Origin: Microcoleus sp. FACHB-672
Lineage (GTDB): Bacteria; Cyanobacteriota; Cyanobacteriia; Cyanobacteriales; Oscillatoriaceae
DNA: 64,000 nt
Direction of reading: 5' to 3'
Assembly (NCBI RefSeq): GCF_014695725.1
Contig: NZ_JACJOU010000020.1
Span: 124,001 to 188,000 of the forward strand
Shown: one piece after another, positions 1 to 64,000 of the stretch
Numbering within the stretch: the stretch's first letter is position 1
Layout: each line of letters starts with the position of its first letter
The notes under the pieces: generated by a model
Seen by the model: only the letters and a program-made list of their open reading frames with translations
What the model was told of the DNA's origin: nothing
Databases searched by the model: none
Position numbers and translations under genes: made by a program

Positions 1-2
1 AT

Positions 3-1121
3 CAGGTTTATAAAAACCTACCTTCCAACCGAAAGGAAGATTTACTTAGTCAAGTTGCATTGATTACCTTTGAACGTAAAGATTACTTTTTCAAGCAGAG
101 AGATGCTGAGCGATATATTACTGATTACATTCGTAACTTACAAGATGCTAAAACCGATCCAGAAGCTTTGCAACTAGATAGTGAAGTAGTGCTGAAATCC
201 ATTGAATCGCAACATGGGCTACTGGTAGAAAGGGCAAGAGGCATTTATTCTTTTTCTCATCTCACATTTCAGGAGTATTTCGCAGCACGAAAGATTGTCA
301 GCAGTTGTAATCCGGACTCATTAGATGACAAATCTTTGCAAGGTTTAGCTAGCCACATTACCGAACATCGTTGGCGCGAAGTCTTTTTGCTCACGCTAGG
401 AATGTTACCAAATGCAGAGAGTCTCTTACTGTTAATGAAACAGCAGGTCGATACAATCTTAGCAGATGATGAAAAGCTACAGCGGTTCTTAATGTGGGTA
501 AATCAAAAATCTTTGGTAGTTGATAAATGCTACGACCAAACCGCTGTTAGAGTTTTTTACCTTTGCCTTGAGTATGTTTATAATTTTAATATTTTTTCAG
601 CCGATAATTTTATTGAATTAGCTGATTATTTTGGTGTTCAAAATTTTAATAATAATTATTATGGCACTGATGACAACCGTTTTATCGATCACAATTGCTA
701 CGAGTTACTTTTCTACGAAAATATTTCTAATTTCAGTCCCAATAGTGCCCTTGCTGATAGCATTGAATTCATTCTGGATGACGATATTGAACCTCAACTA
801 AAACAATCGTTACGAGAACTTAGGGATGAGTTAGCCGATCCCAATCAAGATCAAGAAAAATTTCAAGAATGGTGGCAATCTAACCGTCAAACTTGGATTG
901 ATAAAGTAAGAAAAATAATGATTGAATATCGCAATATAGGCCATGATTGGCAGTTAAAACTTGAGGATTTTAAATTACTTGATCAGTATTACGATGCTAA
1001 TCTCTTGCTAGTGAAATGCCTCAACAGCGATTGCGTTGTATCCCCTGAAGTACGACAGGAAATAGACGATACCTTACTATTACCCATCGCTGAAATAGAA
1101 AAACGCAAAAACCGCAGATAA
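3..1121 (+). CDS. C-terminal part of a NACHT/STAND NTPase (5' end outside window)
   Basis: The reading frame is open to the left edge, so this is the tail of a longer protein; the TTG at 60 is not a convincing start. The motif YSFSHLTFQEYFAARK near residues 80-95 is the hallmark that follows the NTPase core in cyanobacterial NACHT proteins, where winged-helix and helical regions lead to a sensor part. The remaining roughly 270 residues are helical and charged, with no WD40, TPR or leucine-rich repeat that I can see. NACHT proteins of this kind are signal-transduction or anti-phage STAND NTPases. The P-loop and any N-terminal effector lie outside the window, so the effector type is unknown. 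The stop codon is inside the stem of an inverted repeat. The family call is firm; the function is inferred. Confidence 0.8.
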   Translation, partial: QVYKNLPSNRKEDLLSQVALITFERKDYFFKQRDAERYITDYIRNLQDAKTDPEALQLDSEVVLKSIESQHGLLVERARGIYSFSHLTFQEYFAARKIVSSCNPDSLDDKSLQGLASHITEHRWREVFLLTLGMLPNAESLLLLMKQQVDTILADDEKLQRFLMWVNQKSLVVDKCYDQTAVRVFYLCLEYVYNFNIFSADNFIELADYFGVQNFNNNYYGTDDNRFIDHNCYELLFYENISNFSPNSALADSIEFILDDDIEPQLKQSLRELRDELADPNQDQEKFQEWWQSNRQTWIDKVRKIMIEYRNIGHDWQLKLEDFKLLDQYYDANLLLVKCLNSDCVVSPEVRQEIDDTLLLPIAEIEKRKNRR

Positions 1122-1152
1122 GCCCAGATTAATTGCCGGTTATCTGCGGTTT
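1109..1152 (-). terminator. 13-bp inverted repeat, terminator for the minus-strand phosphatase gene
   Basis: Arms 1109-1121 and 1140-1152 are perfectly complementary with an 18-nt loop. On the minus strand the stem is followed by a T-rich stretch (complement of 1101-1108 and before), so it best serves the phosphatase gene ending at 1173. It also overlaps the stop codon of the plus-strand NACHT gene and may act in both directions. Confidence 0.65.
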
Positions 1153-1172
1153 AATCACTTATCTGTGCAACG

Positions 1173-2141
1173 CTACGGCATCTTCTCCCGAAATACTTCT
1201 AATACTGCATCGTGAATCGCCCCATTACTAACAACGACACCCTGGTTATTCACCATTTTTGTGCTTTCAGAAAAATTTAGGGGAATGCCATACATATCTG
1301 TGACACGCCCACCGGCTTCTTCCACCACAATTGCACCGGCAGCGTGATCCCAAATATTCTCCCGGTAATCTGGCGTCTTCGGTGACGGCAACCGCAAGTA
1401 AAGTGTCGCCATCCCACAGGCTACCGCGCCATACTTCGCCTGAGAATCCATCCGTACAGAGGGCGCATTAATGCCCACTGCCTTTGCCACTGCATCCTGA
1501 CGCGACTGATCGCTGTGCGCTGCTTCCACACTTTCCACAAAGCAGAAATTGCTGACATTGCCGGCACTCATCACCTGAATTGAGCGCAATTCACCGCCGG
1601 CAAGTGGCATCATCTGCGCCCCCTCACCGCGCACTGCCACAAATAACGCCCCCGTTTCACCGCCTTCCACCGACAGCGCAGGGCAAGCCAAAACCCCCAC
1701 TTTTATATCACCGGCTTCCACTAAGGCGATCGCTACCGCATATTGATCTTGACGTAAAAACCCTTTGGTGCCATCAATCGGATCGAGTGTCCAATAACGC
1801 GGCGCTACCGTGCCATTGCCCCGATCAATCCAGTCCAGCACCTGCTCTGACGTTGCATCCGCGATTAATTCTTTAACATAATTTGTTATTTTTGTTAAAT
1901 TCTCAGCCATCGCCGGCTCTCGTAGTTGGGCAGCATCCTCCTCACCCACCACCGGATCATCGGGAAACGCCTCTGAGATCGCCTTGCAAATCACCGCCTG
2001 AGAGCCATAATCAGCAATTGTCACCGGGCTTTTGTCGCTTTTTTCCATCGCTGCCGGGATTGCAGCGCGGACTCGCTCACACAGTTTCGCCGCCGCAATT
2101 GCAGCTTCAATGGCAACTTGTTTCTCTTGTTCGTAAGACAT
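1173..2141 (-). CDS. 3'(2'),5'-bisphosphate nucleotidase / inositol monophosphatase family
   Basis: This is a lithium-sensitive type phosphatase of the inositol monophosphatase superfamily, probably hydrolysing 3'-phosphoadenosine 5'-phosphate from sulfate assimilation. The metal-binding motifs are visible in order: VGEED (about residue 75), LDPIDGTKGFL (about 130) and WDHAAGAIVVEEAGG near the C-terminus. The DGTKGF form and the length of 322 residues fit the HAL2/CysQ-like branch better than plain inositol monophosphatases. I chose the ATG at 2141 (MSYEQEKQ); an in-frame TTG at 2174 would add 11 residues that do not look like the family. Neither start has a clear Shine-Dalgarno sequence. Substrate preference cannot be read from sequence alone. 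Confidence 0.88.
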   Translation of the reverse strand: MSYEQEKQVAIEAAIAAAKLCERVRAAIPAAMEKSDKSPVTIADYGSQAVICKAISEAFPDDPVVGEEDAAQLREPAMAENLTKITNYVKELIADATSEQVLDWIDRGNGTVAPRYWTLDPIDGTKGFLRQDQYAVAIALVEAGDIKVGVLACPALSVEGGETGALFVAVRGEGAQMMPLAGGELRSIQVMSAGNVSNFCFVESVEAAHSDQSRQDAVAKAVGINAPSVRMDSQAKYGAVACGMATLYLRLPSPKTPDYRENIWDHAAGAIVVEEAGGRVTDMYGIPLNFSESTKMVNNQGVVVSNGAIHDAVLEVFREKMP

Positions 2142-2220
2142 AAAGAATTTTGAGTGGTATACCAAAAATGGCAAAGGATGTCAGAACTAACCATCAATAA
2201 CTCATAATTCGTAACTTTGC

Positions 2221-2249
2221 AAAAAAAACCCGTTTCTTTAAGAAAACGG
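2221..2249 (-). terminator. Rho-independent terminator of the M48 protease gene
   Basis: The arms CCCGTTT (2228-2234) and AAACGGG (2243-2249) form a stem. Read on the minus strand it is followed directly by a run of T (complement of 2221-2227), a classical intrinsic terminator about 35 bp after the stop codon at 2285. Confidence 0.8.
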
Positions 2250-2284
2250 GCGAATGTAACCGGCCTTGCCGGCACAATTGCAAA

Positions 2285-4300
2285 TTAAACGCTGCCGGTT
2301 AAAACCACTGCCACGACAACACCGAGTATGATCGCACCGGCACCCATCACAAACGACCAAAAACGATGGTAACTATTCACCACCGTGCCGCTTTCACTAT
2401 TTATCTGTATCAAATCCATCCACGGTGCGACGCCGCGACGAAACCAACCCAAAGCACCCACTTGCCCCCCAATCAGGCTTTTAACTCGTTTCATGCCAAA
2501 TAGGAAATTCCCAACCGGCCCGAAACGAGACGCATAACGCAAATACATTAACCCAGTCCGATCTTGTAACATCAGATCCGATCCAAACGCATAACCGGCA
2601 TCCCCGCGTCCGATCAACTCACCCTCTAACTTTGCCGGCACACCCCGCAACGGACTTGCATAGGGGTTAGACATCAGCGTGAGAACATCCGTTGCCGGTG
2701 CCTGCTTATAGCTAGGAAACATCACCAGCGTCTTGATTAAAGTTCCCAACCCAAAGCCAATCAGCGGACAAGCCAGCGCCATCTGATTTCCCATAGAAGC
2801 CATCAGGAAAATGCCGAGTACCAACCCTGCGAAAATCCCAATCACCTCCGCGCTGTAGAGCAACAGATCCAGCACAAAACTACCGTAGAGCCGGCCCTTA
2901 TTCAAACCGCGACCTTCCCCGATGACGTGGCCCATGTCAAACTCAATCTCAATGCCCAACTGTTCCGCGTAGGTACTTAACGCACGAACTCGTTTACCTG
3001 TCAACGGATGAGTTGAATTCAACTCCATCCACCAACCCCAAGGGTTAAACATATCCCACAGAAACACCCGACCGATTTTGCTCGGATCGGAAGCAATTCG
3101 GTAAGCGGTGCCGGTGGAAGAAGCCGCCTTGTGGTCATAAATGCCTAAAGCACGCGTGCCTTCCATCAACCGGCTGGGTTCTTGCGCCCGCTGCCCCTCT
3201 TCCAAAATGCCATAGGCAATTTTTACCAAAGCACGGGACAAGGCGTTCGGGTTGCCGGTGACTTCAGCGGCAAAGTGATCGGCAAAATACTCCCGTGTGC
3301 GCGACAAATACAGCACCAGATACGTGCCGGCAACATAAAACACATAAGCCACCATTGCCGCAGTTGCGAAAGCATCTTTCATCTTTTCGCCACCACTGCG
3401 CCCCATGCGTCGGGCAAAGATGTATATCAGATAAACGATCTGCACCAACGTTGAAGCTAACGTCATCACTGCAAAATCCCAGTGAACAACGTGGCCGAGT
3501 TCGTGGGCGTAAACCGTTGCAACTTCGTCATCATCAAGGTAGGTAAACAACCCCTGACTCACCACCACCCGCGCTGTATTTGGCAAGGAACCGTAAGTAA
3601 ATGCAGTGGGATTTTCGTCATCGATAATTCCCAAGCGGGGCTGTTTCAGTTGTTTCTCGGCACAAACTCGCTGAATGACAGCGGCAGCTTCGGGACTTTG
3701 ATTTTCAATCTCTGCCAGAGATACCCAACGCGTGTGATACAGCCAGCCTTGGGTTAAGTCCATCAACCAAGGCGAGAGGAAGAAAACAGCGAGGTTGAAA
3801 ATCAGGGTAAACGCCACTGAGATGATTAAACCCGTGGTGGGCGTTTCGCTGCTGAGGATGAAGAAGACGGCTAAGGCTAAAACCAAAACCATACCCAACA
3901 GCAAAAATATCGTCACCCCAGAGGCGAGGGTGAGATTACCGGCTCCAGACATGGCCAATTTTAGGCCGGTACTTCCTGCGCGACCGGCTTTCTCAACCAT
4001 ACTCGGTTGAGTTTGAGCGCTTGCCGGCTCGCCGGTGATAGATTGAAGGGCTTGCTGTGCCCAGCTTGCCACGTCGGGATTCTCGCTAATCGCTAGCCGG
4101 TTGCAGATGGCTCTCGCTTGTGAGTGCTGGCCATTGTGCTGATAGGCTTGAACCAGCCACATCTGCGCCCGGAAATAGTCTGGCGATTGAAGATCGTTGC
4201 AATTGAAGCAAAATTCTTCGAGGTGTTGAATCGCTTCTGGGTAGCGCCCTTGTTTAAAGGCGTCATGCCCCGCATTGAGCAATCCAGATTGAGATGACAT
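2285..4300 (-). CDS. M48 family zinc metalloprotease with N-terminal TPR-like region
   Basis: A large membrane protease of the HtpX/Ste24 (M48) type. Residues about 1-85 form a TPR-like helical pair (AFKQGRYPEAIQHL, then YQHNGQHSQARAI). Two hydrophobic segments follow around residues 125-180. The zinc motif HELGH is near residue 265, and the downstream glutamate-bearing segment REYFADHFAAEVTG gives the third ligand. Two more transmembrane segments lie after residue 490, then a soluble tail and a final hydrophobic helix. At 671 residues it is much longer than HtpX (about 290), which fits the extended cyanobacterial M48 proteins. It probably degrades or processes membrane proteins. The ATG at 4300 is preceded by GGAA; a TTG at 4315 is the alternative. 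Confidence 0.85.
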   Translation of the reverse strand: MSSQSGLLNAGHDAFKQGRYPEAIQHLEEFCFNCNDLQSPDYFRAQMWLVQAYQHNGQHSQARAICNRLAISENPDVASWAQQALQSITGEPASAQTQPSMVEKAGRAGSTGLKLAMSGAGNLTLASGVTIFLLLGMVLVLALAVFFILSSETPTTGLIISVAFTLIFNLAVFFLSPWLMDLTQGWLYHTRWVSLAEIENQSPEAAAVIQRVCAEKQLKQPRLGIIDDENPTAFTYGSLPNTARVVVSQGLFTYLDDDEVATVYAHELGHVVHWDFAVMTLASTLVQIVYLIYIFARRMGRSGGEKMKDAFATAAMVAYVFYVAGTYLVLYLSRTREYFADHFAAEVTGNPNALSRALVKIAYGILEEGQRAQEPSRLMEGTRALGIYDHKAASSTGTAYRIASDPSKIGRVFLWDMFNPWGWWMELNSTHPLTGKRVRALSTYAEQLGIEIEFDMGHVIGEGRGLNKGRLYGSFVLDLLLYSAEVIGIFAGLVLGIFLMASMGNQMALACPLIGFGLGTLIKTLVMFPSYKQAPATDVLTLMSNPYASPLRGVPAKLEGELIGRGDAGYAFGSDLMLQDRTGLMYLRYASRFGPVGNFLFGMKRVKSLIGGQVGALGWFRRGVAPWMDLIQINSESGTVVNSYHRFWSFVMGAGAIILGVVVAVVLTGSV

Positions 4301-4548
4301 AGGTGTTTCCGTCAAGAAGGAGTAGAACAGACTCAGGTCTTAGATGGCAAAGATACTGATTGATGCAACTTCCTTTAGATAGAGTTTTCTCTTCCTTGAT
4401 AACCTGGAAATTTAATTTCGTCTGCAATCCTCCACAAAAATTAAGCTGCCGGTGGCCAAAGGCGGCGTGGGAGATTTCTGTACCCGTTGCACTACGATTG
4501 AAAGAGAAGCCGATATTTTGGCGAAACTTTGGCGTTTGATTCAAAACC

Positions 4549-5853
4549 ATGACCACCACTCCGATAGCTTCTCTTCCTCTGACTGCGCTTGCTCAGCAGA
4601 CACGTCAAGCTGCACGCCAGCTGGCAATTCTCCCTACCGAAGCGAAAAACCAAGCGATTGAAGCGATTGCTCTGGCTTTAGAAGCGGCTGCCGGCGATAT
4701 TTTGGCAGCAAATGCAGCAGATTGCGAAGCCGCAGAGGTTGCCGGTATTGCTAAAGCGCTTTACAGCCGGCTGAAATTGGACGAGACGAAGCTCAAAGGT
4801 GCGATCGCCGGTGTGCGAGATGTGGGTAAATTACCCGATCCTGTAGGTGCAGTTCAAATTCACCGGCAACTTGATGAAGGACTAATCCTCAAACGCATTA
4901 CTTGTCCCTTGGGAGTGCTCGGTGTCATTTTTGAAGCGCGTCCCGACGCATTAATTCAAATTACCGCCTTAGCGATTAAATCTGGCAACGGTGTCATCCT
5001 CAAAGGTGGACAGGAAGCGGTGCGATCTTGTCAAGCTTTAGTCAAAGCAATTCATCAAGGTTTATCGACAACCGCTGTTAACTCAGATACGGTGCAATTA
5101 CTGACAACGAGAGAAGAAATTCAAGCACTCCTGAAGTTAGATGAGTATGTAGATCTGATTATTCCCAGAGGGTCTAATTCTTTTGTGAAATTTGTACAGG
5201 ATAATACTCGCATTCCGGTACTCGGTCATGCTGATGGAATTTGTCATCTTTATGTAGATAAAGCCGCAGATATTCAGAAGGCGGTAACAATTGCAGTGGA
5301 TGCGAAAACTCATTATCCTGCTGCTTGTAATGCGATTGAAACTTTGTTAGTTCACAAAGAAATGGCTGCTGATTTTTTGCCGGCAGTTGGCGAGGCGTTG
5401 CAAAAACAGAATGTGGAATTACGGGGAGATGATAGCAGCCGCGAGTTTATCAATATTGTGCCGGCAACGGAAGTAGACTGGTCAACTGAATACAGCGATT
5501 TAATTTTATCCATTAAGGTTGTGGATTCTTTAGCAGAAGCAATTGACCACATCAATACTTATGGCTCAAAACACACGGATGCGATCGCCACTGAAGATGC
5601 AGCCGCCGCTGAGACATTTTTAAATCAAGTGGATGCTGCCGGCGTTTTTCACAACTGTTCCACACGCTTTGCCGATGGTTTCCGTTACGGTTTCGGTGCA
5701 GAAGTTGGAATTAGCACACAACAAATGCCGCCTCGCGGGCCGGTGGGTTTAGAAGGGTTAATCACGTATAAATATAAAGTTGCCGGTGACGGGCATATTG
5801 CGGCCACTTATTCAGGCAAAGATGCGAAACCTTTCACGCACAAAGATTTGTAG
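4549..5853 (+). CDS. proA: Glutamate-5-semialdehyde dehydrogenase (gamma-glutamyl phosphate reductase)
   Basis: Second enzyme of proline synthesis: NADPH-dependent reduction of gamma-glutamyl phosphate to glutamate-5-semialdehyde in the cytosol. The 434-residue length is standard. Diagnostic segments include [37 protein letters not shown] and [14 protein letters not shown]; the cysteine in the last is the catalytic thiol. Near the end [20 protein letters not shown] is typical of ProA. The ATG at 4549 gives the expected N-terminus. proB is not adjacent, so the gene stands alone here. A strong inverted repeat begins 10 bp after the stop. Confidence 0.97.
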
Positions 5854-5862
5854 AAAATGCTG

Positions 5863-5921
5863 TTTTATATTGGGTGAGCGCTTATCCATTATTTAGAAAA
5901 AAGCGCTCATTCAATATAAAA
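5863..5921 (+). terminator. 21-bp inverted repeat after proA
   Basis: Arms 5863-5883 and 5901-5921 pair over 21 positions; the only two departures are G-T pairs that would be G-U in RNA. The loop is 17 nt. It lies 10 bp after the proA stop. There is no T tract downstream, so it may be a terminator of a non-classical kind or an mRNA-stabilising 3' hairpin. Confidence 0.6.
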
Positions 5922-6297
5922 ATGAGCTATAAATAAATCTTTAAAAAAAAGCTTAAAATTCCAAAAATTGTATAAAATTGCTAGAACTTTCTTATTTTAT
6001 TAGGTTATTTTGAATTTAAAATTTAGCTTTAAAGATAACATAATTACCAACAAAAGTAAAGCAATTAACCGTTGATTTTTTATCCTTCATTACTCTACTG
6101 GCGCAACAGGCAACGGACAAATAATATCTTAATGGCTGGTGGAAAATTGCAGTGATTTAAATTGGCTTTACAACTTTGCGCTTCAGTCCCACCTACAGCA
6201 AAAATCTCGAATCACATTCAAGATTTGATTGCATTGGATGCAAAGGAACTCTCCTCAGTAGATAATTGGCAGACAAGTGTAGTGGAGTAACAAGTTA
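5922..6297. other. Intergenic region between proA and folB
   Basis: A strongly AT-rich stretch (5930-6080 in particular) without an open frame that has a start and ribosome binding site. Apart from the hairpin at its left edge I see no RNA gene or repeat. It probably carries the folB promoter, which I could not place. Confidence 0.4.
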
Positions 6298-6654
6298 ATG
6301 GATTCAATTCAACTCACCGGCATCAAATGTTATGGATACACCGGCTACCTGCCAGAGGAACAAGTTCTCGGTCAGTGGTTTGAAGTGGATATCACACTCT
6401 GGGTCGATTTAGCAATCGCCGGCAAAAGTGATCACATCGAAGATACCCTCGATTACCGCAGCGTAATTTCCACCATACAGCACTTAGTAAAAACCTCTAA
6501 ATTTGCCTTAATTGAGCGATTGGTTGATGCGATCGCAGAGGCTAGTTTAGAACCGGCACAGGTGCAGCAAGTCCAAGTTCGGTTAAGCAAGCCGGCTGCT
6601 CCCATCCCCGACTTTGGCGGTAAAATTACCGTTGAAATTACAAGGTCAAAATAG
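6298..6654 (+). CDS. folB: Dihydroneopterin aldolase
   Basis: Folate pathway enzyme converting 7,8-dihydroneopterin to 6-hydroxymethyl-7,8-dihydropterin and glycolaldehyde. At 118 residues it has normal FolB length. The N-terminal GIKCYGYTGYLPEEQVLGQWFEV carries the conserved Y-G-x-x-x-x-E-x-x-x-x-Q-x-F pattern. DTLDYRSVI and the C-terminal KPAAPIPDFGGKITVEI supply the conserved Tyr and Lys regions. The ATG at 6298 is the only sensible start. No other folate gene is adjacent. Confidence 0.93.
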   Translation: MDSIQLTGIKCYGYTGYLPEEQVLGQWFEVDITLWVDLAIAGKSDHIEDTLDYRSVISTIQHLVKTSKFALIERLVDAIAEASLEPAQVQQVQVRLSKPAAPIPDFGGKITVEITRSK

Positions 6655-6662
6655 CTTTTCCG

Positions 6663-6715
6663 ATGAAGTCGCGGGTAGACAAATTTTAAGTCCACCGCGC
6701 CGACTTCGTTTGTTT
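6663..6715 (+). terminator. Imperfect hairpin after folB
   Basis: GAAGTCGCGGGTAGAC (about 6665-6680) pairs with small bulges against GTCCACCGCGCCGACTTC (6690-6707), and a T-rich stretch follows. It lies just after the folB stop and reads as a probable intrinsic terminator. Confidence 0.55.
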
Positions 6716-6759
6716 AGCTAGGGTTCAACCGCCTCTATCTTGGCTAAGTTCTACCTGTT

Positions 6760-7080
6760 TTAAGCGTTTAGCAGAACAATAGCAAGACCGGCAAAAGCAA
6801 GCCCTAACATTTGAGTTCTGCTCAAGATTTCATGAAAGTAGAAAGTTCCCACTAAAACAGTTCCAATGACAATGGTCAGATTTACTAATGAGCCGGCAAC
6901 ACCGAGTTTTACTTGCTTATTCAGAAACCCAAAAAACAGGTAGGTACTTGGGGAAAGCAGGCAAACAATTGCAATGCTTTTCAAGTCGCCAGTCTTTCCC
7001 CAATTTGCACTTAAAGAATCGCACAGAGTAAAGAGACCACCACACAGCAAGACTAAAACCCAGATATATAGTTTTGGCAT
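6760..7080 (-). CDS. Small four-helix membrane protein, EamA/SMR-like
   Basis: A 106-residue, almost entirely hydrophobic protein with about four predicted membrane helices. The last helix (MLGLAFAGLAIVLLNA) resembles the final helix of small multidrug resistance and EamA half-transporters. Such proteins usually dimerise to make a transporter; the substrate cannot be inferred. The ATG at 7080 starts directly at the first helix; a GTG at 7089 is the alternative. It is not clearly in an operon: the next minus-strand gene ends 224 bp upstream. The transporter assignment is by resemblance only. Confidence 0.6.
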   Translation of the reverse strand: MPKLYIWVLVLLCGGLFTLCDSLSANWGKTGDLKSIAIVCLLSPSTYLFFGFLNKQVKLGVAGSLVNLTIVIGTVLVGTFYFHEILSRTQMLGLAFAGLAIVLLNA

Positions 7081-7304
7081 CAAAGGCACCGAATAACATC
7101 AACTAACTGGCATTGAACGCACATCCGTTAAATACCATACATTTTTACCCAGAGAAATTTCTTGAGTTTTTCAGAAATTTATCTAGAACGAGTATTTTTC
7201 AAAAGATATGCATTGAAATTTTGATCGTTAAATACTTGATTCACGACCAACAGTAACCAAGTTTACCGGCTTATTTCTAATTGCGGCAACCAAGCCAACT
7301 TTTT

Positions 7305-8177
7305 TTATTGCCTTTCCATCCAGCTAATACAATTGTGCATCTGTTCCTGCATTGCCTCTTTATCCGCATAAAATCGCCGACCATGACCGGGAAGCACCCA
7401 TTCAAACTCATACTCAGTCAGCCGGCGCATTGACTGAAGCAATTCTGGCCACGAATACCAACAAGCATCGCGGAAAGCAATCAGATGTTTGCGTCCCGCA
7501 GACCAAGCAAGATGATCGCCGGTAAAGAGAAACTTGTTTTTGTAGAGTAAAACTGTGTGACCTTTCGTGTGACCTGGAACGGTAATAATTAACAAATCGG
7601 GTGTTAATTCCACCGGCTCCAATCCAGTCAATTGAATTTCTACATCACGAGTGCCGGCATTGATTTCATCTTTATGTAAAATGCGCTCACAGCCAAAATG
7701 TTCGTAAAACTTCTGATGATCCGCTACATCATCTCGATGAGTGAGATACAAATAATGAATTCCTCCCATTGCTTCTATGCGCTTGACTAACGGCGGGGCA
7801 AAACGAGGAGAATCTACTAAAATATTGCCTTCCGGTCGCACAATCAAGTAACTTGCAGCACCATAAGAATTTTCAGCATGGTAGCCGCAATGGTAAACAT
7901 TTTCTGTAACTGGGATGGGAAAACTTTGCTGTGCTTCTTTAATATCTTTTGGCTTCTCAACCGTGCCAATAGAAGCGGTTGGACAAGCCAAAAGCGCTTG
8001 CATCGCTTTCAATCTTTCGGCTTCGTCAGTGGGTTGGCGATAAACTGCTGACTGATCACCGGCACTGTGAAACACCTCCGGAGTCATCCACCGGCACGTA
8101 TCGCAATCAATACAGGTACTATCCACATAAAAGTCACCAGCGATATTTTCAGGCCGGCGCTGTTGGAGAGTTGCCAT
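7305..8177 (-). CDS. Ferredoxin domain fused to metallo-beta-lactamase-fold hydrolase
   Basis: Residues 1-70 form a single-cluster ferredoxin module: C22-x2-C25-x2-C28 plus a later CP in LLACPTASIG. The rest is a metallo-beta-lactamase fold with LTHRDDVADH (metal site), PGHTKGHTVLLY, the aspartate in FLFTGDHLAW, and WVLPGHGRR. The domain order implies that an iron-sulfur cluster may influence or deliver electrons to the hydrolase. No substrate can be named. The ATG at 8177 begins the ferredoxin part. The 246-bp upstream region holds an inverted repeat and a Fur-box-like palindrome, listed separately, which would suit an iron-regulated gene. Confidence 0.82.
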   Translation of the reverse strand: MATLQQRRPENIAGDFYVDSTCIDCDTCRWMTPEVFHSAGDQSAVYRQPTDEAERLKAMQALLACPTASIGTVEKPKDIKEAQQSFPIPVTENVYHCGYHAENSYGAASYLIVRPEGNILVDSPRFAPPLVKRIEAMGGIHYLYLTHRDDVADHQKFYEHFGCERILHKDEINAGTRDVEIQLTGLEPVELTPDLLIITVPGHTKGHTVLLYKNKFLFTGDHLAWSAGRKHLIAFRDACWYSWPELLQSMRRLTEYEFEWVLPGHGRRFYADKEAMQEQMHNCISWMERQ

Positions 8178-8220
8178 TTTTAAACCTCTTGAATATGCTT
8201 GTGTTGTGATTGGCTAAGAA

Positions 8221-8251
8221 AGTCCGTATTGTCTCTATGACTTTACGGACT
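8221..8251. promoter_or_regulatory. Inverted repeat upstream of the ferredoxin-hydrolase gene
   Basis: AGTCCGTA (8221-8228) and TACGGACT (8244-8251) are perfect reverse complements separated by 15 bp, 44 bp upstream of the start codon at 8177. The position suits an operator or a 5'-UTR hairpin. I do not recognise the motif. Confidence 0.4.
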
Positions 8252-8330
8252 GTCGAGTAGTCTCTATTACTATTGTGACAAGTAAATATTGATGTTGTGT
8301 ATTTGCGGTTGGGCACAACCGAACGTTAAA

Positions 8331-8343
8331 GATAATAATTATC
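8331..8343. promoter_or_regulatory. Candidate Fur box
   Basis: GATAATAATTATC is a perfect 6-1-6 palindrome, the core arrangement of the bacterial Fur box. It lies about 155 bp upstream of the ferredoxin-hydrolase gene and about 80 bp from the end of the cyclase gene on the same strand. AT-rich palindromes can arise by chance, so this is a candidate only. Confidence 0.4.
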
Positions 8344-8423
8344 AAGCTTATCTATCAGCGCCTTTAAAAGCAGCCGATCTCATCGCCTTAAACACATTTG
8401 TAGTAGCAAATTGATGAGTTTGC

Positions 8424-9788
8424 TTACCCCACCGGCACTCCATCCCAAGCCGGCCCACTTTGCTCGAAATCTGGCGGTAGTGAAGTTAAGCGAGACTCGC
8501 AGCGTCGAATGTAAAGCGCCGCAACGCTATCTATCCTATTTTTATTAACAATATCTTGAAAAGATGATAGAGCGAGTGGGAAGTTTCCCTGCTGCCATGA
8601 TTGAATTCCCATCTCAAATGCCGGCAGTGACAGGATCTTCGCCTCGTCAAGGGGATAGGTTTGCGTACCCAATACTTCGTAGATATTAATCGCTTGCTGC
8701 TTCCCACGCGGCGCGACTCGATCAATCCAGCGTAAATGAAAAAACTCCGGTTGATTTAACTGAGCGATCGCCGCATCACTGACAATCACCTGGCATCCGT
8801 AAACCTTTGTCAAATCTTCCAACCGAGACGCCGTATTCACTACATCACCGATCACGGTTGAATCCATACGAGAATCCGCCCCAAGTGTGCCGATCAAACC
8901 CCTGCCGGTGTGTAGCCCAATCCCAATATTTACCGGCTCTTTTAAATTAAATAAATCACGGCTTGCATTAAATTCGCGCAGGTTTTGCCGCATCATAACT
9001 GCCGCATTCAAAGCATCTTGCGCGTGCTGTCCTGGCCGGTCAAAGACCGCCATAATCGCATCGCCCAAAAACTTATCAATAAAGCCAAAATGGGATGAAA
9101 TGGCTTGATTCATCTGCGTAAAAAACGCATTTAACCAGTTAAACGTATCAATCGCTTGTTGGGATTCTGCAATAGCCGTAAACCCACGTATATCACAAAA
9201 TACAATCGATAATTCTTCCTCCTTCGCATTTCCCAACTCAATCGATTCCACACCACGCGGCGCAATACGCTGGAGAAATTGTTCGGGCACAAACAACCGA
9301 AATTTTTCCGTAAGCGCTTGATTGATTTGCCAAGCGGCTGCCATATTTCGTTGACTTTTTTCCTTCATTTGCTGCCCGATTTGAATTTGCGATTGCTGCA
9401 TTCGCATCTGGTTTAGGTGCAATACACTCGCAATCTTTTTTAACAGCAACGTGCTTTTAACCGGCTTGGTGATATAGTCATCTCCCATCATCTCCAATCC
9501 TCTCAGGCGAGAATCGTCATCATCAAGAGCGGTTAAAAAAATCACCGGCACCGTTTGTAAGTTCACATCTTCGCGCAAACGCCGGCACAGCTCAAACCCA
9601 TCCATATCCGGCATCATCACATCCAGCAAAATCATTGCCGGTAAAGAGGTCTTTGCCAGTTCTAGCGCTTTGAGTCCTGATTCTGCCAAAAGGGTGGTAT
9701 ACCCTTCTGATTGCAGCAGTTCTTCTAATAAATACAAATTGTTAGGCTCATCATCAACAAGCAGAATACGGGGCTGGTTATTTGACAT
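8424..9788 (-). CDS. Response regulator with class III adenylate cyclase output
   Basis: An N-terminal receiver domain (about residues 7-125: LVDDEPNN acidic pair, LLDVMMPDMDG phospho-acceptor Asp, ITKP Lys) is followed by a glutamine-rich coiled linker and a class III cyclase domain (about 190-370). The cyclase keeps the metal aspartates (VFCDIRGF and LGDAIMAVF). It also keeps the lysine before LGD and the aspartate in MDSTVIGD that favour ATP over GTP, and the Asn and Arg of VVNTASR. It should therefore make cAMP, controlled by phosphorylation of the receiver. A short C-terminal tail is TPR-like. The gene is 164 bp downstream of a hybrid histidine kinase, the likely phosphodonor. ATG at 9788. 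Confidence 0.92.
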   Translation of the reverse strand: MSNNQPRILLVDDEPNNLYLLEELLQSEGYTTLLAESGLKALELAKTSLPAMILLDVMMPDMDGFELCRRLREDVNLQTVPVIFLTALDDDDSRLRGLEMMGDDYITKPVKSTLLLKKIASVLHLNQMRMQQSQIQIGQQMKEKSQRNMAAAWQINQALTEKFRLFVPEQFLQRIAPRGVESIELGNAKEEELSIVFCDIRGFTAIAESQQAIDTFNWLNAFFTQMNQAISSHFGFIDKFLGDAIMAVFDRPGQHAQDALNAAVMMRQNLREFNASRDLFNLKEPVNIGIGLHTGRGLIGTLGADSRMDSTVIGDVVNTASRLEDLTKVYGCQVIVSDAAIAQLNQPEFFHLRWIDRVAPRGKQQAINIYEVLGTQTYPLDEAKILSLPAFEMGIQSWQQGNFPLALSSFQDIVNKNRIDSVAALYIRRCESRLTSLPPDFEQSGPAWDGVPVG

Positions 9789-9952
9789 AAACTTAAGAAA
9801 AAAGTGGCATGGCAGAAAAGGTGAAAGAATTTAAAATTCTCCGGTGAAACTTTTAAATTCACATTCATTAATAATTAATTTAGATGCCCCTGATTCAGTT
9901 TGGCCAAGCTCTAGAGCCTTCAAGCCATTAGATGGTTCGCTTCGGCTCTATA

Positions 9953-12163
9953 TTAAGTGGAGCCGGCGAAAGAACGCACTGTTGAAAACACGCGATCAAG
10001 ATTAAGCGGCTTGCTTAAATAGCCATCCGCACCGGCTTGAAGACATCGCTCACGATCTCCCGGCATCGCCATCGCCGTCACCGCAATCACCGGCACCCGT
10101 TGCCAAAGTGCATGAGCTTTTAGCTGCCGGATCAATTCAAACCCCTCTACATCAGGCAGCTGAATATCCATCAAAATCAAATCGGGCAGTGAAGCCACTG
10201 TCACTAAAGGCGAGTGAATCGCCTCCAACATGGCAGAACCATCGCAAATTAGCTCAACCATGTACCCCTCAGACTCCAAAAACTCCGCGATCAAAATTTG
10301 GTTAGACGGTTGATCTTCTACAACCAAAACACGCTTGACACTAACAGCCGTTGCACTTCCATCGAAACTGGTAGGTGCGCTAGAACGGCTTAATCGAGCA
10401 AGCTGATCATGAGCAACCGGCACCTCCCGACGCGGTTCCGTCACCGGCAGCCAAACTCGAAACGTACTACCCTCGCCGGCAATTGATTGGAACGACACCG
10501 TCCCCCCATGCAGTTCCGCCAGTCGCTTTGTCAGCGCTAATCCCAAACCCGTGCCTTCATGCCGGCGTGTCAGGGAAGAATCTACCTGCTGAAACGGGCG
10601 AAACAGCAAGTGCCACTTTTCCTGGGGCACCCCGATCCCAGAGTCACTCACCTCCAAACATAGGTACGGCGTCATCGGGTGTACCGGACTTGTATCGGGG
10701 CGAACATCTTGCGCCAATTGAGTGCCGTAAGCTAAACGCCCAGTCAGCTTAACGTGTCCTCCCTCTGGGGTGAATTTAACGGCATTTGACAGCAAGTTAA
10801 TCAGCATCTGCCGAACTCTGCGCTCATCGAGCATGACACCACTGACTTGGTAATTTAATTCCAGACTCAGCGCTAACCCTTTGGCTTGGGCGCGGGGTTG
10901 AATCATTTTCAAACACTGCCCGCACAATTCTGGAATTGAAACCGGCTCTAAATTTAGCTCAGCTTTGCCGGCTTCAATTTTAGAGAGATCCAGAATATCG
11001 GTAATCAATTGCAACAAATGCTGGCCGCTTTTTTCAATTGCCTTGACATGAGTGACTTGTCTATCAGTCAATGGGCCACCTGTTTGCCGGTGTAGCAAAT
11101 CTGCGAAGCCTAGAATGCTGTTGAGGGGCGTCCGCAGTTCGTGAGACATGGCCGCCAGAAACTCAGATTTTAGCTGGGATGCCCGCTCTAAATCTTTATT
11201 AATCTGCTGTAAGTGCGCTTGGGCTTCAGCGCGTTCGATCGCCACACCCAAGGTACGACAGGCGGCGAGGAGCATATCCTGTTGCGGTGCTTCCTGTAGT
11301 TTTTGCAGATTGCGCGATTCTAAGGTGAGCAACCCAATAATTTTGCCGGTGGTGGAGGGAATGGGAAAGATGCCCAACTGCCCAATACCGGGATGGCGAA
11401 ATGCCGGCACTGCCTTTGGGTGGTTTTGATAGTCATCCACAAATAGGGGTTTGCCGGTTTCTACAACGTCCCAAACCAATCCTTGCCCGTAGGGAATACC
11501 TTGCGCCAGCACCGCCTCCATCTCAGCCACTGCCGGCGCACCATAAGTGGCAATAAACTCAGTGGAAATTTGATTGGTGAGGATGCCGGCGTAACGATCA
11601 ACTCCGACGCCGGTGATCACTTTCACATCCCCAAAGGCAGCATTCATCGCCTGTACGAGGTAGCTCAGGGCAAACTGGCCAATTTCCCGCAGTTCCACAG
11701 ATGCTTGTAGCCGTTCCGTCAAACCGAGTATAAATGTCAGACGTCTGACTTCGGCGTTCAAACTGTCTTGGGATCTGCGATAGCCGGTGACATCCCGAAA
11801 GGTAAATAGCCGGCCCCCATCTGAAGTCATGGTGGTATATACCTCCAAGCAGATGCCATTTGCCTGCTCCAGATAGAGGGAAACACTCTCGGTTTCTGTT
11901 TGTGCAAGGGCTTCCCTGAGCTGTTCCACCTGCTCAGTTGACCAATAGCGCTGTTCTACTACCTTGGCAAAAACGACGTCACAATGAGGCTGCTCTTGAA
12001 GCCACTCAGGCGACATCCCCCAAATTTCAGCGAGTTTCCGATTAAACAAAATTAAGTGATCGGATTGGTCAAACAGCGCAATCGCATTATCGACTTGGTT
12101 AAGGATGAGTTCTCGCTCCTCCTTTAACCGCTGCAACCGCCTCTCAATCTGTTCTTGATTCAT
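9953..12163 (-). CDS. Hybrid sensor histidine kinase (PAS-GAF-HisKA-HATPase-REC)
   Basis: A 736-residue soluble kinase. Domains in order: coiled start; PAS (about 20-130, around NAIALFDQSDHLILFNRK); GAF (about 150-315); HisKA with the phospho-acceptor His in AMSHELRTPLNSIL (about 340); HATPase with LLSNAVKFTPEG (N box) and GTGLGLALTKRL (G box); and a C-terminal receiver with LILMDIQLPDVEGFEL. No membrane helix is present, so it senses a cytosolic signal. This GAF does not have the Cys-His pattern of bilin-binding domains. It sits between the GGDEF-EAL protein and the adenylate cyclase on the same strand, a plausible signalling unit. ATG at 12163. Confidence 0.93.
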   Translation of the reverse strand: MNQEQIERRLQRLKEERELILNQVDNAIALFDQSDHLILFNRKLAEIWGMSPEWLQEQPHCDVVFAKVVEQRYWSTEQVEQLREALAQTETESVSLYLEQANGICLEVYTTMTSDGGRLFTFRDVTGYRRSQDSLNAEVRRLTFILGLTERLQASVELREIGQFALSYLVQAMNAAFGDVKVITGVGVDRYAGILTNQISTEFIATYGAPAVAEMEAVLAQGIPYGQGLVWDVVETGKPLFVDDYQNHPKAVPAFRHPGIGQLGIFPIPSTTGKIIGLLTLESRNLQKLQEAPQQDMLLAACRTLGVAIERAEAQAHLQQINKDLERASQLKSEFLAAMSHELRTPLNSILGFADLLHRQTGGPLTDRQVTHVKAIEKSGQHLLQLITDILDLSKIEAGKAELNLEPVSIPELCGQCLKMIQPRAQAKGLALSLELNYQVSGVMLDERRVRQMLINLLSNAVKFTPEGGHVKLTGRLAYGTQLAQDVRPDTSPVHPMTPYLCLEVSDSGIGVPQEKWHLLFRPFQQVDSSLTRRHEGTGLGLALTKRLAELHGGTVSFQSIAGEGSTFRVWLPVTEPRREVPVAHDQLARLSRSSAPTSFDGSATAVSVKRVLVVEDQPSNQILIAEFLESEGYMVELICDGSAMLEAIHSPLVTVASLPDLILMDIQLPDVEGFELIRQLKAHALWQRVPVIAVTAMAMPGDRERCLQAGADGYLSKPLNLDRVFSTVRSFAGST

Positions 12164-12352
12164 AAAGTTTTATCAACCAGACGGGGGCTATATTCAATTC
12201 TTAATTTTAATTTACAAAAGATAACAACTGCCATGATGCCGCTCTCTTTGCCATTGTGATTTGAGAGCCGGCACTCTGGCAAGCCATTTTTTCAGCTTTC
12301 CTATCTGTTTTGTCTAAAAGATTTTCTCATAATCTCTCCCTTACCCTTAAAG

Positions 12353-15300
12353 CTACGGCTGCGGTTGGGCGCTGCCTAGCTGCCGGTAAAGTTCAGCTTG
12401 CTGGATAGCAATCGCCGCTTGAACTGCGATTTGGTTCAGCAGGCTAATTTCATTTTGCTGCCAGTGTCGCGGTTCGCGACACTGTTGAGCGATTAACAGT
12501 CCCCACAAATTATCCCCTTCTAGGACAGGAACAACCAAATTGGCTCTGACCTGAAACTGAGCCAATAAATTAATGTGACAGGGCGCTAAAACAGCGTTAT
12601 AAATATCTTCTATCGCTCTCACTCGCCCTTCTTTGTAATAGTGGACGTACTTTTCTTGAAAACAGCAATCTTCTATTTTTATGCCGATTAGAGATCTCCA
12701 GCCTTCTGCAACAGATTCTACAGTTACACTGCCACTCCAATCCGGTTCAAAACAATAAAAGATAAGCCGATCAACACCAAGAAACTGACGCACTTCTCTA
12801 ACGATTTTGTTTAGAACTTCTTCTAAGTTAGAGTTTAAGCAAATTTTTTGAGCAATGTTTGCCATTAATTGCTCTTGCTTGTTTTGCTGGCGCAGCGCTT
12901 CTTCAATCTGCTTGTATTTAATAATTTGTTGTTCAAGTTCTTGATTGGCCACTTCAAGAGCTTTGCTGCGAATCAGAATGTCTTCTGGTTTTTTGTTTTC
13001 ATTGATTTGTGCGGGTGATATTTGAGTCGCTACTTCAGCACCTTCACTAACCTGTGCATAAGACAGCAAATTCTCTAAGTTGTTTCCCTCATTTAAAGGC
13101 TGCTCTTGTTGTTGCGCCGGCACCCAATTGCTTAAAAGTTGAAAAGTGGCTTCTGCCGGCAGTGGTTTGCTAAACAGATAGCCTTGAGCGCTGTCACAAC
13201 CAATTGACTGTAAAAATGCTAACTGTTCTAACGTCTCAACTCCTTCAGCTAAGACTTCTAAATTCAAACCCTGTCCGAGAGCAACAACGGCTTTCGCAAT
13301 TGCGGCATCACTGGGATCGTGAATGAGATCCCGCACAAACGACTGATCAATTTTGATGGTATGTAGGGGAAAATATTTGATAGAATTCAGCGAAGAGTAA
13401 CCCGTACCAAAATCATCCATTGCAATTTTAATTCCCATTTGCCGCAGTTCTTGCAAAATAGCAATGGTGAAATTGATGTCTTGCATCGCAATACTTTCAG
13501 TAATTTCTACTTCTAGATAACAAGGCTTGATGTTAGTTTCTTGCAGAATTTGCTCAATCGTTTTAACCAAACCTTGCTGTTGAAACTGCCGGCCCGAAAG
13601 ATTAACCGCAATAGGAATCGGAGGAAGCCCTTGTTCGCACCAAGCTTGATGCTGGCTGCACGCAGTCCGGATCACCCATTCCCCAATTGGGCAGATCAGT
13701 CCTGTTTCTTCTGCTAAGGGAATAAATTGATTTGGTGGCACCAATCCCAAATGCGGATGCTGCCAACGAATTAGCGCCTCTAAGCTGACAATTTCCCCGG
13801 TGTTAATATCTATTTGAGGTTGGTAATACAGCAGCAATTCATCTCTTGCCAACGCCTTACGCAAATCGGCTTCCAGTCCCAATTTTTCTAGGGCTTTGGT
13901 GTTCATTTCAGGCAAGTAAAACTGATAGTTATTTCTCCCCTGCTGCTTAGCTCGATACATGGCAGTATCTGCATTTTTTAGCAGCGTGTCTGCATCTTCG
14001 CCATCATAAGGAGCTAAGGAAATTCCTAAACTTGCACTGATATAAAGTTCCTGAGCTTCGATAAAAAATGGAGCGTTCAGCGCATCCAAAATTCTTCGAG
14101 AAATTTTGCTAATGTCCTCCACATAACCAATATGGGGGAACAAAAGCGTAAATTCATCTCCACCCCACCGCGCAACGGCATCGCACTTACGAAGACAACC
14201 CCGTAAGCGTTCTGTTACTTGCTGCAATAGCTGATCGCCAACTGCATGACCTAAAGTATCGTTAACGGTTTTGAAGCGATCTAAATCTAGAAATGCTACC
14301 GCTAGCATTTCTCCGGTTTGATGCGCGTTGGCGAGTGCCAGGGAAAGCTGTTCGTCAAATAGCAGCCGGTTGGGAAGCTTTGTCAGCCGATCGTGGGATG
14401 CTTGATGGCGCAGCATAGATTCTACGCGCTTTTGCATCAGCGCCATATAGAGGTGAATCCCAATCGACTGTGCCAGCTTGATTTCATCGGCAGTCCATTC
14501 TGGACTTTGCTCTGTTTTGAGTTCGCGCCAAGCTTCAAATGAGTTGCGCGGGTGCAGGTTCCGTTCATCCCGGTTGTAGCGCCCTGCCCACATCACTTCA
14601 GTATCATAAGCATTGCGAAAAATACTCAGGCACCCGACACATTGGTGCCGATACTGGAGGGGGATGATCAAGATAGAACGAATTGGAGTGGATTCAAAGG
14701 CAAATGCTAGGGACTGCCCTTGAATGTCGCCGGAGAAGGTGGTGAGGATCTGGGGGGAGGGAACTCCGTTGGTGCTGAAGGTGGGGCTGCTTGGAGAGTT
14801 GAGATCGAGTGCAATCAGCGATTTTCCTGCTTGTTGCCAAGCGAGAGCGATTTCTTCATGAGTTGGGCTGTGGGTTGCCGGCGTTTCCTGCCAACCGATC
14901 AGTTCTTTCCAGGCGGTGGTTTCTTCAATAAACGGCACCGTCGGCTGTTCGCCATAAGTATAAATTTGTGATGGCTGCGCTGCCGGTTCAACAACAATAT
15001 GTAGCCGCCCGCCAGAACCTTGCAGTGCTTTAACCGTTTCTTCTAGAACCATTTGCCGGATTTCAGCCTGATTAAGGGGGCAGTGGAGGAGGCTGCTCAC
15101 TCGATTAATCATGGCTTCGTGGTGTGCCTGCTGCTGCACTTGAATGACCAAGTTAGATTGAGCAATGGCAATCGATATCTGATCTACTAATAGTTGTACA
15201 ATTTGCAACTCTCGATCTGAGAAGCGACGCGGTTCGGCGTGGTGGATGGCAAGCAGTCCCCAAAGCCGGTTTTGATAAACAATCGGCACGGTTAGAGAAG

Positions 15301-15718
15301 CGAGCACTCCCATTGCCAAAAGATATTGAACGTGGCACTCGTCAACCGGCGCGTAGCGGGTGTCTTCAACGCTTAGATTTTCGCCGGTTTCTGCACAGTC
15401 CAATTGATTAAGGATTTTCCGCTGAGCGGTCACATCAATAATCACTCGCTGACGTGCTTTAAGAAACATTTCCCTAGCTTGAGGGGGAATATCATCGGCA
15501 GGAAAATGCAGGCCCAGCAGTGAGGGTAAGTGCTGCTCTTGAATACTTTCGGCAATGACTGCGCCACTGCCATCTGCATCAAATTTATATATCTTGACTC
15601 GGTCTACCTCTAAGTAGCAGCCAATTTCTTGCACAGCTGTGTTCAAAATCTCTGGCAGCTCTAGTGATTGCCGAATGCGATTGGTGATTTGATGAAGCAG
15701 ATTTTCTTGGCCTGGCAT
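12353..15718 (-). CDS. Probable photoreceptor: bilin-type GAF, GAF, GGDEF, EAL, bilin-type GAF
   Basis: A 1121-residue c-di-GMP enzyme. The first GAF (about 10-195) has phytochrome-like features: DIP at residues 76-78 and Cys128-His129 in DECHVQYL, then LWGLLAIHH. A second, divergent GAF (about 200-425) lacks these. The GGDEF domain keeps GGDEF near residue 520. The EAL domain keeps EAL (about 646) and DDFGTGYSS, so both cyclase and phosphodiesterase sites look intact. After a coiled coil, a last GAF (about 945-1105) carries Cys1047-His1048 in APCHINLL within a cyanobacteriochrome-like context (DWSGSVTVESV, FQVRANLVVPVL). Binding of phycocyanobilin is predicted from family knowledge, not shown. 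ATG at 15718. Confidence 0.9.
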   Translation of the reverse strand: MPGQENLLHQITNRIRQSLELPEILNTAVQEIGCYLEVDRVKIYKFDADGSGAVIAESIQEQHLPSLLGLHFPADDIPPQAREMFLKARQRVIIDVTAQRKILNQLDCAETGENLSVEDTRYAPVDECHVQYLLAMGVLASLTVPIVYQNRLWGLLAIHHAEPRRFSDRELQIVQLLVDQISIAIAQSNLVIQVQQQAHHEAMINRVSSLLHCPLNQAEIRQMVLEETVKALQGSGGRLHIVVEPAAQPSQIYTYGEQPTVPFIEETTAWKELIGWQETPATHSPTHEEIALAWQQAGKSLIALDLNSPSSPTFSTNGVPSPQILTTFSGDIQGQSLAFAFESTPIRSILIIPLQYRHQCVGCLSIFRNAYDTEVMWAGRYNRDERNLHPRNSFEAWRELKTEQSPEWTADEIKLAQSIGIHLYMALMQKRVESMLRHQASHDRLTKLPNRLLFDEQLSLALANAHQTGEMLAVAFLDLDRFKTVNDTLGHAVGDQLLQQVTERLRGCLRKCDAVARWGGDEFTLLFPHIGYVEDISKISRRILDALNAPFFIEAQELYISASLGISLAPYDGEDADTLLKNADTAMYRAKQQGRNNYQFYLPEMNTKALEKLGLEADLRKALARDELLLYYQPQIDINTGEIVSLEALIRWQHPHLGLVPPNQFIPLAEETGLICPIGEWVIRTACSQHQAWCEQGLPPIPIAVNLSGRQFQQQGLVKTIEQILQETNIKPCYLEVEITESIAMQDINFTIAILQELRQMGIKIAMDDFGTGYSSLNSIKYFPLHTIKIDQSFVRDLIHDPSDAAIAKAVVALGQGLNLEVLAEGVETLEQLAFLQSIGCDSAQGYLFSKPLPAEATFQLLSNWVPAQQQEQPLNEGNNLENLLSYAQVSEGAEVATQISPAQINENKKPEDILIRSKALEVANQELEQQIIKYKQIEEALRQQNKQEQLMANIAQKICLNSNLEEVLNKIVREVRQFLGVDRLIFYCFEPDWSGSVTVESVAEGWRSLIGIKIEDCCFQEKYVHYYKEGRVRAIEDIYNAVLAPCHINLLAQFQVRANLVVPVLEGDNLWGLLIAQQCREPRHWQQNEISLLNQIAVQAAIAIQQAELYRQLGSAQPQP

Positions 15719-16451
15719 TATTTGTGACCTTTTAACGGGTGTTTGTTAAAAAAACCTTTGAACCGGCAGTTTGTAGAAATAAACGATTAGCCTGAGTGCG
15801 AATCTGCTGCTAGGTTGACTTTTGCGATAGGGTGCTGAGGGGCGCTGCCGGTCTGGGCTTGAGTGGCCAACCGCCAAACCTGGAAGAAATATAAGACTCT
15901 ACAAATCTCATTTATTCTCTTTGATAGCATTTTTATTAAGAGATATCATTCTTAAGATAGTTGACTTTTTTATATTATTACTTGTGACTTCATTCATCGC
16001 CACTTTTTGCCCAGATGTCTCTCAAGAGGACGAAAAAACTATTAAGTTGAGATGTAATGCTGAATACTTAGAACCCTAGAGTGTTGTAAATGTAACAGCA
16101 GCAACCGTAGATGAGATGCTGCAATTAAAGCAATTGTGAAAGCACTTGGTTTAGAAAAAAGCCTGTAGATGCCCTTAAATTCTATTTTAACCACTGTTAA
16201 CAAACGCTGAGCGGCAATAGCTCTGACTTGTGTGCCGGTTGGACAACAGCCTGCGTTGAGATGGGCTTGCCCTGCACCGCAAAATTGACGCACTTGAGTT
16301 GAAACGGGACTTTTGATATAAAATTCTATCATTAAGTCTGATAGCCGCCGGCTCGAAGCAATTTAGATGCCGGTGAGAGGACACGATCAGCTTAATAAAG
16401 CCTGAAAGCCGATTCAGTGCTTAAACGCAGTATTAGAGAGGATTGAACACG
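15719..16451. other. Intergenic region between the GAF/GGDEF/EAL gene and sodB
   Basis: About 730 bp without a convincing gene. The possible open frames at 16042-16384 on the minus strand have no recognisable product and no ribosome binding site. The two flanking genes diverge, so both promoters should lie here. I see no repeat or RNA gene. Confidence 0.4.
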
Positions 16452-17057
16452 ATGGCATTTACGCTTCCTGAATTACCGTATCCCGCCGATGCCTTAGAAT
16501 CAGGTCATATGTCGGCAGAAACTTTTTCGTTCCATCACGACAAGCACCACGCAGCTTACGTGAATAACCTCAACAAACAAATCGAAGGGACGGAACTCGC
16601 CGACAAGTCTCTTGAAGAAATTATTACCGCAACTTTTAAAGATTCCAGCAAAGCCGGCATCTTCAACAACGCCGCCCAAGTTTGGAACCACACCTTCTTC
16701 TGGCATTGCATGAAACCAGGTGGAGGCGGTCAGCCCTCCGGCGCACTTGCCGATAAAATCAACTCAGACCTCGGCGGCTACGACAAATTCAAAGAAGAGT
16801 TCAAAAACGCTGCCACCACCCAATTTGGTAGCGGTTGGGCTTGGCTGGTTTTGGATAACGGCACTCTGAAAGTCACCAAGACTGGCAACGCAGAAAACCC
16901 CCTTGCAAACGGGCAAACTGCACTGCTGACTCTGGATGTGTGGGAACACGCCTACTATCTCGACTTCCAAAACCGCCGGCCTGACTTTATTCAAAACTTC
17001 CTCGATCACCTAGTTAACTGGGATTTCGTTGCCGAAAACTTGGCTAAAGCTTCCTAA
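16452..17057 (+). CDS. sodB: Iron superoxide dismutase
   Basis: Converts superoxide to oxygen and hydrogen peroxide in the cytosol. The 201-residue protein shows the Fe/Mn-SOD signatures: [10 protein letters not shown] (first metal His and gateway), [11 protein letters not shown] (second His), FGSGWAWLV, and the [11 protein letters not shown] motif with the final Asp and His ligands. The [14 protein letters not shown] context and [10 protein letters not shown] fit the iron type of cyanobacterial SodB. The ATG at 16452 is preceded by AGAGAGG ten bases upstream; a TTG at 16443 has no spacing from that site and is rejected. A strong terminator follows. Confidence 0.96.
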
Positions 17058-17077
17058 GCGAGTTATTTACTGACTTG

Positions 17078-17106
17078 AAAAACCCGGTTTAAAAAGCCGG
17101 GTTTTT
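17078..17106 (+). terminator. Rho-independent terminator of sodB
   Basis: AAAAACCCGG (17078-17087) pairs perfectly with CCGGGTTTTT (17097-17106), ending in a T run 21 bp after the stop codon. Confidence 0.92.
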
Positions 17107-17664
17107 ATCAGTTTAGTTGAGATAAGCCAATTAGCTGAAGGCTGCCGGTGTTCAACATAAAACTTTTCTTAAATCAATGCATTTATATAGCATTACTATT
17201 GAAATTGTAAAAAAAATGGAATGCCTGCATCTTAGAAAGAACCAAACGCGTTCGAGTAGCGAAGGCAATCCCGGAAGATATCACGAATGATTGAGAATTA
17301 ATATATTAGTAAAAATTAAAATGAATAAAATATCAATTATTTTTTATTAAAAATAATAAGCCAATTCTCTGTAATTATAACGAGTTACATAAGAAAGTAA
17401 AATTTCTGTTTCTTTAGTTTAAATCTACTTTGTTTGTAAATTAATTAAACTTAACGTCGTTTCTCAATCGGCTGTATTTCTGATTTAATACAAAAGGTGT
17501 ACGCTGAGTAAAGCTTCATCTAGGAATTTTATCAGGGTCAACCATAGAGGATGAAGCAAGCTAGTGGCAATCTCACTCCTTTTTCTAGATTTAAGACTAG
17601 GTTAAAAACTCATATAATACTTAATCTGTCAATAACCAAACCTGAAACTAGCAACCCCTTTAAG
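17107..17664. other. AT-rich intergenic region after sodB
   Basis: Very AT-rich, especially 17285-17470. A short hairpin-forming A/T palindrome lies around 17338-17362. I found no coding frame with a ribosome binding site before 17665. Confidence 0.4.
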
Positions 17665-17871
17665 ATGAATAGCAAAGAACTGGCCCAGTACATTGAAGCC
17701 ACCGGCAGCATCTCTAAACCTTGGCTGCTGGTACAGTTGCGCTTGAAAAAATTGCAAGAAAGCAAAGACACCCTTTCGCCTGAAGATTATGCCAAAGAGC
17801 TAGCCGATATTCACCAAGATTTGATGAAATTAGGGGAGTGGTGGGTTGGCATCGAAGACGAAGCTTTCTGA
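17665..17871 (+). CDS. Small conserved-looking protein of unknown function
   Basis: A 68-residue protein beginning MNSKELAQYIEATGSI, mostly helical, acidic towards the C-terminus (ADIHQDLMKLGEWWVGIEDEAF). I do not recognise a named family. The frame extends upstream to a possible start at 17551, but the added 38 residues are poorly composed, so I chose the internal ATG. No clear Shine-Dalgarno sequence precedes either. It sits 161 bp before ppk1 on the same strand. Compact composition and lack of rare codons suggest a real gene. Confidence 0.5.
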   Translation: MNSKELAQYIEATGSISKPWLLVQLRLKKLQESKDTLSPEDYAKELADIHQDLMKLGEWWVGIEDEAF

Positions 17872-18032
17872 ATGTGAAGGCAAGTTTCTCAGAGAGGGCA
17901 GCGCATAGCAAAATTTAGTAGAGGCAATTAGCAATTTTAAATAAAAAATAAATATAAGCCTCTTGAATTCTTCCTCCTTGCCAAGCGCTTTCAGCCCACA
18001 GCTATTTTGAATGCCCATATCCACTCAAAATC

Positions 18033-20171
18033 ATGACCACAACCCAGACAACTACAGACGAAATCAACCTGAGCGATCCGCAATACTACTTAAGCCGCGA
18101 ACTAAGCTGGCTGGAGTTTAACAACCGAGTCTTGCGCGAAGCCCTCGATCCCCGGACGCCACTGCTAGAACGTCTGAAATTTTTAGGCATCTTCAGCGCT
18201 AACTTAGATGAGTTCTTTATGGTTCGCGTCGCTGCCCTAAAACAGCAGGTAGAAGCGAAAGTCAGTAAATTATCTGCCGACGGGCGTTCGCCGCAAGATC
18301 AACTAGATGTGATTTGCCAACGACTCCGCCCGATGGTAACGGAACAGCACCAGCATTTTGAGCGGGAAATCCGACCGCTTTTAGCAAACCACAAGATACA
18401 CATCTTGGAATATGTAGACTTAAATCAAGAAGAACGACTGTATCTGCAACGGTATTTTGAGGAGCAAATCTTTCCCGTCCTGACGCCCTTAGCAGTTGAT
18501 CCGGGTCATCCATTTCCTTATATCTCTAACCTCAGCCTGAACCTGGCAGTTGTGGTAAAAGATCCGGACACCGAAGAAGAATTTTTTGCCAGAGTCAAAG
18601 TGCCTAAGGTTTTGCCCCGGTTTGTCTCTTTGCCGGCAGCCGAAAGAAGCAGCGAAACTGCTTTTCTGTTTATCTCCCTTGAGCAGGTGATCGCCCATAA
18701 TTTAGAATTCCTGTTTCCCGGCATGAACATTCAGGAATATCACCCGTTCCGAATTACCCGCAATGCGGATTTGGAAGTGGAAGAAGACGAGGCGGATGAC
18801 TTGATGCTGGCAATTGAGCAGGAATTACGGAAACGCCGATTTGGTGGATCGGTTGTACGGATGGAAATTCAAGCCGCCATGCCGATACCTGTGCAGCAAA
18901 TGCTCAGAGAGGAGCTTTCTCTGGCTGAAAGTGATGTTTACGAAGTCGAGGGTTTGCTAAGTTTGGGGGATTTGATGTCTTTTATGGCTTTGCCCCTGCC
19001 AGAACTTAAAGATCCCCCGTGGACGCCGGTGGTGCCCCCTCGCTTCCGCCGGCTGAGTGAACCCCATGTGGAACACTCGAAAGTAGATAGCGACGAGGGA
19101 GAAGATATATTCGCACTAATCCGCCAGCGAGATTGGCTGCTGCATCACCCGTATCAATCGTTTGCCGCAACAGTGCAGCGCTTTATCACCCAAGCTGCCC
19201 ACGATCCAGCAGTGTTGGCAATTAAAATGACACTCTACCGCACTTCTGGAGATTCCCCCATCGTCAACGCCTTGATCGCGGCGGCGGAAAATGGCAAACA
19301 GGTGGCGGCTTTAGTGGAACTGAAAGCCCGGTTTGATGAAGAGAATAATATCCACTGGGCGCGGAAGCTAGAAAAAGCCGGTGTTCATGTGGTTTACGGT
19401 TTGGTGGGGCTAAAAACGCATACTAAAGTTGCGATGGTGGTGCGGCGAGAGGAAGATCGGATGCGCCGGTATGTCCACATCGGCACCGGCAACTATAATC
19501 CGAAAACTGCCCGGATTTATACAGATTTAGGACTGTTAACCTGCCGAGAAGAGTTGGGGGCAGATTTAACAGATTTGTTTAATTACTTAACCGGCTACTC
19601 GCGGCAGCGATCGTACCGCAAACTACTCGTCGCGCCGGTGAATATGCGCGAACGCATGATTTCACTGATCCGGCGCGAGATCGAACACTGCCGCAACGGT
19701 CAAACAGGCCGCATTGTGGCCAAAATGAATTCCCTGGTAGACCCACAAATTATTGCCACACTTTACGAAGCATCTGGTGCCGGCGTGCAGATCGATCTGA
19801 TTGTGCGCGGGATGTGCTGCTTGCGCCCCGGATTGCCTGGGGTGAGTGAAAATATCCGCGTTATCAGCATTGTCGGTCGTTTTTTAGAACACTCGCGAAT
19901 TTATTACTTCAACAACCGGGGTCAAGAAGAAGTCTACACCGGCAGCGCCGATTGGATGCCCCGTAACCTCAACCGGCGCGTTGAAGCGATCGTGCCGGTG
20001 GAAGAACCGGAGATTGTCAAAGACCTTGAAGAAGTTTTGGGAATTATGCTGGCAGATAATCGCCAAGCCTGGGATTTACAGCCCGATGGCAGCTACATCC
20101 AGCGGCGTCCTACAGAAGAAGGCAACGAGCAATCCGCCCAGAAAATCTTGATGGAAAACGCGATGCAGTAG
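18033..20171 (+). CDS. ppk1: Polyphosphate kinase 1
   Basis: Reversibly transfers the gamma-phosphate of ATP to a growing polyphosphate chain. The 712-residue protein has the PPK1 layout: N-terminal helical domain (YYLSRELSWLEFNNRVL, then SANLDEFFMVRVA), head domain, and two C-terminal phospholipase-D-like domains. The phosphohistidine is in GLKTHTKVAMVVR, followed by YVHIGTGNYNPKTARIYTDLGLLT. A second conserved histidine is in FLEHSRIYYF. ETYTGSADWMPRNLNRR-type sequence near the end (here EEVYTGSADWMPRNLNRR) is diagnostic. ATG at 18033. A long inverted repeat follows the stop. Confidence 0.97.
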   Translation: MTTTQTTTDEINLSDPQYYLSRELSWLEFNNRVLREALDPRTPLLERLKFLGIFSANLDEFFMVRVAALKQQVEAKVSKLSADGRSPQDQLDVICQRLRPMVTEQHQHFEREIRPLLANHKIHILEYVDLNQEERLYLQRYFEEQIFPVLTPLAVDPGHPFPYISNLSLNLAVVVKDPDTEEEFFARVKVPKVLPRFVSLPAAERSSETAFLFISLEQVIAHNLEFLFPGMNIQEYHPFRITRNADLEVEEDEADDLMLAIEQELRKRRFGGSVVRMEIQAAMPIPVQQMLREELSLAESDVYEVEGLLSLGDLMSFMALPLPELKDPPWTPVVPPRFRRLSEPHVEHSKVDSDEGEDIFALIRQRDWLLHHPYQSFAATVQRFITQAAHDPAVLAIKMTLYRTSGDSPIVNALIAAAENGKQVAALVELKARFDEENNIHWARKLEKAGVHVVYGLVGLKTHTKVAMVVRREEDRMRRYVHIGTGNYNPKTARIYTDLGLLTCREELGADLTDLFNYLTGYSRQRSYRKLLVAPVNMRERMISLIRREIEHCRNGQTGRIVAKMNSLVDPQIIATLYEASGAGVQIDLIVRGMCCLRPGLPGVSENIRVISIVGRFLEHSRIYYFNNRGQEEVYTGSADWMPRNLNRRVEAIVPVEEPEIVKDLEEVLGIMLADNRQAWDLQPDGSYIQRRPTEEGNEQSAQKILMENAMQ

Positions 20172-20225
20172 TCATTTGTCATAAGTCAGCAATGGAACAT
20201 TGATGCTTGACTTATGACAAATGAC
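20171..20225 (+). repeat. 18-bp perfect inverted repeat between ppk1 and anmK
   Basis: Arms 20171-20188 and 20208-20225 are perfectly complementary (left arm GTCATTTGTCATAAGTCA) with a 19-nt centre that can extend the stem. The left arm begins at the ppk1 stop codon. There is no T tract. GTCATTTGTC-type words are frequent in filamentous cyanobacterial intergenic DNA, so it may be a dispersed palindromic repeat that also acts as a transcript end. Confidence 0.65.
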
Positions 20226-20248
20226 AGCAAACAAAAAATAGCAAATAA

Positions 20249-21427
20249 ATGACCAAAGTTATTGGTTTGATCAGCGGCACATCAGTGGATGGCATTGATG
20301 CCGCCTTAGTAGATATCACCGGCACTGAATTCGATTTAAAAATTCAGCTATTGGCGGCAGATACTTATCCTTATCCCGCCCAACTCCGAGCGCAAATTTT
20401 AGCCTTATGTGCCGGCCAGGCAATTTCAATGGCAGAACTCGCGGAACTTGATGATGCAATTGCTCAGCAATTTGCTTTCGCAGCCACCGCCGTTGCCGCC
20501 GGCACCCCAACTGATCTGATTGGTTCTCACGGCCAAACGGTCTATCATCGTCCACCCCAGCCAGATCCGAGGACAACGCTACCCTTGGGCTACAGCTTGC
20601 AACTTGGACGGGGTGCTGCGATCGCCCACTTAATCGGCATTCCCACAGTCACTAACTTCCGCGCTGCTGATATTGCTGCCGGCGGCCAGGGTGCGCCTTT
20701 GGTGTCCAAAATCGATGTGTGTTTGCTCACCCATCCCACCCGCAACCACTGCATTCAAAACCTCGGCGGCATTGGCAATGTCACTTATTTACCCTCAGCC
20801 GCCTCCAGTATGCAAAAGCCGGTGGGATGGGACACCGGCCCAGCTAATGTCTTGCTGGATCTGGCCGTGCAACATCTCACAAATGGCGCTCAAACTTACG
20901 ACAAAGACGGTGCTTTAGCCGCCGCCGGCACTCCTTGTCTTAGTTTGGTTGAGCAATGGTTGGAACACCCATTTTTTCACCAGCCACCGCCCAAATCCAC
21001 AGGCCGAGAACTGTTTGGCCCAGACTACCTTCACGGCTGTCTCAGAGATGCTGAAGCTTATTCACTCAGTCCCTCTGACTTGCTGGCCACACTCACTGAA
21101 CTCACGGTTGCTTCGATTGCTCACAGCTATCGGACTTTTTTACCCCAAATGCCGGATCAAGTCTTGTTGTGCGGCGGTGGTAGCCGAAATCTATACTTAA
21201 GAAACCGACTGCAAGCTCAACTCGACTCTGTGCCGGTGTTAACCACTGATGAAGCCGGTTTAAATGCTGATTTCAAAGAAGCGATTGCTTTTGCTGTGCT
21301 AGCTTATTGGCGTCAGAGGAACATTCCCGGTAATCTCCCACTGGTCACAGGTGCGTGCAAGCCGATGCTCCTCGGTGATATTCATTTTCCTTGTTCTATG
21401 CAGGAAGCGAGCAAAGATTGGGACTAA
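20249..21427 (+). CDS. anmK: Anhydro-N-acetylmuramic acid kinase
   Basis: Phosphorylates and opens 1,6-anhydro-N-acetylmuramic acid during cell-wall recycling, giving N-acetylmuramic acid 6-phosphate. The N-terminal [18 protein letters not shown] is the family signature. The ASKHA-fold motifs [35 protein letters not shown] and [12 protein letters not shown] follow. At 392 residues it is slightly longer than the E. coli enzyme (369). ATG at 20249, 77 bp after ppk1; the intervening palindrome argues against simple cotranscription. Confidence 0.95.
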
Positions 21428-21574
21428 TTTTTTCAGGCAGGATCGCAAAGGAAGAAGAGAATTTATTCAAACAGTTGTGAGCAATTAACAAGATTTCTTT
21501 GTTGCCGGCGAAAGGCAATAAGATAGCAAACAAGGCCATTACGGCAGCAATTAGTTCAAGCAAGGAATCATGCC

Positions 21575-22021
21575 GTGAGTCACACGTTTTTAATGCAGTC
21601 AGGTCGGTGGATGTTAGACGGTAACTGGCTAGAGCGCAATGGAATGCCGATTCCTGTTAAAGGGAGAACTTTAGTTGCCTGGAATCAAGACAATTGGTTC
21701 ACGATGGTTACAAAGCTAATATTTCCAGGCAGTGAGCGGGGTGAAATTACGTTTCAGTACCGAGGACACTTGGATGGAGGTGAGCGTCAGTATACTTTTG
21801 TACTTCAGCACAGTGAATTTGGCCGCGTGGAGGGTGAAGGCTGGATTGCTCCTGAATCGATTGTGCAACGCTACTGGGTACTCGGTGATCGGCAGCGCCG
21901 CAGTGGTTTTGAAACGCTGCACCGCATGGATGTTAATAAGTATTATCACTCTAGTGGGATCATGGCCGGCCACTCTCTCATCAGTACGATGGAAGCGACC
22001 TATGAGCGTCAAATAGACTAG
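21575..22021 (+). CDS. Conserved cyanobacterial protein of unknown function
   Basis: A 148-residue soluble protein with alternating beta-strand-like segments (LIFPGSERGEITFQYRGHL, QYTFVLQHSEFGRVEGEGWI) and a C-terminal helical part ending near STMEATYERQID. I recognise the general type as a cyanobacterial hypothetical, but no function is known to me. The start is GTG at 21575, with AAGGAA about ten bases upstream; the ATG just before it is blocked by an immediate stop. A clear terminator follows, so it is probably transcribed alone. Confidence 0.7.
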   Translation: MSHTFLMQSGRWMLDGNWLERNGMPIPVKGRTLVAWNQDNWFTMVTKLIFPGSERGEITFQYRGHLDGGERQYTFVLQHSEFGRVEGEGWIAPESIVQRYWVLGDRQRRSGFETLHRMDVNKYYHSSGIMAGHSLISTMEATYERQID

Positions 22022-22040
22022 CCGGTTTCAGCATTCAAGT

Positions 22041-22082
22041 GGCAAGTGACAGGCCGTTCTTCTCGTCACTTGTCGTTTTTTT
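22041..22082 (+). terminator. Rho-independent terminator
   Basis: GGCAAGTGAC (22041-22050) pairs with GTCACTTGTC (22065-22074) with one G-T pair, followed by a T run to 22082. It lies 20 bp after the stop at 22021. Confidence 0.85.
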
Positions 22083-22695
22083 ATTTGCTTTTTGTTTGCT
22101 AACTCTGAAAAATTTACTGATTACCAAAAAGCTAGGATTCGAGTTTCGGAAAAATCAGATAATTGAGAGGTGCCGGTGAAAATTTTTAATCAGATACCTA
22201 TAGCAAATATCTATTGTTTGTGACGGCTAAAACCTTATTTTTTAAAAATAGAGTTCTTAGTCTCATGTTTTTTACATTCTAGATAAAAACATCTTATAGA
22301 ATATTATTAATTTTATAGAATTACGTTAAATTTAAACTTTTCAATGCAGTTGACAACTTCTCAACTTTAGTCTTACTCGGCAAACCTTAACAGACTGATG
22401 TTCACTTAGGGATAAAAAAATTCCTACCTCTTTTTCAAATAGCGAGGAGTTGTTATTCTTATAATTCCCTCGTTGATGGCCGCTACGTGAAAATTTAGTC
22501 TGTTTTTATGCATATCTTTGAGTTATTGTCAAACAGTAAGTTTGATATTTCTAATACTTTTTGTGCAAGACTCTGTAGACCATCCTTTGTAGCGTGTCCA
22601 AAAAAAAGCGCAACTACCTTTCTCAAGGGAGGTTCTCAAGGCAGATGTCGCGCAAAGGGTTAGCATAAGTTGAAAAACTGGCAGCGCAAATACCT
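22083..22695. other. Intergenic region before the Ser/Thr kinase gene
   Basis: About 610 bp, AT-rich from 22190 to 22400. Several weak dyads occur, for example CGAGG...CCTCG within 22441-22475, but no start with a ribosome binding site and no RNA gene that I recognise. It presumably contains the kinase promoter. Confidence 0.35.
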
Positions 22696-23994
22696 ATGAA
22701 CTTAACAGCTGGCACAGTCCTTCAAAATGGCCAATACGTCATCAACGCGACTTTGGGCGAAGGTGCAGTAGGCATCACCTATCGGGCCACCCAGACCGAT
22801 TTAAACTTACCTGTAGCGATTAAAACCCTCAATGAGAGCCTGCGCCACCAGGCTAACTTTGAGCAGTTGCAGAAGCAATTTCAAAGCCTCGCTCGTCGCC
22901 TGCAAAAGTGCCAGCACCCAAACATCGTCAGAGTTTTCGATTGTTTCAAACAAGCTGGGTTGTTTTATATGGTCATGGAATATATTCCAGGCCAGACTTT
23001 AGCAGAACTAATACAGTTCAGCCAGCCAATGCCACAGGATCAAGCACTGGACTATATCCGTCAGATTGGCTCAGCGGTGGGCGTCCTTCATCAACATGGT
23101 TTAGTACATGGAGATATTAAGCCCCAAAACCTGATTCGCTTAGAGGGCAGCAATTGTGTTGTAGTGACTGACTTTAGTATTGCCAATGAGCTGAGTGCCG
23201 GCCAAGAGGGAACAGACGGCGGCTCTTTTGCCACCCTTTATGGGCCGGCTGAGCCAGACTTTGGAAACTTGCGGCATACCCGAAGCACCGATATTTATGG
23301 ACTCGCAACGACCCTCTACGGCTTGCTAACCGGCCAACTGCCGGTGGCAGCACAACTGGGCGAGGGTACTGTTTCCACCAATTCCACCAATGAGCAACCC
23401 TGTCAATCCAACCTCTCTCTGGCTGTTCTTGAGGCGATTCGCTGCGGTTTGGAAACAGAGGCGAGCCGGCGTCCCCAAACAGTAGACGCGTGGCTGTCAC
23501 TTTTACCGGCTGGAGAAGACATGAACGAGATAGAGCCGGCAATTATAGAAGTTCAAGGGGAAAGCAGCGGAGAAGTAGAAGAGCCTGCAAGCGTAACCAG
23601 CCCCAAAACTTCAGATCGGCACTCATCTAAACGCTTCGTTAGACTCAGTTTCATCCTAACTGCCGTCCTCGCTGGGTTAGCCGGTGCCGGCTTTGGATTG
23701 TCACTTCGCTTTGGCAACGCCGGCAAGGTGGGATCTGGCCTTTTTAATACTGAACAGTCCTTTCCCCCGCTAAAAGACTGGCCGGGGACAGAGACGCAGG
23801 GCTTGTCTCCATACGCCCTCGGTAAGAAAAGTTTTCCCGCTTACACCCAGGAAGAAACGGTCGATGTCCTGCCGGCACAAGAAGCTTCAGAGCTTGAAGC
23901 TCAACCAGAATGGGCCGCTCCACCTAACTCGGTTTCCCCATCTAGCACGTCACCCTCTGAGGCCGGCGCTGCCATTCCCCTACGGCAATCCTGA
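22696..23994 (+). CDS. Serine/threonine protein kinase with C-terminal membrane anchor
   Basis: A Hanks-type kinase domain (about residues 10-280) followed by a single membrane helix around residues 315-337 (LSFILTAVLAGLAGAGFG) and a proline/serine-rich tail. The glycine loop GEGAVGITY, the ATP lysine in VAIKTL and MEYIPGQTL are normal. The catalytic loop is HGDIKPQNL (138-146), so it is a non-RD kinase with Asp140 and Lys142 kept. The magnesium loop reads DFS (159-161) instead of DFG. Activity is plausible but regulation may be unusual. The ABC1-family and PP2C genes follow on the same strand; the phosphatase is a candidate partner. ATG at 22696. Confidence 0.88.
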   Translation: MNLTAGTVLQNGQYVINATLGEGAVGITYRATQTDLNLPVAIKTLNESLRHQANFEQLQKQFQSLARRLQKCQHPNIVRVFDCFKQAGLFYMVMEYIPGQTLAELIQFSQPMPQDQALDYIRQIGSAVGVLHQHGLVHGDIKPQNLIRLEGSNCVVVTDFSIANELSAGQEGTDGGSFATLYGPAEPDFGNLRHTRSTDIYGLATTLYGLLTGQLPVAAQLGEGTVSTNSTNEQPCQSNLSLAVLEAIRCGLETEASRRPQTVDAWLSLLPAGEDMNEIEPAIIEVQGESSGEVEEPASVTSPKTSDRHSSKRFVRLSFILTAVLAGLAGAGFGLSLRFGNAGKVGSGLFNTEQSFPPLKDWPGTETQGLSPYALGKKSFPAYTQEETVDVLPAQEASELEAQPEWAAPPNSVSPSSTSPSEAGAAIPLRQS

Positions 23995-24214
23995 CTAACC
24001 TTCCTTCCAGCTTGGAGAATTTGTCAGCGAGTCCAGCCTGAATGTAGCGCCAGACTGTTTCACTTAAAGCAAGCCACCCTTACACCTGACCGTAATTGCC
24101 GGCTTTCGCCACAGCAGCTAGGGTTCCCTTCTCGCCCACTTGCTTTAATCTAGATTCAGACAGCGCCTCAGCCAGCAGGTTATAATTTGTGCGGATAGGC
24201 ACAGAGATTTTTTT

Positions 24215-24544
24215 ATGAGTGATCCATTAATTCATGCTTTTTTTGTCGGCAGAGCCGTGGCTGAAGCTCTCAACGAAGAGCTAGAGAAATCCGTAACCAA
24301 CGCGTTTAGTGAACTCGGTAAATTCGATGCTGAGCAACGCGAGCGCTTGCGGCAGTTCACAATTGCAGTGATGGATCGGGCCAATCAAGCAACAGCAGCG
24401 GTTCCCACGCAAGGCACGTCTGGTTCTACGACGGGCCGGTACAGTTCAGTTTCGGTTGACTTGCAAGCAACCATTGATGAGCTGCGAGCGGAAATCGCTC
24501 AATTGCGGGTTCAGTTGCAGCGCTATCGCACCGGCTCTCTTTAA
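24215..24544 (+). CDS. Small thylakoid-associated-type protein (DUF6825-like)
   Basis: A 109-residue protein with the N-terminal pattern MSDPLIHAFFVGRAVAEAL, a central FSELGKFDAEQRERLRQF, a low-complexity Ser/Thr/Gly linker and a C-terminal coiled coil (LQATIDELRAEIAQLRVQL). I recall this as a widely conserved cyanobacterial and plastid family (DUF6825, described as thylakoid-associated); the number is from memory. The biochemical role is unknown. ATG at 24215. The ABC1-family gene starts 93 bp downstream on the same strand. Confidence 0.7.
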   Translation: MSDPLIHAFFVGRAVAEALNEELEKSVTNAFSELGKFDAEQRERLRQFTIAVMDRANQATAAVPTQGTSGSTTGRYSSVSVDLQATIDELRAEIAQLRVQLQRYRTGSL

Positions 24545-24637
24545 ATAGAGAGTGCTGAGTACAACGGTTGACTCAGGACTCTCCGACTTTGCGACTTGAG
24601 ACTATCAATTACCTGAAACCACAAGTTAGGAAGCCTA

Positions 24638-26440
24638 GTGTCTGTTCTCCCTGATGATCCTGTCACCCATAAGCACCAGAAGCGCTCCGCATTACCCGCG
24701 CATTCCGCCGGTGTTCGTGCCGCCTCTACCCAGGGAATAGCTTGGCCTCCAGTTTTCGGCAAGGCTAACAAGGATAAAGCTTACCGCTGGAGTCGCGACG
24801 ATTACTCCCACAAGCGGCGCTTTGTCGAAATCTGGACGTTTTTTCTGTTGTTTATGTTCAGTGTGTGGCGCGATAGCAAAGCTTGGAGTTATCCAGGTGG
24901 CATGACGGAACCTAAACGGACTGCCAGACGCCGCGCCCAAGCTATCTGGATTCGCGAGTCGCTCCTGGAATTGGGGCCAACTTTTATCAAGCTGGGACAG
25001 TTATTCTCAACGCGTGCGGATATTATTCCGGGTGAGTATGTTGAAGAACTCACTAAGCTGCAAGATAAGGTGCCGGCTTTTAGTTATGAGAAGGTGGAGC
25101 GGATTATTGAGCAAGACTTAGGCAAGCCAATAGCAACGCTCTTCAAAACTTTTGACCCGGTTCCTTTGGCAGCCGCAAGTCTGGGACAGGTACACAAGGC
25201 GTACTTGCACTCCGGCGAAGAGGTTGTGGTTAAGGTGCAACGCGCTGGACTACGCCGGCTGTTCGGAATCGATTTAGATATCGCTAAGGGAATTGCCCGT
25301 TACTTTCAAAACCATCCAGACTGGGGCAGAGGTAAGGATTGGATGGGAATCTATGACGAGTGCTGCAAGATTCTCTATGAGGAAATCGATTATCTCAGCG
25401 AAGGGCGCAACGCGGATACTTTTCGCCGCAACTTCCGTGATGAGAACTGGGTGCAGGTGCCGCGTGTCTATTGGCGCTACACTTCGCCGAGGGTTCTGAC
25501 TCTGGAATATATGCCAGGGATTAAGATCAGTCACTACGAAGCGTTGGAGGCTGCCGGTTTAGACCGCAAGGAATTGGCAAATCTTGGTGCTAAGGCATAC
25601 TTGCATCAACTGCTCAATGATGGCTTCTTTCATGCTGACCCCCATCCAGGCAATATTGCGGTTAACCCGGACGGATCGTTGATCTTTTATGATTTTGGCA
25701 TGATGGGCCGGGTCAGAAATGATGTCCGGGAAAAGATGATGCAGCTGTTTTTTGGCATTGCCCAAAAAAATGCCAATAAAGTTGTGACTTCTTTGATAGA
25801 ACTAGAAGCTTTATCCCCGATGGATGATATGGGTCCGGTGCGCCGGTCGATCCAGTATATGCTGGATCACTTTATGGATCAGCCCTTTGAAAATCAGTCG
25901 GTGGCCGACATTACTGATGATTTGTACGAGATTGCCTACGATCAGCCTTTCCGCTTTCCGGCTACGTTTACCTTTGTGATGCGGGCTTTTTCCACTTTAG
26001 AGGGGGTGGGGAAGGGACTTGACCCAGATTTTAATTTTATGGAGGTTGCAAAGCCTTTTGCAATGCAAATTATGACGAATGGCAATTCCTCAGATCGCAG
26101 TAGCTTTCTCGATGAACTGGGGCGTCAAGCAGCTCAGGTGAGTAGCACGGCCTTGGGTTTGCCGGGTCGAATTGACGATACGATTGAAAAGCTAGAGCGG
26201 GGGGATCTCCGCATTCGTGTCCGCTCGACTGAAACAGATCGGGCCATTCGCCGGCTGAGCAGTATGCATTTGGCAACGAACTATGCGTTGCTGATCGGTG
26301 CTTTCACCTTGTCGGCTACGATTTTATTAGTGAATAATTATGTCTGGTTGGCGCTGGTTGTGGCTCTAGTTGCAACGGTGCTAGCTGTGACTTTGATTCG
26401 ACTCCTGATGCGGGTTGACCGATTTGATCGGATGTCTTGA
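24638..26440 (+). CDS. ABC1/UbiB family atypical kinase
   Basis: A 600-residue member of the AarF/UbiB/ABC1K family, linked in plastids and cyanobacteria to prenylquinone metabolism and membrane homeostasis. The KxGQ motif is in TFIKLGQLFSTRAD; the Ala-rich nucleotide loop is AAASLGQVHKAYL. The catalytic region DGFFHADPHPGNIAV is followed by the metal-binding IFYDFGMMG. Two C-terminal hydrophobic helices (about 545-590) anchor it in a membrane. The start is GTG at 24638, with AGGAAG about six bases upstream. The kinase-like fold may act as an ATPase rather than a protein kinase; the substrate is unknown. Confidence 0.93.
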   Translation: MSVLPDDPVTHKHQKRSALPAHSAGVRAASTQGIAWPPVFGKANKDKAYRWSRDDYSHKRRFVEIWTFFLLFMFSVWRDSKAWSYPGGMTEPKRTARRRAQAIWIRESLLELGPTFIKLGQLFSTRADIIPGEYVEELTKLQDKVPAFSYEKVERIIEQDLGKPIATLFKTFDPVPLAAASLGQVHKAYLHSGEEVVVKVQRAGLRRLFGIDLDIAKGIARYFQNHPDWGRGKDWMGIYDECCKILYEEIDYLSEGRNADTFRRNFRDENWVQVPRVYWRYTSPRVLTLEYMPGIKISHYEALEAAGLDRKELANLGAKAYLHQLLNDGFFHADPHPGNIAVNPDGSLIFYDFGMMGRVRNDVREKMMQLFFGIAQKNANKVVTSLIELEALSPMDDMGPVRRSIQYMLDHFMDQPFENQSVADITDDLYEIAYDQPFRFPATFTFVMRAFSTLEGVGKGLDPDFNFMEVAKPFAMQIMTNGNSSDRSSFLDELGRQAAQVSSTALGLPGRIDDTIEKLERGDLRIRVRSTETDRAIRRLSSMHLATNYALLIGAFTLSATILLVNNYVWLALVVALVATVLAVTLIRLLMRVDRFDRMS

Positions 26441-26622
26441 CGCGCTCTGAACTCTGGCTGAGTGAAGATGGGGCAGTAAGCGTTAGCACAGGCTGTGATT
26501 TCTTCACAGACTGCCCGCACAAGTATTTAAGTGAAGGCTTAATCACTTGGTTAGTCTGACTCACTCAGGGGACTGTGTACTCAACACTTAGCAACCAGCA
26601 CTTATTGCTTAATACTGAATTC

Positions 26623-27384
26623 ATGAAACGCTACTTTGCCGGCCTCACAGACCAGGGACTGCTTCGCTCAGTCAATCAAGATGCCTACTACATCGACCCC
26701 AGCGGACGATTTTTTATCGTGGCGGATGGGATGGGCGGTCATGCAGGGGGTCAGGAGGCGAGTCAAATCGCGACTCAGGTGATTCAGAATTATCTGATTG
26801 AGCATTGGGATTCGCCTCAGTCTTCAACTGCTCTGTTAGAGGAAGCTTTTCTTAAAGCAAATCAAGCTATTTTGGTAGATCAGCGCAATCATCCAGAACG
26901 CTCAGATATGGGGACAACTGCAGTAGTGGCGATCTTTAGAGAGGAAGCCTCGGAACCTGCCGGCACCCAGTCGCTGAAAAGTTGGGTGGCTCATGTGGGT
27001 GATTCGCGCCTCTACCGGCTGCGCGGTGCCAAGCTGGAGCAAATTACTGAAGATCATACGTGGATCTCGCGGGCGGTAAAAGCTGGGCATATTACTTCGG
27101 ATCAAGCCCGTAACCACCCCTGGCGTCACGTTCTATCTCAATGCTTAGGCCGGCAGGATTTGCAAGAAATTGATATTCAGCCGATGGAAGTACACCCTGC
27201 TGATCGCCTACTGATGTGCAGCGATGGCTTGACTGAAGAACTTACTGACAGTGCCATCGGCTCTTACCTTAAGTCAATCCGTGCCTGTGATCAAGCGGCG
27301 AAGACGCTGGTGAATGCCGCAAAAGATAAAGGCGGACGCGATAACATTACCGTGGTGATCGTGGCGGTTGAAACACGAACTTAA
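26623..27384 (+). CDS. PP2C-type serine/threonine phosphatase (Stp1/PphA class)
   Basis: A 253-residue metal-dependent protein phosphatase. The motifs run in order: [18 protein letters not shown] (first metal Asp region), [14 protein letters not shown] (second), [24 protein letters not shown] and [11 protein letters not shown]. The size matches stand-alone bacterial PP2C enzymes such as cyanobacterial PphA, which dephosphorylates PII; this gene's substrate is not known. I prefer the ATG at 26623, where family similarity begins; a GTG at 26575 preceded by AGGGG would add 16 residues and is possible. It may counter the Ser/Thr kinase encoded 2.6 kb upstream. Confidence 0.9.
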
Positions 27385-27421
27385 GGCGGATCACTGGGTA
27401 ACAATTTATGTGCCGGCGGAT

Positions 27422-27458
27422 ACGGCGAGGAACACTTCACAACTTCCTCGCTGTTTTT
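27422..27458 (+). terminator. Rho-independent terminator of the PP2C gene
   Basis: GCGAGGAA (27425-27432) pairs with TTCCTCGC (27444-27451); the stem extends three more pairs outward including one G-T. A T run follows to 27458. Confidence 0.8.
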
Positions 27459-27926
27459 GTTGTGTTATGTCGGCCTGACATTTATTACAGAATCCGGATA
27501 AATAATCTTTAATCCAGCCGAGAAGAGGGGCTTTGGCAACAGGTCGCTCAAACTTTTATATATCAAGGCTTTTGCTAACCTTTTTCCTGATTTAGGGTAG
27601 AAGATAAATCATTTTTAATTAAACATATAAGCTGGGATCATTAAAGATTTGTTCAGGTTGAGCAATTTTACTCTTTACAAGTTGATACAACTACCTTACT
27701 TCGCCGGGAACATTAGGAGGGAGGTTTAACATCTTCATACTTAAGTTACCTATTTGGAGGGATGTGCACTTTGTCAAACGATTGTTATCTTTTGTAATAT
27801 AAGTTGAGCGTTGACAGTTTCCGGCAATCCTGAAACCAAGCGGCGATCACTGAAAACGGGTGAATCGATCTGGTCTATCCAGAGTTTGAGAGTCAAAAAT
27901 CCTACTTCTTCTTATCGGAGGACGTT
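27459..27926. other. Long leader/promoter region of nblA
   Basis: About 470 bp without a coding frame. nblA genes are usually induced by nitrogen or sulfur starvation, so control sites are expected. I looked for the NtcA consensus GTA-N8-TAC on the plus strand and found no perfect match. Two GGAGG-containing words (27716-27722 and near 27755) are not followed by an open frame. Confidence 0.4.
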
Positions 27927-28124
27927 ATGAGCCAACCTATTAACCTTTCTTTGGAACAACAATTCAGTATTCGTGCCTTTGAAAGCCAGGTTCAGCAAAT
28001 GAGTCGGCAACAAGCTCAGGACTTTTTGGTAAAACTTTACGAACAAATGATGGTTCGTGAAGCAACTTATCAGAATCTTCTAAAGCACCAATGGGGTTTA
28101 GAACAGGGTCCTAGCTTTGGTTAA
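27927..28124 (+). CDS. nblA: NblA phycobilisome degradation adaptor
   Basis: A 65-residue protein that binds phycobiliproteins and directs them to Clp protease during nutrient starvation. LSLEQQFSIRAFESQV, QAQDFLVKLYEQMMVREATY and the end LLKHQWGLEQGP match NblA/Ycf18 closely, including the LYEQMM helix and C-terminal residues used for binding phycobilisome subunits. The ribosome site GGAGGA six bases before the ATG is one of the strongest in the window, fitting rapid high expression. It implies that the organism has phycobilisomes. Confidence 0.96.
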   Translation: MSQPINLSLEQQFSIRAFESQVQQMSRQQAQDFLVKLYEQMMVREATYQNLLKHQWGLEQGPSFG

Positions 28125-28292
28125 AAGACTTCATGCCATAGTAGGCGACCTCCCTCTCTTGCTTGGTTCCAAGGAGGAAAGAAGCTGGGGATGCTGGGGC
28201 GTCAACTTTACCGCTCAATAACTGTTGTGTTGGATTTCTAACAGAATATTTTTCTAGTTTTTCGCTATCATTTTAATTTTTCTGAATGCTTT

Positions 28293-31200
28293 TTATCCTG
28301 ACTGGTTGCCGGCAACTTGCGACTCAACATCTGATGCGCCACTCAGGTTAATGCGTAGTGTTTGCTCCTGTCGTTTGACTGCTGCTAAAAGCTCAGCATT
28401 TTGGAGAATCACGCCCACTTGATTATTAAATATTTGTAAATATTGCTGATCGCTTTGATCAAAACTTGCCTGGAAATAATCAGGCACGACATTCGCCTGA
28501 ATCGGCGCGTGTATTGAAGGCTCACCCGGTTTAATTTTATTGATTAATTGAGTGACAGCAATCAACTCACCGTCGGGATTCCAAACCGGCATACAGAGCA
28601 AACTGCAAGTGCGGTAGCCGGTGGCGCGATCAGTTTTCTTCGCCATGTCCGAATCCGGGTAATCATATAAATCAAAAGGAATATTTAGCGGCACCCCCAT
28701 CTCTGCCACTTTGCCGGCATAACCTTGTCCCACACTCACCCGCAGTTCCTTCATCGAACCGTCACCAAAAGGAATTCTTGTCCACAGCTCGTTTGTCTCG
28801 CGATCCAGTAACCAAAGCGTGCTGCGATCTGCATTCATCAATTCTTTCGCAGCTTCCATCACGCGTTTTAGGATCGAATCGAGTTCTAAACTGCTTTGAG
28901 AAACCGAGCGAGTTGCTGCCATGAGTGCTGCCGCCACCCGCTGTCCTCTCGCTGTTTTATGATAAGAGCGGAAGCTTTCCAAAATCATTTGAATTAGGGG
29001 AGCATTTTCTGCAAATCGTTCTTCATCTAGTTGAGTAAAACCTTCTGGCTCAATTTGTTCAGACAAAGGTGACGTCCGATTATAAAAACGCTTTAATTTG
29101 TTAATTAACTGAATAACTCCAATTAAATTTCCCTGATCATTTAACAGGGGCAATGTCAGCATTGTATAAGTGCGATAACCATTTTTTATGTCTTGTTCTT
29201 TGGCAGTAGTAGAGCGGGGATCGTCATAAAAGTCGTAGGGAATATTAATAATTTGTTTGCTAGCTGCGACTTCCCCTACAATTCCTTTATCTGCCGGCAG
29301 TCGAATTTCTAAAGATCGATCCCCTTCCGCTTCAGCAATTATTGACCAAAATTCATTTCGTTCTTCATCAAATAGAAAAATCGTTGTGCGATCTGCACTC
29401 AATGATTTACCCATTTTTAAAGTAATTGATCGCAAAGTTGCGTCAAGAATATCATCAAACCCTTGACCGTCCATGACTTGATTAAGCATTGCTAATGTTT
29501 GGCTGACAACATTTTGCGGTTGATTTTCTGCTTGTTGTTTCAGGGCAGCAAACTGTTTAGCATTTTGCAAAGCAACTCCCACTTGAGAGTTAAAAATTTG
29601 CATATATTTTTGACTATTGGCATCAAAACTATCCTCGAAACATTCAGGCGCTTCCGGCCAAGTTTCGGGATCATATTCAAGATGCTCACCCGGTTTTCGT
29701 TTATTAATTAATTGCGTCACCCCGACTAATTCACCTTCAGGACTCCAAACCGGCATACACAGTAAACTGCAAGTGCGGTATCCTGTTTTTTGGTCAGTTC
29801 GCTGGGCGGTTTCTGAGTCAGGGTGATTGTACAAATCAAAGGCAATATTTAAAGGTTCGCCAGTAGCAGCAACTTTGCCGGCAAATCCTTGTCCCACTCG
29901 CACGCGCAGTTCCCGCACAGTCCCATCTTCAAAGGTAATTTTTGTCCACAATTCATCGTTTTCAGAGTCTAGTAACCAAAGCGTGCTGCGATCCGCATTC
30001 ATCAATTTTTTAGCGGCTTCCATCACCCGCGTGATAATTTCTTCCGAATCTAGACTACTTTGAGAAACGGAACGAGTAGCTTCTGTGAGGGCTTCCGAAG
30101 CTTGCAATCTTTGAGTTAACTTATAACAAGACTGGCATCTTTCTAAAATTCGTTGCAGTGCCGGCGCATATTCAGCAAATTGCTGTTTATCTGCTTCTGT
30201 AAAACCTGCTTCTGCAATTCTTTCGACAAACAAATCGTTGGGATTATTCGGTTGTTTGAGTTTATTCACCAACTGAACGAAGGCAAAAATATTTTCTTTT
30301 TCGTTCAACAAAGGTGAAGTAAACTCATTATAAATGTGGTAGGCGGTTCTTTTATCCTGTTCCTGAGCAACTCCGGAATACCAATCTTCTGATAAATCAG
30401 CGGGAACATTGACTGCTTGCTTATAAATAGTGACTCGACCGGCACTTGGATTATTTGCCAATATTTGTATCTTTGTAGAACTTATACTGGCTGTTCTGGC
30501 AATCACTGACCACAATTCATTTTTATCTTTATCAATAAAAAAGATAGCCATGCGATCAACGCTCATTAACTCGCCCAACTTCAGGATAATCGAACCCAGA
30601 ATTTCGTAAAGAATATCATCAAAATCTTTCCCCTCCATGCCGCTGAGCATCGACATGAGTTTGTGTTCTTGATTAGCAACCAGTTGCTGAAAGCTAGGTT
30701 GCAGAATTGCTAGAGCTTTGTTTAACCAAATCCAGTTAAAAACAGCCCCATAAATGCGGTTATAAGCCTTGAGGGTTCCCCCCTCTTTTACGACTAAGCC
30801 AGAAAGCCGCAATTCCATCTGTTCAAGACTTTGATCAGCGGCAATTTCACCACGCTGTAAAATTTGCTGGTAAAGTTTTAGTAGGGCTTCTGTGCGGTCT
30901 CCACTTCTGAGCAGCCGGTCGCGAATTGTCTTGAGATGCGGGGGTTCGTCTTGAGCTTCCCAATTCTCAATCAAGCGAGTTTGCACAACGTTTTCCACCC
31001 ATGCTTCGGGATTTTTGATCAATTTACCTTCTGCATTCTCAAGAATAAGTTTGCAAAGCTTTTGGGTGAGAAACGGTTGGCCGCCGGTCCAGTCTAAGAC
31101 AGCTTCTAGAACAGCTTCAGGATGGCTAATTTTCCCTTCAAAACCTTGAGCAAGTGGTTGAGCTTCATCAATTTCAAAGCCGTGCAATTCAATAGCGCGA

Positions 31201-31817
31201 CCAATATTAAATGGAGTGTAGTTTTTATCTTTAATTAAATCTGATGGACTCGCAACTCCCAGCAATGCAAAGGTCAGCCGGTCGTATTCATTGCAGGCGC
31301 GAATAAAGGCAAAAAAGTCATAAGTTCGGAAATTTAAGCTAAGAATGCTATCAATTTCATCGATAAAAATAACAATTTGTTCACTGACAGAATCAAGCAA
31401 TACTTGTTCAATAAACTCACTCAAGCACTGCACCGGCGGCAAAAACTCGCGATCTCGCAACCAAGACCTTAAATTAATCTGAAGGTGAAAACTTGTCACC
31501 AGGCGTCTCATCAAACCGGCATACCACTGCTGCGGCGTGATATCCTGGCTACCAATTTTCGTCAGATCGATTGCCGCACAAGCAACGCCTTCCGCTTGCA
31601 GCCGGTGCATTGTTCGCACCCGCAAGCTGGTTTTACCCATTTGTCGCGAATTAAGCACATAACAAAACTCACCGGCTTTTAACCCTTCATAAAGGTCTCG
31701 ATCAGCTTGCCTGACGACATAAGTCGGGGCATCAAGGGGTAAATGCCCGCCTACTTTGTAGCGATAGTTTGAGTTTGGTTCTTCATCTAACACGGTTTCT
31801 GGTTTTTGCGAAAACAT
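28293..31817 (-). CDS. AAA-type (AAA_35-like) NTPase with four GAF domains
   Basis: A 1174-residue protein. Residues about 25-370 form an AAA-like NTPase with Walker A in [10 protein letters not shown] (about 57-66) and Walker B in [11 protein letters not shown] (about 150), of the type that begins with [17 protein letters not shown] (AAA_35-like). Four GAF domains follow at about 390-560, 585-755, 790-955 and 975-1140. They alternate: GAF1 resembles GAF3 (FDDILxxxLxSI, then DRxxIFxxD) and GAF2 resembles GAF4 ([35 protein letters not shown]). No kinase, cyclase or effector domain is seen, so the output is unknown. GAFs lack bilin Cys-His motifs. ATG at 31817. The next upstream same-strand gene also has an AAA_35-like module. 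Confidence 0.85.
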
Positions 31818-31936
31818 AGCGTCCCTGACAATTTAAGATGCAGTTGTAGCGCGGAAATGACCCACCTATTATCCGTTTTGAGATGCACAAATCCTGACAA
31901 AATCGATGAAATCGAGGCATTACATAATTGCTTAAA

Positions 31937-32103
31937 TTACCGCAATCCTTTTTCTTTTAGTAGCACACCAGCCCAGATAGTATCTTCTACTTTAAGTGTC
32001 GGCACCGGCAGCTGAGTATAATCTACCGCTAAATCGAATTCTGCCCGGTCGTATCGTCAGATTTTTCTAAGTAGGGATTGATTCCTGGAAATGGAAAAGG
32101 CAT
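31937..32103 (-). pseudogene. DUF4058 gene remnant with internal deletion
   Basis: On the minus strand a good ribosome site (AGAGGTG) precedes ATG at 32103 and MPFPFPGINPYLEKSD, the typical start of DUF4058 proteins. After 16 codons the sequence jumps, out of frame, into YDRAEFDLAVDYTQLP and a tail ending LLKEKGLR, which matches the usual DUF4058 C-terminus; its stop is at 31937-31939. Most of the family's roughly 250 residues are missing and the original frame ends after 24 codons. This is a decayed gene between the two AAA proteins. Family assignment is from memory of conserved ends. Confidence 0.72.
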
Positions 32104-32148
32104 TTTATCACCTCTAGCAATAATTCTGAATGGATATCTCTCATTTTT

Positions 32149-34023
32149 TTAACTTGAGGAAATTTTGTTTAGACGATCTCGGAAATACTGACGATATAAA
32201 TCGAAACGCGGTGTTACCTCATTTCCCCGCAACTGCACTAACCCTAAACTGTGTAATTTAAACGCCGGCACAGATTCTAATTCAATCGGTTCGTTGGTTA
32301 CAACTACTTTAGCGAATGCTGCCGCTAAATTTGGGTGCTGTTGGAGATTCCATAAGTGCCGGCGCAAATGATCACCATAAATTCCTGCTTCTGTGGGGGC
32401 AATTTCTGCCAGTTGCGTTAAGGTGAGTTGCTGCCCAGCAATGTGATAAAGCGCTAAGCGGACTAGATAAGGATGTCCTCCCACAATAGTCATGAGTTGT
32501 TTAACCTCGCTTTCCCCCCAATTCAGTCCATGCCGGCACGCCAAGTCAAACACTTGATCCGCGCTAAATTCCGACAATTCTATCGGCAAACCCACATTAA
32601 ACGGTGATTGATTGATATCCAGAGGAATGTAAACTTCCGTTGAGTGAACAACGACTAAGCGCAGTTTTTCCCAAACATAGCCATCATTCGCCCCATATCC
32701 CGCTTCCTCATACCAAGCACGTAATAACCCAAAAAAATCATCGGCAATTTTGGGATAGTGAAAAACCCGATCAATTTCATCTAAACCGAGGACAAGGGGA
32801 CTATCTGTTTCCGGCAATAAACAATCTTCAAAGAAAGCGGTACAGTTATCTTTACTGCCGTAAGTATCGCTCCAATAATCATCAACTTGATAAGGCAGCC
32901 GCAACTTTCTGCTAATTTTGCCACAGAACCACTGTAAAAGTTCTTTAAGGTTCGTAAAAACTGCCGTATCGGCGTGTTGAAAACTTAGAGGAACGGTGCG
33001 ATATCCCTGTTCTTTTGCTTGATACAGAATTCTCGCCATTAATGACGTTTTGCCCATTTGCCTAGGTGCTTTAATCCGAATTAAACATCCGGGTTGCAAA
33101 ATTTCTTTATAACATTGCGTTTCACAGGGAACGCGCTCAACGTAAAATGCAGAAGCAAGACGCACTTGACCACTTGGTAACTCAGGTTCGGCAACCGGCG
33201 AGGGTGGAGCATTCGGGTTGAGGGATGGGGAGGTGGAAATTGAGGAACTGCCGACACTTTCCCACTCTTCAATTTTATCCGGTTGTCCCTTTTCAACACC
33301 CTCTGCCAATTGCTTGAGAACGTCTCCTACGATCCTAGGAGTGTCTGTCGGCGAAACCCACTCACTCTGCACAGTTCCGTGTAAGTAGCTTTGCAAGTCG
33401 TGATTTAGCGACAAATTGGGAGGAAAATTAATCCGAATCGGTATCACAACAGGCTTGCTATTGTGGCGAGAGTCCCGCAACTGTCGCGCCCGCTGCAACT
33501 CTTCAATTACCATTTCACTCACGGCTGCTTGTGGGGAAAGTAGTAGTAAAAAACAGTCACAATCTTTGAGTTGTGAGTCAAGCTGAGAAAGCCAATCTTG
33601 TGCCGGCTGAATAGAACCGGGAGAACCCACTCCTAAATTCGTAGTAAATGCTTTATGTCCAGCCGCTGAGATCGCTTCACAAAATTGCGCCGCTAAAGAC
33701 GAATCTGGTTCTTGGCTGCGATAGCTGATAAAAACTTTTTTAACCGCCAGACTAGCGGGTTTTCCTTGTCGCTCGATGGCTCTTTCAAGCGCTCCTTTTA
33801 CCTTTTTTTTGGTAACTTTTTCTCCTAAAACGTCAGAAAGCTTTTGCCATAACTTATAACCAACATATTTTTCTATATATTCAGGGTTAACTGGGTAAAT
33901 TTCCTCATACGTTTGTCCTTGCCAAGAGCCGGTGAACACTTCTCTTTCTAGATCGTTGAGGTGCTTGCCGGTGCTGGCATAAATTAAGTTATCTGCAAAT
34001 TCTAAGGCTTCTTTACAATCCAT
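32149..34023 (-). CDS. TIR-domain protein with N-terminal helical/HTH region and AAA-type NTPase
   Basis: A 624-residue protein. Residues 1-88 resemble the N-terminal HTH-like domain of cyanobacterial STAND/vWA-MoxR-associated proteins (FTGSWQGQTYEEIY, then KLWQKLSDVLGEKVTKK). Residues about 95-245 form a TIR domain (KKVFISYRSQEPDS, CDCFLLLLSPQAAVSEMVIEEL); aligning SEMVIEEL with the classic SxW-x3-EL places the NADase glutamate at the second E. Residues about 280-600 are an AAA_35-like NTPase with [15 protein letters not shown] (Walker A) and VLGLDEIDRVF (Walker B). The layout suggests a regulated NAD-cleaving or signalling effector, possibly in defence; that is inference. ATG at 34023. Confidence 0.85.
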   Translation of the reverse strand: MDCKEALEFADNLIYASTGKHLNDLEREVFTGSWQGQTYEEIYPVNPEYIEKYVGYKLWQKLSDVLGEKVTKKKVKGALERAIERQGKPASLAVKKVFISYRSQEPDSSLAAQFCEAISAAGHKAFTTNLGVGSPGSIQPAQDWLSQLDSQLKDCDCFLLLLSPQAAVSEMVIEELQRARQLRDSRHNSKPVVIPIRINFPPNLSLNHDLQSYLHGTVQSEWVSPTDTPRIVGDVLKQLAEGVEKGQPDKIEEWESVGSSSISTSPSLNPNAPPSPVAEPELPSGQVRLASAFYVERVPCETQCYKEILQPGCLIRIKAPRQMGKTSLMARILYQAKEQGYRTVPLSFQHADTAVFTNLKELLQWFCGKISRKLRLPYQVDDYWSDTYGSKDNCTAFFEDCLLPETDSPLVLGLDEIDRVFHYPKIADDFFGLLRAWYEEAGYGANDGYVWEKLRLVVVHSTEVYIPLDINQSPFNVGLPIELSEFSADQVFDLACRHGLNWGESEVKQLMTIVGGHPYLVRLALYHIAGQQLTLTQLAEIAPTEAGIYGDHLRRHLWNLQQHPNLAAAFAKVVVTNEPIELESVPAFKLHSLGLVQLRGNEVTPRFDLYRQYFRDRLNKISSS

Positions 34024-34490
34024 ATTGCCGGCTGAATTGAAGAATTTATTAATCTAAATTATAGAATTCACGTCATCCATCAGGCAAGGTAAAGAGCGAG
34101 TGACAGTGGGGCTTTTCCGTTTCAGTTTTGTCTGACTCTGTCTAGATCGCGCTCCGCAAGGTTGCTGAGCCTTGGCGCTTGCCGGTTGTACCGCGATTTT
34201 AAACCCTGCTTCAAAGATACTGCTTATTTAACTCAAACAGAGGTTTTTTGGTAATTTCACAAGTTTTTATGAGGTTTTATGAGGTTTTACGGAGTGAAAG
34301 CAAAAGGTAGAAAATTTTCTTGCCTAAAATTCTGAGATTTTCTGGTTACAATCTTGTGAACTCTGAACCATACTAAACAAAGTAGGAAAGCCAGATTCCG
34401 GAGTTAAAAAATGAAGAAGTGCTAAAAAAAGAGCAATAAGGGTGTGTTGAAATTAGGCGTTCAGGTTGCTGTTTATTCAGAGTTATAAAG
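34024..34490. other. Divergent intergenic region with short tandem repeats
   Basis: It separates the minus-strand TIR gene from the plus-strand HD gene, so both promoters should be here. TATGAGGTTT is repeated around 34267-34290 (two full copies and one degenerate copy). No coding frame or RNA gene is apparent. Confidence 0.45.
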
Positions 34491-35462
34491 ATGTTTAATC
34501 CCACAGACGTACTTATTAAAACTTTCGCAGAAAGCTTACAAACTTGCTACCGTAAAACTTACGGAAATCTTAAGCCGAAGTATGCTGAAATGCTCGGCTG
34601 GGTTGCCAGTCTCGCTTTAGAAAACATTGCCAATAGCAACGCCCTTTATCATAACGTTGAACACACCGTTATTGTTACCCTGGTAGGGCAAGAAATCTTA
34701 CGAGGCAAGCAGCTTCGGGAAGGAAATGTTTCCTGTGAAGACTGGTTGCACGCGATTATTTCTTTATTGTGCCATGATATTGGCTACGTTAAGGGGCTTT
34801 GCCGGCAAGACAGAAGCAAAGAAAGATTATTTGCAACCGGCGTAGGCGATGGCATGATTTCTCTGCCTCCGAGTTCAACAGATGCCAGTCTCACTCCCTA
34901 TCATGTAGATCGGGGAAAACTGTTTATCGAGGAGCATTTTTCTGGGCACGATTTCATTGATGTTGAAGTCATTAAGCGTAATATTGAGCTGACGCGCTTT
35001 CCCGTGCCCAACGATGCAGATCATAAAGATACCATTGACTTTCCAGGCTTAGTTCGGGCAGCCGATCTCATCGGGCAGTTGAGTGATCCGCGCTATTTAG
35101 ACAAATTGCCGGCACTCTTTTATGAATTTGAAGAAATCGGCACTAATAAAATCTTGGGTTATCGCCATCCTGGGGACTTGCGTGCCGGCTTTCCTAACTT
35201 TTTCTGGAATGTAGTGGATTCTTACATTCAAGAGGGAGTGCATCATTTAGAGGCAACCTATGCCGGCAAACAAATTATTGCCAGCTTAAGAATGAATGTG
35301 TTTGTCGTTGAATATGAACTGCTGTTAAATAATCTTCAGATGTCATTCGCCCCACAAGAGACATTAAGGGGTTTTGCGGAACAAGAGGGCAGGCACCGCT
35401 TGGGGGAGACTAGCTTATCTTGTGAACAGCGACGGGAACATCCCATTTTTGTAAATAGGTAG
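34491..35462 (+). CDS. HD-domain metal-dependent phosphohydrolase
   Basis: A 323-residue soluble protein with an HD fold. YHNVEHTVIVTL supplies the first metal histidines and SLLCHDIGYVKGLC the HD pair near residue 100. Later histidines and an aspartate (PNDADHKDTIDFPGLVRAADLIGQL) complete the site. The substrate is unknown; the arrangement is close to cyanobacterial stand-alone HD proteins rather than to HD-GYP c-di-GMP phosphodiesterases, because no GYP triad is present. ATG at 34491; no clear Shine-Dalgarno sequence. A long perfect palindrome lies 134 bp after the stop. Confidence 0.82.
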   Translation: MFNPTDVLIKTFAESLQTCYRKTYGNLKPKYAEMLGWVASLALENIANSNALYHNVEHTVIVTLVGQEILRGKQLREGNVSCEDWLHAIISLLCHDIGYVKGLCRQDRSKERLFATGVGDGMISLPPSSTDASLTPYHVDRGKLFIEEHFSGHDFIDVEVIKRNIELTRFPVPNDADHKDTIDFPGLVRAADLIGQLSDPRYLDKLPALFYEFEEIGTNKILGYRHPGDLRAGFPNFFWNVVDSYIQEGVHHLEATYAGKQIIASLRMNVFVVEYELLLNNLQMSFAPQETLRGFAEQEGRHRLGETSLSCEQRREHPIFVNR

Positions 35463-35876
35463 TGCCGGCATCTTGCCCGCTTGTCCTAATCTCAGCAAAT
35501 GTTAGTTGAGTTTTAAACCCAATGTTTTAAATTAGTGCCGGTGTTGCGCTACCCAACCCATCTATCGCCTTCTTTTGTGAAATTGGAATGACAAAATAAC
35601 TGTTTAAGCTTGAAAGCTTAAACAGTTATCTGTCAATTCTTGAAAGTTGCCGTGTCTTAGCATTTATTTATTAATTTTACCTTCAACCGGCCTCACCCGC
35701 AAAAACAGAAAATTGGAAGTAAATGTTAAATTTAACAAAATTAAAAGGTAAATCCAGTAAAATAAAAAATTATTTAACCAAACAGCACTGACAACAAATC
35801 CAACCTGTTAATGGAGAGAGTGCTAATCTAGAAACAAAGGGCTTTGCCCGGTCTTATACTGTCATTTTGCAGAATT
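35463..35876. other. Intergenic region between the HD gene and a microprotein
   Basis: About 410 bp, AT-rich from 35640 to 35800. It holds the palindrome at 35596-35629. A TATACT word at 35855-35860 could be the -10 element for the microprotein; I could not assign a -35 box. Confidence 0.35.
35596..35629. repeat. 15-bp perfect palindrome with 4-nt loop
   Basis: ATAACTGTTTAAGCT (35596-35610) and its exact complement (35615-35629) enclose the loop TGAA. TGACA and TGTCA outside the arms extend the dyad further. It may terminate the HD gene transcript, although no T tract follows. Confidence 0.65.
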
Positions 35877-35972
35877 ATGTCATCACACGACCTGTTAATG
35901 TTAGGAATGCTGCTGCTACCCGGTTTAGCGCTATCCATCGCGATTATGAGCGCATTTGCCGCCGGCGGTTGA
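35877..35972 (+). CDS. Candidate 31-residue single-helix membrane microprotein
   Basis: The frame reads MSSHDLLMLGMLLLPGLALS and then IAIMSAFAAGG before TGA: one hydrophobic helix covering most of the protein, with a polar N-terminus. A TATACT box lies about 17 bp upstream and a 15-bp perfect hairpin 10 bp downstream, so it has the layout of a stand-alone small transcript. Cyanobacteria encode many one-helix subunits of photosynthetic complexes, but I do not recognise this sequence as a known PSI, PSII, cytochrome b6f or NDH subunit. There is no strong ribosome binding site. Real gene: likely but unproven. Confidence 0.5.
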   Translation: MSSHDLLMLGMLLLPGLALSIAIMSAFAAGG

Positions 35973-35982
35973 GTCTTGAGTG

Positions 35983-36033
35983 GGGAGTTGCAACTGTTTT
36001 GAGTGATCAAATCTTAGGACAGTTGCAACTCCC
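35983..36033. terminator. 15-bp inverted repeat between the microprotein and the oxidoreductase
   Basis: GGGAGTTGCAACTGT (35983-35997) and its exact complement (36019-36033) are separated by 21 bp. Placed between converging transcripts (microprotein ending at 35972, oxidoreductase ending at 36062), it is a likely two-way transcript end. Neither side has a T tract. Confidence 0.6.
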
Positions 36034-36061
36034 AAAATCTTGACCTCATAACCACCCAAAA

Positions 36062-37564
36062 TTACAAGCCCAACAACTTCGCACTTTGTTCAGGATTTAC
36101 CAAAGTATTGGCGCACAAAATCCCAGAAGCAGCAACCGCTGGAACGCCGATACCGGGCATCGTGCTGTCTCCCACTCGGTACAAACCGGCAATCGGTGTG
36201 TGCAAGCCAGGAAACATCCCCTTGCCAGCCGCAATTGCCGGCCCGTAAGTTCCTTGATAGCGGCGCAAATACTTCGCGTGTGTCACCGGCGTCCCGATCA
36301 TTTCCATGTTAATACGTTGCCGCAAGTCTGGGATCACCCGTTCCACCGCGCGAAACAAAGGTTGCGCTTTCAGTTGTTTGCGTTCCTCATAAGCGCTATC
36401 TCGCTGCCAACCGGCATAAGGTTCCAACGTATAAGCATGAACCAGATGGTGTCCTGCCGGCGCGAGTTGGGAATCCCAAACACTGGGAATGGAAATCATG
36501 CAGGTATTGCCGGGTGTGGCGATATCGAGATCGCTGTCGTGAACAACGACATGATGACCCGTTAACGCTTCCAAACCCTCACCTCGGATGCCGAGATGTA
36601 AATGCATAAAGCTTTCCACCGCCGGCGTTTCAAGGGCATCGCGTCGATAAGATGCCGGCAAGTCTTCGGGTTTAAGCAGATGGGTGTAGGTATCCCAAAT
36701 TGTGGCGTTGGAAATAACGATTGGTGCGTGGATCACTTCACCCGATCGCAACTGCACACCCACCGCTCGACCCGATTCTACCAAAATTTGCTCGACATGA
36801 GTTTTCAGCCGCAGCCGGCCTCCCCAGCGTTCTAATCCTCGTACCAACGCATCAACAATGGCGGTACTTCCTCCGACTGGATATTCAACGCCCCAGCGGT
36901 TGCGTTCCCCAAACATAAACGCCACTTCTGGCGCAATGGTTCCGTGTGCTTTCAAACCGGAAAGCAGAAAACATTCCAAATCAATGAGCTGCCGCACTTG
37001 CGCGTCAGTGACATCCCGATCCATTACCTGGCCGGCAGAACCCTGGATCGTGCCAATTTGAGGCAGCAACTTCAACAAAGCCGGCCAAGATCGCAGCAAT
37101 GCCGGCAGCATTTGCCAATCCGCCCGTAGTGCCAAGGTGGGGATATCTTTAAGCGCATCGTAGAGAGTTAAGAGGCGCTTCTCAAAGCGCTCTAATTCCC
37201 GCGCACCTTGGGGCGTAATCTGGGCGACAGCTTGTCGATAACGTTCTGAATCAGAATACACCGGCAGCGTGAAATTTGGAAAGTGGTAATGACCCAGCGG
37301 TTCGTAAGGGACGGTTTGCAGAGATTCCCCCAAAACTTCTAGCACTTGCCGCAGGGGGTTGAGACTTTGCCGGCCTGATAAGCCGCAGTAAAATGATGGG
37401 CCTGTGTCAAAGTGAAATCCCTGCCGGTGAAAGCCATGTGCGGCGCCACCTGGGGCTGTGTGGCTTTCGCAGACCACCACAGTTTTACCATAGCGAGCCA
37501 GCATTGCCCCAGCCACTAAGCCGCCAATGCCGGTGCCAATGACAATCACATCAAAATCTGGCAT
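36062..37564 (-). CDS. FAD-dependent oxidoreductase of the carotenoid isomerase / phytoene desaturase family
   Basis: A 500-residue flavoprotein. The N-terminal Rossmann fingerprint DVIVIGTGIGGLVAGAML is followed by FDTGPSFYCGLSG, a mid-protein GVEYPVGGSTAIVDALVRGL, and the C-terminal GLYRVGDSTMPGIGVPAVAASG that closes the FAD site. This pattern fits the CrtH/CRTISO and CrtO-related enzymes acting on carotenoids. The N-terminal details (ESHTAPGGAAHGF) differ from the CrtH I would expect, so it is more likely a CRTISO-like paralogue than the main carotenoid isomerase. The substrate is not established. ATG at 37564. Confidence 0.85.
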   Translation of the reverse strand: MPDFDVIVIGTGIGGLVAGAMLARYGKTVVVCESHTAPGGAAHGFHRQGFHFDTGPSFYCGLSGRQSLNPLRQVLEVLGESLQTVPYEPLGHYHFPNFTLPVYSDSERYRQAVAQITPQGARELERFEKRLLTLYDALKDIPTLALRADWQMLPALLRSWPALLKLLPQIGTIQGSAGQVMDRDVTDAQVRQLIDLECFLLSGLKAHGTIAPEVAFMFGERNRWGVEYPVGGSTAIVDALVRGLERWGGRLRLKTHVEQILVESGRAVGVQLRSGEVIHAPIVISNATIWDTYTHLLKPEDLPASYRRDALETPAVESFMHLHLGIRGEGLEALTGHHVVVHDSDLDIATPGNTCMISIPSVWDSQLAPAGHHLVHAYTLEPYAGWQRDSAYEERKQLKAQPLFRAVERVIPDLRQRINMEMIGTPVTHAKYLRRYQGTYGPAIAAGKGMFPGLHTPIAGLYRVGDSTMPGIGVPAVAASGILCANTLVNPEQSAKLLGL

Positions 37565-37622
37565 GAATCTATCTAATTCAAGGAATGCGGCAAAGACTGC
37601 AGATTTTTTGAAAAAATGACAA

Positions 37623-37668
37623 AATGCGGGATTTTAAATGAGTTTCTTCACTTCAAAATTCCCGCATT
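37623..37668 (-). terminator. Hairpin with T-rich tail downstream of the minus-strand gene 37740-38888
   Basis: AATGCGGGA (37623-37631) pairs with TCCCGCATT (37660-37668), with a further A/T pairing inside. On the minus strand the stem is followed by a T-rich stretch (complement of 37600-37622). It is probably a terminator for the gene ending at 37740, together with the hairpin at 37689-37724. Confidence 0.6.
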
Positions 37669-37688
37669 GCAATAGATATTTTGGAACT

Positions 37689-37724
37689 CAAGCATTCATC
37701 TCCTACATCGCAGATGAATGCTTG
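37689..37724. repeat. 13-bp perfect inverted repeat just after an unknown gene
   Basis: CAAGCATTCATCT (37689-37701) and its exact complement (37712-37724) enclose a 10-nt loop, 15 bp beyond the stop of the minus-strand gene at 37740. It forms a double-hairpin 3' end with the stem at 37623-37668. Confidence 0.6.
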
Positions 37725-37739
37725 TGAGAACAGCTTTAT

Positions 37740-38888
37740 TTACGCACTTTTTCCGGCCCTTCTTTCATTATCTTCTAGAGTTTGTAAGATTTCCAGGTAT
37801 TTTGAGGACTGGAATTGAACGGTTTTTACAAAACTCTTGAGACTATGATATTTTAGCGGAATAGATCCTTGGAAATTGCCTTCTTCTAAGTTTTGTTCCA
37901 AATAAGTTTCTAAGTCCCGGACGCTGTTTTCAATGACAGCCATCACCTCATTGACTCGCTGTTCTACCAATCCTTTAACAACGGCTTCCAGTTCGAGTTG
38001 CTTTTTAATGGTGTCACTAATTCTTCCTTCTGTATCCTCAGTTCCCAAAGGAAATTCTGGAATATTTAAGAAGCCGTAGTTACAACTATCATCCTCATCA
38101 TCATCCTCAAAGGCATCTTTGCTGTTTAGTGGCAGCGCAAGATAGTCTTCTGAAGAAGGGTTATACGGAGCTTTTAAATCTATTGCTGTAGGTTCATCCT
38201 CATCCGCATCGTCAGTAATATCCCGACCTTTTTGCAGGTATTGATAGTAAGGTAGCAGACAGTCAACGATGATTCCCGCTGTGCCGATCTGCTTATCTGG
38301 CTCATCCAAGCAGGCTGCTGTTCCGTACAATCTAAATTCTAAATCTTCGGGTGTTTCGCACGAATAAAACAAGGCTCTGACTATCTCATCAAATTCTAGC
38401 GAATCAAGCGTCGCCCAGTCTTGCGTGCTGTAGGCAAATTTATAATTCAGGGCGGAAAATACCAGAACTTTTGCTCGCCGGAGGGTTGAATCTCTGGCAA
38501 CTTTAAATTTTAAATCGTATAAATCGTAGGGATATTTTACTCCTTTTTTGAGTTGTTTTAATTGCGTGCGTATCCGTTTTCTTGATGCCAAATTTTCTGG
38601 ATACAGTTTATTTAATTTTTGAATCAACGTATTGGCTAGCATGAAATACTGAACTTTTTTATTCAGTTTTTTGACAACTTGAATCAGAACCGATTTAAGC
38701 TGCCCGTAAGTTGGGGCAATTTCGTGCAGGTCTTTAATTAAGGTGGATAATTGAATAGCTTCGAGCTTTTTCAGGTCATTCTCCCATGTATTTTTGCTAG
38801 CGCATAACAGGAGTTTTTTGACTTTGATTAAATTTTCAATACGTTCTAAATCTTTGACAACGTCATCTACAAATTGTATCGTTTCCAT
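37740..38888 (-). CDS. Unrecognised soluble helical protein with acidic central loop
   Basis: I do not recognise a family. The 382 residues are mostly helical and Leu/Lys-rich at the N-terminus (LIQKLNKLYPENL, QLKQLKKGVKYPYDLYDLKF). A strongly acidic low-complexity linker follows around residues 225-285 (DDADEDEP, FEDDDEDDS). A C-terminal helical part with EAVVKGLVEQRVNEVMAVIE may be a coiled coil. There are no membrane segments and no nucleotide-binding motif. ATG at 38888, with GGAG about seven bases upstream. It stands alone, between two hairpins and a repeat-rich region. An adaptor or assembly role is conceivable, with no direct support. Confidence 0.65.
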   Translation of the reverse strand: METIQFVDDVVKDLERIENLIKVKKLLLCASKNTWENDLKKLEAIQLSTLIKDLHEIAPTYGQLKSVLIQVVKKLNKKVQYFMLANTLIQKLNKLYPENLASRKRIRTQLKQLKKGVKYPYDLYDLKFKVARDSTLRRAKVLVFSALNYKFAYSTQDWATLDSLEFDEIVRALFYSCETPEDLEFRLYGTAACLDEPDKQIGTAGIIVDCLLPYYQYLQKGRDITDDADEDEPTAIDLKAPYNPSSEDYLALPLNSKDAFEDDDEDDSCNYGFLNIPEFPLGTEDTEGRISDTIKKQLELEAVVKGLVEQRVNEVMAVIENSVRDLETYLEQNLEEGNFQGSIPLKYHSLKSFVKTVQFQSSKYLEILQTLEDNERRAGKSA

Positions 38889-39227
38889 GTGTTTGTTTCT
38901 CCTATGGAATGCCCAGCAAACAATTGATGGCGGCTGAAAGAGGAGTGCTGGCCTCTCTTCGTGGCGGTTGCGGACAGCCCGATAAAACTCATATCGAGAT
39001 TACTGCGATTGAGATTTTGTAGGGGGTGTAAGGTATATAATACCTCAGCCGGCTAGTTCGCCTGATTGCCGGAGGTTTTCTAATCGGCTGAGCATCACAT
39101 TTATCGTAAAGAGTGAAGAGTGAAAAGTGAAGCGTGATAATACTGATCTGCCATTATCTACTGTGAAGTTCCTGCTAGTTTAGTTTATCACATTTCACTT
39201 TATGCTTGTATCTTTTCACTCAATTTT
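38889..39227. other. Intergenic region with a degenerate inverted repeat
   Basis: About 340 bp between two minus-strand genes. The right half holds an imperfect dyad, listed separately. The left half should contain the promoter of the gene at 38888; nothing else stands out. Confidence 0.4.
39111..39222. repeat. Degenerate inverted repeat built from GTGAAAAG-like words
   Basis: GAGTGAAGAGTGAAAAGTGA (39111-39130), then GTGATAA near 39134-39140, is mirrored by TTATCAC (39185-39191) and CTTTTCACTC (39212-39221). The arms contain small indels. It may be a decayed dispersed palindromic repeat or a terminator region for the DegT gene's neighbour. Confidence 0.45.
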
Positions 39228-40379
39228 TCAGGCGTTTGCACTTTCTGCCGGCGGTGTCAAGCAATCTTTAAGGCTGTAGACGACCTGAGTTTGCTGTGCC
39301 GGTGAAAGTTCTGGGAACATCGGTAAGGATAAGACCTCTGTTGCAACCTGTTCGCTCACCGGCATCTGGCCGGCTTGATAACCCAATTCTTTGTAAACTG
39401 GTTGCAGATGCAAAGGCAAGGGATAATAGACCATTGAACTAACGCCCAACTGCTGTAGTCGCTCTCGGACTTGGTCGCGACCGGCACCCGTTGGCGACGT
39501 TTGAGCAATGCGAATCGTGTATTGATTCCAAACGCCGCGCCCCTCAGACAGTTCTTGAGGGCGAATGATGCCTGGAATTGGACTCAACAGTTGGTCATAA
39601 TGCACCGCAACCGCCCGACGCCGGTCATTCCAATTATCAAGATAACGCAGCTTAATTTGAAGAATTGCAGCTTGTATAGTATCAAGCCGGCTGTTCATGC
39701 CAATTTCTTCGTAATAGTAGCGCCGTTTCTGGCCGTGTTCCTTCAGCGCCCGAACTTCAGCGGCGATTTCAGGATCATTCGTTGTCAGTGCGCCACCATC
39801 GCCACAAGCACCCAGATTTTTGGTGGGAAAGAAACTGAAGCAACCAATATGACCAATGCTACCAACTTTTTGCCCTGCCCATTCAGCGCCGGTGGCTTGA
39901 GCGCAGTCTTCAATCACCGCCAAACCGTGCTGCTGGGCAATTGCCATCAATTCAGTCATGTTCACCGGCTGCCCAAACAAGTGTACCGGCACAATCGCCC
40001 GCGTCTTGCCGGTAATCGCAGATGAAAGCTGATTGAGATTAAGATTGTAAGTTTGCGGGTCAATATCCACAAACACCGGCGTCGCGCCGGCATCACTGAT
40101 GACCTCAGCCGTGGCAAAAAATGTGAAAGGCGTTGTAATCACCTCATCCCCAGGGCCGATTTTTAAAGCTCTCAGGGCTAAATAGAGGGCATCTGTACCA
40201 GAGTTGCACGCCACACATTCAGACACACCCACATAGGCGGCAAACTGCTGCTCAAAACCTTCCACCAAGGGTCCGCCAATGTAACGGCCCGAGGCGAGTA
40301 CCCCTAAGACCGCTTTACTGACTTCTTCACTAATGGTTTCGTACTGTTGGGCTAGGTCAAGAGGGGGAATGTTATTCAC
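39228..40379 (-). CDS. DegT/DnrJ/EryC1/StrS family PLP-dependent aminotransferase
   Basis: A sugar aminotransferase of the DegT family, normally converting a keto-sugar nucleotide to an amino sugar for cell-surface polysaccharide. The PLP-binding features are visible: CNSGTDALYLAL (phosphate cup), VIEDCAQATGA (Asp contacting the pyridine), and FSFFPTKNLGACGDGG, whose lysine forms the Schiff base. The C-terminal SLPMFPELSPAQQTQVV is typical. I chose the GTG at 40379 (383 residues, NNIPPLDLAQQYETI); a TTG at 40394 would add five residues. No other polysaccharide genes are adjacent, so the product sugar cannot be guessed. Confidence 0.92.
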   Translation of the reverse strand: MNNIPPLDLAQQYETISEEVSKAVLGVLASGRYIGGPLVEGFEQQFAAYVGVSECVACNSGTDALYLALRALKIGPGDEVITTPFTFFATAEVISDAGATPVFVDIDPQTYNLNLNQLSSAITGKTRAIVPVHLFGQPVNMTELMAIAQQHGLAVIEDCAQATGAEWAGQKVGSIGHIGCFSFFPTKNLGACGDGGALTTNDPEIAAEVRALKEHGQKRRYYYEEIGMNSRLDTIQAAILQIKLRYLDNWNDRRRAVAVHYDQLLSPIPGIIRPQELSEGRGVWNQYTIRIAQTSPTGAGRDQVRERLQQLGVSSMVYYPLPLHLQPVYKELGYQAGQMPVSEQVATEVLSLPMFPELSPAQQTQVVYSLKDCLTPPAESANA

Positions 40380-40449
40380 TCGCTTACACCACAAGGTTCA
40401 ATTTCTTGTGATTATCTCAGACACCGTCTAAAGAGTGCAGCATACAAGG

Positions 40450-40497
40450 CCAGCGCGTCGCTGGTGCTCAGGTGGAGGACCGCCTGTGATTCACAGG
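40450..40497 (+). other. Two tandem 6-3-6 hairpins upstream of the TauE-like gene
   Basis: CCAGCG-CGT-CGCTGG (40450-40464) and CCTGTG-ATT-CACAGG (40483-40497) are both perfect 6-bp stems with three-base centres, 18 bp apart, in the 243-bp gap before the exporter gene. They could be part of a structured 5' leader, a small RNA, or protein-binding dyads. I do not recognise a known riboswitch. Confidence 0.35.
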
Positions 40498-40622
40498 TAG
40501 GCCACAATTCCCTAGTGATTCAGCCCCATTTCTGGCAAATCCGGAAAGCAACAGCCACCCTGCCCAAAATAAGTAAAAGTGCGACAATTAACCAATATTT
40601 AACCTTTCCTGCTAACGCGCCC

Positions 40623-41363
40623 ATGCCCGTTGTTTTCCTGGCTTTAGTCAGTTTCGCTTCTTGGTTCATCAGCGCCTTGGCTGGTGGTGGCAGTCCTTTA
40701 TTGCTGATTCCACTGGTGAATTTTCTATTGGGTTCCCAAGCCTTAGCCCCAACCCTCACAACGGGAATGCTGCTGGGAAATTCCCAGCGGATTTTCATGT
40801 TTTGGCAGCATATCAACTGGACTGTGACGTTTTGGTATTTACCGGGTGCGATTGTTGGGGCGGTTGCCGGCGCTTATGCTTTTACCAAAATCCATCTGGA
40901 TTGGCTGCAACTATTAATCGGCCTGTTTTTGATGATTACGGTTTTTAGCTTCGGTTTTGGTAAAAAAGAACGTATTTTTACGGCCAGATCGTGGCATTTC
41001 TTACCCGCTGGCTTTGTGTATGCGTTTGTCTCAGGAATTATTGGCAGTAGCGGGCCGGTGATGAATCCGCTTTACCTGAACTATGGCTTGGTCAAAGAAG
41101 AGATGATCGCCACAAAATCAGCCAATGTGGTGGTTGTTCATATTGCCAAAATGGTGACTTATGCAGCTTTGGGCGCTTTGACTCCGGAGTATCTCGGATA
41201 CGGGTTGGTGATCGGTTTAGCAGCAGTCCCGGCAAACTACCTTGGTCAGTACGTTCTCAGCAAGATGAGCGAGCAACAGTTTCGGCAAGTCGTTCTTGCT
41301 ACAATGGCAATTTCTGGTGCGTTGATGGTGTGGGGTCAGCGAGACTTGATGAGTTTTTGGTAA
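40623..41363 (+). CDS. TauE/SafE family anion exporter
   Basis: A 246-residue membrane protein with about seven to eight hydrophobic helices. FISALAGGGSPLLLIPLV and FVSGIIGSSGPVMNPLYL are the two repeated family motifs at the start of each half. Family members export sulfite, sulfoacetate or related anions. The frame extends upstream to 40464, but those 53 residues are non-hydrophobic and overlap a hairpin-rich leader, so I start at the ATG at 40623. It is divergent from the DegT gene. The substrate is unknown. Confidence 0.85.
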   Translation: MPVVFLALVSFASWFISALAGGGSPLLLIPLVNFLLGSQALAPTLTTGMLLGNSQRIFMFWQHINWTVTFWYLPGAIVGAVAGAYAFTKIHLDWLQLLIGLFLMITVFSFGFGKKERIFTARSWHFLPAGFVYAFVSGIIGSSGPVMNPLYLNYGLVKEEMIATKSANVVVVHIAKMVTYAALGALTPEYLGYGLVIGLAAVPANYLGQYVLSKMSEQQFRQVVLATMAISGALMVWGQRDLMSFW

Positions 41364-42124
41364 AAACTTTTGGCGGTTCCCGGGAATCGGGAGGGCCGGT
41401 GAGAGTTATTGAATGTCAGGGGACTTTTTAACCTCTTATCGCTGTGCGAGGTAAGCATCGGCATTGGATTTCTCCAACCTGCCGGCTACCGCAAGCATCG
41501 GTCGTATACCCCTATCTGTACACAATCAAGGGCCAGGGCAGAAGCGATCCGAAGAGTGATTGGGGTCACTAAGCTCAGTAAAAATTGTCACATCCTCGTC
41601 AGGGTTCAATCACCCAGCTTGACTGTAAAATAGCGCATACTATGGATGAACAAACCGTTCTTAAAGTTCAGATGCCCACCCCTCTTGTTCTTAAGTTAAT
41701 TGCAAGCAACCTTGGCAGTGATGCCGGCACCACCCCGCCCTCTCTTGCCGGCGTTTTCCCCCCGCAGTTGATAAGTTTCACAGAGGCGAAAGCTTTTCAT
41801 CGCAAACAGCCGATTTTTTCTATCATGACCCCACCTTTTAAAAATTATCTCTCACTTCTTTTGAATCCAATTCGTACTTAACAATATGATTCATCCTCAA
41901 GACTGAATTTGGTTCCTTTACTGTCTGTTCCTTCTGAAGGCAGGTTTTATTAAGCAGCCGTGAGTGTAAAAATTGAAATACGTTAGCCGCACGCAATCAT
42001 TAACAAACGCTCATCAAGGTTGAAATCATTGTCATCAGGCAATCACTCTTTTTTACAAGATTTGTAAAAAGCAAATATTTTTTTAAATCAGGGTTCATGT
42101 TTAAATTTCAGGGAGAGTCTACCA
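41364..42124. other. Long intergenic region with one doubtful small frame
   Basis: About 760 bp. The only frame with a plausible start is ATG at 41642 (79 residues to 41881, beginning MDEQTVLKVQMPTPLVLKL), with TTGACT and TAAAAT words just upstream but at too short a spacing for a normal promoter. Its protein resembles nothing I know and I do not list it as a gene. No repeat or RNA gene is clear. Confidence 0.35.
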
Positions 42125-43588
42125 ATGGTCAGAAATTTCGTCAGCACTGCAATTCAGAATGAGACTTCTTTACAAGTGACAGAACAAAGAAAAATTATTC
42201 AAAAGGCTCAAGATAAAGTCTACCGATTTTGGCTGGATCTTGTCAGACAAGAATCATCTCATCGGGTTTTAGTAGAATTTAAAAATTTATTTATTCATCT
42301 TCTTGATGCGTCTAATCCAGAAATTATTCAAGCTTTTTATGAAATTATTATTTCTGGCGACGAAGAGGAGTTTGTCAACACCATAAAACGGTCTTGTTAT
42401 ATTTTAATTAATAATTGGGCTGCCGAGAGAAACCACCAGGCAATTCAGCAGTTAGTCATGGAAGTGTTTTCTGATTCAGCGATTCAGGAACATACTTCGT
42501 CCATGACGTTAAATCGGCTGAGGGAATGGATAGAAAACTTTATCAAGAGTAAAGATTATGAGGAGTTAAAACTGTTTGCTTCTCGGTATGAAGAAGCTGA
42601 AGAAAAGCATTGGAGTGACCGCTATACTTCCTATTTGTTGGTGCATCAATACATTAATATAAAAAATTCACCCGAACAGCGGGAAGCTGCTAGAATTCGA
42701 TCACAACAACTGAAAGAGCGGTTTAAGTTTGATTTGGCTATGTATACCGCTCGTTCTAATTCTCCACTTTATAAGAATGAGAACCCTAAGAACCCAACCG
42801 GCTTAGGAGATGAAGTTTTAAAGCTGATTAAGCTGATTGTGGTTAAACGTGGGCAATTTAGCTATGGTAACCTTGCGAATATTTTTCTAGAACAAACGAA
42901 AGAATTGAGGTATGAAGATTTTAAGCAAAGTCTTCAAAAATATTTAATTTACTCGGTAGACAACAAAGATTGTGTGGAAGCGCTGCATATTAAATTATCT
43001 AAAAAGCTTCAGCCGATCTATCAAGAGCATAACGAGGAACTCGTCAATGATGCAATTCTGCTTAGATCGTGTAAGCGAGTTGTGGAATTTTTGACGACCG
43101 AAAACCACAAAACTCCGTCCTCACTGTTTGTTTTACTCCTCTCTCAAGGTCATCCAATTACCTTGGTGATTATTTTGCTTAAGGTAGTCTTGATTTGCAA
43201 GCCGATTCGTACTTACCTGGAAGGATGTCTAGCAGATCTGATCCAATATTATCTTAATTACCCAGAAGAAGAATGTCAGTGGGTGGTGAATTTTCTGGAA
43301 ATTTTAAAGATTACTTTTGTCATTTATGATGATAACGTGCAGTACAACTTGCTCAAAATGAAAAATAGCCTCAAAGAAGAGAGTTCGACAATTAATCTAG
43401 ATGCTTATCGCGTGTTTTCACAGCTCATGGCGAAAAAGGAAAGTAATTTAGAAGCAGATTTAAATACGGCTGTACCCCTTGCCGGCAACTCGCCTGTGTA
43501 TGTAAACCCTTTTGACACCACCGGCAGCAATGCAGACATGGATTTCAATCCGTTTGCGGTAGAGGTAGAAGAAATTTTCGCACAGTAA
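42125..43588 (+). CDS. Unrecognised large helical soluble protein
   Basis: I do not recognise a family. The 487 residues are dominated by amphipathic helices (KAQDKVYRFWLDLVRQESSH, SFYEIIISGDEEEFVNT-like segments, LREWIENFIKSKDYEELKLF). A moderately hydrophobic segment around 350-370 (FVLLLSQGHPITLVIILLKV) may be buried rather than a membrane helix. The C-terminus is Pro/Asn-rich with NPFDTTGSNADMDFNPFAVE, an NPF-repeat-like tail that could be a short linear binding motif. ATG at 42125, preceded by CAGGGAGAG. The codon use looks like its neighbours. It is followed by a strong terminator. Confidence 0.65.
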   Translation: MVRNFVSTAIQNETSLQVTEQRKIIQKAQDKVYRFWLDLVRQESSHRVLVEFKNLFIHLLDASNPEIIQAFYEIIISGDEEEFVNTIKRSCYILINNWAAERNHQAIQQLVMEVFSDSAIQEHTSSMTLNRLREWIENFIKSKDYEELKLFASRYEEAEEKHWSDRYTSYLLVHQYINIKNSPEQREAARIRSQQLKERFKFDLAMYTARSNSPLYKNENPKNPTGLGDEVLKLIKLIVVKRGQFSYGNLANIFLEQTKELRYEDFKQSLQKYLIYSVDNKDCVEALHIKLSKKLQPIYQEHNEELVNDAILLRSCKRVVEFLTTENHKTPSSLFVLLLSQGHPITLVIILLKVVLICKPIRTYLEGCLADLIQYYLNYPEEECQWVVNFLEILKITFVIYDDNVQYNLLKMKNSLKEESSTINLDAYRVFSQLMAKKESNLEADLNTAVPLAGNSPVYVNPFDTTGSNADMDFNPFAVEVEEIFAQ

Positions 43589-43607
43589 AATAAGACGTTG
43601 ATTGTTA

Positions 43608-43638
43608 AAAAAATAATCTGTAAAACAGATTATTTTTT
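43608..43638. terminator. Bidirectional terminator shared by converging genes
   Basis: AAAAAATAATCTG (43608-43620) and its exact complement CAGATTATTTTTT (43626-43638) enclose a five-base loop, giving T runs in both directions. The stop codon of the minus-strand gene (43630-43632) is inside the right arm. Confidence 0.9.
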
Positions 43639-44670
43639 CGATTTGTGCCAATTTGATAGATACTTTTGGTGTGCATAACGATTAACCCACCGGCAGGCTT
43701 GAGCGAGATCCACCCAAGCCAGAAAAGCACCGGCAACTTCTGCTAAAACACTGACCAGCCGGTAAAACGCAACAGCACTTAAAATTAGGCCGGCAGAAAA
43801 TTGACCTTTTAAAAGCACCGTCACAGTCGCTTCAAACACTCCGATTCCCCCCGGTGCTCCAGGCACAACCAGTCCCAAGAGCCACGCCAAACTAAAAGCG
43901 CCTAATAGCATTGGCAGACGCACAAGTGCCAAGTTTTGGACTTCTGCCGGCGCGATGGCGAGGACGGTTAATAAGAATCCCGCGCCACGCAGTCCGAGAA
44001 ATCCCATCTCTCCCATCAGTAGCCAGAAAGGGTATCGCTCAATTTTAAATTCATCCCCATCTGACTGTGACTGGCTACCCAGCGCTTTTTGCTTCACGCG
44101 TCTCAGCAATTGCATCACGGGATTTAAAACCCGGGGATGAATCACTATCAGTACAAACGGCAAGGTAATCCAGGCATATTGCCACAGTCCGCCGCGATTT
44201 GTGAAGAAACTGCCGGTTAAGGCGATCGCTAAGGCGGCAGCAGCCATTAACACCGGCTCGATTAGTACGCTTAAGGCTGCCACATCTGGGGAGATTCCGA
44301 TGCCGCTGACGGCTAAAATGCGACCGTAAAAGTGCCAAACATTTCCGGGTAGATACTTAGCGATATTCGTTTTCAGGTAAACTCGAACACCCCATAATAC
44401 CGGCACCGGCTGCTTGAACTCCCGCAGAATCCAAGTCCAAACCCATCCAGACCAAATGTGAGCGAGGAGGGTGACGCCTAATGCAGTTGCCAAACCGGCC
44501 AATTGTGGGCCGGCAATCTGAATGGCGGCGACTTCCTGCCAGTTGTCCTTGAGCGTTTTCGCCAAGAAAAACAGGGTTCCGCCCAAAATCACCCAGCGCA
44601 AATAGGGCTTCAGTTGCGATTTAATTAACTGCGCTCGCTTGAGAATTTGACGAAAAAGTTGTTGCCCCAT
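43630..44670 (-). CDS. UPF0104 / lysylphosphatidylglycerol-synthase-TM-like membrane protein
   Basis: A 346-residue integral membrane protein with about eight hydrophobic helices. The segment YLPGNVWHFYGRI and the glycine-rich VVPGAPGGIGVFEATVTVLL are typical of the UPF0104 family, which shares the membrane part of MprF flippases. Similar proteins are found near glycosyltransferases and may move lipid-linked sugars; no such gene is adjacent here. I chose the ATG at 44670 (MGQQLFRQIL); a TTG at 44754 would add 28 residues of poor quality. The transport role is inferred from the family. Confidence 0.8.
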   Translation of the reverse strand: MGQQLFRQILKRAQLIKSQLKPYLRWVILGGTLFFLAKTLKDNWQEVAAIQIAGPQLAGLATALGVTLLAHIWSGWVWTWILREFKQPVPVLWGVRVYLKTNIAKYLPGNVWHFYGRILAVSGIGISPDVAALSVLIEPVLMAAAALAIALTGSFFTNRGGLWQYAWITLPFVLIVIHPRVLNPVMQLLRRVKQKALGSQSQSDGDEFKIERYPFWLLMGEMGFLGLRGAGFLLTVLAIAPAEVQNLALVRLPMLLGAFSLAWLLGLVVPGAPGGIGVFEATVTVLLKGQFSAGLILSAVAFYRLVSVLAEVAGAFLAWVDLAQACRWVNRYAHQKYLSNWHKSKK

Positions 44671-45120
44671 GCTAGATATTTTTTTGTTGGCTAACGCACA
44701 TTTTAAATAGCTGCTAACCGTTATTTCCTCATTTAAACCAGAGTGGGAAGTCAATCCAGGTTTAGAATATGTTAAAAGCTAGCGTTGTGTTTAATGATAA
44801 TTTTTTATTGCCACGATAAGTTAAACAAGGTGATGCAGTGGGGAACTGTGCGTTGGAAAAGCGTTATCCTGAGATCTCGTACCCTTGTTAATAGAGTTCA
44901 AGCAGCACTAATTGCTGCTAAATGTGTTTCTCCAGATCAGCCAGTGAGTAATCTACCACTGTATAGTCCTCAAAACACAAACAAGTTCGGGCAAAAGCTA
45001 TCAGGAATAAAAGCGCAGTCTATTTGTGAGCGATTGCCCCAAATAGCCGGTAAAATTTGACTGGTAATTTCAAGACGCAGCTTATGCTGAGCGTTCAACG
45101 TATGGAGGAAGACGAAAATC
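44671..45120. other. Divergent intergenic region with a doubtful small frame
   Basis: About 450 bp between the membrane protein gene and the receiver gene. A frame from ATG 44833 to 45060 (75 residues, starting MQWGTVRWKSVILRSR) has AAGGTG before it, but the product resembles nothing I know, so I treat it as doubtful. Confidence 0.35.
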
Positions 45121-45501
45121 GTGGCAGCCAAGCGCATCTTGGTCATTGATGATGAGGAAGATATTCGCGAAGTCGCTCAACTCAGCTTGGAGATGGTTGG
45201 CGGGTGGGAAGTTCTTACAGCCGGTTCGGGCAGTGAGGGAATTGCTAAGGCTGAAGCTGAACTGCCTGATGCCATCCTTCTCGATGTCATGATGCCTGAT
45301 ATGGATGGCCCTGCTACCTTTGCTAAAATGCAGCTGATCAAGGCAACCCAGCAAATTCCCGTGATTCTGTTAACCGCTAAGGTACAGGCAACCGATCAGC
45401 GGCGATTTGCTGAATTAGGCGTTGCGGGGGTCATTGCCAAGCCTTTCGATCCGATGAACCTCGCTAATCAAGTTGCTCAAGTATTGGACTGGAGTTTTTA
45501 A
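45121..45501 (+). CDS. Single-domain response regulator
   Basis: A 126-residue stand-alone receiver of the CheY type. The acidic pocket is in VIDDEEDIRE, the phospho-acceptor Asp in LLDVMMPDMDG, the Thr/Ser switch in VILLTAK, and the lysine in IAKPFDPM. No output domain is present, so it passes phosphate to, or binds, another protein. The start is GTG at 45121 with GGAGGA about a dozen bases upstream. A GAF histidine kinase without a receiver is encoded about 1.1 kb downstream on the same strand and could be its partner; this is inference. Confidence 0.92.
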   Translation: MAAKRILVIDDEEDIREVAQLSLEMVGGWEVLTAGSGSEGIAKAEAELPDAILLDVMMPDMDGPATFAKMQLIKATQQIPVILLTAKVQATDQRRFAELGVAGVIAKPFDPMNLANQVAQVLDWSF

Positions 45502-45526
45502 GAAGCGGTTTGCTGTTGAAGAAATG

Positions 45527-45547
45527 CTTGATTTGCCTTAAATCAAG
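45527..45547 (+). terminator. Short hairpin after the response regulator gene
   Basis: CTTGATTT (45527-45534) pairs perfectly with AAATCAAG (45540-45547) around a five-base loop, 25 bp after the stop, followed by a T-rich but broken tract. Confidence 0.5.
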
Positions 45548-45767
45548 TTACTTTATGATGAGAGCGGCTTGCCGGCACGTTTACTTAATCTGTGTTTTCT
45601 CCAATAGGGATAAACGCCGGCTCTCACCTAATTTTAATTGCATATTACAGGACAAATGTCAAGTACAGCAGTGATTTTCCCCTGCTTTATCTGCCGGAAG
45701 TAGGGCAGGAAAACGAATTCTTTGCAAAAATCGGCTGTATCTTCACGACTTCTTCACATTCGCTAGC

Positions 45768-45854
45768 TACGCTCAAGAGAGTAGGTAAAGTCTCTCCTGA
45801 GCGTGAACCCACTAATTCGGAGGTGAGAAACCGGCTCTCGGTCGCCCTCACGTT
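45768..45854 (+). other. Pair of hairpins, possible structured RNA
   Basis: CGCTCAAGAGAG pairs with CTCTCCTGAGCG (one mismatch) within about 45768-45802. Then GTGAG...CTCAC encloses ACCG...CGGT within about 45822-45851. Two stems in tandem resemble structured ends of mobile elements or a small RNA. No transposase or TnpB frame is nearby. I cannot assign it. Confidence 0.3.
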
Positions 45855-45948
45855 CTAAGAAATGACTGCCTCGAGACAGGTTTCGTGTGTATCTGTGAGA
45901 TTAAAGTTTACTTCCAAACATTTATCACAGTTTAACTGGGACAAAATC

Positions 45949-45982
45949 GCTAAGGGTTTCTTAAAGTTAAGAAACCCTTAGC
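45949..45982. repeat. 16-bp perfect palindrome
   Basis: GCTAAGGGTTTCTTAA (45949-45964) and its exact complement (45967-45982) are separated by two bases. A T-rich stretch follows on the plus strand, so it may end a plus-strand transcript from the gene-free region upstream. Confidence 0.65.
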
Positions 45983-46164
45983 CAAGTTTATTTATCCTTT
46001 CTGATTAACCGCTTTGTTTAAATAATTCCTAGAGAAGCCTAATATCAAGATATGACTCTAATTTTTTAAAAAATGTAAACAAAACTGTAAAAAATAAGTG
46101 AAGAACGAGTAATCTTAAACAACTCAATAAACTTGACGATTTATTATAGATCAGGAGTTGAAGA

Positions 46165-46320
46165 ATGAACAGAGAAATGATAAATTTACTAGCTCCCGTC
46201 GTTACAGAAGACGCGGAAAAACTGTTGGAAAATTACACAAACTGTGTTTATAAAAAAGATTTTGTCATTTCTCACTGGCACCAAGAGTTAACGGCTTATG
46301 TCCTGAGCCATCTGCCCTAA
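46165..46320 (+). CDS. Short ComFB-like protein
   Basis: A 51-residue frame, too short for routine gene calling. A good ribosome site (CAGGAG) lies before ATG at 46165. The N-terminal MNREMINLLAPVVTEDAEKL and the C-terminal QELTAYVLSHLP recall the late-competence ComFB family, in which the conserved end of this segment is AYxLNRLPP followed by about 20-30 more residues. Here translation stops right after LP. It could be a genuine minimal ComFB-like protein or a truncated gene. Cyanobacterial ComFB-type proteins have been linked to c-di-nucleotide signalling and competence. Assignment is tentative. Confidence 0.5.
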   Translation: MNREMINLLAPVVTEDAEKLLENYTNCVYKKDFVISHWHQELTAYVLSHLP

Positions 46321-46643
46321 GCTATTAAAAAATTAGATAAATAAATTAAATAAACAAAACAGCTAGAAGATAGATCGAATTCAAAAGTGGGAATACTAAA
46401 AAAGTCAGTTATTTATCTCACTGGCTTATACCAATATATCCCAGCAAAAAGGCAATTTTTTAAAAAAATTGCTCGATATCTTAGCACCCTTGAAAAATAA
46501 AAATAAAAAAAGCGACTGATTTAATGGGTTGAAAGTTTAATGCAGGGCTGGGAAATTCAGGGTAGCCGTGGGAGAAAAGGATATGCAGTTGAGGCTGAGC
46601 TAGCCGTGAAAACACCGGCACAAACATAATCAAGGAGAGACCC
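46321..46643. other. Leader region of the GAF histidine kinase gene
   Basis: About 320 bp, A-rich around 46440-46510. No frame, RNA gene or strong hairpin was seen. Confidence 0.35.
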
Positions 46644-49196
46644 ATGCAGTACACTGCAGAATATTTAGAAAGTCAGGGAGAAACCGCTCAATCGATGCAG
46701 CCGACGCGTTCCCTACAAGTTATGGCGCGTTTAGCGATTAGCCAGTTGCATCAACTCGTACCCTGCCGGCAAGCCAGCCTAGTCAAGTTCGATAGAGAAG
46801 CCGGTTCCGCAACCATCCTCGCTACCTACACCATCGGCGAACCCCCCAGAGAAAAAGCAACCCGCCTACCCCTCGAAGTCTTGGCGCTTGCCCCAGAAAT
46901 TTGGCAAGGTGAAGTTCACCTAACAGGAAACCTCCTCAACCTCTCCAATCCTTCAAGAGCGCTTCAAGCCTTGCAAGCAGAGGGCGTGTGCTGCTATCTC
47001 AGCGTACCAATCGTCGGGCATCCAGAAGACTTTCGCCCCGCTAAAGCCCCCATCCTGGGTTGCATCAACATCGGGGCAGACACTCCAGACGCCTTTACCC
47101 CCGAACACATTCACTGGGCGTGTGACGTAGCTAGTATGGTGGCAGCTGCCATTGGGCAAGCCGTCTTATACCAACAGGCGCAGCATCAAGTCAATGAGCT
47201 AGAACAGCATCTCGCTGAACGTACGGCGGTAGAAACCGAGTTGATCTCATCTGTGCAGGCGGCTGATGAACAGCTGCAACAAAAAGCCAAGGAACAGCAG
47301 CAGTTAGAAGCAGTGGTGCGCCGGCAAGCCCAAAAAGAACGGCTGAGTGTGACAATATCCCAGCAGATCCGGCACTCTTCCAGCCTTCAAGAAACGCTCA
47401 ACATGGCTGCCTCAGAAGTCAGAGAGGCGATGCAAGCTGATCGGGTGCTAATCTATCGATTTGCGGAAGCCTGGAGCGGTTCAATTGTTGTAGAATCTTT
47501 AGCGTCGGGCTGGATATCTATGCTGGGATTTTCGCTCCGCGAACCCTGCCTTTCTAGCGACCCGTATCTGAGCCGGTATCAGCGCGGTCGCTTTCAAGCG
47601 ATTGAGGATACCAGCACTGTCAATTTGGAGCCGGCTCATCTTGAGCTTCTAGAATTTTTCGGGATTAAATCTCAGTTAATTGTCCCCTTGCTTGTGGGTG
47701 AAGAATTGAGAATCAACCCCGCACAAAAAACTCTAGATTCTCAACCGTCAAATTCCCCTTCAAAATTGTGGGGATTGCTGATTGCCCATCAGTGCGAAAG
47801 TAGCCGGCAGTGGCAACCATTTGAAATTGATTTAGTGACCTCAGTTACGACACAATTAGAAACTGCAATCCAGCAATCGCGACTGTGTGAGAAGGTGCGG
47901 CAGCTCAATGCAGATTTAGTCCGTCAAGTTGAAGACTGCAACGAACAGCTGCAACAAGTTCTGGAGTTTGAAGCAATGCTGCAACGCATAACCGATAAAG
48001 CCTGCAACAGTCTTGATGAAACTCAGATTTTGCAAACAGCAGTTCAAGAACTGGCTGAGGTGCTAGGCATTGAAGAGTGTAGCAGTGCAGTGTACAGTGC
48101 CGACAGAACAACGGTTACGCTTTGTCATGAACACTCAACTTCGTCGCCGCCTTCGCCACGCAGCCGACCAATGGCAGACTTTCCCGAAGTATACTGCCAA
48201 CTGCTTCAAGGCAAGGAATTTCAGTTTTGTCAGGCCGGCAGCAACAACCTTCAAGGGAAAGCAGCCATCTTAGCTTGCCCGATTTCTCATGGGGACGAAA
48301 TCCTCGGCGATTTGTGGTTATTTAAACAGTCAGAGGATAATTTTAACGATCTAGAAATTCGCTTAGTGCAGCTCGTGACGCATCATTGCGCGATTGCACT
48401 TCGACAAGCTCGACTTTATAAATCCGCGCAAAATCAAGTAACAGAACTTGCGAAACTTAATGAGCTGAAAGATGACTTTTTGAGTACAGTGTCTCACGAA
48501 TTGCGGACGCCTTTGTCGAATATGAAAATGGCGATTCAAATGCTCGCGATCTCGCTGAATCAGGAAACAGGCTTTTTTGCAGAATTGACCAAGCCGGAAG
48601 CAGAACGCAGCAAACTCGCCCGCTACTTCCAAATTGTCCGAAATGAATGTGAGAGAGAAATTCACTTGATCAATGACTTGCTGGAGTTACAGCAACTTGA
48701 TGCCGGTTCTCAAACTTGGGCACCGGCAATCATCCAACTGCAACGGCTGATCCCGCAAATCGTCGAGCCTTTTGAAGATCAAACTCGTAACTGTCAGCAA
48801 GTTTTGCAACTGGAGATGGCACCCGATCTGCCAGATTTATTCGGCGATCCATCGATTCTGAAGCGAGTTTTAGCAGAGTTGCTGACCAATGCCTGCAAGT
48901 ACACGCCGGCAGGTGAGCAAATTACTGTAGACGTTGTTACAGTGGGCGACCGAGTGCAGTTCAGCGTCACCAATTCCGGTGCTGAAATTCCGTCAGAAGA
49001 ATTAAACAACATTTTTAAGAAGTTTTACCGCATTCCCAAAGCCGATCGGTGGCAGCAAGGCGGGACTGGGTTAGGACTTGCAGTGGTGAACAAACTGACC
49101 GAACGCTTGGGAGGTACAATCCAAGTCAAGAGTGAAGCCGGTCAAACTTGCTTTACTGTGGATTTACCCATTAATGGACCCAGCCAAACAAGCTAA
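46644..49196 (+). CDS. Sensor histidine kinase with three GAF-type domains, one a degenerate bilin type
   Basis: An 850-residue soluble kinase. A GAF domain spans about 20-180, then a coiled coil. A cyanobacteriochrome-like GAF spans about 235-415: it has AWSGSIVVESLASGW and LWGLLIAHQC, but the chromophore position reads Ala331-His332 (EPAHLELL) instead of Cys-His, and a roughly 20-residue insertion splits its last strand pair. A third GAF spans about 445-610. HisKA carries the phospho-His in TVSHELRTPLSNMKM. HATPase carries LTNACKYTPAGE and GTGLGLAVVNKL. No receiver is attached, so a separate regulator is needed. AAGGAGAG precedes the ATG at 46644. Confidence 0.92.
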   Translation: MQYTAEYLESQGETAQSMQPTRSLQVMARLAISQLHQLVPCRQASLVKFDREAGSATILATYTIGEPPREKATRLPLEVLALAPEIWQGEVHLTGNLLNLSNPSRALQALQAEGVCCYLSVPIVGHPEDFRPAKAPILGCINIGADTPDAFTPEHIHWACDVASMVAAAIGQAVLYQQAQHQVNELEQHLAERTAVETELISSVQAADEQLQQKAKEQQQLEAVVRRQAQKERLSVTISQQIRHSSSLQETLNMAASEVREAMQADRVLIYRFAEAWSGSIVVESLASGWISMLGFSLREPCLSSDPYLSRYQRGRFQAIEDTSTVNLEPAHLELLEFFGIKSQLIVPLLVGEELRINPAQKTLDSQPSNSPSKLWGLLIAHQCESSRQWQPFEIDLVTSVTTQLETAIQQSRLCEKVRQLNADLVRQVEDCNEQLQQVLEFEAMLQRITDKACNSLDETQILQTAVQELAEVLGIEECSSAVYSADRTTVTLCHEHSTSSPPSPRSRPMADFPEVYCQLLQGKEFQFCQAGSNNLQGKAAILACPISHGDEILGDLWLFKQSEDNFNDLEIRLVQLVTHHCAIALRQARLYKSAQNQVTELAKLNELKDDFLSTVSHELRTPLSNMKMAIQMLAISLNQETGFFAELTKPEAERSKLARYFQIVRNECEREIHLINDLLELQQLDAGSQTWAPAIIQLQRLIPQIVEPFEDQTRNCQQVLQLEMAPDLPDLFGDPSILKRVLAELLTNACKYTPAGEQITVDVVTVGDRVQFSVTNSGAEIPSEELNNIFKKFYRIPKADRWQQGGTGLGLAVVNKLTERLGGTIQVKSEAGQTCFTVDLPINGPSQTS

Positions 49197-49255
49197 GTCT
49201 AGCCGGCTCAAACCTTGAAAACGGCGCTTTTATCAGAGTCAGGAGAGGACAAACT

Positions 49256-50392
49256 ATGCGGAAGTTTAAGGATCATCAATCCCAATTGCGGATAGCACAG
49301 TTGGCGTGCCGGCAAATGATGCCGATGAGTTTAGCCGTAATTTTAGGATTAGCCGGCGGCGTCTGCTCACTTCAAAGTGCAATTGCCTCCGAGATAGCCC
49401 AAGCTGATCCCAGCCGCATAGACCTTTCCCTCAACTCTCAGCCTGATGAAACCTACGAAACTTTAGTTGATAGAGCCAAAACAGCCGCAAACGCAGTCAT
49501 TCAGCGAAGATTTAATAATAGTTCGGTGAGTGAAATCACACTGAGTATTGTGGGTCAGAACCAAGGGTTAATCGCACCGATTTTGTCTGTACAAGTGAGC
49601 CGCGATCAATGGCAAAGCCAGCCTGATCTAGAACAATGGGCAACCTACTTTCCCAGTTCAAAAATTTTGCTAGGATTTGAAGCTCCAGAACCCGCACCCG
49701 GGCAGCCGGTGGCAACACCCATACCAGGGCAGCCGACGGCAACACCTACACCCGGGCAGCCGGCTACAGTACCCACACCAGGGCAACCAGCTACAGTACC
49801 CACACCTGGACAGCCGACGGCAACACCCCAACCAGGGCAGCCGGTGGCAACACCCATACCAGGGCAGCCGACGGCAACACCCACACCCGGACAGCCGACG
49901 GCAACACCCACGCCCGGACAGCCGACGGCAACACCCACACCCGGACAGCCAGCTACAGTACCCACACCAGGGCAGCCGGCTACAGTACCCACACCAGGGC
50001 AGCCGGCGGCAACACCCCAACCAGGGCAGCCGGCAGTAACACCGATACCTGGCCAACCCATAAATCTTCCCAACACCGGCCAACCAAGCACCGTTCCCAA
50101 CATCGGCCAACCAAGCACTGGCCAACCAAGTACCGTTCCCAACACCACACAGCCCAACACCACACAGCCAAATACTACACAGCCCAACATCACACAGCCC
50201 AACACCGGCCAACCAAGCACCGTTCCCAACACCTCACAGCCCACAAATCTTCCCAACACCGGCCAACCTAACACCGGCCAACCAAGCACCGTTCCCAACA
50301 CCACACAGCCTAATACCCCACAACCAACGATAATAATCCCCAGCACAGGTCAGCCAATTATCATTCCCAACCCAAGCCAACCAACACCCTAG
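49256..50392 (+). CDS. Predicted secreted protein with proline-rich GQP repeats
   Basis: A 378-residue protein. Basic N-terminus, hydrophobic segment at about 22-45 (MSLAVILGLAGGVCSLQSAIA) and a likely cleavage after IASEIA indicate export. Residues about 50-142 form a small folded domain (ETLVDRAKTAANAVIQRRF, ILSVQVSRDQW) seen in cyanobacterial hypothetical proteins. Then come 13 exact nonapeptide units of the type PGQPTATPT (residues 148-264) and a looser Asn/Thr/Gln/Pro tail (NTGQPSTVP, NTTQP). The repeat part is probably an extended periplasmic or surface stalk. AGGAGAGG precedes the ATG at 49256. It lies 59 bp after the histidine kinase gene, possibly cotranscribed. Confidence 0.85.
   Translation: MRKFKDHQSQLRIAQLACRQMMPMSLAVILGLAGGVCSLQSAIASEIAQADPSRIDLSLNSQPDETYETLVDRAKTAANAVIQRRFNNSSVSEITLSIVGQNQGLIAPILSVQVSRDQWQSQPDLEQWATYFPSSKILLGFEAPEPAPGQPVATPIPGQPTATPTPGQPATVPTPGQPATVPTPGQPTATPQPGQPVATPIPGQPTATPTPGQPTATPTPGQPTATPTPGQPATVPTPGQPATVPTPGQPAATPQPGQPAVTPIPGQPINLPNTGQPSTVPNIGQPSTGQPSTVPNTTQPNTTQPNTTQPNITQPNTGQPSTVPNTSQPTNLPNTGQPNTGQPSTVPNTTQPNTPQPTIIIPSTGQPIIIPNPSQPTP
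49697..50047 (+). repeat. 27-bp minisatellite, 13 units, in the secreted protein gene
   Basis: The array is exactly 351 bp, 13 units of 27 bp, each coding for PGQP plus five residues. Unit order by last five residues is VATPI, TATPT, ATVPT, ATVPT, TATPQ; VATPI, TATPT x3, ATVPT x2, AATPQ; AVTPI. This shows a higher-order five-unit block repeated with two extra TATPT copies. A degenerate Asn/Thr-rich array continues to 50389. Confidence 0.92.
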
Positions 50393-50415
50393 TAACCTAA
50401 ATTCCTGCGAATCTA

Positions 50416-50453
50416 GCCCCAACCATTTACTCCTGTTGGCTGGGGCATTTTTC
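50416..50453 (+). terminator. Rho-independent terminator of the repeat-protein gene
   Basis: GCCCCAACCA (50416-50425) pairs with TGGCTGGGGC (50437-50446) with one mismatch, followed by ATTTTT. It lies 24 bp after the stop. Confidence 0.8.
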
Positions 50454-50507
50454 ATCAATGGTTTATTACTTTAAAGTGAGTAGGTAAGCCATATTACATA
50501 GGAACCT

Positions 50508-50864
50508 ATGGAGCCAGATTCTCTACCAACAGAGGTCATTCTGACCCAACCCTCTCAATCCTTGGGCAGCGTTCTACTTGACTGGAGTCCTCAACCAGGT
50601 CATTACCTCGATCTAGAAGGTCAAACTTATGCAGTATTAGAACGCCGGCACCGCTATCAACTGAAATCGGGTAAGTATCGCTTACAAAAAATTGCTCTTT
50701 ATGTCCAATCCGCAGAACGACCCAGCGAAACAAGTCTTGTCAATGGACACAGGGTACTTGGAGACGCTACCTGTCAATTTAATGCTCATTCAGAAATCAT
50801 TCGCTGTGCCGTAAATCCATCTGGGCCATGCGAGGGTTGCCGATTTTATGAAAAATCTTTATAG
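50508..50864 (+). CDS. Conserved cyanobacterial protein, DUF6464-like
   Basis: A 118-residue soluble protein with SLGSVLLDWSPQPGHYLDL, YAVLERRHRYQLKSGKYRL and the C-terminal RCAVNPSGPCEGCRFYE, whose Cys-x2-Cys and earlier cysteines could bind metal. I recall this as a cyanobacterial family of unknown function (DUF6464; number from memory). ATG at 50508 with AGGAACCT upstream. The uvsE gene follows after 88 bp on the same strand. Confidence 0.72.
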   Translation: MEPDSLPTEVILTQPSQSLGSVLLDWSPQPGHYLDLEGQTYAVLERRHRYQLKSGKYRLQKIALYVQSAERPSETSLVNGHRVLGDATCQFNAHSEIIRCAVNPSGPCEGCRFYEKSL

Positions 50865-50952
50865 CGACGTTGTAAAAGCAAGCATCACAGCCAACGTGTT
50901 TATATCTATTTGTAGATGCCTTTGAAAAAGCTGAAAAGGTATCTTGTGAAAC

Positions 50953-51894
50953 ATGAGCAAGATACCCAGTTTATTCGAGAATAAGGTGCCGCCCAAGCTG
51001 GGGTTGGTATGCATCACAACCTCTGATCACGTGCGTTTCCGCACCGTCACACGCAAGCGACTCTTGCAACTCACTGATGATGAGCAAGCCACAGTTTTGC
51101 GCGAGTTGTATGGCAACAACCTACAGCGGTTAAATGGCGCATGGGATTTTTGTACGACCCATAAAATCCACCTTTACCGGCTCAGTTCTGCGCTTTTTCC
51201 CTTTGCTGATACCCCGCTGGGCGCAGCCGTGCTTGATGAGTTTACAGAGGAATTACTGAGTACCGGCAAACGCGCTATCGCTGCCGGCATCCGACTTGTC
51301 ATACATCCCGATCAATTTGTTGTCCTCAGTTCAGAAAAGCCGGATGTTGTCGAGAACAGCATCAAAATTCTGGAAACGCACGCCCGAATTATGGATAAAC
51401 TCGGGTTGCCCCACTCGCCTTGGGCGATCATGGAAATCCACGGCGGCAAATCGAAAAGATCCGAAGCGTTAGTCAGTGTGATCAAAGCGTTGCCCCAAAA
51501 CATTCGCACTCGCCTCGCACTGGAAAATGATGAATACGCTTACGGGGCTTCCGAAATTTTAGAGATTTGCCACGCTGCCGGTGTGCCAATGGTCTTTGAC
51601 GCCCACCATCATGTCATTCACGAAGGTTTAAATACTTACGAAGACCCCAGCGTTGCCCAAATGCTGGCAGCCGCCCGCACCACTTGGCCGAATCCTGAAT
51701 GGCAACTGGTGCATATCTCCAACGGTTGTGAGTCTTTCTTAGACCGGCACCACAGCGATTTTATTACCGTAATGCCTAGTTGCTACTCTGCCGCTCCCTG
51801 GATTGAGGTGGAAGCGAAACTTAAAGAACAGGCTATCGATAAGCTGCGAACCGAGTGGCTACCAAATTTGTATTCAATGCCGGTTTTCGCTTAG
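50953..51894 (+). CDS. uvsE: UV damage endonuclease
   Basis: A 313-residue UvsE/UvdE enzyme that nicks DNA 5' to cyclobutane dimers, (6-4) photoproducts and other distorting lesions, starting an alternative excision repair path. The TIM-barrel family motifs are clear: PPKLGLVCI, YRLSSALFPFAD, RLVIHPDQFVVLSS, MEIHGGK, LALENDEYAY and VFDAHHHVIH, which together hold the histidine, glutamate and aspartate metal ligands. Length is normal. ATG at 50953. It converges with fmt, whose stop is 95 bp away. Confidence 0.95.
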   Translation: MSKIPSLFENKVPPKLGLVCITTSDHVRFRTVTRKRLLQLTDDEQATVLRELYGNNLQRLNGAWDFCTTHKIHLYRLSSALFPFADTPLGAAVLDEFTEELLSTGKRAIAAGIRLVIHPDQFVVLSSEKPDVVENSIKILETHARIMDKLGLPHSPWAIMEIHGGKSKRSEALVSVIKALPQNIRTRLALENDEYAYGASEILEICHAAGVPMVFDAHHHVIHEGLNTYEDPSVAQMLAAARTTWPNPEWQLVHISNGCESFLDRHHSDFITVMPSCYSAAPWIEVEAKLKEQAIDKLRTEWLPNLYSMPVFA

Positions 51895-51988
51895 CTCATT
51901 AACACTTAAATTGCATAACTTTAAAAGAACCTGGGCATTATCCACTTTTGAAGCAACAAAGACTTCTTGGTTGAGTAATCGTCCCGGC

Positions 51989-52996
51989 TCAGCCTTCCCC
52001 AGTTCCGCCATTTTCCAGAACCTCTCCCACAGCCAGACGAGTACCATTGGCAAAGTCGGTTCCTGACTGGGCGCGTTTACCGGCAAGCTGAACTTCCCGC
52101 AACAGCAACAAACCATTGCCGGTTTGAACAATTGGCCCTAGCCCTTTAGCGATACTCACGACTTCTCCCGTACGCCCAGACTGAGCCGGCAGATCCGCTT
52201 CCAGCTCTTTCAACTCTGGAGGTAGTTGAGTCCAGTATTCCGGGCCGAGGGGTGCTGTTGCAACGATTTTTAGCTGCCCGCCCCGAAAGACAGCCGCACA
52301 GTTTGGAAAAAAACCTCTAACCTGATTATGCAAATTAAAAGCAGGGCGTGACCAATCGAGCCAGTAATTTTCTTTTTTAATGAGCGGCGCATAAGTTGCA
52401 AGCGAAAAATCTTGGGGAATCGGTTGAATTTCCTGGCGTTCCAGCTTTAACAGGGTTTCCACCAATAACTTAGCGCCGGCATCTGCAAGTGTTTGCGCCA
52501 GCTGGTGAGCGTTATCAAGTAACCCTACTGGAGTAGAAGCTTTTAGCAGCATTGCTCCCGTATCCATGCCGGCATCCATCAGCATCGTCGTAATGCCGGT
52601 TTGGGGTTCACCGTTGTAAATACACCATTGCACCGGCGCTGCACCCCGGTATTGAGGCAAAATCGAGCCATGCACATTGATGCAACCCAATGCCGGCATA
52701 TCCAGAATCTCCTGAGACAGAATCTGGCCATACGCCACTACTACAAAAACGTCTGCCTCTGCCGATTTTAACTGACTGAGCGTTTCCGCATCTTTTTTCA
52801 CGCGTGCCGGCTGCCACACCGGCAGGTTGTGAGCAGTGGCAACCGCCTTTACCGGCGAGGGCGTTAACTCGTTCCCACGTCCTCGACGTTTATCCGGTTG
52901 AGAAACCACAGCCAAGACTTCAAATTCTGGATGAGCCAGCAATTGTTCCAGGGTGGGGACTGCAAACTGGGGGGTGCCAAAGAAGATAACTTTCAT
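51989..52996 (-). CDS. fmt: Methionyl-tRNA formyltransferase
   Basis: Formylates initiator Met-tRNA using 10-formyltetrahydrofolate. The N-terminal [20 protein letters not shown] is the family start. [19 protein letters not shown] holds the catalytic Asn and His; [15 protein letters not shown] holds the catalytic Asp. A C-terminal OB-like domain follows ([15 protein letters not shown]). At 335 residues the length is standard. The ATG at 52996 is chosen; a GTG at 53005 would add three residues. The C-terminal region ends [10 protein letters not shown]. Confidence 0.96.
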
Positions 52997-53204
52997 GGGG
53001 GGCACTAAAGTGCATAGATTGAGAAGTATTAATTATAAGCAGACGAGCCGGCAACCGTTGCACCATCATCCCGAAAAACAAAATTGCCCCACAGCCGGGT
53101 AAGCTACGGAGCATAAGGACAGATAAACGCTTCATTTACATTGTTTAGAGATTCAGCCCCAATTGGTTGAGGCATTGTGACAATTTTTACATTGTCTATT
53201 GAGC

Positions 53205-53350
53205 GGCTGTGTGTTGGCGTGCCGGCAGGGCAGTCTGCCAAGCGGCTGTATCAAAAAATGTAACCCACGGTATCCTGAGCAAGTTTGGGCCTAATGTATA
53301 GATAAATCCTCATGCATTCCACAAGCAGCCCCAAAATCGGCTGCTTTTTT
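53205..53350 (+). ncRNA. Candidate small non-coding RNA (5' end approximate)
   Basis: No coding frame on the plus strand leads to the terminator at 53323-53350; uvsE ends 1.4 kb earlier and fmt runs the other way. Upstream, TTGGC...GCCAA and GGCAG...CTGCC (within about 53214-53241) can fold into a stem. A weak promoter-like pair (TTGTGA about 53175, TATTGA about 53197) would start a transcript near 53205, giving about 145 nt. I do not recognise 6S RNA or Yfr1 motifs. The start is a guess; the end is well defined. Confidence 0.4.
53323..53350 (+). terminator. Rho-independent terminator on the plus strand, no gene upstream
   Basis: AAGCAGCC (53323-53330) pairs perfectly with GGCTGCTT (53339-53346) and runs into a six-T tract. 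The T tract lies only on the plus-strand side, so it does not serve the minus-strand gene ending at 53363. Confidence 0.85.
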
Positions 53351-53362
53351 ATGTGAAGGAAG

Positions 53363-53875
53363 CTAGTTTAAAAATTTAACTACCCAACTATAGTGATTCA
53401 CTCCCCAGTAGGCAGCACTCCCTAAAGTTAAGCCGAGTAACGAAAAGGCACTTAAAATCATAAAGCTTTTTAATTCGCCGATGGCAGCAGCTTGAAGATC
53501 GAGTCTCAATAGGGCAGCAACCGCAATTAACAGCAAGGCATGGCCAGAAATATCAAAATAAGAAAGGATAACAATGCCAAAAAAAGATGCGACAATTGCT
53601 GAGAGAAAAGCTTTTGTATCTGAGCTAATTAAGCGTCTAACTACATATCTAATCATTGAAAAAGGGGCAGCCAATGCCTCAGCAATGCCCAAGGTATAAA
53701 CAATGATTAATAGCCAAACCCACCAATCCGCCGCCGAGGCAGATAAAACCCAACCAAAATTAAAATAGGTGGCGATGAGAAGCGAGAGGGAGAGCCACGG
53801 TACTTTTTTAAAGAATGGAGTTGAAGCCATCTGCCTGGTATTTGTTTGAGAGGTAACAGGACGCACCCGACTCAT
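53363..53875 (-). CDS. Conserved membrane protein of unknown function
   Basis: A 170-residue protein with about four membrane helices (SLSLLIATYFNFGWVLSA, VWLLIIVYTLGIAEALAA, AIVASFFGIVILSYF, HALLLIAVAALLRLDL, and a C-terminal pair). I know of no function. I chose the ATG at 53875, 13 bp beyond the ferredoxin stop; the longer frame to 53914 would overlap it. It likely forms an operon with the NIL-ferredoxin gene. Confidence 0.7.
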   Translation of the reverse strand: MSRVRPVTSQTNTRQMASTPFFKKVPWLSLSLLIATYFNFGWVLSASAADWWVWLLIIVYTLGIAEALAAPFSMIRYVVRRLISSDTKAFLSAIVASFFGIVILSYFDISGHALLLIAVAALLRLDLQAAAIGELKSFMILSAFSLLGLTLGSAAYWGVNHYSWVVKFLN

Positions 53876-53888
53876 GATTTCATTGAGG

Positions 53889-54293
53889 TTATAAATTGGT
53901 AGAAATTGCTTCAACGGGACAGGTGGGAATGCACTGCTCGCAGACGATACAACGCGAACGTGTGAATGTCAGTTTAAAAGTCTGGGGTTCTAGAGTTAGG
54001 GCTTCTGTGGGACAGACGCCAGTGCACAAGCCACAGTGAACACAAACATCTTCATCAATTAATATCTCACGGCTGGCGAGAGAAACCGTGATATCCTGTG
54101 AGCGCATCCACTCAATGGCGGCATCGAGTTCATCAATATCGCCTAAGAGTTCCACAACAAGGGTGCCAATTTGGTTGGGAGCAACCTGAGCGCGGATGAT
54201 ATTTGCCGCTACATTGAAATCTTTAGCCAGCCGGTAGGTGACTGGCATTTGGATTGAGCGTTTCGGAAAGGTGAGCGTGACCCGTTTTTTCAC
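53889..54293 (-). CDS. NIL domain 4Fe-4S dicluster ferredoxin
   Basis: A 134-residue protein combining an N-terminal NIL domain (about 1-75; a small ACT-like fold also found at the end of methionine importer MetN) with a ferredoxin carrying two [4Fe-4S] motifs, CVHCGLCTGVCP and CIVCEQCIPTCP. Cyanobacterial versions are common and probably serve electron transfer linked to sulfur or cofactor metabolism; that role is inferred. I chose the GTG at 54293 (KKRVTLTFPKRSIQMP), where family similarity begins. The longer frame to 54416 would overlap the divergent txlA gene and adds 41 unconvincing residues. Confidence 0.82.
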   Translation of the reverse strand: MKKRVTLTFPKRSIQMPVTYRLAKDFNVAANIIRAQVAPNQIGTLVVELLGDIDELDAAIEWMRSQDITVSLASREILIDEDVCVHCGLCTGVCPTEALTLEPQTFKLTFTRSRCIVCEQCIPTCPVEAISTNL

Positions 54294-54361
54294 GGTTGGG
54301 GAGCTTTTAGCAACTTCAGTTAGACTAATAACTGAATCATAGATCGTTTGAAAAATATCTG

Positions 54362-54988
54362 ATGTCTGCGAATTTACCCGATCCAAAAGCTGTGTCTGAG
54401 CAGAAGTCTGAATCATCGGCTGTCAAAGCGGTTGATGCCGGCGCTGCAACTCGCATCAAAAATTTTCTGATTGCAATGGTGGCAATTGTGCTGACTGTCG
54501 CCCTTTTCTTTGGATTGCGGACTGAAACGACTGCAACTGACTTAACTGAGCTAGCAGAGGGTTCTACACCCTTGGAAGTGGCGCTTGGGAATGGGCAACC
54601 AACACTGATGGAATTTTATGCGAATTGGTGTACTAGCTGTATGGCGATGGCACCGACGATTAAGGAATTGGAAACGCAATATGCCGGCAACGTTAATTTT
54701 GTGATGCTGAATGTCGATAATACCAAGTGGTTGCCAGAGATTTTGAAGTATCGCGTGGATGGCATTCCCCATTTTGTGTTTATGGGCAAAGATGGAGAGA
54801 CGATTGCCAGTACCATCGGTGAATTGCCGCGTTCGGTTTTAGAGGCGAATTTAGAGGCTTTAGTGGCCGGCACTGCTCTGCCATACGCCAAGGCTTCCGG
54901 TCAAGTATCTGCTTTTGAAGCGCCAAGGATGCCGGCAAAGGGAAATGCCGATGATCCTCGTAGTCACGGCGCTCAGGTAACGAATTAA
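54362..54988 (+). CDS. txlA: Membrane-anchored thioredoxin-like protein (TxlA/HCF164 type)
   Basis: A 208-residue protein with a cytosolic N-terminus of about 30 residues, one membrane helix (FLIAMVAIVLTVALFFGL, about 34-51) and a lumenal thioredoxin fold. The redox motif is WCTSC; the cis-proline is in VDGIPHFVF. In plants HCF164 passes reducing power across the thylakoid membrane for cytochrome b6f assembly; the cyanobacterial TxlA is its counterpart. ATG at 54362, divergent from the ferredoxin gene with a 68-bp shared promoter region. Confidence 0.9.
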   Translation: MSANLPDPKAVSEQKSESSAVKAVDAGAATRIKNFLIAMVAIVLTVALFFGLRTETTATDLTELAEGSTPLEVALGNGQPTLMEFYANWCTSCMAMAPTIKELETQYAGNVNFVMLNVDNTKWLPEILKYRVDGIPHFVFMGKDGETIASTIGELPRSVLEANLEALVAGTALPYAKASGQVSAFEAPRMPAKGNADDPRSHGAQVTN

Positions 54989-55064
54989 ATTGTTTATCGC
55001 CTCATTAGGCGGAGGTTAATCAGAATGGCTGGCTCTACCTGTTCCACTGATTAGCCGGTGTTGA

Positions 55065-55805
55065 TCACCCATTTAACTGTTCAGGATCGATGCCTAATGC
55101 TCGCAGCCGTTCTGTTAAGAGTTCTGCTCGCCGGCGTTCCTGCTGTAATAGCGATTCTGTTTCCCGTAGTTGAGAGTCCGCTCGATCTGCTCGTTCCGTG
55201 CCGGTGGGGATAAGATTCCCATTTCTGTCGCACCAACGCAACCAAACATCTTGTTTATCTTCAAACACGCCACGCCACAGCGTCAAACCTAGTCCTACTT
55301 GTTCCAGCCAGGTATCTGTCATCGGAAGGTAGCGCGTTCCCTGTAGCTGGTAAATTTGTAAAATCGGCCCTCCTAATTGCTGGATCGGATCGAAAACAAC
55401 ATAATAACTGACCCGCATCCGTTCATAATCTCTCAGCTTACTCCCTAACTCATTTCCCTCTCGATTAGAAATAATTTCAATCACAACTTCTGGGGGTTTA
55501 CCAAACTCCCAAACGAAATAAGAGCGGTTTTTCTTCTCCCACCAATTCTCAGCAACTCCCACATCCAAGCTGAGAAAAACATCCGGCACAATTGGCGGTT
55601 GAGCGATGGCTGGGAAAACACCGACATTCGCTGCAACCAGAAACTTCTGCGAGTCATCAGCACCAGTCCAAGAACTGTAAAGAACTCTAGTTAGTAAACG
55701 CTGTTGTTTTTCCGAACCAAAATTATCTACAGGGGTATTATCTTCAGTGATAAGGTGACTGATATCTGGGGATGGAGCCAACTCAGTCGTGAGAATTTCC
55801 GCCAT
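55065..55805 (-). CDS. Uma2 family endonuclease-like protein (DUF820)
   Basis: A 246-residue member of the Uma2/DUF820 restriction-endonuclease-fold family, hugely expanded in cyanobacteria. The core motifs are PIVPDVFLSLD, PPEVVIEII and SKLRDYERMRVSYYVVFDP, which place a PD...ExE...K-like nuclease site. The C-terminal 45 residues form an Arg/Glu-rich coiled coil (LRETESLLQQERRRAELLTERL). No substrate or pathway is known. ATG at 55805. It neighbours another PD-(D/E)XK-type accessory gene. Confidence 0.88.
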   Translation of the reverse strand: MAEILTTELAPSPDISHLITEDNTPVDNFGSEKQQRLLTRVLYSSWTGADDSQKFLVAANVGVFPAIAQPPIVPDVFLSLDVGVAENWWEKKNRSYFVWEFGKPPEVVIEIISNREGNELGSKLRDYERMRVSYYVVFDPIQQLGGPILQIYQLQGTRYLPMTDTWLEQVGLGLTLWRGVFEDKQDVWLRWCDRNGNLIPTGTERADRADSQLRETESLLQQERRRAELLTERLRALGIDPEQLNG

Positions 55806-55961
55806 AATTTAGGAATTGCTCAACTGAACATTATTGCCCACAGGTTAACACATTCTATCAAGTGGGCTAAATCCATTGTAAAAATAATAAACCGGCATCG
55901 GCAGACTTTTCTCTATCGTTTAAGCCTTTCCGAATGCCGGTATTTTCGTGTTCTAACTTTT

Positions 55962-56882
55962 TCAGAGGTTTTGCATCCCAAATTGGGCTAATAATTCCTC
56001 ACGGGAAAGAGTTAGCAACAGGCGAGTAAACTCCTCCGGCGACAGTTGCAGCAAAGGCTCAATAATCGCCGATAGTTCCCCATCAAGCGCACCAAATCGG
56101 ACTCTGAGCAGGTTATTTATCGTGGCACGTCGTTCTTCGCGCATTCCTTCGCGCATTCCTTCGAGTAAAGTATCTTCCCGCCATTTGAGATAAGCCGGTG
56201 ATAAATTCATAATTAACTCTCGCTCGTCATCACTTAAATTTTGACTCGCTTCGACAGTAATGCGCCAGTTAGAAAGCAACTCCAAAATGTTATTTAATAA
56301 CGGATGACCCGGTGGGAGTGCCGTCACCTCATTGACTGCCTGTCGTTGAGTTGAACTGTTTCCTAAAAGCCGCAGCCAGAGGGTTTCTTGGGTGCGAGGT
56401 AGCTGGTTAATTGCCACAAGCGCTGTCCTCATGGCTGCCGGCAGAAAATAAACCCCTTCTGGCCAATTTCCTGCGGCATCGGCTGTCGCCCCAAATGCTT
56501 CCAGCAGCCGAGGGGAACAGGAAGGCGACAGTACCCACAAGCGAGGTAGATCCGCTTCTGGCAGAGTATTTTCCTCGCGTCGGGCTTTGCGCTGCATTTC
56601 GCTGTGAATGGAGAACAGTTTCAGCAGGCAACTGCGGATTTCTACCCACGCCGGCTGATTCCGAAAAGGCTCTAACAGACAGGCACTTGATGCCATCTGC
56701 CCCAATAATCCTAAAATCTGCCGTTCAGATGCCGGCTCAACTCCAGCAGGTGCCGGCGCAAACCAGACATCCACTTGCCGCACTTCTCCAGCAACTTCCC
56801 GACTGGTTTCCACTTCACCCAGAGGCGCTAACAATTCGGCTAAATATTGCTTGGCGAATTGATCGTACGGTGTGCGTGTCAT
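55962..56882 (-). CDS. Rpn/DUF4351-like putative nuclease family protein
   Basis: A 306-residue protein of the cyanobacterial type related to Rpn recombination-promoting nucleases. The N-terminal FAKQYLAELLAPLGEVETS and RQVDVWFAP (putative nuclease Asp) are followed by a helical middle. A short repeated EGMREGMREERR sits before a C-terminal DUF4351-like domain (VRFGALDGELSAIIEPLLQL, ELLAQF). The 12-bp DNA repeat behind EGMREG is typical of these genes. The function is unknown, possibly DNA cleavage. ATG at 56882, 14 bp after the murG stop. Confidence 0.75.
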   Translation of the reverse strand: MTRTPYDQFAKQYLAELLAPLGEVETSREVAGEVRQVDVWFAPAPAGVEPASERQILGLLGQMASSACLLEPFRNQPAWVEIRSCLLKLFSIHSEMQRKARREENTLPEADLPRLWVLSPSCSPRLLEAFGATADAAGNWPEGVYFLPAAMRTALVAINQLPRTQETLWLRLLGNSSTQRQAVNEVTALPPGHPLLNNILELLSNWRITVEASQNLSDDERELIMNLSPAYLKWREDTLLEGMREGMREERRATINNLLRVRFGALDGELSAIIEPLLQLSPEEFTRLLLTLSREELLAQFGMQNL

Positions 56883-56896
56883 CGATTAAACCTAGA

Positions 56897-57955
56897 TTAA
56901 GCCTCCAGCAACCGGCGCACTAATTTTCCTAAACGTTCGCTACTATCTGGAATTGCCAGAGAACCGGCACTTTCAGTCATTTTTTGCAAGCGTGCCGGTG
57001 AATTTAATAAATCCAACACCTTACCTTCCAACTCCTCTAACGTTAAATCCCCTTGCCGGCATACCACAGCCGCACCGGCACCGGCAAACACTGCGGCATT
57101 ATAAGCTTGATGATCTTCCGCTGCGAAGGGATAGGGAACCAAAATAGAAGGCGTCTGTGTCACCGCCAACTCAGTCAGGGTGCCGGCACCGGCACGAGAG
57201 ATCGCTAAATTAGCGCGCTGAAATAATCCAGCCATGTTGTTATAAAACGGCATTGAGACATATTGCGGATGCTGCAAAATTCCTGCCTCTGGATCGTTTT
57301 CCCCCGTCTGGTGGACAATCCAAGCCCCTGCCTCAAACCATGCCTTCGCGCACTGGCGTACCAATTTATTCAGGGCTACAGCCCCCTGAGAACCGCCGGC
57401 AACGACAATCACCGGCACCCCCTCTGGAATGGGTAAATCTAAGGGCTGCGGGGAAAGAAACTGCAATCTCACCGGCGTCCCCACATAAACCGTCTTCGCC
57501 TTTGGTAAATATTGGGCGGCAAACTCAAACCCGATCGCCACCGCAGTGCACCAGGGACTAAACCAGCGTGTCACCTTTCCTGGCAAAGCATTCGATTCGT
57601 GCAAAATCACCGGCAACCCTAGGGAACGCGCCGCAATAATTGCCGGTGCTGCAATATAGCCGCCGGTGGTAAAGACACCTTGAAAATTCCGTTCTACTAG
57701 CAAACGCCTGACTTCACGAACAGAACCCACCAGTTTGCTTAAAACGCGCAAACTGCCGAGTCCTCTCTGCTGAAATCCTTCTACTGCAATTGTATGTAGT
57801 GGATACTGCTCAGGAACCAGCTGCGTTTCCAGCCGGTTGGGAACCCCCAGCCATTCAATCTCATAATCGCTCAATTGCTCTGCCAGTGCCGTTGCTGGAA
57901 ATAAATGCCCTCCGGTTCCACTAGCAGCGATTAACAGTCGTACAGGTTTACTCAC
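56897..57955 (-). CDS. murG: UDP-N-acetylglucosamine--undecaprenyl-pyrophosphoryl-muramoyl-pentapeptide transferase
   Basis: Adds GlcNAc to lipid I to make lipid II at the inner face of the plasma membrane. The N-terminal LLIAASGTGGHLFPATALA, the middle VIVVAGGSQGAVALNKLV and the donor-binding ISRAGAGTLTELAV are the classical MurG G-loops. The length of 352 residues is normal. I chose the GTG at 57955 with AGAGGGA just upstream; the TTG at 57958 would be flush with that site. Two accessory nuclease genes lie downstream on the same strand. Confidence 0.95.
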   Translation of the reverse strand: MSKPVRLLIAASGTGGHLFPATALAEQLSDYEIEWLGVPNRLETQLVPEQYPLHTIAVEGFQQRGLGSLRVLSKLVGSVREVRRLLVERNFQGVFTTGGYIAAPAIIAARSLGLPVILHESNALPGKVTRWFSPWCTAVAIGFEFAAQYLPKAKTVYVGTPVRLQFLSPQPLDLPIPEGVPVIVVAGGSQGAVALNKLVRQCAKAWFEAGAWIVHQTGENDPEAGILQHPQYVSMPFYNNMAGLFQRANLAISRAGAGTLTELAVTQTPSILVPYPFAAEDHQAYNAAVFAGAGAAVVCRQGDLTLEELEGKVLDLLNSPARLQKMTESAGSLAIPDSSERLGKLVRRLLEA

Positions 57956-58065
57956 CAATCCCTCTGTTAAATTTAAAATGCGCGGATTTTAGATTCATTG
58001 TTAATCTAAAATCTCAAACCTAAAGTTGGCAGCTGAAGCTACCCAATTATTCAAACTATCACGCT

Positions 58066-58911
58066 ATGCACAATCCTCTAACTCTACTGTCAGGCATATC
58101 TGGGACTTCTCGCCGGCACACCCGAACCCAACTCATCTCGTTTTTAGCCGGTTTAGCCGTTTGGTGCACCGCAGGAATGTCTGCCACAGGTGTGCGGGCG
58201 GCAACTCCCGATACTGCGCCTCCAGAGTTGAAAACGCTTCTGTCAAACATTGATGAAGCGGCTAACCGTCGAGATATTGAAGCTGTGATGCAGTTTTACA
58301 GTCAGGATGTCAGCCATGCCGACGGTTTAACTTACGAGAATATGAGAAAAGCGTTGAGCGATCTCTGGCAGCGCTATCCCCAGTTAAACTACCGCACGGA
58401 ACTACAATCTTGGCAAATTGATGGCAATGGAATTATTGCGGAAACAGTCACGGTGATCGCCGGCAGCGAGAAATTGCAAGACAGAGAAATGAGCCTCACA
58501 GCCACTTTACGGTCACGGCAGCGCTATGAAAACCAAAAAATTGTTCAGCAAGAGATTTTGGCAGAACGCACTCAGCTAACCTCTGGAGAAAAGCCGCCCA
58601 CGGTTAAAGTGCAGTTACCCGATCAGATTCGTGCCGGCCAAGAGTATAATTTTGACGCCATTGTTGAAGAACCGTTGGGCAATAGTTTGCTGATCGGAAC
58701 GGCTTTAGAAGAACCCATCCAAGCAGACAGTTATTTTAATCCTTCAACGGTGAAGTTAGAGCCGCTGGCGGCAGGCGGACTTTTCAAAATGGGGCGAGCA
58801 CCGGCTGCATCTGATCCTCACTGGATTTCGGCTGTTTTAGTCCATAAAGATGGCATGACTTTGATTACCGAACGCATCAAAATTGTTGGTGGCAGTGGCG
58901 CGGCAAAATGA
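58066..58911 (+). CDS. Exported NTF2/SnoaL-like protein
   Basis: A 281-residue protein with a twin-Arg-containing but otherwise ordinary signal segment (SRRHTRTQLISFLAGLAVW, then AGMSATGVRAATP). An NTF2-like domain follows at about 55-165 (LSNIDEAANRRDIEAVMQFY, MRKALSDLWQRYP). A C-terminal beta-rich domain (KVQLPDQIRAGQEYNFDAIV) resembles a carbohydrate- or lipid-binding sandwich. The NTF2 fold without obvious catalytic residues suggests ligand binding. Function unknown. ATG at 58066. Confidence 0.78.
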   Translation: MHNPLTLLSGISGTSRRHTRTQLISFLAGLAVWCTAGMSATGVRAATPDTAPPELKTLLSNIDEAANRRDIEAVMQFYSQDVSHADGLTYENMRKALSDLWQRYPQLNYRTELQSWQIDGNGIIAETVTVIAGSEKLQDREMSLTATLRSRQRYENQKIVQQEILAERTQLTSGEKPPTVKVQLPDQIRAGQEYNFDAIVEEPLGNSLLIGTALEEPIQADSYFNPSTVKLEPLAAGGLFKMGRAPAASDPHWISAVLVHKDGMTLITERIKIVGGSGAAK

Positions 58912-58999
58912 AGTAAGAAAATAGGGAATGGGGCTTAGGGAATTTTCTACCCCTCTCCCTCTCTCTTCCAGACGAAATAAGTATTAAGCAAAAACAGTA

Positions 59000-59773
59000 A
59001 TGGTTTCTCTCCAAGAAAAAATTGTTTTTATCACTGGCGCGAGTAGTGGCATTGGCTCAGCTTGTGCCAGAATGTTTGCCCAAGCCGGTGCCAAATTAAT
59101 TTTGAGTGCACGGCGTCAAGATCGGCTCGAACAATTGGCAACAGAATTAAGTGAAAAATTTGGCACGCAATCTCATTTATTACAATTAGATGTGCGAGAT
59201 CGTGTTCAAGTTGAATCCACACTTTCCAGTTTGCCGACTTCTTGGGAAGCGATAGATATTCTGATTAATAATGCTGGGCTTAGTCGCGGTTTAAGTAAAC
59301 TTCATGAGGGCAGCATTCAAGATTGGGAAGAAATGCTGGATACCAATGTTAAAGGCTTGCTCTACGTCACGCGAACTGTTGTTCCGGGAATGGTACGCCG
59401 GGGTCGGGGTCATGTAGTGAATATTGGCTCGATTGCCGGTCGTCAGGCTTATCCGGGGGGCAATGTTTACTGCGCTTCTAAAGCGGCTGTTCGGGCAATT
59501 TCTGAAGGGTTAAAACAAGATTTGTTAGGGACGCCGGTGCGAGTAACAGAAATTGAACCGGGTTTAGTTGAAACAGAATTTAGTATTGTGCGGTTTCATG
59601 GAGATAGCGACCGCGCTAACAAAGTTTACCAAGATTTGACTCCGCTCACCGCAGAAGATATTGCTGATGTAGTGTTTTTCTGTGCCACCAGACCGGCTCA
59701 TGTTAATATCAGCGAACTGTTGATTGTTCCTACCGATCAGGCAACTGCAACGCTTGTTCACCGGCGAAGTTGA
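59000..59773 (+). CDS. Short-chain dehydrogenase/reductase
   Basis: A 257-residue classical SDR. TGASSGIG (12-19) binds the cofactor; NNAGLS stabilises the core. The catalytic Ser is in NIGSIAG and the Tyr and Lys in YCASKAAV. Arginines after the first strand (SARRQDRL) favour NADP(H). It is similar to serine/3-hydroxy acid dehydrogenases of the YdfG type, but the substrate is not certain. ATG at 59000; the signal peptidase gene begins 6 bp after its stop, so the two are probably cotranscribed. Confidence 0.9.
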   Translation: MVSLQEKIVFITGASSGIGSACARMFAQAGAKLILSARRQDRLEQLATELSEKFGTQSHLLQLDVRDRVQVESTLSSLPTSWEAIDILINNAGLSRGLSKLHEGSIQDWEEMLDTNVKGLLYVTRTVVPGMVRRGRGHVVNIGSIAGRQAYPGGNVYCASKAAVRAISEGLKQDLLGTPVRVTEIEPGLVETEFSIVRFHGDSDRANKVYQDLTPLTAEDIADVVFFCATRPAHVNISELLIVPTDQATATLVHRRS

Positions 59774-59779
59774 ACGCGA

Positions 59780-60889
59780 ATGAAACCTTCTAAGTTAAAG
59801 CAGCCGGCAAAAAGAGAGAATAAAGAACCTTGGCTGGCTGTTAATTTATCCCTATTTTTTCCGGGCATTGGTCAACTTTATGCCGGCAAACTTTTAAAAG
59901 GGATAATTTTCATAGTTATTCAAGTTACCTTGATTCTAATTGCTGCCTGGTCAATTTTTAGTCCCACTGGTAACACAGTAGCCGGGATTAGCTTTTTAGC
60001 CTTCATGGTTGTTATCTACATTTTAAATCTTTTTGATGCCCACAATAGTATCAAAAAAAACAAACCTCAGAAAGCAAACAAAGTTTCTGTAAAACAATCT
60101 CCTACTTATTCATCCTTTACCCTTCATCGTTCATCCGCTATCAAAGACCTTTGGTTTGCGGTTTTTTTATCCCAAATTTTGCCGGGTATTGGTCATTTAT
60201 ACATAGAAAAAATATTTCTGGGGGGAATTTTTCTCATTTCTATCATTATTTTCTCAAATTTGTCTGTATTTTTCTGGCCCTTGCGAGCAGTTACTGCAAT
60301 TATTTCTGCAACTGCCTGTTATCACGTTTATCTCGTCTACCCCAAAAAATCTAGAAAATCAAGGCAGTTAATTAAGCAAGTTGTCATTGCGATTATTATA
60401 TTTAAACTAACAGCGGCATTCCTGCCGATTTTGATTGAACAACAGGTTGAAAAATTTACAATTCCTAGCAATTCAATGCTGCCGACGCTGCAACCTGGAG
60501 ATAAAATATTTGTACATCAATCTAATAATTATAGTCCTGAACAAGGTGATTTAATTGTCTTTAACCCTCCCCAAGAAAACCGATACTCAGAAGCAAATAA
60601 AAATGAATTCTTTGTCAAGCGAGTGATCGGTAAACCGGGGGAAACTGTTCAAATCAGCAATGGGGTTGTTTATATCAATAATCAACCTTTGAAAGAAGAT
60701 TATATTGCGGAATCGGCTGCTTATCAATGGGGACCAGTAGCTGTGCCAGCCGGCAACTATTTGGTTCTAGGAGACAATCGCAATGATAGTTTTGACTCTC
60801 ATGCTTGGGGCTTTTTGCCGGCAGCCAATATTATCGGCAAAGTCTATAAAATTTATTGGCCTCCAGCCCGCATCCAACCTTTAAACTAA
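59780..60889 (+). CDS. lepB: Signal peptidase I with duplicated N-terminal membrane module
   Basis: A 369-residue protein. The C-terminal half is a type I signal peptidase: catalytic Ser in IPSNSMLPTLQPGD, general-base Lys in FFVKRVIGKPGE, and GDNRNDSFDSHAWGFLP. The N-terminal 200 residues are unusual: two copies of a membrane module, each starting PGIGQLYAGK or PGIGHLYIEK and followed by two or three hydrophobic helices. Ordinary signal peptidases have only one or two helices here. The duplicated module resembles TM2/DUF5683-type hairpins. It may alter substrate access or localisation. ATG at 59780. Confidence 0.88.
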   Translation: MKPSKLKQPAKRENKEPWLAVNLSLFFPGIGQLYAGKLLKGIIFIVIQVTLILIAAWSIFSPTGNTVAGISFLAFMVVIYILNLFDAHNSIKKNKPQKANKVSVKQSPTYSSFTLHRSSAIKDLWFAVFLSQILPGIGHLYIEKIFLGGIFLISIIIFSNLSVFFWPLRAVTAIISATACYHVYLVYPKKSRKSRQLIKQVVIAIIIFKLTAAFLPILIEQQVEKFTIPSNSMLPTLQPGDKIFVHQSNNYSPEQGDLIVFNPPQENRYSEANKNEFFVKRVIGKPGETVQISNGVVYINNQPLKEDYIAESAAYQWGPVAVPAGNYLVLGDNRNDSFDSHAWGFLPAANIIGKVYKIYWPPARIQPLN

Positions 60890-60906
60890 AGCCTCTTATT
60901 CTTACT

Positions 60907-60943
60907 TATAGTTTTCTGCTTTCTGTAGATATATAAAACTATA
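60907..60943. terminator. Hairpin between lepB and the HDAC-like gene
   Basis: TATAGTTTT (60907-60915) and AAAACTATA (60935-60943) pair perfectly around a 19-nt loop. It lies between converging genes and gives short T runs on both strands. Confidence 0.5.
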
Positions 60944-60964
60944 TTATTACAGCCTAAATTAACC

Positions 60965-61882
60965 TCAAAGCCGACATAGCCTGTAGACTTGACTAGCAGC
61001 CCGATGAAGTAGGGAATGCCGGTAAACTAACCCTTTCATATCCTCAGAATAACCACCACCAATTACACAAGCAACCGGATAGCCGGCAGCAACGCAAGTG
61101 GTCAAAACCTGCATATCTCGCCGAAACAAACCCGTGTCTGTCATTGCCAACTTGCCCAAATGATCGCCAGCATGAGTATCAACGCCGGCATCATAAAGTA
61201 CCAAATCTGGCTTTACTTCCGACAATAAATCTGGTAAATACTTATCCAAAGTTTGTAAGTAATCATCATCCTCCATACCCATCGGCAGCGGTACATCTAG
61301 ATCGCTCTTTTGCTTCGTTCCAGGAAAATTAATCGCACAGTGCATGGAAAACGTAAACACACTAGGATCATCTTGAAAAATAACAGCAGTGCCGTCTCCC
61401 TGATGCACATCTAAATCCACAATTAAAACTTTGCTAACTAGCCCTAATTTTTGCAAAACACGGGCAGAAATCGCTAGATCATTAAAAATACAAAAACCTG
61501 AACCAAAATTGGGAAACGCATGATGTGTACCACCGGCAGTATTGCACGCCAAGCCGGCATTCATCGCCAACTTTGCCGTGAGAATTGTACCTCCCACCGC
61601 AATGCAGGTGCGATTTGCCAGCGCGGAACTCCAAGGCAACCCAATCCGCCGCTGCGCCTTGGCATCCAGCGTTCCCTCACAGTATGCCTGAACATAGCTA
61701 GGATCATGAACCAGTTTAATCCACTCTAGGGGAGGCAACACCGGCACATGAAATTGTTCCGGATGCGCCACTCCATCCGCCAAAAGCATCTCGTAAAGTT
61801 GCCGAAACTTCGGCATGGGAAAACGATGTCCTGCCGGCAGCGGTACGACGTAATCTGGATGATAAACAATTGGCAGATCCAT
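60965..61882 (-). CDS. Histone deacetylase family hydrolase
   Basis: A 305-residue zinc amidohydrolase of the HDAC/acetoin-utilisation/acetylpolyamine superfamily. The charge-relay pair is in GGTHHAFPNFGSGFCIFND. The zinc ligands are in VDLDVHQGDGT (Asp, His) and YDAGVDTHAGD (Asp). GGGYS supplies the catalytic tyrosine. Bacterial members act on acetyl-lysine, acetylpolyamines or unknown amides. The ATG at 61882 (MDLPIVYHPDY) starts the typical fold; the longer frame to 61951 is less likely. Confidence 0.9.
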   Translation of the reverse strand: MDLPIVYHPDYVVPLPAGHRFPMPKFRQLYEMLLADGVAHPEQFHVPVLPPLEWIKLVHDPSYVQAYCEGTLDAKAQRRIGLPWSSALANRTCIAVGGTILTAKLAMNAGLACNTAGGTHHAFPNFGSGFCIFNDLAISARVLQKLGLVSKVLIVDLDVHQGDGTAVIFQDDPSVFTFSMHCAINFPGTKQKSDLDVPLPMGMEDDDYLQTLDKYLPDLLSEVKPDLVLYDAGVDTHAGDHLGKLAMTDTGLFRRDMQVLTTCVAAGYPVACVIGGGYSEDMKGLVYRHSLLHRAASQVYRLCRL

Positions 61883-62115
61883 GACTAATTTAATGAATGA
61901 AGCGTTGACTTTTGCCCACAGAATCAACTCTAATAGTAGTGGTTTAAACACTCACCTGCTTAAGTTTTCCGCTTTTCAACCCTAAAAAAACTAGCCGCCA
62001 GGATGCAGAGTTTCACCTTAAACCCCGCCAAATACCGCTGAATTCTGAGACAATTACCCTCCTCGCACCTTATGCTATTTGAAGATAAGGAAACACAAGC
62101 AACCCTAAAGCGATC

Positions 62116-62634
62116 ATGCAACCCAAGATAATCTGGCAGATGGGCAGCAGCAACCCTGACAATACTAATAATTTAGATACTATCCGTCAGTGGTGGAGCA
62201 CACTAGCCGGCAAAGAAATTAGCTGGCGGCAACGACTAATCCCGCCAAGCGGTGATGTAAGCGAACTCGACTGGGAACCTCAGCGCTTTGATGAACTGTT
62301 CGTTGTTTCTAGTCCCCAAATTCGCGGTATTACCCTTTATTGGCGCAAGCCGAATTCTCAGGATGAACGCAGCACAACCCCGCATAAATTAGAATTAGAC
62401 ACGCGACGTCAGCAGTTTTATATTTACCCTCAATCTCAAAAAAATCTTGTGATTCAGGTGGGGTTCCCTGAAATTGTTTACCAGAAAATAGAATTAAAAA
62501 ATCCTGAAATTGAATACAGGCAATCCGATGAGAAGGGCATTATTACTTTGCGGGATATCCAGCAACAGCTAGAAATAAAAGTAGCCTTGAGTCCAGAAAA
62601 AATCGCTCAATTAAAACAACTGTTTCAATCTTAA
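62116..62634 (+). CDS. Hypothetical cyanobacterial protein
   Basis: I do not recognise a family. The 172 residues start MQPKIIWQMGSSNPDNTNN and look beta-rich (FDELFVVSSPQIRGITLYW, QQFYIYPQSQKNLVIQVGF), with no signal peptide or membrane segment. ATG at 62116. It is divergent from the HDAC-like gene and 98 bp before the MscS gene, possibly cotranscribed. Confidence 0.6.
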   Translation: MQPKIIWQMGSSNPDNTNNLDTIRQWWSTLAGKEISWRQRLIPPSGDVSELDWEPQRFDELFVVSSPQIRGITLYWRKPNSQDERSTTPHKLELDTRRQQFYIYPQSQKNLVIQVGFPEIVYQKIELKNPEIEYRQSDEKGIITLRDIQQQLEIKVALSPEKIAQLKQLFQS

Positions 62635-62732
62635 CTATTTTTTAGAAAATCTGTCTTCAGACAGAAGTTAAAAACTTAAACCTGACCGAGCATTTACTTA
62701 AAATCTTGGTAAGTTTCGGGTGCATTTTTTTA

Positions 62733-63764
62733 ATGAAACACTGGATTGTTCCTGTAGCCTTGCTCTTAATCGGCTTGATAACGGGCATAATTTCTGAAAG
62801 AGTTCTTCTCAATAAATTAAAAGGATTTATAGCCAGAACGAAGTTGCCGGGAAATGAACTTTTTATTCAATCATTGCGCGGTATTACTTTTATTTGGTTA
62901 GTCGTCGCAGGCGTTTCTGGTGCAGTGATTAGCCTCCATGTTAATGGGCTTATTTCGGCAAGCGTTTTCGCAATCCTGCAAAAAATCCTCAGCAGCATTT
63001 TCCTGTATTCAGTGACAATCGTCGCAGCCAGACTCGCTGCCGGTTTTGTAACTGTATTGAGCCAAAAAGTAGAAGGAATTTCCGCATCCCTCCTTTCCAA
63101 CCTCGCCCGAATAGTCGTTTTTGTTTTTGGCATTCTGACGATTCTCCAGACAATAGGATTTTCTATCACACCCATCCTGGCAACTTTGGGGATTGGGGGT
63201 TTAGCCCTAGCGTTAGCTTTTCAGGACACGCTATCAAATTTGTTCTCTGGTTTATACCTAATTATCTCTAGACAAGTTAGAACCGGCGATTATGTAAAAC
63301 TGGAAACTGGGCAAGAAGGCTACGTGATAGATATTACCTGGCGCAATACCATTATTAAAGAAATTTCTAATAATGTGATCATTGTGCCCAATACAAAACT
63401 CGCTTCTGCCATCTTTACCAACTATCACCTGCCGGCGAAGGAAATCACAGTTCCGATTCAGGTTGGGGTGAGTTACCATAGCGATCTTGAGCGAGTTGAA
63501 CAAGTCACTCTCGAAGTTGCCCAAGAAGTCATGCAAGAAGTTTCCCAATGCGTTCCAGACTTTAAACCTTTTATTCGCTTTCAAACTTTTGGAGAATTTA
63601 GCATTCATTTTACTGTGTTTCTCAGAGTTAATGAATTTTTCGATCAAAACATTGCCAAACATGAATTTATCAAAAGATTGCACAAACGCTATCAGCAAGA
63701 GAGAATCGAAATTCCTTTTCCGAGCAGAGATGTCTATCTAAAAGAGAAGCCGGAAGACTCCTAA
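62733..63764 (+). CDS. MscS family mechanosensitive ion channel
   Basis: A 343-residue small-conductance mechanosensitive channel. About four hydrophobic helices precede the pore helix ATLGIGGLALALAFQDTLSN, which has the glycine/alanine packing typical of MscS TM3. The beta domain YVKLETGQEGYVIDITWRNT and VPNTKLASAIFTNY follow. It opens on membrane tension to release solutes in osmotic downshock. I chose the ATG at 62733; the TTG at 62706 would add nine residues. Confidence 0.9.
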   Translation: MKHWIVPVALLLIGLITGIISERVLLNKLKGFIARTKLPGNELFIQSLRGITFIWLVVAGVSGAVISLHVNGLISASVFAILQKILSSIFLYSVTIVAARLAAGFVTVLSQKVEGISASLLSNLARIVVFVFGILTILQTIGFSITPILATLGIGGLALALAFQDTLSNLFSGLYLIISRQVRTGDYVKLETGQEGYVIDITWRNTIIKEISNNVIIVPNTKLASAIFTNYHLPAKEITVPIQVGVSYHSDLERVEQVTLEVAQEVMQEVSQCVPDFKPFIRFQTFGEFSIHFTVFLRVNEFFDQNIAKHEFIKRLHKRYQQERIEIPFPSRDVYLKEKPEDS

Positions 63765-63855
63765 TCCGCCAGGAATTCGTCATTAAATGTAGAGGCAGGA
63801 TTTGGCTGTTTTGTCTAAGCTATTAAAAGAGAAACTGCGACTCTACACTCAGGTC

Positions 63856-64000
63856 ATGTCACAGAAAAATGAAACCGCTGTTCTCATCTTGTCCCTGCTG
63901 ATCACCGTTGGGTTGGTAGGTGCCGGCCTTTGGTGGTTCCTCCAGCGTTCTGGCACAAATTCAGGGGGTAGTGCCCCATCCAATCAGCCGGCGCAAACCA
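63856..64000 (+). CDS. Start of a PstS-like substrate-binding protein (3' end outside window)
   Basis: Only the first 48 residues are present. MSQKNETAVLILSLLITVGL and a hydrophobic run to GAGLWWFLQRSG form an uncleaved-type signal anchor, followed by a Ser/Gly/Pro linker. This N-terminus recalls the phosphate-type ABC-transporter binding proteins common in cyanobacteria. ATG at 63856; a TTG at 63811 is in frame. With so little sequence the assignment is tentative. Confidence 0.45.
   Translation, partial: MSQKNETAVLILSLLITVGLVGAGLWWFLQRSGTNSGGSAPSNQPAQT

Follow-up and report, generated by a model that had tools for sequence, protein, structure and literature searches.

On the minus strand of the window, the 64,000-nucleotide stretch of Microcoleus sp. 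FACHB-672 DNA analyzed here, positions 32149..34023 encode a 624-residue protein (ATG at 34023) in which a TIR domain is placed between an N-terminal domain (NTD) and an AAA_35 NTPase. This arrangement raises the question of what such a protein senses and what its TIR domain is for. A first-pass annotation had seen in it a compact, self-contained protein, possibly directed against phages and belonging to an undescribed system. Judging from comparison with other cyanobacteria, the gene is half of a conserved cyanobacterial two-protein module, which resembles a signalling circuit more than it does an established antiviral weapon.

The open reading frame is genuine. Its start Met is aligned across all 24 orthologues, and comparison of the window with two same-genus genomes gave dN/dS values of 0.02–0.07 for the NTD and the AAA_35 domain and of 0.13–0.16 for the TIR domain, indicating purifying selection on the gene. 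The AAA_35 NTPase (‘type A’; 32179..33177, minus strand, residues 283–615) is matched by Pfam above cut-off with an E-value of 3e-149 (496.8 bits), and 24/24 orthologues keep its Walker A motif and the DE of Walker B unchanged. The domain terminates at residue 615 of 624, which leaves this chain without a C-terminal sensor of the Avs type; the earlier description of an internal TIR domain and an NTPase without trailing sensor repeats is thus correct.

The same architecture and gene neighborhood were sought in other cyanobacteria and found to be conserved. A protein search in 148 genomes, the organism’s own included, gave a match in 140. At most eight candidates per genome were scored, making the resulting number of modules (HD/TIR-AAA_35/AAA_35-GAF, in at least 25 of the 148 genomes) a lower bound. 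Full-length relatives occur at 24 loci, 23 of them recovered via the match itself and one (G101) via its open reading frame; the 25th module (L224 in genome G008), found through a DNA pattern, comprises an NTD-TIR-AAA_35 gene and both partners. A gene for an HD-domain protein is divergent from the TIR-AAA_35 gene in 24 of the 25 modules, the exception, L057, starting at a contig end. The gene for an AAA_35-GAF protein comes next after the TIR-AAA_35 gene in 22 of the 25 (21/24 loci plus L224); a GAF partner is not found nearby in L041 and L060, and L057 has a short AAA_35 partner. Ten module proteins were picked by hand for alignment (A4). In the 24 loci with flanking sequence (the window and 23 others), all other neighbors are common to close relatives only.

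The sensor that is absent from the TIR-AAA_35 chain likely sits in this next gene, which argues against the self-contained protein first proposed. The gene (P0002; 28293..31817, minus strand) encodes 1174 residues with an AAA_35 domain (‘type B’, residues 24–360) and four GAF domains, the first of which is degenerate. Among solved structures, the GAF pair of the adenylyl cyclase CyaB2 from Anabaena (PDB 1ykd, E 1.8e-152) is the best match, with sequence identities of 53.6% for GAF1-2 and 60.1% for GAF3-4. CyaB2-like cyclic-nucleotide pockets are recognizable in GAF2-GAF3-GAF4 (approximately residues 570–1160; 28338..30110, minus strand). PMC4411481 names Arg291, Thr293, Ile308, Asp356, and Asn359 as cAMP contacts, which we placed on the partner GAF domains by hand via local motifs. 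Four of the contacts (Arg, Thr, Ile, and Asp) show no variation among 21/21 orthologues in either GAF2 or GAF4, where Thr or Ser takes the place of the fifth, Asn. In GAF3, all 21 sequences have Arg and Asp, 20 have Asn, 14 have Ile, and 12 have Thr; the degenerate GAF1 retains Arg in 18/21 and Ile in 13/21. With this pattern of contacts, the partner probably senses cAMP.

The divergent gene (34491..35462, plus strand) encodes an HD-domain metal hydrolase of the Npun_R2479 family (NF045583, E 1.5e-141), adjacent to the TIR-AAA_35 gene in 23 of 24 loci as well as in L224. Residues H58, H95, D96, and D192 are invariant in 34 HD sequences, picked by hand (alignment A5) as the window protein and those from 33 of 80 HD loci. 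The family’s match to PDEase_I is weak, being found in 5 of 14 members with a best E-value of 0.0077, below cut-off (first member, 12.3 of 24.8 bits); alignment A1 holds 14 of the 23 HD proteins, likewise picked by hand. Most HD genes occur without the TIR module (69/80 loci, some of them cut by contig ends), in a sample consisting of the best 80 of at least 523 HD loci, and a quick tree does not place the module HDs in one clade. No useful relative came out of sequence searches of solved structures, whether the query was the window or the HD protein or a profile of the HD protein or the NTD.

Pairing of AAA_35 genes extends beyond the module. We assigned AAA_35 proteins scoring at least 200 bits to class A and low-scoring ones to class B, and counted a pair when a class B gene lay no more than 3 kb downstream, on the same strand, of a class A gene. 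In the organism’s own genome and ten relatives, mostly picked for holding the module, pairing was seen for 38 of 53 class A genes; ten of these pairs are the module itself, so that 28 of 43 class A genes are paired without it. Two further arrangements were seen in these 11 genomes: one class B gene upstream on the same strand (the fusion L157, a natural B-A fusion in one 904-residue chain) and one upstream on the opposite strand. By the same rule, 12 further genomes gave 11 pairs for 26 class A genes, with 0.02 expected by chance and none in other arrangements; this count leaves out G092:C1:254463, a C-terminal fragment from a broken type A gene. Combined, 49 of 79 class A genes are paired and 30 are unpaired (15/53 and 15/26). 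Pfam domains were searched in 36 of 40 fetched class A references (four fragmentary ones were omitted: L171, L174 twice, and L180) and revealed TIR_2 in eight, a guanylate/adenylate cyclase in seven, GGDEF in five, CHAT in three, a kinase in one, and several HTH types in two each. Among 26 of 34 class B references (omitting one duplicate, L157 twice, L169 twice, and L171 three times), 16 have WD40. Going by these domains, class A seems to bear the outputs and class B the sensors. It is possible, if somewhat doubtful, that the pairs represent a large cyanobacterial class of split NLR-like switches, in which the gene for a type A AAA_35 protein is closely followed by that for a type B AAA_35 protein. 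Type A would have a DNA reader at its N terminus and, optionally, an output domain (TIR, CHAT, cyclase, or GGDEF), and type B would carry a WD40, GAF, or vWA sensor. The present pair would be a cAMP-sensing member on a private operator, thereby bringing a bacterial TIR domain to DNA and linking it to second-messenger homeostasis.

The TIR domain (33349..33741, minus strand, residues 95–225; Pfam TIR_2 at 97–202, E 1.4e-14, above cut-off) evolves faster than the NTD and the AAA_35 domain, yet is constrained, and shows insertions ahead of its DW motif. The first-pass annotation had matched the segment SEMVIEEL to the Glu of the SxWxxxEL motif. This was borne out by a profile alignment in which the second E of the segment, Glu175 (codon 33499-33501, minus strand), lines up with the equivalent Glu of RUN1 and Cat1, which we take to be catalytic; in the window’s version of the SxWxxxE motif, the Glu is kept and the Trp is replaced by Met. 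Position 175 is occupied by E in 18/24 orthologues, with K, I, M, or L in the other six, and by E in 9/15 TIR-AAA_35 relatives, the other six having a different residue; the Glu immediately preceding it is invariant in 24/24 orthologues. The annotation had regarded a missing catalytic Glu as grounds for abandoning its proposal: the residue is present in the window protein and is replaced in those six orthologues. From these alignments, the TIR domain of the window protein may have an enzymatic function, which is unlikely to be a constant role across the family.

It is quite possible, although we lean slightly against it, that the TIR domain has no enzymatic role and acts only as an oligomerization scaffold in a STAND-like transcription factor. 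The rapid evolution of the domain, the insertions before the DW motif, and the loss of the Glu in some members would fit such a role, as would an operator made of phased repeats (see below) and the presence of TIR_2 in just 8 of the 36 other type A proteins scanned; the retention of the Glu in three quarters of the orthologues and the purifying selection on the TIR domain among close relatives (dN/dS 0.13–0.16) speak against it. The proposal is compatible with our reading of the module as a signalling circuit, from which it differs just in denying TIR chemistry.

The suggested anti-phage link fared less well. No relative was found in 50,697 phage records; 19 stretches in viral contigs match two peptide patterns, none of them confirmed as a relative. 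Relatives are found on 54 plasmid records, all at less than 60% identity. A PADLOC and Pfam scan of 97 neighbor proteins, one per cluster and excluding cluster repeats and proteins of less than 150 or more than 1100 residues, yielded 60 PADLOC families at 1e-10, of which 25 are among those listed. Scanned one by one, 20 of the 97 gave strong matches for two proteins, single weaker matches for three (TPR, mad3, and PycC), and none for 15. An ATPase beside the HD gene in L041 (L041:2310-3602) matches HEC-01A (E 1.7e-199), AriA (E 7.3e-47), and also HEC-01B, and L042 has such an ATPase by virtue of a shared cluster; in L060, one SNF2-helicase-like protein accounts for the matches to ZorD, DpdE, and DrmD. 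The gene after the GAF partner in L042 shows a partial match to PycC (E 2.4e-14). Since the strong matches trace to the L041/L042 ATPase and the one L060 helicase, the link to candidate defence genes appears limited to one lineage. A consistent defence-island reading was tentatively set aside; what was seen of a defence-island context is the presence of this ATPase next to the HD gene in 2/24 loci and the helicase-type matches of the one neighbor in L060.

At the window locus itself, PADLOC at a threshold of 0.01 gave no match for P0002, the HD protein, or the protein encoded at 37740-38888. The window TIR domain matches Thoeris models partially and weakly (ThsB1, E 2.2e-7; ThcB4, E 1.2e-8, with 34 of the 220 bits needed), and no ThsB with a ThsA-type partner was found at the locus. 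Among the ten window proteins scanned, there was neither a cyclase domain, as expected for Pycsar, nor a vWA or MoxR domain, as expected for a VMAP ternary system. The annotation had also held that housekeeping partners with no link to defence would count against it: the constant partners, an HD hydrolase and a GAF NTPase, look like signalling rather than housekeeping proteins, and no consistent defence link was found.

We therefore weighed an anti-phage abortive-infection switch, in which cyclic-nucleotide sensing by the GAF NTPase prompts the TIR domain to deplete NAD+ or make a signal, and the repeats serve only to repress a toxic operon, much as in autoregulated toxin-antitoxin or Pycsar-like TIR systems. 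Such a switch would accommodate Glu175 in the window protein and in 18/24 orthologues, the weak resemblance to the Thoeris models ThsB1 and ThcB4, the cyclase, GGDEF, CHAT, or TIR domains of other type A proteins, the ATPase adjoining the HD gene in L041 and L042, and the 54 plasmid records with relatives below 60% identity. It is nevertheless unlikely in view of the exchange of the Glu for K, I, M, or L in 6/24 orthologues and its absence in 6/15 relatives, the lack of a match in phage records and of a confirmed viral contig, the lack of a consistent defence neighbor, and locus L089, where a version without TIR exists though the partners persist.

The signalling-circuit reading leans in part on the promoter shared by the divergent HD and TIR-AAA_35 genes. 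Two putative operators lie here on the minus strand: O1 (34259..34288), consisting of three 10-bp direct repeats, AAAACCTCAT AAAACCTCAT AAAAACTTGT, and O2 (34332..34347), AACCAGAAAATCTCAG, consisting of one unit and a flanking half-unit and present in 19/25 modules. The repeat unit, RAAANCTCAK (69 units, 12.2 bits), was defined on the same orthologues that were then scored against shuffles, and its three-unit score is above the best of 200 mononucleotide shuffles each in 24/24 orthologues, in L049 and L059 by one point. The two-unit pattern AAANCTCAKNAAANCTCAK, derived from the module promoters themselves, has a single match in the organism’s own 6.37-Mb genome, at the window promoter. In the 80 HD loci (1.27 Mb), it has ten matches in nine loci, all ten before HD genes facing a TIR-AAA gene; one of these nine, L102, is known only from an NTD-TIR fragment at a contig end. 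Across the 148 genomes, 35 matches were found in 30 genomes, 21 of them (17 genomes) at modules and 14 elsewhere, with 13 matches for a reversed-pattern control, and 8/25 modules have a degenerate array only, without the strict two-unit pattern. Upstream scoring, from which three of the 80 HD loci (L097, L110, and L111) were omitted for want of upstream sequence, gave the following: 64 of 66 HD loci without TIR-AAA score at most 15 (L067, 18; L074, 17), and ten of 11 TIR or AAA loci score 19–21 (L089, 13). In 11 lineage values, O1-to-O2 spacings cluster around multiples of 10 bp (p 0.005), with 10.5 bp fitting equally and the merging of near-identical loci being our own choice. For type A genes in general, phased repeats upstream are no more than suggestive, 6 of 40 upstream scans having 0/30 shuffles as high. 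Shared control through NtcA- or CRP-type sites was rejected, as exact scans of 23 intergenic regions matched only in L051 and L053 (NtcA-like) and in L054-L056 (CRP-like).

The likely reader of this operator is the NTD (residues 1–85; 33769..34023, minus strand), a putative HTH-like DNA reader that can be aligned in 24/24 orthologues. Upstream of residue 97, no Pfam match above cut-off was found, and generic HTH profiles match the NTD weakly; the VMAP-like N-terminal domain ahead of the TIR domain in the first-pass annotation is plausible (PF26355, presumably HTH_VMAP-M9). Its tie to the operator is seen in L089 (Moorena bouillonii), a single locus in which a LuxR-type HTH, by reading of the sequence, replaces the NTD and the TIR domain; here the repeat array is missing, and the HD gene and the GAF partner are retained. 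Among the non-module matches of the pattern, of which we examined 13 of 14 (omitting G122:C9), five lie within 1.5 kb of another NTD gene, where the density in HD loci would predict about 0.1, one adjoins an HD gene, and the remaining seven look like background. The array is found about 50 bp upstream of an NTD gene with a different architecture (NB-ARC-, TPR-like by reading) in L225 and L226, both from one genus, and, in L229, within a divergent promoter ahead of the gene for a 101-residue NTD protein; an intervening gene separates array and NTD gene in L227 and L228, so that just three of the five are placed as expected. A possible covariation between NTD residue 53 and the final base of the repeat unit amounts to about three changes on the tree, with L224 fitting poorly; alignment A10 comprises 22/24 NTDs and seven relatives, picked by hand. 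Other type A genes with NTD-like starts are without a RAAANCTCAK array. On this evidence, the TIR-AAA_35 protein probably binds a private DNA repeat beside its own gene. Repeats also precede TIR-less HD genes in L067 and L230, in two genomes that hold the module elsewhere (L065 and G018:C37), which suggests that the HD gene may be a regulated target of the module in trans.

That an unlinked response regulator reads the repeats, with the NTD serving as a protein-protein adaptor only, is distinctly unlikely: OmpR/PhoB-family sites are phased direct repeats, which the array resembles, and the HTH evidence for the NTD is weak, but there is one strict site in the entire own genome, 64/66 HD promoters without TIR-AAA score at most 15, and the array also lies ahead of other NTD genes of different architecture (L225 and L226).

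Sequence comparison revealed the module and its gene pairing, along with the operator, GAF pockets, and Walker motifs. On this basis we tentatively propose, as a reading about as probable as not but falling a little to the doubtful side, a cAMP-gated, DNA-anchored NTPase pair that regulates its own operon together with the HD gene. The window protein would bind, via its NTD, the array of 10-bp direct repeats in the promoter shared with the HD gene. The neighboring AAA_35-GAF4 protein would bind a cyclic mononucleotide, most likely cAMP, and, through a contact between the two NTPases, would set how the window protein assembles or which nucleotide state it adopts. This switch would then control, in whichever direction, its own operon and the HD gene, and the HD protein, as a PDE-like hydrolase, would clear the cyclic nucleotide, thereby closing a feedback loop and possibly acting as a brake. 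The TIR domain would be an assembly module and possibly also a NAD-consuming or signal-making output where Glu175 is kept.

Several known systems share parts of this design. Pycsar with PycTIR couples the sensing of a cyclic mononucleotide to a TIR protein, as proposed here; in contrast, the module has no cyclase among the window neighbors scanned, has its sensor in a second NTPase chain, and involves a DNA operator and an HD hydrolase. MalT-type STAND transcription regulators combine an NTPase with a DNA-binding domain acting on direct repeats, a combination that the module may mirror with its putative DNA-binding domain; the module differs from them in its AAA_35 NTPase, its internal TIR domain, and a sensor in trans. 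In plant sensor-helper NLR pairs, one NTPase carries an effector-type domain and the other a sensor, which is the division of labor seen here, although in a bacterial AAA_35 family with a fixed gene order. Anabaena CyaB2 (PDB 1ykd) resembles the partner in its GAFab tandem (54–60% identity, most cAMP contacts kept), but its GAF domains are coupled to a cyclase, those of the partner to an AAA_35 NTPase. According to PMC10907252, the Avs and bNACHT STAND antiviral proteins join an NTPase switch with an N-terminal effector-type domain, which resembles the arrangement in the window protein; they differ from the module, which has its sensor in a separate, paired NTPase and for which no consistent defence context was found. 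The VMAP and iSTAND ternary systems, as described in Kaur 2020 (PMC7159879), are likewise cyanobacterial and have TIR, cyclase, or caspase-like domains joined with NTPases; the window neighbors scanned are, in contrast, without a vWA-MoxR pair. In literature searches, covering few subscription papers, neither the module nor any pairing of AAA_35 genes was found described, and no mention of PF14516 or Npun_R2479 was found, which supports the initial view of an unusual TIR-NTPase in an undescribed system.

If the proposed circuit is correct, the module would represent, in bacteria, an equivalent of sensor-helper NLR pairs, and one that is easy to test, with a likely ligand (cAMP), a defined 30-bp operator, and three genes. 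Its TIR domain would belong to a regulator bound to DNA and not to a suicide enzyme, and a function would emerge for AAA_35 (PF14516), a large and little-studied family of cyanobacterial NTPases.

The TIR module consists of the NTD-TIR-AAA_35 gene, the divergent HD-hydrolase gene and the AAA_35-GAF partner gene. At one locus, an ATPase resembling HEC-01A/AriA and its 243-residue neighbour (L041:2310-4263) directly adjoin the HD gene, and the same gene clusters are represented at a second locus, L042; the ATPase and the 243-residue protein are a candidate defence pair adjoining the module. In the L042 genome, the gene adjoining the AAA_35-GAF partner (L042:16608-18266) probably encodes a nucleotide cyclase that lies beside the module, because it partially matches the Pycsar cyclase model (E = 2.4e-14). 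Elsewhere, runs of small related genes of about 88 codons (cluster c3) are found beyond the HD gene, eight in L051 and six in L053.

The Microcoleus genome itself encodes four more HD paralogues, on contigs C17, C6, C15 and C14 (L182-L185), which are 61-70% identical. The strict repeat pattern of the module's promoter does not occur near any of these four genes, a scan of the whole genome having returned a single match, in the window. The same genome also holds a second tandem AAA_35 pair on contig C15 (L061:6499-12389), both genes of which were included in the Pfam scans of the type A (high-scoring) and type B (low-scoring) AAA_35 proteins. As read from the sequence, AAA_35 in the product of the first gene would lie between an N-terminus that is caspase-like and of CHAT type and a cyclase-like C-terminal domain; in the product of the second, AAA_35 would be accompanied by WD40-like repeats. 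In a third pair, on contig C12 (L062:6888-10149), the genes overlap; on a similar reading, they appear to encode an HTH-like N-terminus followed by AAA_35, and AAA_35 followed by a vWA-like C-terminal part. One genome encodes a single 904-residue chain (L157:2217-4928) in which AAA_35 of type B is joined to AAA_35 of type A, and 10-bp repeats of a different sequence, of the TTCAGGTCAA type, lie upstream of this fusion gene.

Repeats also precede genes of other architectures. The usual array is found before NTD genes of another architecture at L225:3702-6250 (826 residues) and L226:3884-6456 (834 residues), in genomes that hold the TIR module as well. In the Moorena version with a LuxR-type HTH (L089:8841-9889), the 11-bp direct repeats CTGACTTATCA, CTGACTTGTGA and CTAACTTTTAG replace the usual array. 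The TIR-AAA_35 gene at L161, whose product has a Cro-like N-terminus, is preceded by a perfect 11-bp triple repeat, TCATCGACTTT, upstream of position 5322. The intergenic promoter region of L052 carries a tandem repeat of the seven-base unit CATTAGC.
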